41,584 nt of DNA from NCBI GenBank assembly GCA_025463265.1, contig JAOBWH010000201.1:1-41584 (forward strand), given 5' to 3'. The stretch is from Ilumatobacteraceae bacterium. GTDB taxonomy: Bacteria > Actinomycetota > Acidimicrobiia > Acidimicrobiales > Iamiaceae. The notes under the pieces are model-generated. The model ran no database searches, had not been told where the DNA came from, and saw only the letters and a list, made by a program, of their open reading frames with translations. Both the position numbers and the translations under genes were made by a program. Below are positions 1-41,584 of this stretch, piece after piece (position 1 is the first letter of the stretch; each line of letters opens with the position of its first letter).

Positions 1-199
1 CCGCTGAGGCCTCCCACGGCGCCATCGCCGCCACCGCCGCCCCATCGATCACACACGCCAGCTCGGCACGCGCCACCATCAGCCCGGTCAGCTCCGAACC
101 GTGCGCCGTCGCCGGATCGACATCGAGGACCCGGTCGAGCAGGGCGTGCGCCCGCTTCCGCCTCGCCTCTCGGTCCGGGTCCGTCGGCTGATCGAACAT
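1..199 (-). CDS. DUF222/HNH endonuclease-type protein, N-terminal part (runs off the left edge)
   Basis: Only the first 66 codons are in the window. The N-terminus is charged (MFDQPTDPDREARRKRAHAL) and is followed by a helix containing GSELTGLMVARAELACVIDG. This resembles the opening of the actinobacterial DUF222 (13E12-type) proteins, which usually carry an HNH nuclease domain at the C-terminus; that domain would lie outside the window, so a nuclease role is inference. The ATG at 199 is chosen because a TACGAT -10 hexamer ends 6 nt before it and no Shine-Dalgarno is present, the leaderless pattern seen at many genes here. Such genes are often multicopy and move between genomes. The fragment is too short for a firm family call. 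Confidence 0.55.
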   Translation of the reverse strand, partial: MFDQPTDPDREARRKRAHALLDRVLDVDPATAHGSELTGLMVARAELACVIDGAAVAAMAPWEASA

Positions 200-205
200 G
201 CCCTC

Positions 206-211
206 ATCGTA
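206..211 (-). promoter_or_regulatory. -10 hexamer TACGAT, leaderless start of the DUF222-type gene
   Basis: TACGAT on the minus strand ends 6 nt before the ATG at 199. This spacing puts the transcription start at or next to the start codon. Confidence 0.5.
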
Positions 212-285
212 CGAAGGGGGTATGACAGTGAAGCCGAACCCTTTCGACCCATTCGATGTGAGCTGCTCGACCGTGCTCCTGCTGC

Positions 286-450
286 TCAGGCTGCGACGAG
301 GTGAACCGGGATCCCGCGTTCGGTGGCTGCGGCGGCGAGGTGGGGGTTGTGGCCGGGGGTCTGCATGCAGATGTCGGCATCGAGGTGGATGGCCGCAGCA
401 AGCGCTTCGACGGAGATGAGGTTGAGGCGTGCCCACCGAACGTCGCACAT
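286..450 (-). pseudogene. 54-residue PIN-domain-like C-terminal remnant, coupled to the upstream reductase
   Basis: A 54-codon ORF starts with an ATG that shares one base with the stop of the saccharopine dehydrogenase-like gene (TGATG). The peptide contains ISVEALAAAIHLDADICMQ and then HLAAAATERGIPVHLV. This recalls the last helix-strand-helix-strand of PIN/VapC-like nucleases, where a D/E-A-x-x-L-A-x-A helix is followed by a strand and a final 'A...G(I/L)PV' segment. The N-terminal two thirds of a PIN fold, with the first acidic residues, are absent, so this is either a decayed toxin gene captured by read-through or a short protein of unknown role. Third-position GC and the natural residue mix suggest real coding ancestry. 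The family call is tentative. Confidence 0.4.
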
Positions 451-1652
451 CAGAGGTTCTTGCGGCCCCAGGGGGAGCCGTACTCGGTGAGCAGGTCGAG
501 GAAGGGGACGCTGTCGAAGGCTTCGGGACCCAGGACGCCGGCGCCGGACCAGGTGCCGTCGGCGATCAGTTCGAGGGCGACGACGGGGTTGATGGCGGTC
601 TGCCAGACGACGGCCTGGGAGCCGTACTCCTCCATCGTCTGCTCGTTGTCGACCACGTGGTAGAGGTACGTCGACAGAGGGTGACCGTCCTTGCCGGTGC
701 CGGTCACCCAGGTGCCGGCGCAGGTCTTGCCCGACATCTTGTCGCCGAGGGTAGCGGGGTCCGGGAGGCAGGCGGCGACCACGTCGCGGGGCGACACCTG
801 GCCGCCGCGCACCGACACCGGCGCCGTGGCGTCGAGGCCGAGCTTGTGGATGGTGCGGAGCACGTCGATGAACTCGTCGCCGAGGCCGTACTTGAACGTC
901 GAGCGCCGGCAGTCCACCCAGCGCGGGATGAGCAGCACCTCCTCGTGCTCGACGTTGACGCACTCGACGGGGCCGATGCCGTCGGGGAAGTCGAACACCT
1001 CGGCGCCGCTGAAGGGCTCGGTGGTGTACCAGCCGCGGTCCGCCTCCCAGATGACGGGCGGGTTGAGGCACTCCTCGATGGTGGTCCAGATGGAGAACGA
1101 CGGGGCGAAGTCGTAGCCCGTCACCACGAGGTTGGCGCCGTCGCGCACCCCGACCTCGTCGATGTCGTCGAAGAGGACGTCGGCGGCGTAGCGGGCGAAC
1201 ACGTCGGACAGGCCGGGCTCGACGCCCATGCCGACGAGGGCCAGCCGGCCGGCGGACTCCCACTGCTCGGCGGCGGCGAACTGCTCGTCGCCGAGCTTCA
1301 CCCCGCACTCCGCGTAGGGCCGATCGGGGTGGGGTTGGGACAGCGACATGGCCATGTCCAGGTAGTCCGCACCGGCGGCGAAGGCGGCGTCGAACAGCGG
1401 CATCACGAACCGGGGGTCGGCAGCGTTCATGAGGACCGTCGAGTCCTCGGCCCGCAGCACGGCCTCGACGGCGACCCGGTCCGAGGCGTCGAGCGCCACC
1501 CCCTTGGCCCGGTCGCCGAACGAGGCGGCCGCAGCGGCGGCTCGCCCCTCGTCGATGTCGGCCACCACCAGTGACTCGATGAAGTCGCGCCGGGCTGCGA
1601 TCTTCACGAACGCGGAGCCGACCCCGCCCGCGCCCACCAGCAGGACACGCAT
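450..1652 (-). CDS. saccharopine dehydrogenase family NAD(P)-dependent reductase
   Basis: A 400-residue protein opening MRVLLVGAGGVGSAFVKIAA, a Rossmann nucleotide-binding loop (GAGGVGS). The acidic 'VVADID' strand end at about residues 34-39 is typical of NAD(P) oxidoreductases of the saccharopine dehydrogenase/carboxynorspermidine dehydrogenase family. The C-terminal half carries the family's substrate domain (WYTTEPFSGAEVFDFPDGIG and later YGSQAVVWQTAINP). These enzymes make or cleave a secondary amine between an amino acid or polyamine and an oxo-acid or semialdehyde. The ATG overlaps the stop of the aldehyde dehydrogenase by one base (TGATG), so the two are translationally coupled and probably act in one route, such as lysine or polyamine breakdown. 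The exact substrate cannot be read from sequence. A longer reading frame through this start is a shadow of the upstream gene. Confidence 0.85.
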   Translation of the reverse strand: MRVLLVGAGGVGSAFVKIAARRDFIESLVVADIDEGRAAAAAASFGDRAKGVALDASDRVAVEAVLRAEDSTVLMNAADPRFVMPLFDAAFAAGADYLDMAMSLSQPHPDRPYAECGVKLGDEQFAAAEQWESAGRLALVGMGVEPGLSDVFARYAADVLFDDIDEVGVRDGANLVVTGYDFAPSFSIWTTIEECLNPPVIWEADRGWYTTEPFSGAEVFDFPDGIGPVECVNVEHEEVLLIPRWVDCRRSTFKYGLGDEFIDVLRTIHKLGLDATAPVSVRGGQVSPRDVVAACLPDPATLGDKMSGKTCAGTWVTGTGKDGHPLSTYLYHVVDNEQTMEEYGSQAVVWQTAINPVVALELIADGTWSGAGVLGPEAFDSVPFLDLLTEYGSPWGRKNL

Positions 1653-3079
1653 CAGAAGGCGCTCATCACGTGCTTGATGCGGGTGTAGTCCTCGAGGCCG
1701 TACTTGCTCAGGTCCTTGCCGGTGCCCGAGTGCTTGAAGCCGCCGTGGGGCATCTCGGCGACCAGCGGGATGTGGGTGTTGATCCAGACGCAGCCGAAGT
1801 CGAGGCGGCGCGACACCCGCAGGGCCCGGGCGTGGTCCGTGGTGAACACGCTGGAGGCCAGGCCGTACTCCACGCCGTTGGCGAAGCGGAGCGCCTCGTC
1901 CTCGTCGGCGAAGGACTGGAGCGTGATGACCGGGCCGAAGATCTCGCTCTGGATGAGCTCGTCGTCCTGGCGGAGGCCGCTGACCACCGTGGGGGCGAAG
2001 AAGTAGCCGGCATCGCCCACCTGCGACCCGCCGGCCAGGACCGAGGCGTGCGCCGGGGCGCGCGACACGATGCCCGCCACCCGCTCGAGCTGGTTGGCGT
2101 TGTTGAGCGGGCCGAAGTCGGCGTCGGTGTCCGACGGAGGGCCGGTGGTGTGGGCGTGGGCCTGCGCGGTGAGCGCCGCGGCCAGCTCGTCGTGGATGGC
2201 GGGCGCGGCCAGCACCCGGGTGGCGGCGGTGCAGTCCTGGCCGGCGTTGAAGTACCCGGCGATGGCGATGGCCTCGGCGGCCGCCTCGATGTCGGCATCC
2301 TCGAACACGAGGACCGGGGCCTTGCCGCCGAGCTCGAGGTGCACGTTCTTGAGGTCGTCGGCGGCGCTGCGCATGACCTCCATGCCGGCGCGGACCGAGC
2401 CGGTGATCGACACCATCTGCGGGATCTTGTGCGAGACGAGCGCGGCACCGGTGTCGCGGTCGCCGCAGATCACGTTGAGCACGCCGGCCGGGAACACCTC
2501 GGCGGCCAGCTCCGCCAGCTTGAGCGTCGACACGGGGGTGGTGTCCGACGGCTTGAGCACCACCGTGTTGCCGGCGGCCAGGGCCGGTGCGATCTTCCAG
2601 ACCGCCATCATCATCGGGTAGTTCCAGGGCGTGACCTGGGCGCACACCCCGATGGGCTCCCGGCGGATCCACGACGTGTGGCCCTCCATGTACTCCCCGG
2701 CCGAGGTGCCCTCGAGGACCCGAGCTGCGCCGGCGAAGAAGCGGATCTGGTCGACCATGGGCGGCACCTCCTCCCCGGACGTGAGCCCGATGGGCTTGCC
2801 GGTGTTCTCCGACTCCATCGCGACCAGCTCGTCGGCGTGGGCCTCGACCAGGTCGGCGAACTTCAGCAGCGCCCGCTGGCGGTCGCCGGGCGTGGTGTCC
2901 CGCCAGGTCTCGAACGCCGTGGCCGCCGCCTGGCACGCCGCGTCGACGTCGGCGGCGCCGGAGCGGGGCGAGGTGGCGAACACCTCGCCGGTGGACGGGT
3001 CGACCAGGTCGATGGTGGCGCCGTCCGCGGCGTCTGCGGGGGCACCTCCCACCAGGTTCTGCAGGGCACGAGCGGTCAC
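1652..3079 (-). CDS. patD: aldehyde dehydrogenase, gamma-aminobutyraldehyde dehydrogenase (PatD/YdcW) type
   Basis: A 475-residue NAD-dependent aldehyde dehydrogenase. Visible motifs are the cofactor-binding VTPWNYPMMM (about 149-158), the general base Glu in ELGGKAP (Glu249), the nucleophile Cys in NAGQDCTAATR (Cys283) and the C-terminal EMPHGGFKHSGTGKD. The NAGQDCTAA block and the ending KYGLEDYTRIKHVM match the E. coli YdcW/PatD subgroup as I recall it, which oxidises 4-aminobutanal from putrescine to GABA. The GTG at 3079 is chosen because GGAGG lies about 5 nt before it, and the upstream in-frame ATG would add a non-conserved tail. It is the first gene of a tightly coupled pair with the saccharopine dehydrogenase-like reductase. 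Function by family is strong; the in vivo substrate is inferred. Confidence 0.87.
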   Translation of the reverse strand: MTARALQNLVGGAPADAADGATIDLVDPSTGEVFATSPRSGAADVDAACQAAATAFETWRDTTPGDRQRALLKFADLVEAHADELVAMESENTGKPIGLTSGEEVPPMVDQIRFFAGAARVLEGTSAGEYMEGHTSWIRREPIGVCAQVTPWNYPMMMAVWKIAPALAAGNTVVLKPSDTTPVSTLKLAELAAEVFPAGVLNVICGDRDTGAALVSHKIPQMVSITGSVRAGMEVMRSAADDLKNVHLELGGKAPVLVFEDADIEAAAEAIAIAGYFNAGQDCTAATRVLAAPAIHDELAAALTAQAHAHTTGPPSDTDADFGPLNNANQLERVAGIVSRAPAHASVLAGGSQVGDAGYFFAPTVVSGLRQDDELIQSEIFGPVITLQSFADEDEALRFANGVEYGLASSVFTTDHARALRVSRRLDFGCVWINTHIPLVAEMPHGGFKHSGTGKDLSKYGLEDYTRIKHVMSAF

Positions 3080-3108
3080 GGCAACCTCCAAGTGGGCGGG
3101 GTGAGCGG

Positions 3109-3114
3109 ACTGTA
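3109..3114 (-). promoter_or_regulatory. probable -10 hexamer (TACAGT) of the patD operon
   Basis: TACAGT on the minus strand lies 29 nt before the GTG start, leaving a short leader that carries the GGAGG ribosome-binding site. No convincing -35 is seen. Confidence 0.35.
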
Positions 3115-3154
3115 CCCGGACCTCCGGAGGGCGAGTTGGACGTGCGTCCGGTGG

Positions 3155-3160
3155 TACCGT
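3155..3160 (+). promoter_or_regulatory. possible -10 hexamer (TACCGT) for the nucleotide-sugar dehydrogenase
   Basis: TACCGT sits 37 nt before the ATG at 3198. The leader would carry the purine-rich AGGGAGAAC before the ATG. The call rests on the hexamer and on the divergent gene arrangement only. Confidence 0.3.
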
Positions 3161-3197
3161 CAGACGCCGCAAGAGGGCCGAGGGGACCAGGGAGAAC

Positions 3198-4484
3198 ATG
3201 AGCGAATCCATTCCGAACGCTGCGACGCGGGTGGTGGTCATCGGGCAGGGCTACGTCGGCCTCCCGCTGGCGGTCCGAGCGGTCGAGCAGGGCTACGACG
3301 TCGTCGGGTACGACCTCGACCAGGGGCGGATCGCACAGCTCGCATCGGGCAGCTCGTTCATCGAGGACATCGCCGACGAGCGGCTCCAGGCCGTCTTGGC
3401 CACGGGCCGCTTCACGCCCAGCGCCGACGCCGCCGACCTCGAGGGGTTCGACATCGCGGTCATCTCCGTGCCCACGCCGCTGCGCGAGGGCTCACCGGAC
3501 CTCACCTACATCGAGGCGTCGGCCGAGCAGCTCGGCGCGGTGCTGAAGCCCGGTGCGTGCGTCATCCTCGAGTCGACCACCTATCCCGGCACCACCGAGG
3601 AGCTCATGCTCCCGATCCTGGAGAAGGCCAGCGGGCTCAAGGCCGGCACCGACTTCCAGGCCGGCTACTCCCCCGAGCGCATCGACCCGGGGAACAAGAC
3701 CTACACCCTCGAGACCACGCCGAAGGTGGTGTCGGGCATCGACGAGGCCAGCCTCGCCCGGGTCCAGGGGTTCTACGACGACATCGTCACCACGACGGTC
3801 CCCGTGCGCTCGCCGAAGGAGGCGGAGCTCACCAAGCTGCTGGAGAACACCTTCCGGCACGTCAACATCGCGCTCGTCAACGAGCTGGCGATGTTCGCCC
3901 GGGACCTGGGCATCGACATCTGGGAGGCCATCGACGCGGCGGAGAGCAAGCCGTTCGGGTTCATGCCGTTCCGCCCGGGCCCGGGCGTGGGCGGGCACTG
4001 CCTGCCCATCGATCCGTCGTACCTGTCGTGGCGGGTGAAGCAGTCGCTCGGCCAGACGTTCCGGTTCGTCGAGCTGGCCAACGACGTCAACGAGCACATG
4101 CCCGACTACGTGATCCGCCGGCTGGTCGCTGCGCTCAACGACCGCGAGCTGTCGGTCAAGGGCCGGCGGGTGCTCGTGCTCGGCCTGGCGTACAAGAAGA
4201 ACACCGGTGATGACCGGGAGTCGCCCAGCACCCGCATCATCGAGCTGCTGTCGGACCTCCAGGCCGATCTGGCCGTGTGCGACCCGCACGTCGACCCGGC
4301 GCGCAGTCACGCCATCGGCACCGCCGACTACGTGGAGCTCACCGAGGCCGAGGTGGCCAAAGCCGACGCCGTCGTCGTGCTCGTCGACCACGACGCGTTC
4401 GACCTGGACCTGGTCGCCCGCACCGCGTCCTACGTGCTCGACACCCGCCGGTGCATGACGGGACCGGTCGTCGAGCACCTGTAG
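3198..4484 (+). CDS. UDP-sugar 6-dehydrogenase (nucleotide-sugar dehydrogenase)
   Basis: A 428-residue member of the UDP-glucose/GDP-mannose/UDP-HexNAc dehydrogenase family, which oxidises the sugar C6 to the uronic acid in two NAD-dependent steps. The N-terminal Rossmann loop is GQGYVGLP (16-23). The central domain contains GYSPERIDPGNK and ELTKLLENTFRHVNIA. The catalytic cysteine is Cys268 in GPGVGGHCLPIDP. The C-terminal UDP-binding domain begins near KGRRVLVLGLAYKKNTGDDRE. The form of these motifs is closer to UDP-N-acetyl-hexosamine dehydrogenases (WbpA/WecC group) than to classical UDP-glucose dehydrogenases, but the substrate is not certain. It heads the envelope block and probably supplies an acidic sugar for a surface polysaccharide. 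AGGGAGAAC precedes the ATG. Confidence 0.88.
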   Translation: MSESIPNAATRVVVIGQGYVGLPLAVRAVEQGYDVVGYDLDQGRIAQLASGSSFIEDIADERLQAVLATGRFTPSADAADLEGFDIAVISVPTPLREGSPDLTYIEASAEQLGAVLKPGACVILESTTYPGTTEELMLPILEKASGLKAGTDFQAGYSPERIDPGNKTYTLETTPKVVSGIDEASLARVQGFYDDIVTTTVPVRSPKEAELTKLLENTFRHVNIALVNELAMFARDLGIDIWEAIDAAESKPFGFMPFRPGPGVGGHCLPIDPSYLSWRVKQSLGQTFRFVELANDVNEHMPDYVIRRLVAALNDRELSVKGRRVLVLGLAYKKNTGDDRESPSTRIIELLSDLQADLAVCDPHVDPARSHAIGTADYVELTEAEVAKADAVVVLVDHDAFDLDLVARTASYVLDTRRCMTGPVVEHL

Positions 4485-4512
4485 GCAGCTCGGCCCCGGC
4501 CCCCACCACAAT

Positions 4513-4518
4513 TAGGCT
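4513..4518 (+). promoter_or_regulatory. -10 hexamer TAGGCT, leaderless start of ubiA
   Basis: TAGGCT ends 6 nt before the ATG at 4525, within a short AT-rich island (CAATTAGGCT) in otherwise GC-rich DNA. No ribosome-binding site is present. Confidence 0.6.
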
Positions 4519-4524
4519 GCGCCG

Positions 4525-5406
4525 ATGCCCCGATCCCTCTCCCGCGCCCTGTTGGCCGAGGCGCGCCCGAAGCAGTGGATCAAGAACCTCCTGGTCTTCG
4601 CCGCGCCGGCCGCGGCTGGCGTCATCGACGAGCCCAAGGCGCTCGGTCAGACGATCGTGGCGTTCGTCTGCTTCTGCCTGGCCGCCTCGGGGACCTACTA
4701 CCTCAACGACGCCGCCGACATCGAGGCCGACCGCCTCCACCCCAAGAAGCAGTTCCGACCCATCGCCGCAGGCGAGATCGATCTGCCGCTCGCCCGGGTC
4801 CTGGGCGTCGGAGCGATCCTGATGGCGGTCGTGCTCGCCTTCGCGGTCAACTGGCACCTGGCGGTCACGGTCGGGGCCTACGTCGTGCTCACCACCACCT
4901 ACAGCCTCTGGATGAAGCACGTGGCGGTGCTCGACGTCGTCGGGGTGGCCGCCGGGTTCGTGCTGCGGGCCATCGGCGGCGCCGCCGCCGTCGACGTGCC
5001 GATCTCGGACTGGTTCTTCATCGTCGCCTCGTTCGGCTCGCTGCTGATGGTGGTGGGCAAGCGCCGGGCCGAGACCGAGGAGATGGGTGCGGCGGCCGCC
5101 GAGTTCCGGCCCACCCTCGGCATGTACCCCCGGGAGTACCTGGCCCAGCTCCAGACCATCGCGACCGCCGTGGTGCTCGTGGGCTACTGCCTCTGGGCGT
5201 TCGAGAAGGCGGCGGTGTCGGAGTCGTCCACGCCGTGGTTCGAGCTGTCGATCGTCCCGTTCGCGGTCGCGGTTCTCCGGTACGTCCTCCTGCTCGACAC
5301 CGGCCACGGCGGCGCGCCCGAGGATGTGGTGCTCAGCGATCGGGCGCTCCAGATCATGGGAGGCGTGTGGCTGGTGGTCTTCGCCATCGGGGTGTACTCG
5401 GCATGA
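4525..5406 (+). CDS. ubiA: decaprenyl-phosphate phosphoribosyltransferase (UbiA family)
   Basis: A 293-residue integral membrane prenyltransferase of the UbiA superfamily. The first Asp-rich motif is NDAADIEAD (61-69), followed by RLHPKKQFRPIAAGEI, the form seen in Mycobacterium Rv3806c-type 5-phospho-alpha-D-ribose-1-diphosphate:decaprenyl-phosphate 5-phosphoribosyltransferases. The KRRAETEE stretch after the middle helices is also typical. About eight hydrophobic helices are visible. The product is decaprenyl-phosphoryl-5-phosphoribose, precursor of the arabinose donor DPA. The next gene is dprE1 and the two overlap by 4 bp (ATGA), so both acting on the same lipid-linked sugar is well supported. 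Rv3806c is 302 residues, so the length is normal. Transcription is probably leaderless. Confidence 0.9.
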   Translation: MPRSLSRALLAEARPKQWIKNLLVFAAPAAAGVIDEPKALGQTIVAFVCFCLAASGTYYLNDAADIEADRLHPKKQFRPIAAGEIDLPLARVLGVGAILMAVVLAFAVNWHLAVTVGAYVVLTTTYSLWMKHVAVLDVVGVAAGFVLRAIGGAAAVDVPISDWFFIVASFGSLLMVVGKRRAETEEMGAAAAEFRPTLGMYPREYLAQLQTIATAVVLVGYCLWAFEKAAVSESSTPWFELSIVPFAVAVLRYVLLLDTGHGGAPEDVVLSDRALQIMGGVWLVVFAIGVYSA

Positions 5407-6764
5407 ACCGGGCCCAGCGCACGCGCCTCACCGGGTGGGCCAACACCGCACCGACCGGCGCGGAGGTGTCCCGGCCCGACGACGTCGAGGAGCTGGCCGG
5501 CTCCCTCGGCCTCGACGCGCCTCGCGGCCTCATCGCCCGTGGCCTGGGTCGCTCCTACGGCGATCCGGCCCAGAACGCCGGCGGCCTGGTGGTGGACGCC
5601 ACGCGGGTCTCGGGGATCACCGACCTCGACATCACCGGCGGACGGGTGACGGCCCTGGCGGGCACCAGCCTCGACGACCTGATGCGCTGGCTCGTGCCGC
5701 TCGGCTGGTTCGTGCCGGTGACGCCGGGGACGCGGCAGGTGACGGTCGGCGGCGCGATCGCCTCGGACATCCACGGCAAGAACCACCACAAGGCGGGTTC
5801 GTGGTGCGACGCGGTGGAGGCCATCACGATCGTCACGCCGGCGCACGGCCGGCGGCGCATCACCCCCGCCGATGACCCCGAGCTGTTCTGGGCGACCGCC
5901 GGCGGCATGGGGCTCACCGGGGTGATCCTCGACGCCACGTTCCGCCTCAACCGCATCGAGACCAGCCTGCTCTCGGTCGACACGGACCGCACCCCGGACC
6001 TCGACACCACGCTCGCCCTCCTCGAGCACGGCGACGCGGACTACGAGTACTCCGTGGCCTGGCTCGACCTCATGGCGAAGGGGACGTCGATGGGCCGCTC
6101 GATCCTGGGACGGGGCCGGTTCGCCACGCTCGATGAGCTGTCGGCGCGCCAGCGGCGCCACCCGCTGGCGTTCCACTCCACCACCCTCGCCACCGCACCG
6201 AAGGTGGTGCCGCCCCGCCTCATCAACCCGCTCACGATCCGGGCGTTCAACGAGGCGTGGTTCCGCAAGGCGCCGAAGCGGGCGCGCGGCCAGATCCACG
6301 GCATCACCGAGTTCTTCCACCCGCTGGACCTCGTCGACCGGTGGAACCGCCTCTACGGCCGGACCGGCATCGTCCAGTGGCAGTTCGTGATCCCGCTCGA
6401 CGCGGTCGACGAGCTTCGGACCATCATCGGCGAGCTCAGCGCGTCGGGCCACCCGTCGTTCCTGACGGTCCTGAAGCGGATGGGGCCGAGCAACCCGGGT
6501 CCGCTCTCGTTCCCCATCGAGGGCTGGACCCTCACGTTCGACGTCCCCGCGCACGGGGCCGCCCTCGGTCCCCTGCTCGACCGCCTCGACCGGCGCGTCG
6601 TCGAGTCCGGCGGACGGATCTACCTGGCGAAGGACAGCCGGATGGATCCCGACCTCCTGCCGGCGATGTACCCGCGGCTCGACGAGTGGCTGGCGGTGCG
6701 CCGCTCGGTCGACCCGAAGCAGCAGATCATGAGCGACCTGGCCCGGCGGCTCCGCCTCAGCTGA
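5403..6764 (+). CDS. dprE1: decaprenylphospho-beta-D-ribofuranose 2-oxidase (DprE1)
   Basis: A 453-residue FAD-dependent oxidase that converts decaprenylphosphoryl-ribose to the 2-keto intermediate of DPA synthesis. The FAD-binding part has RGLGRSYGD (46-54) and SDIHGKNHHKAGS (121-133), including His124, equivalent to His132 of M. tuberculosis DprE1. The C-terminus has GGRIYLAKDSR with Lys410, equivalent to Lys418, and the ending DPKQQIMSDLARRL is typical. The benzothiazinone target Cys387 of the mycobacterial enzyme aligns with Thr378 here (GWTLTFDVP against GWNICVDFP, recalled from memory). The ATG overlaps the ubiA stop (ATGA), so translation is coupled. DprE2, the reductase partner that usually follows, is not in the window. 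Confidence 0.92.
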   Translation: MNRAQRTRLTGWANTAPTGAEVSRPDDVEELAGSLGLDAPRGLIARGLGRSYGDPAQNAGGLVVDATRVSGITDLDITGGRVTALAGTSLDDLMRWLVPLGWFVPVTPGTRQVTVGGAIASDIHGKNHHKAGSWCDAVEAITIVTPAHGRRRITPADDPELFWATAGGMGLTGVILDATFRLNRIETSLLSVDTDRTPDLDTTLALLEHGDADYEYSVAWLDLMAKGTSMGRSILGRGRFATLDELSARQRRHPLAFHSTTLATAPKVVPPRLINPLTIRAFNEAWFRKAPKRARGQIHGITEFFHPLDLVDRWNRLYGRTGIVQWQFVIPLDAVDELRTIIGELSASGHPSFLTVLKRMGPSNPGPLSFPIEGWTLTFDVPAHGAALGPLLDRLDRRVVESGGRIYLAKDSRMDPDLLPAMYPRLDEWLAVRRSVDPKQQIMSDLARRLRLS

Positions 6765-6791
6765 GCGGCCCCGGGGCGGGCGGAGCGCAGA

Positions 6792-8663
6792 TCAGGTGGC
6801 GTTGCTGCGCAGGTCCTGGGCCACCACGGCCTCACGGAGCATCGCCACCGTCTCGGCGTCGGTGGCCTTCGGCAGCGGGACGGGCAGCTGCCCGACCGAC
6901 AGCGGCGGCACGGCGACGTGGGAGATCCGGTGGTGGCTCGGCGACGTCCCGGACTCGTCGGCTCCGAAGAGCACCTCGTGCAGCTTCTCGCCGTTGCGCA
7001 GGCCGGTGTAGACGATCTCGATCGGGCGGTCGGCCTCGGCGATGAGCCGCTTGGCGACGTCGTCGATCTTGACCGGTTCGCCCATGTCGAGCACGAGGGC
7101 CTCGCCGTCGCGGCCGACGGCCCCCGCCTGGATGACCAGCTGGACGGCTTCTTCCACGGTCATGAAGTACCGGGTGACGTCGCGGTCGGTGACCGTGACC
7201 GGCCCCCCGGCCTCGATCTGCTTGGCGAACGCCGTGAGCACCGACCCGCGGCTGCCGAGCACGTTGCCGACCCGCACGCTGAGGAACACGCCCGCGCCCT
7301 GGTTGGCGGCGGCGGCCGTGAGCCGCTCGGCCAGGCGCTTCGTGTAGCCCAGCACGCTGCACGGGTCAGCGGCCTTGTCCGTGGAGATGTTGACGAAGCG
7401 GTCGACGCCGTGATCGAGCGAGGCGTCGACGAGCACCTGCGTGCCCCACACGTTGGTCTTGAGGCCCTCGGCCGGGTGCATCTCGAGCAGGGGCAGGTGC
7501 TTCAGCGCCGCCGCGTGGAAGACCACCTCGGGACGGTGCTCGGCGAAGATCTGGTCGACCCGGTCGCGGTCGCGGATGTCGCAGACCACGAGGTTCCGGC
7601 TGTCGAGCAGCGCCCGGCCCTCGATGGAGAGCTGGACGGCGTGGAGCGCGGACTCGTCACGATCCAGCAGCACCAGGCTGGCGGGGGCGAAGCGGTAGAG
7701 CTGCCGGCACAGCTCGGAGCCGATCGAGCCGCCGGCGCCGGTGACCAGGACCCGCTTGCCAGTGACGTAGCCGGCGATGGAGTCGACGTCGGTGTCGACC
7801 TCGTGGCGGCCGAGGAGGTCGGCGTGGGTGACGGGACGGATGTCGGAGGTGCCGACCTCGGCGCCGTAGAGCTCGCTGGCCGACGGCAGCACCATCAGGC
7901 GCAGCCCGCTGGTGCGAGCCAGGTCGGCGAAGATCCGGATCAGGGCGGAGTCGGCCGTCGGGATGGCGAGGAGGGCGATCTTGGCGTCGTGGCGGGCGGC
8001 CACGGCGGCGAGGTCCTCGCGGGTGCCCATGACGGGGACCTGGCGGATGCGCAGGTTGCGCTTGCGGGGGTCGTCGTCGATGAGCGCGACGGGCAGGTAG
8101 CGGCCGGCGGGGTTGCGGACCATGGCGGTGATGATCTGCTGGCCGCCCTCGCCGGCGCCGATGACGACCACGCGCTCGAGCGCCTCGCTCTGGGGGCGCA
8201 TCCGCTTCTCGTACACGAGGCGCCAGAGGTAGCGCACCCCGGAGCTGCTGGCGAGCATGATCGTGCTGGCGATGAGCGGGAGCGACAGCGGGATGGAGCG
8301 GGTGGCGCCGTCGCGCGGCATGACGAGGGCGACGGCCCACAAGATGGCGGCCGAGAAGGCGATGACCGAGACCAGCGCCGACACCTCTTCGAACGATCCG
8401 AAGCTCCACCGGCCCTTGTAGAGGCCGCGGGCGGTGCCGCAGGCCACGAAGACCACGGCGGAGATGGCGGCGTACCAGAGGACCTCGGTGGTCTGGGAGG
8501 CCGGGATGGCGAAATCGAAGCGGAGCGCCGCGGCGACCATGACCGAGAGCGCCATGGCCGTGGCGTCGGTGAGCACCTGGAGGCGCCGCCGCGCATGGCT
8601 CCCGGCGGGCTGCAACAGGTGGTCGAGCCCGAACCCGCTGAACCCTGTCTTCTTGGCGGTCAA
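6792..8663 (-). CDS. membrane-bound polysaccharide biosynthesis nucleotide-sugar dehydratase/epimerase (CapD/FlaA1/WbpM family)
   Basis: A 623-residue protein. Four hydrophobic helices occupy roughly residues 28-145, then a first Rossmann-like domain (VVVIGAGEGGQQ, about 165), then the catalytic SDR domain with VTGAGGSIGSELCRQL (about 300). Family members are 4,6-dehydratases or epimerases acting on UDP-GlcNAc-type sugars for capsule or O-glycan. The active-site region reads NISTDKAADPCSVLGYTKRLAE. The TDKA and TKR signatures are present, but the usual 'NVMG' Met of the Ser-Met-Lys triad is Leu. The TTG at 8663 is chosen because a strong GGGGGGAGGG lies 5-6 nt before it; the in-frame ATG at 8729 has no ribosome-binding site and adds 22 unconvincing residues. 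It converges on dprE1 and is divergent from the DUF4012 gene. Confidence 0.87.
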   Translation of the reverse strand: MTAKKTGFSGFGLDHLLQPAGSHARRRLQVLTDATAMALSVMVAAALRFDFAIPASQTTEVLWYAAISAVVFVACGTARGLYKGRWSFGSFEEVSALVSVIAFSAAILWAVALVMPRDGATRSIPLSLPLIASTIMLASSSGVRYLWRLVYEKRMRPQSEALERVVVIGAGEGGQQIITAMVRNPAGRYLPVALIDDDPRKRNLRIRQVPVMGTREDLAAVAARHDAKIALLAIPTADSALIRIFADLARTSGLRLMVLPSASELYGAEVGTSDIRPVTHADLLGRHEVDTDVDSIAGYVTGKRVLVTGAGGSIGSELCRQLYRFAPASLVLLDRDESALHAVQLSIEGRALLDSRNLVVCDIRDRDRVDQIFAEHRPEVVFHAAALKHLPLLEMHPAEGLKTNVWGTQVLVDASLDHGVDRFVNISTDKAADPCSVLGYTKRLAERLTAAAANQGAGVFLSVRVGNVLGSRGSVLTAFAKQIEAGGPVTVTDRDVTRYFMTVEEAVQLVIQAGAVGRDGEALVLDMGEPVKIDDVAKRLIAEADRPIEIVYTGLRNGEKLHEVLFGADESGTSPSHHRISHVAVPPLSVGQLPVPLPKATDAETVAMLREAVVAQDLRSNAT

Positions 8664-8713
8664 CGAATCCCTCCCCCCGAGGTACTGATCTGATTCTGCG
8701 CCGCACCGGACAC

Positions 8714-8719
8714 TACCGT
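8714..8719 (+). promoter_or_regulatory. possible -10 hexamer (TACCGT) for the DUF4012 gene
   Basis: TACCGT lies about 65 nt before the ATG at 8784 in the divergent intergenic region between the CapD-type and DUF4012 genes. Support is the hexamer and the arrangement only. Confidence 0.25.
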
Positions 8720-8783
8720 CATCGAACACACACGTCCATCATTCAACCGGACCCCGACACGGGGTCTTGGGATCCAGGGGTTC

Positions 8784-11066
8784 ATGAGCGCACGGCGAAG
8801 GAGATCTGGTCTCGTGCAGCGCGTCGTCCGCCCCGAGATCGTGACGGCGGCGTGCGCGATCGCCGCCTTCTTCGCGCCGGCGAACCTCACCGGCAACCCG
8901 GCGATCGACGCCGCCGAACGGGTCCTGATCGCGGCGTTCGTGACCTACGTCGGGTCCCACGGACGCCGCTGGGCCTGGCTCGCCGCGACCGCGGCCGTGG
9001 TCGTGCCCGCCCGGGAGGCCTCCCTGCTGATCGCCATCGGGGCGCTGCTGGTCATCGTCCTGAGCGCGATCCCCGAGCGCCGCCAGCGCGGGTGGGGGGC
9101 CGTGGGCCTCGGCCTGATGGTCAACGCGGTGTTCTGGTACCCGGAGGGGACGCCGGTGTGGGGCGTGGCGGTCGCCGTCGCCGCCATGGTGCTGGTGGTG
9201 GGATCCGGGATCCCGAACCTCCGCCAGCCCAAGCGCCGGGTCGCGAAGGGCATCGTCATCGGCGCCGTCGTCCTCACGCTGCTCGCCGGCCTGGCCGCGG
9301 TGGCCGCCCTGGGGCTCTCGTACCGCAACGTCAAGGACGGGTCGTCGGCGGCCCGGAGCGCGCTGGACAGCGCTCGCGGGGGCGACGCCGAGGGGGCCAC
9401 TGCCGAACTGGCCACGTCTCGCGCCGAGTTCGAGCAGGCATCGGACCGCATCAGCGGTCCGCTCGCCCTGCCGGCGGCCTTCGTCCCCGGCCTCGCCCAG
9501 CAGGTGTCGGCCGTCCAGACCACCGTCGACCAGGGCACCACCATCGCCGCCACCGCCGACGACCTCGTCGCCACCGCCGACTACGACCGGCTCACCTACG
9601 AGGGCCGCCTCGACGTCGATGCGGTGCGGACCCTGGCCGCGCCCACAGCCCGAGCCGACACCGCCCTGAAGGACGCCCGGACCGAGCTGGCCGAGCTCCA
9701 GGACGGCTCGCTGCTGCCGCCGCTGCAGGACCGCATCGACCAGTTCGCCGGGGACATCGAGGAGGCCCGCTCGGACACCGCCCTCGCCAGCGAGCTCCTG
9801 GAGGTCACCCCCGGGCTCTTCGGTGCCGACGGGCCCCGCCGCTACCTCATCATCTTCGTGACGCCCGCCGAGCTGCGCGGCGCCGGTGGCTTCATCGGGA
9901 GCTACGCCGAGCTGTCGATCGATGACGGCAAGGCCGTCTTGACCAGGTCCGGCCGCATCGACGACCTGCTCGAGGGCCCCAACCAGGGCAAGCGCACCCT
10001 CACCGGGCCGGCCGACTACCTCGAGCGCTACGGCCGCTTCGACCCGGGCGACTTCCTCCAGGACGCGACCCAGTCGCCGCACTTCCCGAGCAGCGCCTCG
10101 GTGATCGCCCAGCTGTACCCGCAGGCCGGTGGCGTACCGGTCGACGGGGTCATCTCCGTCGATCCGAGCGGGCTGGCCGCGCTGCTGGAGCTCACCGGCC
10201 CCGTCTCGGTGTCGGGCCTCGACGAACCGCTCTCGGCCGACAACGCCGTCGACATCTTGACCACCCGCCAGTACCTGGAGCTGGGCGACCGGGCGGCCCG
10301 AGGCGAGGTCCTGGCCGAAGCCACCAAGCTCACGTTCGAGAAGCTGGTCGAGTCGTCCCTGCCGGCGCCGCGCACGCTCGCGGACACCCTCAGCCCGGCC
10401 GTGCGGGCCGGCCACCTGCGGCTCTGGAGCCCCGAGCGAGGCGAGCAGGCGGCATTCGAGCGGCTCGGGGCCACCGGTGACCTGGAGATCCCCACCGGCT
10501 CCGACGGCCTCTCGGTGGTCCAGCAGAACAGCGGCAACAACAAGATCGACGCCTACCTGCACCGCACCATCACCTACCTGCCCAAGATCGACGCCTCCAC
10601 GGGCGAGCTCACCGCCGAGCTGTCCATCGAGCTCCGCAACGACGTCCCCTTCGCCGAGCTGCCCGGGGCCGTGGTCGGCAACACCCGCGGCGTCCCGCTC
10701 GGCACCAACCTCGCCGCCCTCTCCGTGTTCACGCCCCACCAGGTCACCGAGGCCACCATCGACGGCGAGCAGGTCACGCTCGGCCCCGGCTCGGAGCGCG
10801 GCCTGAACGCCTGGGACACGCCCCTGCTCGAGATCCCGCCCGGCGGCTCGGTCACGGTCACGATGAAGCTGGTCGGCGCCGTCGACCTCACCCACGGCTA
10901 CCAGCTGGTGATCCTCCCGCAGCCGGTGGCGAACCCGGACCGGTTCGCCAGCACCCTGACGGTCAGCCGGGGCACCATCCGGGGTTCCGGAGCCAAGGAG
11001 AAGCGGCTCGTCGACGACGAGCCCCTGGTGGCTCCGACCCGGTTCCGCGTGCCCGTCCAGCACTGA
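8784..11066 (+). CDS. DUF4012 domain-containing membrane protein
   Basis: A 760-residue protein of the actinobacterial DUF4012 family, function unknown, usually found beside exopolysaccharide genes as here. Residues 1-180 contain several hydrophobic helices (AACAIAAFFAPANL, LLIAIGALLVIVLSAIPE, WGVAVAVAAMVLVVGSG, VVLTLLAGLAAVAALGLS). A helical segment of about 200 residues follows and may be a coiled coil. The DUF4012 core opens at about residue 350 with RRYLIIFVTPAELRGAGGFI. It continues through FLQDATQSPHFP and the C-terminal sandwich-like region (HRTITYLPKIDAS, ELSIELRNDVPF). This topology suggests a membrane-tethered extracytoplasmic protein. AGGGG lies close to the ATG. It is divergent from the CapD-type gene, and a shared role in surface polysaccharide assembly is inference. 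Confidence 0.85.
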   Translation: MSARRRRSGLVQRVVRPEIVTAACAIAAFFAPANLTGNPAIDAAERVLIAAFVTYVGSHGRRWAWLAATAAVVVPAREASLLIAIGALLVIVLSAIPERRQRGWGAVGLGLMVNAVFWYPEGTPVWGVAVAVAAMVLVVGSGIPNLRQPKRRVAKGIVIGAVVLTLLAGLAAVAALGLSYRNVKDGSSAARSALDSARGGDAEGATAELATSRAEFEQASDRISGPLALPAAFVPGLAQQVSAVQTTVDQGTTIAATADDLVATADYDRLTYEGRLDVDAVRTLAAPTARADTALKDARTELAELQDGSLLPPLQDRIDQFAGDIEEARSDTALASELLEVTPGLFGADGPRRYLIIFVTPAELRGAGGFIGSYAELSIDDGKAVLTRSGRIDDLLEGPNQGKRTLTGPADYLERYGRFDPGDFLQDATQSPHFPSSASVIAQLYPQAGGVPVDGVISVDPSGLAALLELTGPVSVSGLDEPLSADNAVDILTTRQYLELGDRAARGEVLAEATKLTFEKLVESSLPAPRTLADTLSPAVRAGHLRLWSPERGEQAAFERLGATGDLEIPTGSDGLSVVQQNSGNNKIDAYLHRTITYLPKIDASTGELTAELSIELRNDVPFAELPGAVVGNTRGVPLGTNLAALSVFTPHQVTEATIDGEQVTLGPGSERGLNAWDTPLLEIPPGGSVTVTMKLVGAVDLTHGYQLVILPQPVANPDRFASTLTVSRGTIRGSGAKEKRLVDDEPLVAPTRFRVPVQH

Positions 11067-11138
11067 TCAGCGCCGTCTCTGGTGGTTCGTCCGGATCAAT
11101 TGGGCATCAACATCTGTCGCCAGGTGCCGATGATGAGC

Positions 11139-11144
11139 TAGCGT
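11139..11144 (+). promoter_or_regulatory. probable -10 hexamer (TAGCGT) for the small surface protein
   Basis: TAGCGT (in GAGCTAGCGTTCC) lies 73 nt before the ATG at 11218, giving a leader of about 67 nt with a GGGAGAGGAAC ribosome-binding site. No clear -35 is seen. The remaining 11067-11217 sequence shows nothing else recognisable. Confidence 0.35.
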
Positions 11145-11217
11145 TCCACCCAGACCGAGGTTTGGGTATGCCGTCAGCCACACCGGTTGACGACGCTCAG
11201 AGGGAGAGGAACCCCGA

Positions 11218-11739
11218 ATGTTTCGCAGGATGCTGATTGGTGCGACGCTGCTGATCGCTCTTGCCGCTGCCCCCGCTGCGGCCCAATACCCGTTCAACGT
11301 GAGCCCTGGGACGGTCGTGGCCGGTGGCTCCGTCACCGTCTCCGGCAAGGGCTGCAGCCCGAACGCTCCGGTGACCATCACCATGGTCGAAGGTGCGGCG
11401 CAGAAGGCCGTCGGCGACGTGATCTTCGAGACCACGATCACCTCCGACGAGAACGGTGAGTTCACCTTCACCTTCACGGTCCCGGTGGGCACCCCGGTGG
11501 GCACCTACGAGGTCAAGGCCGAGTGCAACGACGGTGTCGTGTTCTCCGCGTTCATCGATGTGGTCGACTCCACCACAGCGACCACGACGCCGGGGACCGG
11601 GTCGACCGGGTCATCCGGGCCGATCGTCCGCACCGGTTCGGATCTCAACGGCCTCGGCCTCGCCGGCGCCGGCCTGATCACCGTGGGCGGCATCATCTTG
11701 ATCGCCACCCGCAGCCGTCGCCACCAGGCGCAGGCCTGA
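11218..11739 (+). CDS. secreted Ig-like surface protein with LPxTG-like C-terminal anchor
   Basis: A 173-residue protein. Residues 1-21 form a signal peptide (MFRRMLIGATLLIALAAAPA, with AAA before Gln). Residues 24-118 look like one beta-sandwich (Ig-like/bacterial surface) domain (SPGTVVAGGSVTVSGKGCSP, GTPVGTYEVKAECNDG). It has two cysteines that could form a disulphide. Residues 119-138 are a Thr/Ser/Gly linker. The end has IVRTGSDLNG followed by a hydrophobic helix (GLAGAGLITVGGIILIAT) and the basic tail RSRRHQAQA. That is the layout of a sortase substrate, but the motif is IVRTG rather than LPxTG, so sortase processing is uncertain and simple membrane anchoring is possible. GGGAGAGGAAC precedes the ATG and a strong terminator follows. 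It was probably recruited as a simple wall-exposed protein. Confidence 0.75.
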   Translation: MFRRMLIGATLLIALAAAPAAAQYPFNVSPGTVVAGGSVTVSGKGCSPNAPVTITMVEGAAQKAVGDVIFETTITSDENGEFTFTFTVPVGTPVGTYEVKAECNDGVVFSAFIDVVDSTTATTTPGTGSTGSSGPIVRTGSDLNGLGLAGAGLITVGGIILIATRSRRHQAQA

Positions 11740-11768
11740 ACCCCGGCGCTCCGGCGCCACCCGATCTG

Positions 11769-11802
11769 CGATGGTGCCCCGGCTCCGGCCGGGGCACCAT
11801 CG
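11769..11802 (+). terminator. strong hairpin terminator after the surface protein
   Basis: A perfect 14-bp inverted repeat (CGATGGTGCCCCGG / CCGGGGCACCATCG) with a 6-nt loop lies 30 nt after the stop. It is followed by GCGTTCTGA with only a weak T-run, as is usual in high-GC actinobacteria. Confidence 0.75.
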
Positions 11803-11838
11803 CGTTCTGACCCCGCTCGACGCGGGTACAAGGTGACC

Positions 11839-12741
11839 ATGGACATCGCGATCACGGGCAGCACCGGCTTCATCGGACGGGCGCTGGCCGCGTCGCTCCG
11901 ATCCGACGGGCACCGGGTCGTCCCCGTGGTCCGGTCGGGCTCCGAACCGGGCTCGGTCCGGTGGGATCCCACGACGGGGGCGATCGAGCCGGGCGGGCTC
12001 GAGGGTCTCGACGGCGTGGTGCACCTGGCAGGCGAGGGCATCGCCTCGGGGCCGTGGACCGACAAGCAGCGCGAGCGGATCCGCGCCAGCCGGGAGCAGG
12101 GCACCCGCCTGTTGGCCCGGACCCTCGCCGGGCTCGAGCGGCCGCCGTCGGTGCTGATCAGCGGATCGGCCATCGGGTTCTACGGCGACCGCGGCGACGA
12201 GGTCCTCACCGAGGCCTCGGCGCCGGGCGACGACTTCCTCGCCCACGTCTGCCTCGACTGGGAGGGCGCCACCGCGCCCGCCGAGGAGGCCGGGATCCGC
12301 ACGGTCCACATCCGCACCGGCATCGTCCTCGACGCCAAGGGCGGTGCGCTGGCCAAGCAGCTCCCCGCGTTCAAGCTGGGCGCCGGGGCCAAGGCCGGGA
12401 ACGGGAGCCAGTGGATGTCGTGGATCACGCTGCAGGACGAGGTGCGCGCCATCCGCTTCGCGCTCGAGCAGGCCGCCGTGGCGGGACCGGTGAACCTGAC
12501 CGCCCCCCAGCCGGTCACCAACGCCCAGTTCACCGATGCGGTGGGCGAGGCGCTCCACCGGCCGACGTTCCTCACGATCCCCGGGTTCGCCCGCAAGGCG
12601 CCCTTCGGCATCGGCGGCCTGGTGGAGTCCCTGCTCTTCTCGTCGGCCCGGGTCACCCCGAACGCCCTCCAGGAGGCCGGCTTCGCGTTCGACCACCCCG
12701 ATCTCGGCCCGGCGCTGGCCGCGGTGCTCGGGTCCCGCTGA
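11839..12741 (+). CDS. TIGR01777 family NAD-dependent epimerase/SDR (YfcH-like)
   Basis: A 300-residue atypical short-chain dehydrogenase of the TIGR01777 (YfcH/SULA) family. The N-terminal loop is ITGSTGFIGRALA. The conserved stretches are VVHLAGEGIASGPWTDKQRERIRASR, the family hallmark region; SVLISGSAIGFYGDRGDE, with the Ser and Tyr of the active site; and LGAGAKAGNGSQWMSWITLQDEV. The DUF1731-like C-terminus has KAPFGIGGLVESLLFSSARVTPNALQEAGF. Substrates are unknown for the family. The ATG at 11839 is preferred because AGGTG sits just before it; a GTG two codons upstream is possible. It lies downstream of a terminator, so it has its own transcription, perhaps from a weak TACAAG element. 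Confidence 0.85.
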   Translation: MDIAITGSTGFIGRALAASLRSDGHRVVPVVRSGSEPGSVRWDPTTGAIEPGGLEGLDGVVHLAGEGIASGPWTDKQRERIRASREQGTRLLARTLAGLERPPSVLISGSAIGFYGDRGDEVLTEASAPGDDFLAHVCLDWEGATAPAEEAGIRTVHIRTGIVLDAKGGALAKQLPAFKLGAGAKAGNGSQWMSWITLQDEVRAIRFALEQAAVAGPVNLTAPQPVTNAQFTDAVGEALHRPTFLTIPGFARKAPFGIGGLVESLLFSSARVTPNALQEAGFAFDHPDLGPALAAVLGSR

Positions 12742-12782
12742 GGGGACGACGGGGGATTCCCATCCCTCCCCGATCCGGCTCC

Positions 12783-12788
12783 TAGGGT
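12783..12788 (+). promoter_or_regulatory. -10 hexamer TAGGGT, leaderless start of the HAD phosphatase gene
   Basis: TAGGGT ends 9 nt before the ATG at 12798. No ribosome-binding site is present between them. Confidence 0.5.
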
Positions 12789-12797
12789 TGCCGGACC

Positions 12798-13484
12798 ATG
12801 TCTGGTCGCCGCATCGCCGCCTTCGACTTCGACGGCACCCTCACCCGCCGGGACACGCTGCTGCCCTTCCTGGCCCGGGCGACCGGCCCGAACACCTTCA
12901 GCCGGACCGTCGGGCGCATCGCCCCCGTCGCCGTCCGGGCCCGCGCCGGACGGCTCGAGGCGGAGGTCCACCACCGCGACGCCACCAAGGCCGCGCTGCT
13001 GCGCGAGCTGTTCCGCGGCCGTTCGGACGCCTGGCTCCAAGCGAGGGGCCAGCAGTACGCCACCACGCTGGGCGCCAAGCTGCGCCCCGAGATGGTCGAG
13101 CAGGTCCGGTGGCACCGCGACGCCGGTCACGAGCTGGTCATCGTCTCCGCCTCGCTCGCCACCTACCTGACCCCGTTCGCCGCCGCGTTCGGGTTCGACC
13201 ACGTGATCGCGGTCGAGATGCAGATCGGCTCCGACGGCCACCTCACCGGCGAGATGACCGGCCCCAACGTGCGCGGCGAGGAGAAGGCGGTGCGACTGCG
13301 ACGGTGGATCGGCGACGACACCCCCGAGATCATGTGGGCCTACGGCAACTCCAGCGGTGACACCGAGCTGCTGGCGATGGCCGACGTCCCCGTGTGGGTC
13401 GTCGGCCGGCGCCGGGGCCCGGACGCGAACGACCGCCCGGCCGTGCGGCTCGGGCGGTCGATCTCCGGTCAGCGGACCGCGTGA
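12798..13484 (+). CDS. HAD-IB family phosphatase (SerB-like)
   Basis: A 228-residue haloacid dehalogenase-superfamily hydrolase of subfamily IB, which includes phosphoserine phosphatases and lipid or choline phosphatases. Motif I is DFDGTLT (10-16) with nucleophile Asp10 and acid/base Asp12. The helical cap (about 20-90) follows. Motif II is IVSAS (about 115-119). Motif III Lys lies in RGEEKAVRLRRWI, and motif IV in AYGNSSGDTELLAMAD supplies the Mg-binding acids. The enzyme is cytoplasmic and its substrate is not readable; members beside lipid genes are often lysophospholipid or glycerol-phosphate phosphatases. It converges on the SDR gene with a shared hairpin between them. Confidence 0.85.
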   Translation: MSGRRIAAFDFDGTLTRRDTLLPFLARATGPNTFSRTVGRIAPVAVRARAGRLEAEVHHRDATKAALLRELFRGRSDAWLQARGQQYATTLGAKLRPEMVEQVRWHRDAGHELVIVSASLATYLTPFAAAFGFDHVIAVEMQIGSDGHLTGEMTGPNVRGEEKAVRLRRWIGDDTPEIMWAYGNSSGDTELLAMADVPVWVVGRRRGPDANDRPAVRLGRSISGQRTA

Positions 13485-13508
13485 CGGCGCTGCCCGAGGG
13501 CAGCGCCG
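13485..13508. terminator. bidirectional hairpin between the convergent HAD and SDR genes
   Basis: A perfect 11-bp inverted repeat (CGGCGCTGCCC / GGGCAGCGCCG) with a 2-nt centre starts at the end of the HAD stop codon, 15 nt from the SDR stop. Its symmetry allows it to serve both strands. Confidence 0.65.
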
Positions 13509-13523
13509 ACCCGGTCGGTCAGA

Positions 13524-14306
13524 TCACTTGGGCTGCATCCGGATGCCGCCGTCGATGCGGATCGACTCGGCGTTCATGTAGCTGTTCGAGAGCAGCTCGG
13601 CGGCGAGGCTGGCGAACTCCTCGGGCTGCCCGAGGCGCTTCGGGAACAGCACACCGACCTCGAGGCGGGCCTTGAACTGCTCCGAGGCCTCGCCCTCGCC
13701 GTAGATCGGGGTGTCGATCAGGCCGGGGAGGATGGTGTTGACCCGGATGCCGACCGCCGAGAGGTCGCGGGCCACGGGAAGGGTCATGCCGACGACGCCG
13801 CCCTTGGAGGCCGAGTACGAGGCCTGGCCGATCTGGCCGTCCTCCGCTGCGACGGAGGCGGTGTTCACGATCGCGCCGCGCTCACCGTGCTCGTCGGGCT
13901 CGTTCTGCGACATCGCGGTGGCGGCGATGCGGATGCAGTCGAACGTGCCGATCAGGTTGATCTCGACGACCTTCTTGAAGATGTCGAGGTCGTGGGCGGA
14001 GGCGTACTCGCCGTCCTTGCCGATGGTGCGGGTGGCCCACCCGATGCCGGCGCAGTTGACCAGGGCCTTGAGCGGCCCCAGGTCCTTGGCGGCCTCGACC
14101 GCGGCGATGATCTGCTCGGTGCTGGTGACGTCGGTGGCCACGAACACGCCGCCGATCTCCTTCGCGAGGGCCTCGCCCTTCTCCTGCTGGCGGTCGAGGT
14201 CTGCGACCACGACCTTGGCCCCGAGGGAGGCGAGGTGGCGGGCGGTGGCCTCTCCGAGGCCCGATGCCCCACCCGTGACGATTGCGCTGATGCCGTTGAT
14301 CTCCAT
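13524..14306 (-). CDS. SDR-family 3-hydroxyacyl-CoA dehydrogenase-like enzyme (HSD17B10 type)
   Basis: A 260-residue classical short-chain dehydrogenase. The cofactor loop is TGGASGLGEA (11-20), Asp37 ends the second strand (NAD preference), and the active site is Ser151 in NTASVAAEDG with Tyr164 and Lys168 in YSASKGG. The sequence GGASGLGEATARHLASLGAK, the VAAEDGQIGQ loop and the IYGEGEA/FPKRLGQPEEFA region are typical of the type-II 3-hydroxyacyl-CoA dehydrogenase/17-beta-HSD10 group. That group acts in fatty-acid, branched-chain or steroid side-chain oxidation. The ATG at 14306 is supported by the leaderless -10 and by the family N-terminus; upstream in-frame sequence is the antisense of the transpeptidase gene. 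A palindrome next to the -10 suggests TetR-type repression. Confidence 0.87.
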   Translation of the reverse strand: MEINGISAIVTGGASGLGEATARHLASLGAKVVVADLDRQQEKGEALAKEIGGVFVATDVTSTEQIIAAVEAAKDLGPLKALVNCAGIGWATRTIGKDGEYASAHDLDIFKKVVEINLIGTFDCIRIAATAMSQNEPDEHGERGAIVNTASVAAEDGQIGQASYSASKGGVVGMTLPVARDLSAVGIRVNTILPGLIDTPIYGEGEASEQFKARLEVGVLFPKRLGQPEEFASLAAELLSNSYMNAESIRIDGGIRMQPK

Positions 14307-14314
14307 GCAGGAGA

Positions 14315-14320
14315 ACTGTA
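14315..14320 (-). promoter_or_regulatory. -10 hexamer TACAGT, leaderless start of the SDR gene
   Basis: TACAGT on the minus strand ends 8 nt before the ATG at 14306. The palindrome at 14321-14336 abuts it. Confidence 0.55.
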
Positions 14321-14336
14321 TTGACTGGTCGGTCAA
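14321..14336. promoter_or_regulatory. palindromic operator TTGACTGGTCGGTCAA upstream of the SDR gene
   Basis: The inverted repeat has arms TTGAC / GTCAA with 6 nt between them. It abuts the SDR -10, where repressor binding would block RNA polymerase. The form is typical of TetR-family operators. The spacer (6 nt) differs from the TGAC-N5-GTCA sites elsewhere in the window, so a different regulator is likely. Confidence 0.5.
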
Positions 14337-14404
14337 GTCACGGAATCGACCGGGCTCCGGAGCGCTGGCCTCCGGGGCGGGGACCGGCGGCGGCAGGCGC
14401 CGAG

Positions 14405-14410
14405 TACGAT
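14405..14410 (+). promoter_or_regulatory. -10 hexamer TACGAT, leaderless start of the L,D-transpeptidase gene
   Basis: TACGAT ends 8 nt before the GTG at 14419, and no ribosome-binding site is visible. It is divergent from the SDR promoter in the same 112-bp region. Confidence 0.5.
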
Positions 14411-14418
14411 CGCACCCC

Positions 14419-15273
14419 GTGCCACCGACGATCGATCCCCGGGTCCGCCGCACCGCCAAGGGCGCCGCACCCGTGGTCGGCGTGGTGGTCGCCATCGTCG
14501 CCGCGGTCGCCCTCCTCGGGTCGTGCTCGGGGGACCGGGCGTCGCTGGGGTCGCTCCCGCCGTCGGTGCCCGAGGCCACCACCACGGCGCTGCCCACCAC
14601 CTCCACGGCGGCCCCCGCCGAGCCCGCCGTGCTCACGCTCGGGCCCGAGGACCTGCTCGGCTGGATCGCCACGCCCAAGGGCGAGCCTGAGGTCTACGCC
14701 GAGCCCGCCACGTCGGCGAAGGCGATCGAGGTCGGCGCCAAGACCGAGGCCGGGGCACCCACCACGTTCGCCATCGTCGGCGACGCCACGCCCGGCGCCA
14801 CCCGCGAGCACCCCGGCTGGTACGAGGTCGCGTTGCGCGACCGGCCCAACGCCTCCACCGGCTGGGTGCCCGAGGCGTCGGTCGACGTCACCAAGACCCC
14901 GTTCCGGATCTTCGTCGACCTCCGCGGCCGGAACCTGCGGGTCGAGAAGGACGGCGTCGGCGTGTTCACCACCGAGATCGCCATCGGCACGGAGGAGAAC
15001 CCCACCCCGGTGAACGGCACGTACGTCACCGAGCTCATCGAGAACACGGAGCCCGGCGGCTCCTACGGGCCCTACGCCTTCGGCCTGGCGATGCACTCGG
15101 ACACGCTGAGCGAGTTCGGAGGCGGCGACGGCCAGGTGGGCATCCACGGCACCAACCGCCCGGAGCTCATCGGCCAGGCGGTGTCGCACGGCTGCGTGCG
15201 CCTGGACAACGGTGACATCCAGGAGCTGGTGGACCTCCAGCTGCCCCTCGGGGTCCCGGTCTTCATCACCTGA
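14419..15273 (+). CDS. L,D-transpeptidase (YkuD family) lipoprotein
   Basis: A 284-residue cell-wall enzyme. A basic N-terminus and hydrophobic core (about 15-33) lead to the lipobox LGSC with Cys36, suggesting a lipoprotein. Residues 40-65 are a Pro/Thr/Ser/Ala-rich tether. An SH3-like region follows, with GWVPEASVDV near residue 155. The YkuD catalytic domain begins at about FRIFVDLRGRNLRVEKDG. It contains GIHGTNRPELIGQAVSHGCVR, with catalytic Cys259 and His257 in SHGC. Such enzymes make 3-3 cross-links in peptidoglycan or attach proteins to it. The GTG at 14419 is chosen because the leaderless -10 precedes it and the signal sequence starts directly afterwards; longer in-frame readings upstream are antisense to the SDR gene. 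Confidence 0.88.
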   Translation: MPPTIDPRVRRTAKGAAPVVGVVVAIVAAVALLGSCSGDRASLGSLPPSVPEATTTALPTTSTAAPAEPAVLTLGPEDLLGWIATPKGEPEVYAEPATSAKAIEVGAKTEAGAPTTFAIVGDATPGATREHPGWYEVALRDRPNASTGWVPEASVDVTKTPFRIFVDLRGRNLRVEKDGVGVFTTEIAIGTEENPTPVNGTYVTELIENTEPGGSYGPYAFGLAMHSDTLSEFGGGDGQVGIHGTNRPELIGQAVSHGCVRLDNGDIQELVDLQLPLGVPVFIT

Positions 15274-15282
15274 TCGAGGCGG

Positions 15283-16083
15283 TCAGCCCAGCTGGACCCG
15301 CTGGGTCATGTCGTCGTCGGGGAGCGGGCCGTCGGTGATGGCCAGGACCTCGAGCCAGCCCATGTCGACCCGGTCCCCGGTGGAGGTGAGGAACGCGGTG
15401 TCGGCGGCGTCGCGTCCGGTGGCGATGCGGACCATCGACGTGCGCGGCGCCAGGCAGGTGGCGTCGACGACCTCCCAGCGCCCGTCCACGTAGGCCTCGG
15501 CGACGGCGTGGAAGTCCATGGGCTGGAGGCCCGGCGCGTAGACCGACGCGAGGCGGGCGGGATGGTCGCACGCCCGCAGGATCGCCACCACGAGGTGGGC
15601 GTAGTCCCGGCAGACGCCCTGGCCGGCGAGCAGCGTGGCCACCGCACCGTCGGTCGGCCGGCTCGACCCGGTGATGTAGACGAGGCGCATCCCCACCCAG
15701 CTGGACACGGCGTCGAGCAGTTCCTGGCCCCGGAGGCTTCCGAACTCGGCCCGGGCGAACGGCGCCAGCCGATCGGACTCGCAGTACCGGCTGGGCCGGG
15801 TGTAGCGGATGAGGTCCACGTCGTCGATCGCCATCTCGGCCGCCGTCCCGCCGATCGAGGCCGAGTAGGCGACGTCGAGGCGCCCCGGGCCGAGAGCCCG
15901 ACCGACGTGGAGCCGGGTCCCGTGCTGGTCGATGACCTCCTGCACCTCGACGGGGCCGCCGTCGACCGTGACGGTCAGGTCCTCGGTGGCCACCGATGCG
16001 TCGGCCGCCACCGCGACCGACAGCACGATGTCCGCGGTCCCGTCGATCGTGGCATCGAAGCGGCAGCTGACGGAACGGTCCAT
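15283..16083 (-). CDS. transglutaminase-like cysteine protease family protein
   Basis: A 266-residue protein of the transglutaminase-like superfamily, in the bacterial group with an N-terminal beta domain (residues 1-95). The catalytic triad is visible as Cys158 in GQGVCRDYAH, His192 in PMDFHAVAEAYVDG and Asp207 in WEVVDAT. No signal peptide is seen. Homologues are predicted proteases or amidases, and some sit with glutamate-ligase genes, though none are here. It converges on the transpeptidase gene with only 9 bp between the stops. The ATG at 16083 is the first plausible start; neither a clear -10 nor a ribosome-binding site precedes it. Confidence 0.85.
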   Translation of the reverse strand: MDRSVSCRFDATIDGTADIVLSVAVAADASVATEDLTVTVDGGPVEVQEVIDQHGTRLHVGRALGPGRLDVAYSASIGGTAAEMAIDDVDLIRYTRPSRYCESDRLAPFARAEFGSLRGQELLDAVSSWVGMRLVYITGSSRPTDGAVATLLAGQGVCRDYAHLVVAILRACDHPARLASVYAPGLQPMDFHAVAEAYVDGRWEVVDATCLAPRTSMVRIATGRDAADTAFLTSTGDRVDMGWLEVLAITDGPLPDDDMTQRVQLG

Positions 16084-16153
16084 GCCCCGATGTTCCCACG
16101 CCGGTCGCCGGTCCGGTACCCGCCCGCGATCGGCCCGTCAGAGGGGCGTCAGG

Positions 16154-17716
16154 TCACGCGCGTCCCCAGCCTCCGCCGCCAGGGGTGAGCATGCGGATCA
16201 CGTCGCCCGCCTGCAGGTCGAGGGTGCACTTGTCGGGGAGGCGCTCGGCCCTGACCTCCTCGCCCGACGGCAGCAGCCAGTTCTCACCGACTGCGCCGGC
16301 ACCGCCGCCGCCGAGGCCCCACGGCTGGGACACGCGGCGCTCGGTGATGAGCGACAGCGTCACCGGTTCGAGGACCTGGAGGTCGCGTTCGATGCCCTCG
16401 CCACCCGGAGCGGCACCCGCACCCCCGCTGCCGCGGCGGAGGCGGTAGCGCAGCACCCGCACGGCGAACGCCCGCTCGAACGCCTCGACCGGGGTGTTGC
16501 GGGTGTTGGTCATGGCGGTGTGCACGCCGCTCATCCCTGGGACCGGGTGACCGCCCGAGCCGGGCCTCGGCGGCCGACCGCCCTGCCCTCCGGCGACGGT
16601 CTCGTAGGAGACCCAGCCGTCACCGCCGAGGAGCAGGTTGTTCATGGTGCCCTGGGGTGCGGCCGGCACCCGGTCGGGCACCACCTGGGCCAGGGCACCG
16701 AGGCAGACATCGGCGACCCGCTGGCTGACCTCGACGTTCCCGGCACCGACGGCCGCCGGGTACTCGGCCGCGACGACCGATCCCGCCGGAGCGACCACCT
16801 CGATGGTGCGGAGGGCTCCGCCGTTGGCGGGGATCGTCGGGTCCAGCACCGAGCGCAGGGCCCAGGACACCGCGCTCACGGTGACCGCCTCGACCGCGTT
16901 GACGTTCCCCTCGCGCTGCGGGTCGGTGCCGGTGAAGTCGAACGTGGCGCGCTCGCCGTCGATGGTGAGCGTCAGCGTGATCGTCGTCGGGATCTGCTGG
17001 TGCTCGGCCGGGCCGAAGCTGTCGATCACGTCGGTGAAGCTCCAGGTGCCGTCGGGCAGGTCGGCCAGAGCCGCCCGCATCCGGCGCTCGCCGTACGCCA
17101 CCACCTCGTCGACGCCGTCGGTGCCCAGCTGGGCGAAGCGCGTTGCGCCGAGGCGGTTGGCGCCGATCTGGGCGTCGAGGTCCCCCGCCCGCTCCTCGGG
17201 TGTGCGGCTCGCGGCGGCCATGGCCGCCGCGACTTCGTCGGTGAGGAGCATCGGCGCCATGCGGAGGCCCTCCTCGTCGATGTGGACGGCGTCGGCGGGC
17301 ATCGACCCCGGGGCCGTCCCGCCGAGGTCGGCGTGGTGGGCCCGGTTCGCCACCCAGCCCACGACCGCGCCGTCGGCGAAGACGGGGGCCACCACCGTGA
17401 CGTCGTTCAGGTGGGTGCCCCCGGCGAACGGGTCGTTGAGGATGACCTGGTCGGCGGGACCGATCCGGTGGCCGAACGCCTCGATGGCCGCAGCCACCGA
17501 CGCCGGCATGGAACCGAGGTGGACCGGGATGTGCTCGGCCTGGACCAGGAGCGTGCCGTCGACGGTGAACAGGGCGGCCGAGCAGTCCGCCCGCTCCTTG
17601 ATGTTGGGGCTGAAGGCGGCGCGCCGCAGCACCTCGCCCATCTCGTGGGCGACGCCGGTGAGCCGGGCGATGAGCACGGCGAGCTGGGCGGGCCCGAGCG
17701 GGCCCGATGGGCTCAC
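16154..17716 (-). CDS. hyuB: hydantoinase B/oxoprolinase family protein
   Basis: A 520-residue HyuB-type subunit of the ATP-dependent hydantoinase/5-oxoprolinase/acetone carboxylase superfamily. The typical N-terminus is visible as RAAFSPNIKERADCSAALFT, HIPVHLGSMPASV and NDPFAGGTHLNDVTVVAPVF. It is followed by NRAHHADLGGTAPGSMPADA, with conserved His residues likely to bind metal. Later blocks are FDFTGTDPQREGNVNA and the Gly-rich end MLTPGGGGWGRA. The start is a GTG overlapping the hyuA stop by 4 bp (GTGA), so the two subunits are coupled. Substrate (hydantoin, 5-oxoproline or another cyclic amide) cannot be assigned. Confidence 0.88.
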   Translation of the reverse strand: MSPSGPLGPAQLAVLIARLTGVAHEMGEVLRRAAFSPNIKERADCSAALFTVDGTLLVQAEHIPVHLGSMPASVAAAIEAFGHRIGPADQVILNDPFAGGTHLNDVTVVAPVFADGAVVGWVANRAHHADLGGTAPGSMPADAVHIDEEGLRMAPMLLTDEVAAAMAAASRTPEERAGDLDAQIGANRLGATRFAQLGTDGVDEVVAYGERRMRAALADLPDGTWSFTDVIDSFGPAEHQQIPTTITLTLTIDGERATFDFTGTDPQREGNVNAVEAVTVSAVSWALRSVLDPTIPANGGALRTIEVVAPAGSVVAAEYPAAVGAGNVEVSQRVADVCLGALAQVVPDRVPAAPQGTMNNLLLGGDGWVSYETVAGGQGGRPPRPGSGGHPVPGMSGVHTAMTNTRNTPVEAFERAFAVRVLRYRLRRGSGGAGAAPGGEGIERDLQVLEPVTLSLITERRVSQPWGLGGGGAGAVGENWLLPSGEEVRAERLPDKCTLDLQAGDVIRMLTPGGGGWGRA

Positions 17717-19503
17717 GACGGGACCCGGGTGAGGACGAGGGCACCGCGCTCGTGGGGCCGGGCCTGCCAGCCGGCGGGGATCCAGATCGTGCAGTCGGCC
17801 TCGGCCACCACTGTCGGGCCCGAGGCCGAAGCGCGCTCCACGGGCGGCAGCTCCCTCATCGAGACCCCGGACGCCAGCCGGGCGGTGGCCCGCAGCGCCA
17901 CCACCTCGACCGCCGCGTCAGGTCGGGCGTAGCCGTTGCGCTGCTCGTGGGCAGCAGCGAAATCGGCCACCGAGGCCACCCGCAGCTCGTGGCTCTGGCC
18001 CGCGTAGCGGCACTCGACCGCGGTGGTCACCTCGGCCCCGGGCAGCGCGGCGCCGGCCTCGGCCGCCAGCTCGGCGAGGGCGTCGTCGAGCCCCGAGCGG
18101 TCGGCACCGTGGGGCCAGCTGCGCACGACGTCGTTCTGGCGCGGCGCGGCCAGGCACCCGAGGGCGGAGAGCACGCCCGCCCGGGCCGGGACCACCACGG
18201 CGGCCATGCCCAGCGCATCGGCGATGGCGCAGGCGTGGAGCGGCCCGGCGCCGCCGAAGGCGACGAGGGCCAACCCGGCCGGATCGACGCCGCGGGCCAC
18301 CGACACCGCTCGCACCGCCTCCTCCATGGCGGCGTCGACCACGGTGAGCACGTCGGCCGCCTCCACGCCCGCCCGGGCCAGGGCGCGCGCTGCGGCCGCC
18401 CGGTCGAGCCGGCCGATGCCGGGCAGCTCCGCACCGACGTCGAGACGGCCGGCCACGAGGTTGGCGTCGGTGACCGTGGGCTCCTCGCCACCCCAGCCGT
18501 AGCAGGCGGGGCCCGGCCGGGCCCCGGCGCTCCGGGGGCCCACCTGGAGGGCCCCGCCGGCGTCGACCGCGGCGATGGACCCACCCCCGGCCCCGATCGT
18601 GTGCACGTCGAGCGACGGCATCCGGATCGGGAAGCCTCCGACGGTGCGCTCCCCCGCCGGCGCCGGGACGCCCCCCTGGACCAGGCACACGTCGGTGCTC
18701 GTCCCGCCCATGTCGAACGTGACCACGTCGGGGAAGCCGGCCGCGGCCGCTGCAGCGGCGGCCGCCAGCACGCCACCGGCCGGGCCCGACAGCAGCAGGC
18801 TGACGGGCAGGGCGGCACCGCGCTCGACCGACGCCAGCCCGCCGGCCGAGGTCATCACGAGCACCTCGTCGGCGGCTCCCTCGAGCCCTTCCAGGTACGC
18901 CCGGCAGCGGGGCCGCAGGTAGGCGTTGGCGACCGTGGTGACGGTCCGCTCGTACTCGCGGAACTCCGGCGACACGTCAGCCGACACCGACACGTCGCAC
19001 CCCCGTCGGAGCAGCTCGGCCTCCACCACCCGCTCGTGCGCGTCGTTCAGGTCGCTGTGCAGGAGGCACACGGCGACCGCATCGACGCCGTCCGGGACGT
19101 CGGGCACGTCGGCCGGGTCCAGCGGTGCCAGCTCCACCCCGGCGGGCCCAAGCCGCCCGCCGACCTCGAGGCGGTCCCGTCGGGCGACCAACGGCTCGGG
19201 CCGGTCGTCCCAGGGGTCGTAGAGCGACGGGCGGTCCTGGCGGGCGATCTCGATGACATCGGCGAAGCCCTCGGTCGTCACCAGCGCCACCCGGCCGCCC
19301 CGGCGCTCGAGCAGGGCGTTGGTGGCGACCGTGGTGCCGTGGGCGAGCGACGCCGGCCGGACCGCGCCGTCGGGCAGTACGGCGGCGGCACCGACGCGGA
19401 CCGCCTCGCCCGGGTCGGCCGGCGTCGACGGGACCTTGGCGATGGTGCCGTCGACGGCCACCACATCGGTGAACGTGCCCCCGGTGTCGACCCCGATGCG
19501 CAT
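17713..19503 (-). CDS. hyuA: hydantoinase/oxoprolinase family protein, ATP-binding subunit
   Basis: A 596-residue HyuA-type subunit with actin-like ATPase motifs. The phosphate loop is MRIGVDTGGTFTDVV (1-15), the connecting block HGTTVATNALLERRG (about 55-69), the second phosphate loop VTFDMGGTSTDVCLV (about 255-269), and the adenosine motif ALVAFGGAGPLHACAIA (about 405). ATP drives opening of a cyclic amide together with HyuB. It is shorter than many HyuA proteins (about 690 residues), with a compact C-terminal domain. An unusual run of eight alanines lies near residue 240. It heads the operon, and a leaderless -10 sets the ATG at 19503. The RNase H gene lies just upstream on the same strand with its own start. 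Confidence 0.88.
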   Translation of the reverse strand: MRIGVDTGGTFTDVVAVDGTIAKVPSTPADPGEAVRVGAAAVLPDGAVRPASLAHGTTVATNALLERRGGRVALVTTEGFADVIEIARQDRPSLYDPWDDRPEPLVARRDRLEVGGRLGPAGVELAPLDPADVPDVPDGVDAVAVCLLHSDLNDAHERVVEAELLRRGCDVSVSADVSPEFREYERTVTTVANAYLRPRCRAYLEGLEGAADEVLVMTSAGGLASVERGAALPVSLLLSGPAGGVLAAAAAAAAAGFPDVVTFDMGGTSTDVCLVQGGVPAPAGERTVGGFPIRMPSLDVHTIGAGGGSIAAVDAGGALQVGPRSAGARPGPACYGWGGEEPTVTDANLVAGRLDVGAELPGIGRLDRAAAARALARAGVEAADVLTVVDAAMEEAVRAVSVARGVDPAGLALVAFGGAGPLHACAIADALGMAAVVVPARAGVLSALGCLAAPRQNDVVRSWPHGADRSGLDDALAELAAEAGAALPGAEVTTAVECRYAGQSHELRVASVADFAAAHEQRNGYARPDAAVEVVALRATARLASGVSMRELPPVERASASGPTVVAEADCTIWIPAGWQARPHERGALVLTRVPS

Positions 19504-19510
19504 GGCGCTG

Positions 19511-19516
19511 ACGCTA
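19511..19516 (-). promoter_or_regulatory. -10 hexamer TAGCGT, leaderless start of hyuA
   Basis: TAGCGT on the minus strand ends 7 nt before the ATG at 19503 and lies in the 30-bp gap after the RNase H gene. Confidence 0.55.
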
Positions 19517-19533
19517 CTCAGGGCCGCCGGAGC

Positions 19534-20568
19534 TCAGGGATGGAGGACGACGAGCTGGGCGCCGAGGCGGGCGTCCAGGTCGGCGTGGAGGCGATCGAGC
19601 CGGTTGTCCACCTCGTCCCACACCAGCAGCGCCTCATCGGCGGCGGTGGAGAGCCACACGTCACGGCGGCGCATGGCCTTGATGAAGTCGTCTTTGTCTC
19701 TCGGGCTCTTCTTCTCCAGCCGGACCACGGTGTCGGCCCGGCTGACCAGGTCGGCGAAGCGGGCCTTCGACGGCGGCTTGAGGTGGCGGTCCTGGTCGGG
19801 GAAGCCGAGGACCGCCACGTACGGGACGCCCGCGGCGATGGCGGCCTCCGCACCGAGGAGCTCGGCGCCGGGGCGGAGCCCGGTGAGCACCTTCAGGTCC
19901 GGGGTGAACGCGGCCTGAGCCTCGATGATCTGGCGCAGCTCGGCGCGCACCTTGTCGGTGGTGGGGTTCGGGTCCCACCCGCCCAGCCCGTCGGGCGTGA
20001 GCCCCATGACCAGCAGCAGGTGGCCCGCCGGGATGCGGCCGTCGCGGGCGCGGCGCTCGGCGCGCTGCTCCTCCGCCGGCAGGTCGGTGAGCTTGCCGCC
20101 GCCACCCGGCGCGCCGGCGACGGTCCCTCCGATGGAGGCCCGGAACAGGTCGCGCTGCACGACCGCGAGCTCGTCGACGAGGTCGTTCATGCGGTCACCC
20201 GAGTGCCCCTTGACCCACTCGAACGAGATCTCCTGGCGCCGAGCATCGCGGGCGGCGATCAGCGGCTCCCAGATCTCCCGGTTCTTGACCGGCTCCTTCG
20301 ACTTGGTCATCCAGCCGTTCCTGATCCAGTTGATGGACCACTTCTCCAGGCCGTCCTTCACGTACGTGGAGTCCATGACGACCGTGAGCGGACCGGGGTT
20401 CGACTCGATCGCCCGGAGCACGGCCATCAGCTCCATCTTGTTGTTCGTGGTGGCCGGGTCGCCGCCGCTGTCGAAGTGGTCTGCGGACGACGCCCACGCC
20501 CATCCCCCGGGCCCCGGGTTCCCGCTGCACGCCCCGTCCGTGTACACCCGCAGCCGCTCGTCACCCAT
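19534..20568 (-). CDS. rnhA: ribonuclease HI fused to a C-terminal SLOG (YspA-like) domain
   Basis: A 344-residue two-domain protein. Residues 1-150 are RNase HI, with the four acidic catalytic positions visible: Asp11 in YTDGACSGNPG, Glu in NNKMELMAV, Asp in VVMDSTYV and Asp in GHSGDRMNDLVDELA. After a Gly-rich linker (about 165-180), residues 190-335 resemble the SLOG Rossmann-like nucleotide-binding family (YspA/YpsA group): MGLTPDGLGGWDPNPTTDKV, LTGLRPGAELLGAEAAIAAG, VPYVAVLGFPDQDRHLKPP, RRRDVWLSTAADEALLVWDE. Its ligand motifs are degenerate. RNase HI removes RNA from RNA-DNA hybrids; the SLOG part may sense a nucleotide (inference). The ATG at 20568 starts directly at the RNase H strand; a second ATG at 20580 is possible. 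Confidence 0.82.
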   Translation of the reverse strand: MGDERLRVYTDGACSGNPGPGGWAWASSADHFDSGGDPATTNNKMELMAVLRAIESNPGPLTVVMDSTYVKDGLEKWSINWIRNGWMTKSKEPVKNREIWEPLIAARDARRQEISFEWVKGHSGDRMNDLVDELAVVQRDLFRASIGGTVAGAPGGGGKLTDLPAEEQRAERRARDGRIPAGHLLLVMGLTPDGLGGWDPNPTTDKVRAELRQIIEAQAAFTPDLKVLTGLRPGAELLGAEAAIAAGVPYVAVLGFPDQDRHLKPPSKARFADLVSRADTVVRLEKKSPRDKDDFIKAMRRRDVWLSTAADEALLVWDEVDNRLDRLHADLDARLGAQLVVLHP

Positions 20569-20660
20569 GCGGCCCAGCATGCCTCACCTGCATGAAGACC
20601 ATGGGTGAAGCCGCCGGAACTCGGGTGCAAACACCCCGCGACCGGGGCACAGTGGTCGCC

Positions 20661-23384
<2,724 letters not shown>

Positions 23385-23420
23385 CGGCTCGGCCGTCCGG
23401 CTCGGGGGCTGGCTCGGGGG

Positions 23421-24323
23421 CTACCTGGATCCGGTGACGGTCAGGCAGGCGTCGGTCATCGCCCGACCGAAGCTGGGCTTGGCGCACCAGGTGTGGCCCT
23501 CGTCGTGGAGGTGCACCTCGGCGGTGGGGATCGCGAGGAGGAGCCGGAGCTGCTCCTGGGGCGGGACGGCGCGGTCCTTGGTGGTGACCACCAGCGTGGT
23601 GGGGACGTCGACCGGGTTCAGCCAGGTGCGGCTGTCGAAGTTGCAGGTGGCGGCCAGCGCCTCGGTCACCAGGCGGGTGTCGTGGCGGCGGAACTCCGCA
23701 CCGGCCCAGCGGCGCATGCTGTCGGGCCGGGCCTTGACCGCCTGGGGGATCTGCTTCTGCCACAGGGCGATCGGCACTCGTGAGGCGAGCTGGCCGACGC
23801 GGGTGGACCCGGCCACGGCCGACACGGCCGTGACGAACGCCAGCCGCTCCCGCACGCCGGGGACGAAGCGGTTCGAGGTGGCGCACAGCACGAGGCCGGC
23901 GACCTTCTCGGGGTGCCGGTGCCACAGCAGCTGGGCGATGGGACCACCCATCGAGTAGCCGACGGCGATGGCCGCATCGATGCCCAGCACGTCGAGCAGC
24001 GCGGCGGCGTCGTCGGCGCAGTCGGCCAGGCGGAACCGGCTCCACGCCCGGATGCCGCGGCCGTGGCCGCGGTGGTCGATGGCGATCACCCGGAAGTGCT
24101 CCGACAGCGGCTCGAACGCCTGGAACCAGTTGAGCCCACCGCTCGCGATCAATCCGTGGAGCAGCAGGACGGTGGGCGCACCCGGGGGGCCCGCGACCTC
24201 GCGGATGAACGTGGTGCCCCGGCCCGGCAGCTCCACCCGGCGCCCGAGCGGGATGGGCGGTCCACCCGTCACCTCCGCGACGTCCGGATCGATCTGCGGT
24301 GCGTCGCTTGCCGATACGGTCAC
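23421..24323 (-). CDS. alpha/beta hydrolase
   Basis: A 300-residue alpha/beta-hydrolase. The oxyanion segment is LLLHGLIASGG, the DHRGHGRG turn follows, and the nucleophile is Ser124 in GYSMGG. The acid is probably Asp in VVTTKDRAVP and the catalytic His lies in HDEGHTW. The cap region is small. It could be an esterase or lactonase, or a C-C bond hydrolase in ring cleavage; nothing in the sequence decides. The GTG at 24323 is favoured because TATTGT ends 7 nt before it; longer forms would read through the P450 promoter. It is divergent from the CYP142-like gene and shares its palindromic control region, so the two are probably co-regulated. Confidence 0.85.
   Translation of the reverse strand: MTVSASDAPQIDPDVAEVTGGPPIPLGRRVELPGRGTTFIREVAGPPGAPTVLLLHGLIASGGLNWFQAFEPLSEHFRVIAIDHRGHGRGIRAWSRFRLADCADDAAALLDVLGIDAAIAVGYSMGGPIAQLLWHRHPEKVAGLVLCATSNRFVPGVRERLAFVTAVSAVAGSTRVGQLASRVPIALWQKQIPQAVKARPDSMRRWAGAEFRRHDTRLVTEALAATCNFDSRTWLNPVDVPTTLVVTTKDRAVPPQEQLRLLLAIPTAEVHLHDEGHTWCAKPSFGRAMTDACLTVTGSR
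24315..24320 (+). promoter_or_regulatory. possible -10 hexamer (TACGGT) of the P450 gene
   Basis: TACGGT lies 52 nt before the GTG at 24367. A transcript from here would contain the palindrome and the GGAGG ribosome-binding site. Confidence 0.3.
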
Positions 24324-24330
24324 AGCCGCC

Positions 24331-24336
24331 ACAATA
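24331..24336 (-). promoter_or_regulatory. -10 hexamer TATTGT, leaderless start of the alpha/beta hydrolase gene
   Basis: TATTGT on the minus strand ends 7 nt before the GTG at 24323 and overlaps the edge of the palindrome at 24333-24353. Confidence 0.5.
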
Positions 24337-24353
24337 TGACGACCCGTCAGATC
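24333..24353. promoter_or_regulatory. palindromic operator TGACGACCCGTCA between the hydrolase and P450 genes
   Basis: Core TGACG-N3-CGTCA (24337-24349) with flanks AATA and GATC. It closely resembles the CoA-transferase operator (core TGACGGACCGTCA, flanks AATC and GATT). Its position between the two start codons would let one repressor control both genes. Confidence 0.55.
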
Positions 24354-24366
24354 CCGGAGGCATCGC

Positions 24367-25566
24367 GTGCCCGACCACCCCACCCGCAGCGACATCGACT
24401 TCATCAGCGGTGCGTTCTGGGGCCGCAACCCCCACGACGATTTCGCATGGATGCGGGCCAACGCGCCGGTCTACTGGGACGGGCACGCATGGGGCATCAC
24501 GCGCTACGCCGACCTCAAGTCGATCTCGAAGGACCCGGTCACCTTCTCCAACGCCCAGGGCATCCGGGCCGACGCCGATCCGCTCCAGATGATGATCGAC
24601 ATGGACGACCCGGAGCACTTCCGCCGCCGGAAGCTGGTGAACAAGGGCTACACGCCCCGCCGGGTCCGCGAGCGCGAGGGCGAGGTCCGTGCCGCGTGCC
24701 GCGACATCATCGACGCCGTGTGCGAGCGCGGCGAGTGCGACTTCGTCACCGACATCGCCGCCTGGCTGCCCCTGATCATGATCGGCAACGACCTGGGCGT
24801 CCTCCCCGAGGACCGCGAGCAGCTCCTCGAGTGGAGCGACGCCATGCTCTCCGCTCTGACCGGTGACCCCGACGCCCTCGAGCCGGCCACGCTCGCCTTC
24901 ATCGGGTACACCGAGTACGCCGAACGGGTCATCGCCGACCGCACCGCGGACCCCAAGGACGATCTGATGAGCGTCCTGTGCCACGCCGAGGTCGACGGCG
25001 ACCGCCTCGACCACCAGGCCATCATCGACGAGTCCCTGCTCATCTTGATCGGGGGCGACGAGACCACCCGCCACGTCATCTCCGGCGGTGCGTACCAGCT
25101 GCTGGCCAACCGGGATCAGTGGGACCGCCTCCAGGGCGACCGCGAGCTGCTCCCCAGCGCGCTCGAGGAGATGCTGCGCTGGGTGAGCCCCATCAAGAAC
25201 ATGAACCGCACCGCCACCGCCGACGTGGTCGTGAACGGGCAGCAGATCCGGGAGGGCGACAACGTGTTGCTCCTGTACCCGTCAGCCAACCGCGACGAGG
25301 ACGTGTTCGAGGATCCGTTCCGCTTCGACGTGGGCCGCACCCCGAACGATCACGTGGCCTTCGGCTTCGGCACCCACTTCTGCCTCGGCAACAGCCTCGC
25401 CCGCCTCGAGCTGACGGTGATGTTCGAGGAGCTCCTCGACCGGCTGCCCGACCTGGAGCTGGTGGGCGGCGCCGAGCCCGGCTACCGCGCCGCCAACTTC
25501 GTGAGCGGGTACGAGCACATGCCCGTGCGCTTCACCCCGACCGAGCCGGTGGGCCGCACCGCCTGA
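24367..25566 (+). CDS. cyp142: cytochrome P450, CYP142-like (steroid side-chain hydroxylase family)
   Basis: A 399-residue soluble P450. Visible motifs are the I-helix LLILIGGDETTRH, the K-helix EEMLRW (ExxR) and the haem loop FGFGTHFCLGNSLARLE with ligand Cys339. Segments such as MMIDMDDPEHFRRRKLVNKG, IIDAVCERGECDFV, GGDETTRHVISGG and ANFVSGYEHMPVRF resemble M. tuberculosis CYP142 closely as I recall it. CYP142 oxidises the terminal methyl of cholest-4-en-3-one. Electrons would come from a ferredoxin and reductase outside the window. GGAGG lies 7 nt before the GTG start. The gene is divergent from an alpha/beta hydrolase, with a TetR-type palindrome between them. A role in sterol or isoprenoid side-chain attack is inferred from family; the CYP125/CYP142 substrate range is broad. 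Confidence 0.88.
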   Translation: MPDHPTRSDIDFISGAFWGRNPHDDFAWMRANAPVYWDGHAWGITRYADLKSISKDPVTFSNAQGIRADADPLQMMIDMDDPEHFRRRKLVNKGYTPRRVREREGEVRAACRDIIDAVCERGECDFVTDIAAWLPLIMIGNDLGVLPEDREQLLEWSDAMLSALTGDPDALEPATLAFIGYTEYAERVIADRTADPKDDLMSVLCHAEVDGDRLDHQAIIDESLLILIGGDETTRHVISGGAYQLLANRDQWDRLQGDRELLPSALEEMLRWVSPIKNMNRTATADVVVNGQQIREGDNVLLLYPSANRDEDVFEDPFRFDVGRTPNDHVAFGFGTHFCLGNSLARLELTVMFEELLDRLPDLELVGGAEPGYRAANFVSGYEHMPVRFTPTEPVGRTA

Positions 25567-25608
25567 CCGCACCGCCCGACCGCACGGCCGAACGGTGCAG
25601 CCGTCGGA

Positions 25609-27768
25609 TCAGATGGTGATGACCGCTCCGATGCGGCCCTCATCATCGACGAAGGCCATCGAGCTGCCGCCGAGCACGGCCCACCCGCCATCGGTGCGGA
25701 GCACCCGAGACGCCTGCTCCGGCATCTGGACGGTGACCCGGCTGACCTCCCGCAGGGTGCTGCCGTCGACCTCGATCTCCACGACCTGGCTCCCGGTGTT
25801 CGGGTTGCTGGGCTGGCATGCGTAATCGACGTTGGCGCCGCCTGATGGCGGGATCACGCACTCGGTGGTCATCGCCTGCCACGAGGTGACCGGGACGGCG
25901 AAGCGGCGCTCGCCGAGGCTCACGAACGCGTGGTGGTCCGAGACCACCGGGGAGTCATCGCCGAGGGTCAGCTCATCGACCACCTTCGGTGCCGCCGGGT
26001 CCGACACGTCGAACAGCTTGGCCACCTGCTGCCCGCTCGCACCGGGCCCGAAGCCGACGACCCGGTCCCGGCCGATCGGGTGGAGGTAGCCGCTGAAGCC
26101 CGGGAGCTTCACCTCGCCGGCCACCTTCGGGTCCGTCGGGTCTGCCAGGTCGAGCACGTAGAACGGGTCCGTCTGGAGGAAGGTGACGGCGTAGGCGGTG
26201 GCGCCGTCGAAGCGGATGCCGTACAGCGTCTCGCCCGGCAGCCCGAACCACGGCGTCGAGCCGACCACGTCGAGGTTCCCCTCGGTGTCGAGCACCACGA
26301 CCTTGTTCAGCGGGTCGTCCGGGCCCGGGCCGGGGATGGTGGTGCCGGTGGGCTGGGCGGTGGTGGTCGTCGTGCTCGTGCTCGTGCTCGTGCTCGTCGA
26401 GGTCGACGTGCTGGTCGAGGTGCTGGTGGTGGATGTGCTCGTGGTGGTGGCGGGCGCCGGCTCGGTCGTGGTGGTGGCCTCGCCTGGGACGGTCGTGTCG
26501 GGCACGGCGTCGGCGGGGACGATCGCCGGAACCGGCTCGACGGTGCCGGTCGGCTCCTCGGCGAAGTCAGCACCGGGCGAGCCGTCGGTGCCCACCGGCG
26601 CCGAGGTGCCCGAGTCGCCGTCGCTCACCTGCTCCTCGATCACGACGTCGTCGATCGGGACGGGCCGACCGCCGAATCCCTCCACGCCGGGGCCGTCAGC
26701 CGTGATGGCGACCCGGAGGTGGCCGTCGTGCTCGGACATCGAGAAGTCGTTCAGCAGCGATCCGGGCACCGAACCCGAGCCGGTGTGCTCCAGATCGCCG
26801 AGGTCGAAGCGGTGGATCGCCGTGGTCGACCCCTGGTCGCCCCACTGCGGGGTGGCGAGGTAGGCGGCGTCGTCCGTGACGGCGACGAGCTGGCCGGACC
26901 CCACCACCTCGGTGGCGTGGGTCGGCTGGAGCTCGCCGGTCACCGGCAGGCGCACGATGAGCGAGGCGGTCGGATCCGAGGTCTGGGTCGGGTGCAGCAC
27001 CTCGTCGCAGGGCACCGGGCCGCCGCCGAACGGGACTTGGTCGCCGCGGGCACCGGTGAAGCCGTCGGCGGCCACCAGGTACAGGTCGGCCCCGACCCGG
27101 CGGGCGTCGACCAGCATCCCCGACGTGGTCCACGTGCCGACGTTGTCGAGCGAACTCGCACCGACGTCGACCCGGGCCGCCTGCACCGCGGCACCGTCCT
27201 CGGACTGGCCCACGACCCAGGCCCGGCCCGCCTCACGGTCGTAGGTGACCTCGGCGCCGTAGGGCACGGGGCGGGTGGCCAACACGTCGGCGTCGCCGAG
27301 GTCGACGATCGCCAGCTTCTGCCCGGCGACCACCAGGACCCGGTCGCCGCCGAGGCGGTCCACCAGATCGAGCTCGTCGACGCCGTCGACCACCACGTTG
27401 GTGGCATCGAGCGCCTTCTCGTCGGCGGCGGACGACGACGCCTGGTCCGCGCTCTGCTCGCTGGCCGCACCTGTGGTGGCCGGGGCGCTCATCGCTGCCT
27501 CGCTGGCCGCACCCCCGGCGGTGACCCGTGCATCACCGTCGAACGCCAGACCGACGTCGCCGACCGGGCCGAACTGCTGCCTGTACGCATCCTCGCCCCA
27601 CGCCGAGAGGTCCCGGCACGACCCGAAGGCCCTCAGGCCCGAGGCCTCGGCCTGCTCGGGCGTGGCCACCACCGCCGCTGCTGCGACGACCGCCGTCATG
27701 CCCAGGGCGGCGAGGAGGACGGCGATCCCCTTGCGGGGCCGGTTGCCGGGGGTGAGGTTGTTGTCCAT
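25609..27768 (-). CDS. secreted or membrane-anchored beta-propeller domain protein
   Basis: A 719-residue protein of the prokaryotic beta-propeller family (PF09826-like). The N-terminus has a basic stretch and a hydrophobic segment (RKGIAVLLAALGMTAVVAAA, about 12-32), a signal peptide or membrane anchor. Propeller blades are suggested by repeated strands such as VLVVAGQKLAIVDLGDADV, TAIHRFDLGDLEHTGS, PFYVLDLADPTDPKVAGEV and AKLFDVSDPAAPKVVDEL. The domain is interrupted at about residues 400-475 by a Pro/Thr/Ser linker with long Thr-Ser alternation, encoded by CGTGCT repeats on the plus strand. Function is unknown; homologues are extracellular. It follows the acyl-CoA synthetase on the same strand with a 43-bp gap, so co-transcription is possible. 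No clear promoter is seen. Confidence 0.82.
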   Translation of the reverse strand: MDNNLTPGNRPRKGIAVLLAALGMTAVVAAAAVVATPEQAEASGLRAFGSCRDLSAWGEDAYRQQFGPVGDVGLAFDGDARVTAGGAASEAAMSAPATTGAASEQSADQASSSAADEKALDATNVVVDGVDELDLVDRLGGDRVLVVAGQKLAIVDLGDADVLATRPVPYGAEVTYDREAGRAWVVGQSEDGAAVQAARVDVGASSLDNVGTWTTSGMLVDARRVGADLYLVAADGFTGARGDQVPFGGGPVPCDEVLHPTQTSDPTASLIVRLPVTGELQPTHATEVVGSGQLVAVTDDAAYLATPQWGDQGSTTAIHRFDLGDLEHTGSGSVPGSLLNDFSMSEHDGHLRVAITADGPGVEGFGGRPVPIDDVVIEEQVSDGDSGTSAPVGTDGSPGADFAEEPTGTVEPVPAIVPADAVPDTTVPGEATTTTEPAPATTTSTSTTSTSTSTSTSTSTSTSTSTTTTTAQPTGTTIPGPGPDDPLNKVVVLDTEGNLDVVGSTPWFGLPGETLYGIRFDGATAYAVTFLQTDPFYVLDLADPTDPKVAGEVKLPGFSGYLHPIGRDRVVGFGPGASGQQVAKLFDVSDPAAPKVVDELTLGDDSPVVSDHHAFVSLGERRFAVPVTSWQAMTTECVIPPSGGANVDYACQPSNPNTGSQVVEIEVDGSTLREVSRVTVQMPEQASRVLRTDGGWAVLGGSSMAFVDDEGRIGAVITI
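26371..26394. repeat. (CGTGCT)4 microsatellite in the beta-propeller gene
   Basis: Four perfect 6-bp units lie inside a wider low-complexity stretch (about 26340-26460). They encode Ser-Thr pairs, so unit gain or loss changes linker length by two residues without shifting the frame. Confidence 0.75.
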
Positions 27769-27811
27769 GCCGGTTGCGACGACCCGGCCGGCGCCCCGGT
27801 TCCCGGCTCGT

Positions 27812-29455
27812 TCAGGTGCGGGTTCCCACGGCCACCTCCGCGGTGGCCTTGGCCCAGCGGTAATCGGCCTTGCCAGCCGGTGAGCGCTCGACCTGCGGGA
27901 CGATCACCACGTGCTTGGGCAGCTTGTACCCGGCGAGGGAGGCCCGCAGGTGGTCCCGCACGTCGTCGAGGGTCGGCGGCGCATCGGGGTCGGCGGGAGC
28001 GACGACCGCGACCACCGCGCTCCCCCAGCGCTCGTCGGGGACGCCGACCACCAGCACGTCGAGGACGGCCTTGTGGTCGACGAGCGCCGACTCGACCTCC
28101 TCGGGGAAGACCTTCTCGCCGCCGGTGTTGATGCACTGCGAGCCGCGGCCCAGCAGCTGGATGGTGCCGTCCTCCTCCACCGTGGCCAGGTCGCCGGTGA
28201 AGCAGTAGCGCTGGCCGTCGACCTCGATGAACGTGGACGCCGTCTTCTCCGGGTCGTTCAGGTACCCGAGCGGCAGGCGACCAGCGTTGGCCACCTTCCC
28301 GATCACCCCGGATCCCGGCTCGACCGGGCGCAGCTCCTCGTCGAAGACCCCGGTGGTGGGGCCGGGGGCGAACCGGGCGAGACCCGACGGGTTCTCCCCC
28401 GCCGTGAGGCGCTGCGAGCCCTGGACGCCGCTCTCCGACGAGCCGAACCCGTCGATGATGGCCCGGCCCTCGAACAGCTCGCCCAAGCGCGCCTTCAGCG
28501 ACGACGACATCGGCGCCCCGCCGTTCGAGATGGCGAACAGTCCGGCGGCCTGCCAGCGGCCGGGGTTGGCCTCCCACGCCGACACCAGCGGGCGGGCGAC
28601 GGCATCGCCCACGACCGTGAGCGAGTTGACCTGGTGCTCATCGACGGCATCCCACACGGCCACGGGGTCGAGCGCACCCGGCATCAAGACGGTCTTGCCG
28701 CCGGCCAGCAGCCACGAGAACGTGGTCCACTGCGCCGCCGCGTGCATCAGCGGCGCCAGCGGCAGGTAGCTGAAGGCGTCGACCATGCGGTCCGGCAGCT
28801 GCTCCGGCGAGTCGATCGGTCCGCCGAGGCGCATGGGATCGCCGCCGCCGATGCAGGCGAAGAACGCATCCTCCTGACGCCACACCACGCCCTTCGGCCG
28901 GCCGGTGGTCCCGCCGGTGTACATCAGGTAGGTGTCGTCCCCGGAGCGGCCGTGGGTCTCCACCGGCTCGGGCGACGCCGCCGCCAGGGCGACCTCGTAG
29001 TCCAGGCCCTCGTCGAGCGGGACGACCTCGCCCGACACCGACGACGGGTCTGGGTCCGACACGATCAGCACGGATCGAATGGCGGCGATGCCACCCGGCA
29101 CCGAGGCCACCGCGCCGGTCAGGGTCTCGTGCACCACCAGCGCCTGGGCGCCCGAGTCCTCGATCAGGTACCCGAGCTCCGCGCCCGTGTACCGGTGGTT
29201 CATGTTCACCGGGATGGCCCGCAGGGAGAACGCCGCCAGCATCGACTCCAGGTACGCCGCGTCGTTCCGCAGGAACAGCCCGACCCGGTCGCCGGGCCCC
29301 ACGCCGGCCTCCCGCAGGTGGTTGGCCAACCGGTTCGCCCGCTCCGCGAGCTCCCCGTAGGTCCGGGTCTGCGGACCGCACACCAGCGCCACCCGCTCGG
29401 CGCACCGCGGCCAGATCGACTCCCACAGATCAGCGAAGTTGTACGTGCTCGACAC
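27812..29455 (-). CDS. acyl-CoA synthetase, FadD19-like
   Basis: A 547-residue AMP-forming acyl-CoA ligase. The phosphate loop is YTGGTTGRPKGVVWR (about 175-189), followed by the IIDGFGSSESG adenine-binding region. The hinge region is GRGSQCINTGGEKVFPEEVE and the catalytic Lys lies in SPAGKADYRWAK near the C-terminus. Its layout (INTGGEKVFPEEVE, GDAVARPLV, SPAGKADYRW) is closest to the actinobacterial FadD17/FadD19 group, which activates C24-C26 steroid side-chain acids. The GTG at 29455 gives the family start (SSTYNFADLWES) and has AGGGG just before it. In-frame starts at 29470 and 29506 would read into or through a perfect operator palindrome, which argues against them. The gene is probably repressed by the regulator that binds TGAC-N5-GTCA. 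Confidence 0.87.
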   Translation of the reverse strand: MSSTYNFADLWESIWPRCAERVALVCGPQTRTYGELAERANRLANHLREAGVGPGDRVGLFLRNDAAYLESMLAAFSLRAIPVNMNHRYTGAELGYLIEDSGAQALVVHETLTGAVASVPGGIAAIRSVLIVSDPDPSSVSGEVVPLDEGLDYEVALAAASPEPVETHGRSGDDTYLMYTGGTTGRPKGVVWRQEDAFFACIGGGDPMRLGGPIDSPEQLPDRMVDAFSYLPLAPLMHAAAQWTTFSWLLAGGKTVLMPGALDPVAVWDAVDEHQVNSLTVVGDAVARPLVSAWEANPGRWQAAGLFAISNGGAPMSSSLKARLGELFEGRAIIDGFGSSESGVQGSQRLTAGENPSGLARFAPGPTTGVFDEELRPVEPGSGVIGKVANAGRLPLGYLNDPEKTASTFIEVDGQRYCFTGDLATVEEDGTIQLLGRGSQCINTGGEKVFPEEVESALVDHKAVLDVLVVGVPDERWGSAVVAVVAPADPDAPPTLDDVRDHLRASLAGYKLPKHVVIVPQVERSPAGKADYRWAKATAEVAVGTRT

Positions 29456-29471
29456 GGTCCCCTGGTTCACA

Positions 29472-29488
29472 TCTGACAGTGTGTCAGA
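29472..29488. promoter_or_regulatory. palindromic operator TCTGACAGTGTGTCAGA before the acyl-CoA synthetase gene
   Basis: A perfect inverted repeat with 7-bp arms (TCTGACA / TGTCAGA) around GTG, 17 bp upstream of the preferred GTG start. TCTGAC-N5-GTCAGA is shared with the CoA-transferase operator at 31428-31448. Confidence 0.6.
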
Positions 29489-29533
29489 AACTGCTGGGCC
29501 GCTCATCGGGGATGGGCGGGGGCCCGAGGCGGC

Positions 29534-30034
29534 TCAGAGGCCGTCGGGGACGTCGCCCAGCAGCAGCTCGACACCAGCGAGGGCCGGGTCGAACCCGGGC
29601 TCCCACGGCAGCCAGCCGGTGCGGTCCGGCCACACGAGCTGGACCATCCGGTAGGGCTCGTCGCCGTACCAGGCGGTGGCCGACCCGAACAGGTCGCCCA
29701 TGGCTTCGAGGTCGACCGGGATGAGCCCGGCCCGCTGCTCGCCGTCGTACAGGCCCCGGAACAGCTCGCCCACGGGGATCTGGGTGCCGCCGCGCAACAG
29801 GTCGGCCATCAGGCCGGCGAGCCCCTTGGCGGCCACCGGCTTGAGGCCGACGATCACGATCTCGGGGAACCCGAACGTCTGCTCGAACCCGATCGTGTAC
29901 CCGTACCCGGGAAGCGGTGGGTCGGTGGCGGTGTTGGCGCCCACCGGCTCGAGCAGCCACCCGGTGGTCTCGATCATCCAGGCGAGCTTGTCGCGCAGCG
30001 CCATCGACCGGTCCGGGAACACGTCGTCGCCCAT
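29534..30034 (-). CDS. DUF4262 domain-containing protein
   Basis: A 166-residue cytoplasmic protein with the DUF4262 signature. An N-terminal helix (KLAWMIETTGWLLEPV) leads to GYGYTIGFEQTFGFPEIVIVGLKPVAAKGLAGLMAD, then VGELFRGLYDGEQRAGLIPVD and a Trp-rich end (MVQLVWPDRTGWLPWEPGFD). Function is unknown. The family is scattered in actinobacteria and often appears near toxin or phage genes, but nothing of that kind is adjacent here. The ATG at 30034 is supported by a TACCGT -10 ending 7 nt upstream. It is transcribed toward the acyl-CoA synthetase, but the operator palindrome and start of that gene lie between them, so independent control is likely. Confidence 0.8.
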   Translation of the reverse strand: MGDDVFPDRSMALRDKLAWMIETTGWLLEPVGANTATDPPLPGYGYTIGFEQTFGFPEIVIVGLKPVAAKGLAGLMADLLRGGTQIPVGELFRGLYDGEQRAGLIPVDLEAMGDLFGSATAWYGDEPYRMVQLVWPDRTGWLPWEPGFDPALAGVELLLGDVPDGL

Positions 30035-30041
30035 GCGACCG

Positions 30042-30047
30042 ACGGTA
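30042..30047 (-). promoter_or_regulatory. -10 hexamer TACCGT, leaderless start of the DUF4262 gene
   Basis: TACCGT on the minus strand ends 7 nt before the ATG at 30034. No ribosome-binding site is present. Confidence 0.55.
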
Positions 30048-30125
30048 TCTCGACCGCGCTGGTCGCCACCGTTGCTGCCTACCCGGGCGCCATGTCGCGC
30101 ATCGAGGCCACCGCGATCATCGAGG

Positions 30126-31304
30126 TCAGGATGGAGGGACGCTGAGCGCCTCTGCGTTGGTCCGCATGATCTGGTGGATCTCTTCGTCGGTGAAGCCGGC
30201 GAGGTCGTCGACGAAGGACTTCGGGTCGGCGAGGCCCTCGGCGTGGGGCCAGTCGGAGCCGAACAGCACGTGGCCGGCGCCGATGGCGTCGGCGAGGTGG
30301 CGGATGTCGTCCTCGTAGTAGGGGGCGACCCACACGTTGGTGCGCAGGCGCTCCACCGGGTCCACGGCGAAGGCACCGGGGGTCATCGAGTGGGCCTTGG
30401 CCAGCTTCTTGACGAGCGGGTGGACCCACTCCGAACCGCTCTCGATGGTGGCGACCCGCAGCGAGGGGAACCGGTCGAACACGCCGTGGCAGATGAGCGC
30501 CGCCATGGTGTCGGAGATGGCCCGGTCCGAGGTGAGGATCCCGTAGAGAGGCGTGCGCCGGAAGGCCTCGAACTCGGCGGACTCGCCCCAGTCCACGACG
30601 TAGCGGCCGTAGCCGGCCTCGCCGGAGTGGTACGCCACGGTCACCCCGGCATCGGCGAGGACCCGCCACATCGGGTCGTAGAGCGGATCGCCCGGCGAGC
30701 GGCCGCCCGAGGGGTGCATGATCGGACCGGCGCGCAGCACCACGATGCGGCAACCGTGCTCGACGGCCCAGCGGGCCTCATCGAGCGCCTGGTCGGGATC
30801 GAGCAGGGTCAGGTACGGCGCTCCGAAGATCCGGTCCTGGAAGTGGAGGCCCCAGTCGTCCTCGACCCAGCGGTTGAAGGCCCGGAAGGCGGCGTGGGCG
30901 GCGTCGGGGTCACCGACGAGCGCCTCCTCCATGCCGACGCCGAGCGTGGGGAACATGAAGCAGCCGCTGATCCCCTGCTCGTCCATCACCGCGAGGCGGG
31001 CGTCGCGGTCGCGGTAGGCGGGGCTGATGGGCTCCAGGGCGCCGAACGCGGCGCGGATGTCGTCGGCCGGGACCTTTCCCCGGAAGTGGTCGTCGAGGCA
31101 GCCGGGGCGCGCAACCGGGTCGAACCGGGGGTTCGGGATGAACCGGTTGATGCGCCCGGCGACCACCAGGCGCGTCTTGCCATCGACCTCCGCCCACTGC
31201 ATGGCTCGCTTCTGCATCCGCGGGTCGAGGTGACGGGTGAAGGCGTCGGGTGCCTCGTAGTAGTGGTTGTCGGCGTCGAAGACGTCGAAGTCGACCGTGC
31301 CCAT
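30126..31304 (-). CDS. amidohydrolase family protein (ACMSD/LigW-like superfamily)
   Basis: A 392-residue metal-dependent hydrolase of the amidohydrolase_2 (ACMSD-like) group. The N-terminal metal motif is DADNHYYE (10-17), a variant of the usual DxDxHxxE. Later metal-binding or catalytic parts are AYHSGEAG (about 230), RVATIESGSEWV and the terminal Asp in LFGSDWPHAEG. Actinobacteria carry many paralogues, usually as predicted decarboxylases or C-C hydrolases in aromatic or steroid breakdown; the reaction here is not assignable. AGGGGG lies 5 nt before the ATG at 31304. A palindrome (AGAACGTGTTCT) 39 bp upstream suggests TetR-type control shared with the fused acyl-CoA dehydrogenase. It is divergent from the CoA-transferase gene. 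Confidence 0.85.
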   Translation of the reverse strand: MGTVDFDVFDADNHYYEAPDAFTRHLDPRMQKRAMQWAEVDGKTRLVVAGRINRFIPNPRFDPVARPGCLDDHFRGKVPADDIRAAFGALEPISPAYRDRDARLAVMDEQGISGCFMFPTLGVGMEEALVGDPDAAHAAFRAFNRWVEDDWGLHFQDRIFGAPYLTLLDPDQALDEARWAVEHGCRIVVLRAGPIMHPSGGRSPGDPLYDPMWRVLADAGVTVAYHSGEAGYGRYVVDWGESAEFEAFRRTPLYGILTSDRAISDTMAALICHGVFDRFPSLRVATIESGSEWVHPLVKKLAKAHSMTPGAFAVDPVERLRTNVWVAPYYEDDIRHLADAIGAGHVLFGSDWPHAEGLADPKSFVDDLAGFTDEEIHQIMRTNAEALSVPPS

Positions 31305-31342
31305 GGCGGCCCCCTGGCTGCAGACGGATGTGCGACGAAACA

Positions 31343-31354
31343 AGAACGTGTTCT
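31343..31354. promoter_or_regulatory. KstR-like operator AGAACGTGTTCT upstream of the amidohydrolase
   Basis: AGAAC-N2-GTTCT lies in the divergent amidohydrolase/CoA-transferase region, nearer the amidohydrolase. The core is identical in form to the site at 39041-39054. The outer T and A of the mycobacterial KstR consensus are not both kept, so it is a weaker match. Confidence 0.45.
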
Positions 31355-31426
31355 CGTTTTCAACCTACCCCTCCCCCGCTCCGGCTGCTCACCGGGCCGA
31401 AGGTGAGCCCGAGGGGGATGGGGCGC

Positions 31427-31432
31427 TAATCT
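31427..31432 (+). promoter_or_regulatory. -10 hexamer (TAATCT) of the CoA-transferase gene
   Basis: TAATCT begins one base before, and overlaps, the palindrome at 31428-31448. The start codon is 36 nt downstream, leaving a leader with GAGG before the ATG. Confidence 0.5.
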
Positions 31433-31448
31433 GACGGACCGTCAGATT
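31428..31448. promoter_or_regulatory. perfect palindromic operator overlapping the CoA-transferase -10
   Basis: Perfect 10-bp arms AATCTGACGG / CCGTCAGATT around a single A. It covers the -10 hexamer, so a bound repressor would exclude polymerase. The core TGACGGACCGTCA matches the site in the P450 control region and the TCTGAC-N5-GTCAGA form of the acyl-CoA synthetase site. Confidence 0.7.
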
Positions 31449-31467
31449 CGAACCGTCCGAGGTCACC

Positions 31468-32703
31468 ATGTCTTCCAGCACCGGCCCGCTCGCAGGCGTC
31501 CGCATCATCGAGAGCTCGATGCTCGGCCCCGCCGCCATCACGACCCAGCTCGCCGACCTCGGCGCCGAGGTCATCAAGGTCGAAGCACCTTCGGGCGACT
31601 ACATCCGCCAGATGACGTGGCCCATCGTCGAGGGCGTCTCGCTGATGCACCTCCACCTCAACCGCGGCAAGAAGTCGATCACCCTCGACCTCCGCACCCC
31701 CGAGGCCGTGCAGACCTACCTCGACCTGGTGCGCGACGCGGATGTCGTCATCGAGGCGATGCGGCCCGGCGGCCTCGAGCGCCGCGGCCTCGGCTACGAC
31801 AAGCTCCGCGAGGTCAACCCGGCCATCGTGTTCTGCACCATCTCGGGCTACGGCATGACCGGCCCCTACGCCGAGCTCCCCAGCCACGGCGTCGCCTACG
31901 ACGTGTGGGCCGGGCTGGTGAAGCCCGAGATCACCGAGGAGGGCTTCGCCGCCATCCCCGAGCACCCGTCGATGGGCATCCACGCCGGGCCCCTCTTCGG
32001 TGCGCTCGGCGTGCTGGCCGGCGTCATCAAGGCCCGGGCGACCGGCGAGGGCTGCCGCCTCGAGATCGCCCAGTCCGACGCCGCCGCCGCCATGGACTGG
32101 TACCGCTCCGAGAGCTGGAAGGCCTACGAGCGACCCGAGTCCGAGGTCACCGGGAACGCCTCGGACAACTACGTGCGCCGGGCGCCGGGCACCGCCGGCA
32201 TGCGCGACGGCGTCCGCTACCAGTTCTACGAAGCCTCCGACGGCAACTTCGTCCTCCTGCAGGCCTCCGAGCGGGAGTTCTGGGAGAACTTCTGCAAGGG
32301 CGTCGACCGCTACGAGCTGTTCGAGCAGAACCCGGGCGCCAAGTTCGCCGACCACGCCGTGGGCAACGTCGAGCTGCGCACGCAGCTCAAGGAGATCTTC
32401 CTCACCCGTCCGGCGCAGGCGTGGGTGGACCTCGGCCTCGAGATCAACGTGCCGATCATCAACGTCAACACGCCGCAGACCCTGAAGGACGACCCGCAGT
32501 TCCAGGCCCGCTTCGAGTGGATCCCGGCCGAGCGCCTCGGTGCCGAGCAGCAGCCGTCGCCCATCAAGTACCTCGATCTGGACATCCCGCTGCCCGAGAA
32601 GGCCCCCACGGCCGGCCAGCACACCGACGAGGTCCTCCGGGACCTCCTCTCGCTGAGCGACGACGACATCGCGAAGCTCCGCGAGAGCGGCGCCCTCGGC
32701 TGA
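31468..32703 (+). CDS. CaiB/BaiF family (class III) CoA-transferase
   Basis: A 411-residue class III CoA-transferase, which moves CoA between acyl groups through an aspartyl-anhydride intermediate. Visible blocks are GVRIIESSMLGPAAITTQLADLGAEVIKVE at the N-terminus, the hallmark LNRGKKSITLDLRTPEA, and RPGGLERRGLGYDKLREVNP. The likely active-site neighbourhood is HGVAYDVWAGL with GCRLEIAQSDAAAAMDW. Relatives include alpha-methylacyl-CoA racemases and bile-acid CoA-transferases, and the true substrate is unknown. GAGG precedes the ATG at 31468. The -10 is buried in a perfect palindrome of the same class as those before the P450 and the acyl-CoA synthetase, tying it to that regulon. AlkB follows but has its own promoter. 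Confidence 0.88.
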   Translation: MSSSTGPLAGVRIIESSMLGPAAITTQLADLGAEVIKVEAPSGDYIRQMTWPIVEGVSLMHLHLNRGKKSITLDLRTPEAVQTYLDLVRDADVVIEAMRPGGLERRGLGYDKLREVNPAIVFCTISGYGMTGPYAELPSHGVAYDVWAGLVKPEITEEGFAAIPEHPSMGIHAGPLFGALGVLAGVIKARATGEGCRLEIAQSDAAAAMDWYRSESWKAYERPESEVTGNASDNYVRRAPGTAGMRDGVRYQFYEASDGNFVLLQASEREFWENFCKGVDRYELFEQNPGAKFADHAVGNVELRTQLKEIFLTRPAQAWVDLGLEINVPIINVNTPQTLKDDPQFQARFEWIPAERLGAEQQPSPIKYLDLDIPLPEKAPTAGQHTDEVLRDLLSLSDDDIAKLRESGALG

Positions 32704-32719
32704 GGTGCCGCCTCCGAGC

Positions 32720-32737
32720 GACGAACACACGTTCGTC
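32720..32737. promoter_or_regulatory. LexA (SOS) box GACGAACACACGTTCGTC before alkB
   Basis: 7-bp arms GACGAAC / GTTCGTC around ACAC. It contains CGAAC-N4-GTTCG, the established LexA box of Bacillus and actinobacteria. It ends 9 bp before the alkB -10 and so covers the -35 region. Confidence 0.75.
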
Positions 32738-32746
32738 CGGAGGCGC

Positions 32747-32752
32747 TAGCGT
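32747..32752 (+). promoter_or_regulatory. -10 hexamer TAGCGT, leaderless start of alkB
   Basis: TAGCGT ends 6 nt before the GTG at 32759. The LexA box lies just upstream. Confidence 0.6.
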
Positions 32753-32758
32753 GGGGTC

Positions 32759-33433
32759 GTGTCCGCCCGACTCGCCGCTCCCCCGCCGATGGACTGGCAG
32801 GCGTCGCTGTTCGGCGATGCCGAACCGGCGCCGGACCGGGGCTTCTCCACCGTGGAGCGCGTCGAGCTCGGCGACGGCGCGTGGGTCGACATCGCCCAGG
32901 GGTGGATGAGCGGGGCCGACACCCTGTTCGAACGGCTCCTGTCGACGGTGCCGTGGCAGGCGCGCGAGGTGCCGATGTACGAGCGGGTGGTGCCCGAGCC
33001 GCGCCTGTCGCACTGGTGGGGCGACGGCGCCACCCGGCCGTGGCCGGCCGAGGCCCGAGCCATCGCCCGCGCCCTGCACGGCCACTACGGCGTCCGGTTC
33101 GACGCCCTCGGCGCCAACCTCTACCGCGACGGCCGAGACAGCGTCGCCTGGCACGGCGACCGGGTGTACCGGGAGCAGGACACGGCGATGGTGGCGGTGC
33201 TCAGCCTCGGCTGCCAACGGCGGTTCCTGCTGCGGCCGAAGGGCGGGGGCGCCAGCGTCCGCCTGGACCCGGCGCCGGGCGACCTGCTGGTGATGGGCGG
33301 GACGTGCCAGCGAACCTGGCAGCACTGCGTGCCCAAGGCGGCCCAGGTGAGCGGCCCGCGCATCAGCGTGTCGCTGCGACGCCGCCACGACCTCGAGCCC
33401 GGCGCCGTCGAGCGCGGCGACGATCCCACCTGA
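32759..33433 (+). CDS. alkB: AlkB-type 2-oxoglutarate/Fe(II) dioxygenase, DNA or RNA dealkylation
   Basis: A 224-residue AlkB-family dioxygenase, in the group with the ASLFGD N-terminal motif (15-20). The Fe(II) ligands are His132 and Asp134 in VAWHGDRV and His189 in TWQHCVPK. The 2-oxoglutarate-binding arginines are in GPRISVSLRRRH (Arg201, Arg207). NLYRDGRDSVAWHGD is the usual nucleotide-recognition stretch. The enzyme reverses N1-methyladenine and N3-methylcytosine damage. The start is a GTG directly after a leaderless -10, and the promoter carries a LexA-type SOS box. SOS control of alkB is unusual, since E. coli alkB belongs to the Ada response. A hairpin follows the stop. Confidence 0.9.
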   Translation: MSARLAAPPPMDWQASLFGDAEPAPDRGFSTVERVELGDGAWVDIAQGWMSGADTLFERLLSTVPWQAREVPMYERVVPEPRLSHWWGDGATRPWPAEARAIARALHGHYGVRFDALGANLYRDGRDSVAWHGDRVYREQDTAMVAVLSLGCQRRFLLRPKGGGASVRLDPAPGDLLVMGGTCQRTWQHCVPKAAQVSGPRISVSLRRRHDLEPGAVERGDDPT

Positions 33434-33455
33434 CCGCACCCCGTCCCGATGCCGC

Positions 33456-33481
33456 CCGACGGGATCGGATCACCCCGTCGG
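33456..33481. terminator. bidirectional hairpin between alkB and the small Cys-rich gene
   Basis: 8-bp arms CCGACGGG / CCCGTCGG with a 10-nt loop sit between two convergent stops. There is no T-run on either side. Confidence 0.5.
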
Positions 33482-33688
33482 TCAGGACGCTGCGCTGCGG
33501 CGGGTCCGGGAGTCGCCCTCGTACGCGGCGACGCACTCCCTGCACGCGAAGAAGTCGTCGGGCTGGAACTCGAGCGTCGTCGACCGCACGCTGGCCCGGG
33601 CCAGGCCGCAGTGGGTCCGGGACCGAAGCGCCAGGGCGTGGCGGCGGTTGTCGACCAGGTCGTAGGCGCGGTTCACGGTGATCTCCAT
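33482..33688 (-). CDS. small Cys-containing hypothetical protein
   Basis: A 68-residue ORF. It has HC at 26-27 and CxxC at 49-52 (FFACREC), which could form a small zinc site (His26/Cys27, Cys49, Cys52), although the first pair is not a standard CxxC. The N-terminus (MEITVNRAYDLVDNR) and the middle (SVRSTTLEFQPDDFF) read like real protein. It fits between the hairpin after alkB and the pepF stop. A near-consensus TAGTCG lies 6 nt before the ATG. I do not recognise a family; it may be a zinc-ribbon-like protein. Moderate confidence that it is expressed. Confidence 0.5.
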   Translation of the reverse strand: MEITVNRAYDLVDNRRHALALRSRTHCGLARASVRSTTLEFQPDDFFACRECVAAYEGDSRTRRSAAS

Positions 33689-33720
33689 GCCCCACGACTA
33701 CCCGATCGGTCAGATACCTG

Positions 33721-35538
33721 TCAGATCGGGCGGGCGTCGACGGCGGCCACGAACTCGTCGATCCGGTCGATGAGCACCTGGAGGCTCGCGGCCCAGAACG
33801 CCTGATCGGCGACGTCGATGCCGAACCGGGCGGCGAGCGTGGCGGCGTCACCCAGCCCGGTGGCCGACAGGAGGTCGTCGTACCCGGCACGGAATCGGTC
33901 CGGGTCGCGCTGGAACTCGGCGTACAGCCCGATGCCGAACAGCAGGCCGAAGGTGTAGGGCCAGTTGTAGTAGGCGGTGAAGTAGTGGCCCTTCACCGCC
34001 CACATGTCGGGGTGGCGCCACCGTGGGTCGACGCCGTCGCCGTAGGCCTGGGCCTGGGCGTCGAGCATCAGCTCCCGGAGCCGGTCGACCGACAGCACGC
34101 CCTGCTCCCGCTCGGAGGAGAGCGCCCGCTCGAACAGGAACCGCGAGTGGATGTCGACCACCACCTGGCAGGCGCCCGACAGGTCGCCGTCGAGCAGGGC
34201 CAGACGCCCCTCAGCGTCGTCGCCCACCGCGGTCAGGCCGGCCTGGACCATGATCGTCTCGCAGAAGATCGAGGCCGTCTCGGCCAGCGCCATCGGGGTG
34301 CTGCGCTGCATCGGCGTGCGGTCGCCCAGGTTGACGTTGTGGTAGGCGTGACCCAGCTCGTGGGCCAGGGTCTGCACCGAGTCGAAGCTGCCGTCGAAGT
34401 TGCACAGCACCCGGCTGACACCGTCGGTCACCGACATGCAGTAGGCACCGCCGACCTTGCCGGCGCGGGGCTCGGCATCGATCCACGCCTCCCCCACCGC
34501 CTGGTCGACCAGCCTGGCGAGGCGATCGGAGTAGGTGCCGAAGGCATCGCGGATCGCCGTGGTCGCGTCGAGCCAGGCGAAGCGCTTCGGTGTGCCCACC
34601 GGGGCGATCAGGTCCCACCACGGCAGACCGTTCTGGTGGCCCAGGAGGCGGGCCTTGGCGTGCAGGTACCGGTGCCAGTGCGGCAGCGAATCGACGACGG
34701 CGTCCTGCATGGCAGCCAGGATCTCGCGGCTCACGCCGTTGGTCTCCAGCGCCGGTTCCAGCGAATCGGTCCAGCCCCGACGGCGGTTGAGCACGTTGGC
34801 CTCGCCCTTGAACGCGTTCAGGGCGGTGGCGAGCGGGACGGTCACGGTGTCCCACGCCGCCAGCTCGGCGTGGAAGGCGGCCTCCCGCCGCGCCGGGTCG
34901 GGGTCGGTGGCGAGGCCGCGCACCATGCTCATCGGCAGCACCTCGCCATCGACCGTGGCGGTGAGGCGGGCGGTCAGGTCGGCGTGGAGCTTGGCCCAGG
35001 CCCGGCCTCCGGTGAGCGAGAGCTCGGCGGCCAGGTCCTCCTGGTCCTCGGTCATCTGGTGCTCGGCGGCCTCGGCGCCGCGGCGCAGGGCGTAGGCGTG
35101 GTCGGCGGCCACCGTGCTGCGGTCGACCAGCTCGGCCAGGTCGAGGCGGGCGAGCCAGGCGTCGAAGCGGCCGTCGAGCGTGGCGAACGGGGCCACGCTC
35201 GCCTGGTAGCGGCTGAGCGCGCCGGCGGCGACGGCGTCGGTGGCATCGGTGGTGGTGTGCCCGTAGAGGTAGGAGCCGATCCGGCGCATGTCCGTGAGCA
35301 GCCGGTTGAACGACGCCACCGCCTCCTCGGCCGCAGCCACCACGGCGTCGTCGACCGGGAGCGGGTCTCCGGCCCGGATGCCCAGCTCGTCGAAGCGGCG
35401 CTGCAGCCGGCCGACCTCAGCGCCGACCTCCTCGTTGAGCGCCAGGAACTCCCGCGACCCGATCGACGGGAAGAAGGGCACGAGGTCCCAGTGCGGGAGC
35501 TCGTCGGAAGCAGCGGTCTCGGCCTCGGTGGCGGTCAT
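33721..35538 (-). CDS. pepF: M3 family oligoendopeptidase F
   Basis: A 605-residue zinc metallopeptidase of family M3 (PepF type). The zinc motif is HELGH at 393-397 (LAHELGHAYH), with the third ligand Glu in MALAETASIFCET (about 418). The N-terminal helical PepF domain is present (WDLVPFFPSIGSREF, DMRRIGSYLYGHTTTDATD). The substrate-closing loop GHYFTAYYNWPYTFG is near the C-terminus. It cleaves short peptides in the cytoplasm. The stop overlaps a weak inverted repeat (CCCGATC / GATCGGG, 33701-33730). DUF2237 lies 34 bp upstream on the same strand, so the two may form an operon. Length is normal for the family (about 600). Confidence 0.9.
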   Translation of the reverse strand: MTATEAETAASDELPHWDLVPFFPSIGSREFLALNEEVGAEVGRLQRRFDELGIRAGDPLPVDDAVVAAAEEAVASFNRLLTDMRRIGSYLYGHTTTDATDAVAAGALSRYQASVAPFATLDGRFDAWLARLDLAELVDRSTVAADHAYALRRGAEAAEHQMTEDQEDLAAELSLTGGRAWAKLHADLTARLTATVDGEVLPMSMVRGLATDPDPARREAAFHAELAAWDTVTVPLATALNAFKGEANVLNRRRGWTDSLEPALETNGVSREILAAMQDAVVDSLPHWHRYLHAKARLLGHQNGLPWWDLIAPVGTPKRFAWLDATTAIRDAFGTYSDRLARLVDQAVGEAWIDAEPRAGKVGGAYCMSVTDGVSRVLCNFDGSFDSVQTLAHELGHAYHNVNLGDRTPMQRSTPMALAETASIFCETIMVQAGLTAVGDDAEGRLALLDGDLSGACQVVVDIHSRFLFERALSSEREQGVLSVDRLRELMLDAQAQAYGDGVDPRWRHPDMWAVKGHYFTAYYNWPYTFGLLFGIGLYAEFQRDPDRFRAGYDDLLSATGLGDAATLAARFGIDVADQAFWAASLQVLIDRIDEFVAAVDARPI

Positions 35539-35572
35539 CGCCCCATGATGCCGCCGCCCCGCGCCCGACCGG

Positions 35573-35974
35573 TCAGTCCTCGAGGTCGGCCGGGGTGTCG
35601 GGGACGTCGACGGCGAGCTGCTGGAGGGCTTCGAGCGGCACCAGCTCCAGGACCTTCTCGTTGGTGGCGGCCAGCACCACGGGGGCCGCGGCGCCGTCGT
35701 TGTAGGCGACGGCCCAGTTGCGCGCGGTCACGCACCAGCGGTCGCCGGGCACCAGACCCGGGAACCGGAACTCCGGCATCGGGGTCGACAGGTCGTTGCC
35801 GATCGAGCGCTGGTGGGCCAGGAACTCGGCCGAGACCACGGCGCAGATCGTGTGGCTCCCCAGGTCCTCGGGCCCGGTGGCGCAGCAGCCGTCGCGGAAG
35901 AACCCGGTCAACGGGTCGGTGCCGCACGGTTCGAGCTCGCCGCCCAGGACGTTGCGTTCGCTGCCTTCGGACAT
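35573..35974 (-). CDS. DUF2237 family protein
   Basis: A 133-residue DUF2237 protein of unknown function. The family block is nearly complete: [61 protein letters not shown] and [13 protein letters not shown]. Cysteines in EPCGTDP, GCC and WCV are conserved in relatives and could bind a metal. The ATG at 35974 is chosen because it starts just before the conserved NVLGG; two upstream ATGs add only a short tail. GATGAT, a loose -10, ends 7 nt before it. It is divergent from the NTF2-like gene and upstream of pepF. Confidence 0.83.
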
Positions 35975-36023
35975 GGGTCCGATCATCGCAGGTCCCACCG
36001 AGCGAGCCCGACGGACCGGCGCC

Positions 36024-36029
36024 TACCCT
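36024..36029 (+). promoter_or_regulatory. possible -10 hexamer (TACCCT) of the NTF2-like gene
   Basis: TACCCT lies 43 nt before the ATG at 36067. The leader would carry GAGGGG as the ribosome-binding site. Confidence 0.3.
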
Positions 36030-36066
36030 CACGCCGGACACGACCGGTGACGAGGGGACGAACGCC

Positions 36067-36555
36067 ATGGCCTGGGATGCAGCAGAGATCGAGGAGGCGT
36101 TCCAGCGGTACCAGGACGCTGCCAACGAGGCCGGGCGCACCGGAGACTGGGCCCCGTGGGTCGATCGGTTCACGCCCGACGTCCACTACATCGAGCACCT
36201 CTACGGCGAGTTCCACGGCCGGGACGCCGTGCTCGCGTGGATCACCGAGACCATGTGCCGGTGGCCGTTCACCGAGATGCAGCTGTTCCCGTGGGACTGG
36301 TACACCGTCGATGCCGAACAGGGCTGGATCGTCGGCCAGGTGGAGAACCGCTTCATCGACCCCGGCGACGGCCAGGTCTACGAGGGCGCCAACTGGACCC
36401 GGCTCGTCTACGCCGGCGACGGGCGGTTCTCGTCGGAGGAAGACGTCTACAACCCGGCGCACTTCGGCCCCATGCTCGAGGGCTGGCTCGCGGCCTACGC
36501 CGCCCACCACCCGGACGCCCCGAACGGCCCGAGCACCCCCGACGGCTCAGCCTGA
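36067..36555 (+). CDS. NTF2-like/SnoaL-like family protein
   Basis: A 162-residue protein with the cone-shaped NTF2-like fold: helices at 5-30, then alternating strands with [21 protein letters not shown]. Candidate pocket residues include the Trp-rich [17 protein letters not shown] and [22 protein letters not shown]. The group includes small cyclases, isomerases and binding proteins, such as steroid delta-isomerase relatives, but no catalytic pair can be assigned. GAGGGG precedes the ATG with a 9-nt gap. It lies directly before selO, which has its own leaderless start 40 nt after the stop. Confidence 0.8.
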
Positions 36556-36582
36556 TCTGACCGCATCGGGCGCCGCGATCGG

Positions 36583-36588
36583 TAACTT
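36583..36588 (+). promoter_or_regulatory. -10 hexamer TAACTT, leaderless start of selO
   Basis: TAACTT ends 7 nt before the GTG at 36596, in the 40-bp gap after the NTF2-like gene. Confidence 0.5.
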
Positions 36589-36595
36589 CGGACGG

Positions 36596-38092
36596 GTGGA
36601 TGTTGACGAGCGACCGCTGCTGGAGCTGACCCACCGGTTCGCCGACGAGCTGCCCGAGCTCTGCATGCCGTGGCAGGGCGCGGAGGTGCCCGACCCGCAG
36701 GTGGTGGCGGTCGACGAGGCGCTGGCCAAGGAGCTGGGCCTCGACCCCGATGACCTTCGCACCCCGCACGCCGCCCAGGTGCTGGTCGGCATGACCCCCC
36801 TGCCCGGCTCCCAGCCCGTGGCGATGGGCTACGCCGGCCACCAGTTCGGCGGCTACTCGCCCCGCCTCGGCGACGGACGAGCGCTGCTGCTCGGGGAGCT
36901 GCACGACGTCGACGGCCAGCTGCTCGACCTCCACCTCAAGGGCTCGGGCCGGACGCCGTTCGCCCGTGGCGGCGACGGCAAGGCGGCCATCGGCCCGATG
37001 CTGCGCGAGTTCGTGATCAGCACGGCGATGCACGCCCTCGGGATCCCCACCACCCGATCGCTCGCCGTCACCACCACCGGCGAGGCGGTCCACCGGGAGG
37101 ACGGCCCGCTCCCCGGCGCCGTCCTCGCCCGGGTCGCGTCGAGCCACCTGCGGGTCGGGACGTTCCAGTACGCCGCAGCGATGCAGGATCCGGCGCTGCT
37201 CCAGCGGCTCGTCGATGTCGCCATCGCCCGCCACCACCCGTCGGCGGCTGAGGCCGAGGTCCCGGCACTCGCGCTGTTCGAGGCCGTGCTCGACGCCCAG
37301 GCCGCGCTCATCGCCCGCTGGATGCAGGTCGGGTTCATCCACGGCGTCATGAACACCGACAACACCACCATCTCCGGCGAGACCATCGACTACGGGCCGT
37401 GCGCGTTCCTCGACGCCTTCGACCCCGCCACCGTCTTCAGCTCCATCGACCACGGCGGCCGCTACGCGTTCGGCAACCAGCCGAGCATCGTGCAGTGGAA
37501 CCTGGCCCGGCTCGCCGAGGCCCTCCTGCCGCTCATCGACGACGACCAGGACACCGCGGTGGGCCTCGCCACCGACCTCCTCCAGCAGTTCCCGGCCCGC
37601 TTCGGGACGGCCTGGCGGTCGGGCATGCGGGCCAAGCTCGGCCTCGCCACCGAGGAGGACGGCGACGGCGAGCTCATCGACGACCTCCTGCGCACCATGC
37701 ACGAGCAGGGCTCCGACCACACCCAACTGTTCCGGGCGCTGTCGTCGGTGGTCCGCGGCGACCGGGCTCCGGTGCTCGACCAGCTCCGCGACCGCACGGC
37801 GCTCGACGCCTGGCTGGACCGGTACGCCGGACGCATCGCCATCGACGCCCGCGATGTGGAGTCCGTCGACGCCGCCGCCGCGGCGATGGACCGGGCCAAC
37901 CCGGTCTACGTCCCCCGCAACCACCTGGTCGAGGAGGCACTGGCCGCCGCCACGAGCGGCGACCTCGAGCCGTTCCGCCGCTTGGTCGACGTCATCCGCC
38001 AGCCCTACGACGTGCGCCCCGGCCTCGGCCGCTACGCCCTCCCTGCGCCGGTCGAGTTCGGCGAGGGCTACCAGACCTTCTGCGGAACCTGA
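36596..38092 (+). CDS. selO: protein adenylyltransferase SelO (YdiU family)
   Basis: A 498-residue SelO pseudokinase, which transfers AMP from ATP to Ser/Thr/Tyr of proteins, in bacteria linked to redox stress. The family N-terminus is visible ([20 protein letters not shown]), with [19 protein letters not shown] (about 80-98), [20 protein letters not shown] with the ATP-binding Lys, and [15 protein letters not shown]. The catalytic/metal region is [26 protein letters not shown] (about 245-270). The C-terminus YQTFCGT keeps a penultimate-region Cys like other bacterial SelO proteins. The start is the GTG at 36596, 7 nt after TAACTT; the nearby ATG at 36600 is out of frame. Confidence 0.92.
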
Positions 38093-38136
38093 CCCGCCCT
38101 CGGATCAGGTCATCCCGAGCCGGACCGCTGAAGGGG

Positions 38137-38967
38137 TCAGGGCTTGCGGGCGACAGTGACCCTGGCCCGTTGGGGCATCACGAAGCCGTCGCCGTCGGAG
38201 AGCGCCTCCAGGTGCTCGTCCATGCGGCGGCGGTAGACCGCCAGCTGATCCTCGTTGAGCACCTCGAGCAGGAGGCGGGCGAAGTGGCTGCGGTGCCAGC
38301 GCTCCATCTGGTCCGCGGACTCGAAGCGGAACTGCTCGTGGACATCCGTGCCGACCGGCTGGCCGAACCCGGCGGCGACCAGCGCCGGGTCGAGCACGTC
38401 GGCCCGGTCGAACGCCTCCGACGCCCGTCGGTCCTGCTCGCCGAACAGCTCCGTGCCCACGTCGCGCAGGAACTTGGACGGCGTGTCACCGTCGAAGATG
38501 GTGAGCGCGACCACGCCACCGGGCTTCAGCACCCGGGAGAACTCGGCGAGCACCCGCTCGGGGTCGGGGCAGAAGAAGATCATGAACCCGCCGAGCACTG
38601 CGTCGACGGAGGCGTCGGGCAGGTCGAGGGCCTCGGCGTCGCCCACCCGCACCTCGGCGTTGGTGGTGCCGGCGGCCGTCAGCTCGGCGGCGAGCGCCTC
38701 GACCATGCCCGGCGCGATGTCGATCCCGGTCACGTACCCGTCGGGGCCCACCGCCTCCAGCGCCGGGTAGAGGCAGGCTCCTCGGCCGGAAGCGACGTCG
38801 AGCACCCGGTCGCCGGGCGCCAGCCCCGCAGCGGACACCAGCGCTCGGCCGAACGGCGCGAAGAAGTCGATCACCTGGTCGTAGGTGTCGGCCGAATCGG
38901 AGAACACCTGCGCCACCAGTGCCTTGGCCTCATCGGATCCGGTCGGTGCAGCCTCGTCGTCGCTCAT
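38137..38967 (-). CDS. class I SAM-dependent methyltransferase
   Basis: A 276-residue Rossmann-fold methyltransferase. SAM motif I is VLDVASGRGACLYPAL (about 54-69). GIDIAPGMVEAL is the acidic end of strand 2, GDAEALDLPDASVDAV is motif II/III, and VLAEFSRVLKPGGVVAL follows. The first helix QVFSDSADTYDQVIDFFAPFGRAL resembles the UbiE/COQ5-like and small-molecule methyltransferases. Substrate not assignable. TACGGT ends 6 nt before the ATG, a leaderless start. It is divergent from the fused acyl-CoA dehydrogenase with 98 bp between them, and convergent with selO. Confidence 0.83.
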   Translation of the reverse strand: MSDDEAAPTGSDEAKALVAQVFSDSADTYDQVIDFFAPFGRALVSAAGLAPGDRVLDVASGRGACLYPALEAVGPDGYVTGIDIAPGMVEALAAELTAAGTTNAEVRVGDAEALDLPDASVDAVLGGFMIFFCPDPERVLAEFSRVLKPGGVVALTIFDGDTPSKFLRDVGTELFGEQDRRASEAFDRADVLDPALVAAGFGQPVGTDVHEQFRFESADQMERWHRSHFARLLLEVLNEDQLAVYRRRMDEHLEALSDGDGFVMPQRARVTVARKP

Positions 38968-38973
38968 CTCGCG

Positions 38974-38979
38974 ACCGTA
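38974..38979 (-). promoter_or_regulatory. -10 hexamer TACGGT, leaderless start of the methyltransferase gene
   Basis: TACGGT on the minus strand ends 6 nt before the ATG at 38967. No ribosome-binding site is present. Confidence 0.55.
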
Positions 38980-39040
38980 CCGAGATCCGGGAGCGCTCGG
39001 CCCGGAGGCGTCTCGGTCCGGTCAGGAGTTCGTTCCGAAT

Positions 39041-39054
39041 TAGAACGCGTTCTA
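39041..39054. promoter_or_regulatory. KstR-type operator TAGAACGCGTTCTA before the fused acyl-CoA dehydrogenase gene
   Basis: A perfect 14-bp palindrome that satisfies the mycobacterial KstR consensus TnnAACnnGTTnnA. It overlaps the first two bases of the TAGCCT -10, an ideal position for repression. Confidence 0.65.
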
Positions 39055-39058
39055 GCCT
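39053..39058 (+). promoter_or_regulatory. -10 hexamer TAGCCT, leaderless start of the acyl-CoA dehydrogenase gene
   Basis: TAGCCT ends 7 nt before the ATG at 39066 and overlaps the palindromic operator. Confidence 0.6.
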
Positions 39059-39065
39059 CTGTCCC

Positions 39066-41363
39066 ATGCACCTCAAGATCACCGAGGAACAGGACGCGCT
39101 GCGGGATGCTGTGGCGAGCTTCTTGGACAAGGCGTCGTCGTTCGAAGCGGTCCGGGAGGCCGAGCCGCTCGGGTGGGATGCCAAGGTGTGGTCGGGCCTG
39201 ACCGACATGGGCGTGCCCACCCTCGGCGTGTCCGAGGAGCTCGGCGGCTCGGGTGCGTCGCTGCGCGACATGGCGGTGGTGGCCGAGGCGTGCGGTGCCC
39301 GCCTGGCCCCCGCGCCCGTGATCGAGACCATGGTGGCCGCCCGGCTGCTGTCCCGGTTCGCCGACGCCCCCGGAGCCCACCTCACCGAGCTGATCGAGGG
39401 TGGTGCCCCGGTCGCGGTCGCCCTGCGGCCTGCGATCGACGGCACCGCACGGGTCGTCCCCGGCGCCGCGGTGGCAGCATCGGTGATCGCGCTCGAGGGC
39501 GACGAGCTCGTCGTCGTCGCCCCACGGGACCTGGCGTCCCCCAGCAACCTCGGCTCGGCGCCCATCGCCGATGTGGCGCTCGGCGGCGACCGCACCGTGC
39601 TCGCCTCGGGCGACGAGGCCCGTGCCGCCCACGCCCTGGCGGTCGACGAGTGGCGCGCCCTCACGGCGCGCTGGTTCATCGGCCTGGCCCGCGAGGCGCA
39701 GGCCATCGGCGTCCAGTACGCCACGGACCGCAAGCAGTTCGGCGTCGCCGTCGCGTCGTTCCAGGCGATCCAGCACCGCTTCGCCGATCTGGCCACGGAC
39801 CTCGACGGCGCCGACCTGCTCGCCAACAAGGCGGTCTGGGCGCTCGACGTCGGCGACCCCGTAGCGACCAGCTTCCCGGCCATGGCCTTCTCCTTCGCCG
39901 GCGACACGGCGCAGCGGCAGTCGTCGTGGAGCCTCCACGTGCACGGCGGCTACGGGTTCATGGAGGAGTACGACATCCAGCTGTACTTCCGCCGGGCCAA
40001 GGCTGCCCACCTGCTGCTCGGCGACCCGCGCCGAGAGCTGATCGACCTCGCCGGCCGGCTGTGGGACGACCGCACCGCCGGCCCGATCCCCAGCTCTGCG
40101 TACCGTCCGACCAACACCGGCAAGGCCGATGCCGCCGCCAACGGCACCTACGCCGAGCCCGAGCGGATCGATGCCGACACGTCCGACGGTGGCTTCGACT
40201 TCCGCCTCGACCCGGCGGTGCAGACGTTCCGCGACGAGATCCGCGCCTTCCTCACCGAGCACGTGACCGAGCAGGTCATCGAGGACGCCCACCGCACCGG
40301 CACCATCCACGACTGGGGGCTGCACGAGAAGATGGCCGACGCCGGCTGGATCTCCGCCGGGTGGCCGTCCGAGTTCGGCGGCCAGGGCCGGTCACCGCTC
40401 GAGATGAACTCGCTGTCGGAGGAGATGTACTTCTCCGGCGCTCCGGTCGACGGCCTCGGCGTGGCCAGCCTCGTCGCCCACACGCTGCTGATCGACGGAA
40501 CCGATTGGCAGAAGCAGACGATCATCCCCGAGATCCTGAGCGGCAAGGCGATGTGCTGCCTGGGCTACTCCGAGCCCGACGCCGGCTCCGACGTGGCCTC
40601 GGTGATGACCAAGGCGGTGCGCGACGGCGACGAGTGGATCATCAACGGCCAGAAGATGTTCACCACGCTCGCCCACGAGGCGCACTACGTGTTCCTGCTC
40701 ACCCGCACGAACACCGAGGTGGCCAAGCACAAGGGCCTCACCATGTTCGTGATCCCGATGGACGACCCGGCCATCACGTTCACCCCCGTCCACACCATGG
40801 GCGGCGAGCGCACCAACATCACCTACTACGACGACCTCAAGGTCGACGACAAGTACCGGGTCGGCGAGGTCGACGGCGGCTGGAAGGTCATGATGACCGC
40901 CCTCGTCTACGAGCGGAACAGCGCCTGGTACGGCGAGCTGGTCCGCCTGCTCGACCACGGCCTCGGGTGGGCCCGCAGCGAGGGCTCGCCGGCCGGCGGC
41001 CCCATGATCGACGACCCGCTGGTGCGCGACCGCCTGGCCCGCATCGCCATCGGGAACGAGGTGTCCAACCTGTTGGGCTGGCGGGCGGCGTGGATGGCGG
41101 CAGAGGGCACGCTGCCGGGCGTCGAGGGCACCATGGCCAAGCTGTTCACCACCGAGCACTACCAGTACGCCGGCAACGAGCTGATCGATGCGCTGGGGGC
41201 CGGTGGCCTGCCCCGCCACGGCGACACCGCAACCGGGGGCGCCGACGGGTGGATCGAGGCGATCTACCGCCACTGCCAGGTCACCACCATCTACGGCGGC
41301 ACCAGCGAGGTCCTCCGCGGCATCATCGCCGAGCGCGGCCTCCAGCTCCCCCGCAACCGGTAG
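39066..41363 (+). CDS. fused two-domain acyl-CoA dehydrogenase (FadE34-like architecture)
   Basis: A 765-residue protein containing two acyl-CoA dehydrogenase modules. Domain 1 (about 1-330) has VPTLGVSEELGGSGASLRDM, ATDRKQFGVAVASFQAIQHR and LHVHGGYGFMEEYDIQLYFRR. After a linker (about 345-385), domain 2 has WISAGWPSEFGGQGRSPLE, CCLGYSEPDAGSDVAS and DEWIINGQKMFTT. It ends with TTIYGGTSEVLRGIIAERGL. Single-chain tandem enzymes of this kind are known from mycobacterial FadE34 (ChsE3), which in other forms is an alpha2-beta2 heterotetramer acting on steroid side-chain CoA thioesters. One module usually carries FAD and the catalytic Glu; which one here is not settled. The KstR-type operator supports a steroid or similar substrate. 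Leaderless start at 39066. Confidence 0.85.
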   Translation: MHLKITEEQDALRDAVASFLDKASSFEAVREAEPLGWDAKVWSGLTDMGVPTLGVSEELGGSGASLRDMAVVAEACGARLAPAPVIETMVAARLLSRFADAPGAHLTELIEGGAPVAVALRPAIDGTARVVPGAAVAASVIALEGDELVVVAPRDLASPSNLGSAPIADVALGGDRTVLASGDEARAAHALAVDEWRALTARWFIGLAREAQAIGVQYATDRKQFGVAVASFQAIQHRFADLATDLDGADLLANKAVWALDVGDPVATSFPAMAFSFAGDTAQRQSSWSLHVHGGYGFMEEYDIQLYFRRAKAAHLLLGDPRRELIDLAGRLWDDRTAGPIPSSAYRPTNTGKADAAANGTYAEPERIDADTSDGGFDFRLDPAVQTFRDEIRAFLTEHVTEQVIEDAHRTGTIHDWGLHEKMADAGWISAGWPSEFGGQGRSPLEMNSLSEEMYFSGAPVDGLGVASLVAHTLLIDGTDWQKQTIIPEILSGKAMCCLGYSEPDAGSDVASVMTKAVRDGDEWIINGQKMFTTLAHEAHYVFLLTRTNTEVAKHKGLTMFVIPMDDPAITFTPVHTMGGERTNITYYDDLKVDDKYRVGEVDGGWKVMMTALVYERNSAWYGELVRLLDHGLGWARSEGSPAGGPMIDDPLVRDRLARIAIGNEVSNLLGWRAAWMAAEGTLPGVEGTMAKLFTTEHYQYAGNELIDALGAGGLPRHGDTATGGADGWIEAIYRHCQVTTIYGGTSEVLRGIIAERGLQLPRNR

Positions 41364-41429
41364 CCCACCGGCGATGTGAAGGCCACGTGAACCAGCCCTG
41401 ACCGCCCCGGCGCAACCGAGGGGCGCCGG

Positions 41430-41435
41430 TACCCT
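41430..41435 (+). promoter_or_regulatory. -10 hexamer TACCCT, leaderless start of the terminal glycoside hydrolase gene
   Basis: TACCCT ends 7 nt before the GTG at 41443. Confidence 0.5.
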
Positions 41436-41442
41436 TCGCGCC

Positions 41443-41584
41443 GTGGACGATCTGGCCAGGCAGGCGATCGAGGTGCTGTGGCGCAACGGCCGTGGCTCCT
41501 GGACGCGACCGTCGCCACGGCTGTACCCGCACCAGTGGAGCTGGGACGCAGGCTTCGTGGCCCTGGGCTGGGCCCAGCTCGACC
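41443..41584 (+). CDS. MGH1-like (trehalase/glucosidase-fold) glycoside hydrolase, N-terminal part
   Basis: 47 codons before the right edge. The visible sequence contains LARQAIEVLWRNGRGSWTRP and LYPHQWSWDAGFVALGWAQL. The YPHQWSWDAGF block is the substrate-binding and metal/acid region found at the start of (alpha/alpha)6-barrel hydrolases of the mannosylglycerate hydrolase/glucosylglycerate hydrolase and trehalase-like group (GH63-related). The enzyme would cleave a compatible solute or small alpha-glucoside in the cytoplasm. The GTG start is supported by the leaderless TACCCT. Only the first twentieth or so of a typical protein is visible, so the subgroup is open. Confidence 0.6.
   Translation, partial: MDDLARQAIEVLWRNGRGSWTRPSPRLYPHQWSWDAGFVALGWAQLD

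Follow-up and report, generated by a model that had tools for sequence, protein, structure and literature searches.

Three copies of the palindrome TGAC-N5-GTCA lie at gene starts in a stretch of 41,584 nucleotides from an Ilumatobacteraceae bacterium, called the window below, and the question raised by this locus is whether they serve a single repressor. Coordination of the neighboring catabolic promoters by one TetR-like repressor had been proposed in the original prediction. Following the analysis reported here, we consider it highly probable that one TetR-family repressor uses all three palindromes as its operators; it would be encoded outside the window at G000:C10:29,685-30,365. What can be read directly from the DNA is the motif, where it is placed, how far it is conserved and how it is tied to this TetR gene. 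The predicted operators and their probable targets are as follows.

24333-24353 (core 24337-24349), no strand: predicted operator 1, between an alpha/beta hydrolase gene (minus strand) and a P450 gene (plus strand)
29470-29490 (core 29474-29486), no strand: predicted operator 2, at the start of an acyl-CoA synthetase gene (minus strand)
31428-31448 (core 31432-31444), no strand: predicted operator 3, 30 bp upstream of a CoA-transferase gene (plus strand)
23421-24323, minus strand: alpha/beta hydrolase (PF00561), probable target
24367-25566, plus strand: cytochrome P450 (PF00067), facing the alpha/beta hydrolase gene, probable target
27812-29470, minus strand: AMP-binding acyl-CoA synthetase (PF00501), start codon uncertain, probable target
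31468-32703, plus strand: CoA-transferase family III (PF02515), probable target

The palindrome in the window and in the genome

The three palindromes were found with sequences and flanks exactly as first described, and their cores are all the TGAC-N5-GTCA matches of the window. The expected number is 0.55, and at least three matches were reached in 2 of 100 dinucleotide shuffles. Judged from the window by itself, the excess is modest, and it is the genome count that makes it strong. A scan of the whole genome (4.05 Mb in 204 contigs), as had been suggested, yielded 51 matches to TGAC-N5-GTCA against 3 to the reversed pattern used as a control, and 34 matches to CTGAC-N5-GTCAG against 0. The site at 24337, which carries an A where the flanking C is expected, is counted among the 51 and absent from the 34. 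The core described originally is present, but it is only the centre of a longer palindrome of about 21 bp, ATCTGACGRNCCGTCAGAT; the consensus of 29 sites, each aligned in either orientation, is nnATCTGACGGnCCGTCAGATnn. In a 23-bp weight matrix from whose training the window sites were left out, the three sites scored 25.5, 26.8, and 33.4, the next window position scored 9.1, and 200 mononucleotide shuffles of the window gave at most 20.2. In the profile search across the genome, 150 of 2480 candidates were scored, so that weak sites are under-counted. A chance origin of the three palindromes in GC-rich DNA would fit the 2 shuffles with as many cores, but it is contradicted by the genome-wide counts and by the site placement, the promoters of relatives and the co-occurrence with one TetR gene described below, and we regard its probability as negligible.

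Placement of the sites and nature of the target genes

Genes were called by a simple codon-usage script in 40 stretches fetched around 47 of the 51 sites and, for three more sites, in the window, one of the 51 being left out; sites more than 40 nt inside a gene were classified as deep. Three of 33 CTGACN5GTCAG sites were deep despite a coding fraction of 88% (p = 4e-25), and 27 of the 33 were located at -40 to +160 nt from a start codon, with a median of 30. The expectation that the motif is commoner upstream of genes than inside them was thereby borne out. Among the fetched sites of four relatives, 2 of 23, 1 of 14, 4 of 19, and 2 of 24 were deep, with site-to-start medians of 32 to 50; genomes G146 (18 fetched sites) and G158 (8) were left out of the positional statistics. 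A strict match inside a tRNA-Pro gene (L018) was taken as chance.

In the window, the broad gene types assigned beside the sites (hydrolase, P450, AMP-binding, CoA-transferase) hold by Pfam. Measured from its centre, operator 1 is 20 bp from one of the called start codons and 24 bp from the other. In the case of operator 2, the position depends on the start codon of the synthetase gene: with ATG 29506 the operator falls within about codons 6-13, and a start at GTG 29470, or at an in-frame GTG further on, would leave it immediately upstream, the position seen at most other targets. The -10 element said to be overlapped by the palindrome at 31432 found no backing in a sigma-70 consensus scan of 24200-31600, which gave no promoter anywhere in this interval; the hexamer GCTAAT lies immediately 5' of the operator 3 palindrome.

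By Pfam, 22 of the 27 genes nearest to sites in the window's genome encode catabolic-type enzymes. Eleven belong to CoA-ester families, namely, acyl-CoA dehydrogenase (four, one a weak partial match), enoyl-CoA hydratase (three), AMP-binding (two), CoA-transferase (one), and ChsH2 type (one). Another 11 are other oxidoreductases or hydrolases: three luciferase-like proteins, three amidohydrolases, and one each of isochorismatase, zinc alcohol dehydrogenase type, aldehyde dehydrogenase, FAD oxidase, and DapB type. One gene is SnoaL-like, and four do not match the enzyme pattern (ABC transporter, periplasmic binding protein, nucleotidyl transferase, and one protein without a family). The genes on the far side of some sites are unrelated, such as those for isocitrate dehydrogenase, transketolase, and a response regulator. 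When 72 target genes of four relatives were compared with 72 others from the same loci, the counts were 11 vs 2 for AMP-binding, 8 vs 3 for the acyl-CoA dehydrogenase C-domain, 6 vs 4 for short-chain dehydrogenase, 4 vs 2 for CoA-transferase, 3 vs 2 for enoyl-CoA hydratase, and 3 vs 3 for the thiolase N-domain. Amidohydro_2 was counted 7 times and the ChsH2 OB domain 6 times among the targets, and each at most once in the control, this bound following from their absence from the control's listed top 25.

Conservation of the site upstream of orthologous genes, which had been put forward as a check, was borne out in large part. CoA-transferase relatives in G111, G108, and G169 (66-70% identity) have a site, as does the hydrolase relative in G108 (65%), and in G111 a site lies 20 bp upstream of the synthetase relative L098:1323-2987 (53%). 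In contrast, the closest synthetase relative compared (G108, 59%) and a close P450 relative in G111 (63%), which adjoins the synthetase gene, were not called targets. The description of the promoters as scattered among unrelated genes did not hold up: the hydrolase, synthetase, and CoA-transferase relatives are neighbors in G108 (L083), with sites in the locus, and the P450, synthetase, and CoA-transferase relatives are neighbors in G111 (L098). As the relatives stand together in both genomes, the genes of the window resemble a conserved cluster more than a scattered set.

A candidate TetR regulator and its co-occurrence with the motif

An all-against-all comparison of the TetR genes near sites in relatives gave one recurring group, composed of L007:448-1128, L104:6761-7429 (G111, 58%), L118:7817-8500 (G169, 55%), and the divergent L132:557-1198 (G146, 33%). 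The first of these is the candidate regulator named above, a TetR protein of 226 aa with a TetR_N helix-turn-helix encoded at G000:C10:30150-30266 (33.5 bits, cut-off 24 bits). An orthologue from Aquihabitans was modelled in place of the window genome's own protein and has an all-helical TetR fold with a mean pLDDT of 89.8; its predicted structure can be assigned with confidence to the TetR fold with an N-terminal HTH and a C-terminal ligand domain. In the window's genome the TetR gene is the last in a same-strand run of four genes, for an isochorismatase, an AMP-binding protein, a 184-aa protein whose Aquihabitans counterpart is DoxX, and the TetR protein, and a site lies 22 bp upstream of the first gene. 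In G111 the TetR gene directly follows an AMP-binding gene that has a site 21 bp upstream.

The search for a TetR gene carrying the site in its own promoter led to this gene, which has the site either there or at the operon head. Thirty loci from 30 genomes, the window's included, were compared, and in 9 of them a site with a matrix score of at least 14 stands in the roughly 180 bp preceding the TetR gene; the other 21 loci have no site just upstream, and a few of these TetR genes are in site-headed operons. The window's genome itself shows no site immediately upstream of the TetR gene, but only at the operon head. The genome has 38 TetR genes, of which 30 other loci were scanned; none of these contains a site by profile, and their best matrix score is 9.2 compared with at least 20 for the training sites, and the promoters of two further TetR loci (L005, L038) scored below 0.

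Several other TetR genes were considered and set aside. The one at C9 (L004) has a TGACC-N3-GGTCA palindrome at 4001-4013, about 107 bp upstream, which scores only 3.2 and is probably the operator of another regulator. L118:3158-3961 lies beside a site, but the opposite gene begins only 28 nt away from that site. L123:3012-4328 (G169) encodes 438 aa with two TetR-like halves and had no full-length homologue among the proteins compared; palindromes were observed at both ends of this tandem gene. A weaker tier of homologues (about 49-81 bits, e.g., G111:C8:87381-87986) occurs in many genomes and is possibly a paralogous subfamily with an operator of its own.

A profile of the four TetR proteins of the recurring group was run over 198 genomes of the class, with at most 14 candidates per genome being scored. 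The TetR protein was found in 52 of the 198 genomes (at least 186 bits), and the next matches reached at most 81 bits. The mean number of motif copies was 10.1 in the 52 genomes with the protein and 2.4 in the 146 genomes in which it was not found (p = 3e-22), the values for the reversed control being 1.38 and 1.13, respectively. All seven families holding both states agree with the association. As exceptions, 14 of the 146 genomes scored without the TetR protein have at least six motif copies, five of them with control counts of at least three, and 9 of the 52 genomes with the protein have at most five copies. In G002, the full CTGACGNNNCGTCAG core was present in 0 of the 8 matches listed. 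In a sample of 246 genomes from the phylum, 25 of which also belong to the class sample, 17 had the protein. Outside the class, at least 11 motif copies were counted in 11 of 13 genomes with the TetR protein and in 0 of 208 without it. As the genomes are related and 8 of these 13 come from a single genus, g138 (the counts in the remaining five are 23, 14, 11, 6, and 6 copies), the p-values overstate the independence of the observations.

A scan of named genomes, from which the best 80 of at least 520 confirmed matches were taken, located the protein in Aquihabitans (Acidimicrobiia, Iamiaceae), in other actinobacterial bins, and, with 50-54% identity, in Streptomyces, Streptacidiphilus, Pseudofrankia, Frankia, and Actinomadura. 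A related, weaker palindrome precedes the TetR gene in all 66 Streptomyces-type loci, and in 55 of them the fetched stretch contains one or more additional strong sites. As protein and site are both present in Streptomyces, function and ligand are testable there. In genome G219, 48 strict matches were counted against 1 in the control, a number that overstates the full sites, since of the 27 matches fetched 18 scored at least 15 and 9 less; 11 of the 48 fall, together with the TetR gene, within some 60 kb. One of 21 places scoring at least 15 in G219 is deep inside a gene. Among twenty site-side genes there are those for amidohydrolases, luciferase-like enzymes, AMP-binding enzymes, thiolase-like proteins, one acyl-CoA dehydrogenase, and a flavin reductase, together with unrelated far-side genes such as those for a primase-like protein and an SRP GTPase.

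Site placement, the linkage of TetR gene and site, and the co-occurrence of motif and protein thus support the proposal that one TetR-type repressor would serve these promoters. The regulon might instead be controlled by another regulator, either a different TetR protein or a member of another family, with the present TetR protein merely a co-inherited member of the pathway. Its gene lies inside a target operon in the window's genome and may be associated with the motif in part as a cargo gene; moreover, co-occurrence was computed for this one of the genome's 38 TetR genes, in a survey of TetR proteins only. Yet the sites immediately upstream of this gene in nearly a third of the 30 loci, the related, weaker palindrome before it in all 66 Streptomyces-type loci and the low scores at the other TetR loci make such an arrangement unlikely. 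For the preferred reading, control by the TetR protein of the recurring group, we envisage that a dimer would bind the site of about 21 bp, at a median of 30 bp upstream of start codons in the window's genome, and would block transcription start; that the effect is repression is suggested by TetR biology and the type of targets. The releasing ligand would be an intermediate of catabolism, for which the CoA thioester of a lipid, a steroid, or an isoprenoid is the likeliest candidate, and release would switch on some 25-30 scattered promoters together, including that of the operon carrying the regulator gene.

Relation to known TetR regulators

In the open literature, the scope of our search, and as far as the texts were accessible, motif and regulator are nowhere named. 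MftR, the mycofactocin regulator, is described in the accessible part of PMC8728441 as a TetR protein responsive to long-chain acyl-CoA that recognizes T-N2-GGCA-N5-TGCC-N2-A. Its type and the N5 between the half-sites are shared by the system described here, whereas the half-site is TGAC here and GGCA in MftR, and the MftR model TIGR03968 gave no match to L007:448-1128 at E 1e-5. EthR of M. tuberculosis is the closest solved structure by sequence profile (E about 1e-13) and the best fold match to the modelled Aquihabitans orthologue (TM by target length about 0.85, 22% identity). According to the available text of PMC4482099, the EthR motif is larger and complex, with multiple copies, unlike the single compact palindrome found here; the same paper tabulates 30 mycobacterial TetR motifs as logos, among which a match is possible. 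The published motif of Rv0158, as far as given in the accessible sections of PMC10501769, differs from the TGAC palindrome, and the main text of the Mce3R paper (PMC11667970) contains no TGAC or GTCA string. FdmR, the mycobacterial fatty-acid catabolism repressor, is presented in PMC10501769 as a mycobacterial mechanism steering fatty acids away from catabolism, and the repressor proposed here may have a similar role.

The closest parallel in kind is KstR of mycobacteria, a TetR repressor whose palindromic operator TnnAACnnGTTnnA overlaps a putative -10 element and which is autoregulated and acts at tens of lipid-metabolism promoters, as stated in the text of PMC1995591 accessible to us. KstR-type palindromes occur in the window at two positions.

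31343-31354, no strand: KstR-type palindrome AGAACGTGTTCT, upstream of the Amidohydro_2 gene 30126-31304 (minus strand), about 75 bp from operator 3
39042-39053, no strand: KstR-type palindrome AGAACGCGTTCT, upstream of the tandem acyl-CoA dehydrogenase gene 39066-41363 (plus strand)

These boxes raise the alternative that a KstR orthologue controls the window promoters and that the TGAC palindromes are secondary. It would draw on the 16 boxes of the type AGAACRYGTTCT in the genome (control 0), which include the two in the window, and on a separate KstR-like TetR protein encoded on contig C155. However, the box is a different palindrome without a strict match near operators 1 and 2, and the KstR-like protein reaches 155 bits where the family cut-off is 280 bits, so that we judge control by KstR very improbable. 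The candidate regulator was absent from the 17 matches in the genome to the KstR model NF033703, for which 280 bits is the equivalog cut-off. Co-control at operator 3 by the KstR-type box is possible. KstR-type boxes were also seen beside a TGAC operator in L030 (near 3071-3103) and L026 (near 950-978), and such adjacency suggests dual control.

For dozens of poorly understood actinobacterial catabolic genes, including those for luciferase-like monooxygenases, amidohydrolases, CoA ligases, and thiolase-like proteins, the results provide a candidate regulator, an operator, and a target list, and shared control would place these genes in one pathway or substrate class. Judged from sequence, the arrangement is that of a KstR-like regulon in kind, yet it is not KstR: a TetR-type protein, a palindromic operator, and many lipid-type promoters are common to both, whereas the operators, nnATCTGACGGnCCGTCAGATnn here and TnnAACnnGTTnnA for KstR, differ. 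We think it rather likely that the TetR regulator, which has no name in the literature searched, acts through this one palindrome on a catabolic regulon of between a few and some tens of promoters in two distant groups of actinobacteria, the Acidimicrobiia and the Streptomyces-type genomes. It would be a second master switch of KstR scale, directed at lipid-like or cyclic substrates and operating beside KstR-type control wherever the two coexist.
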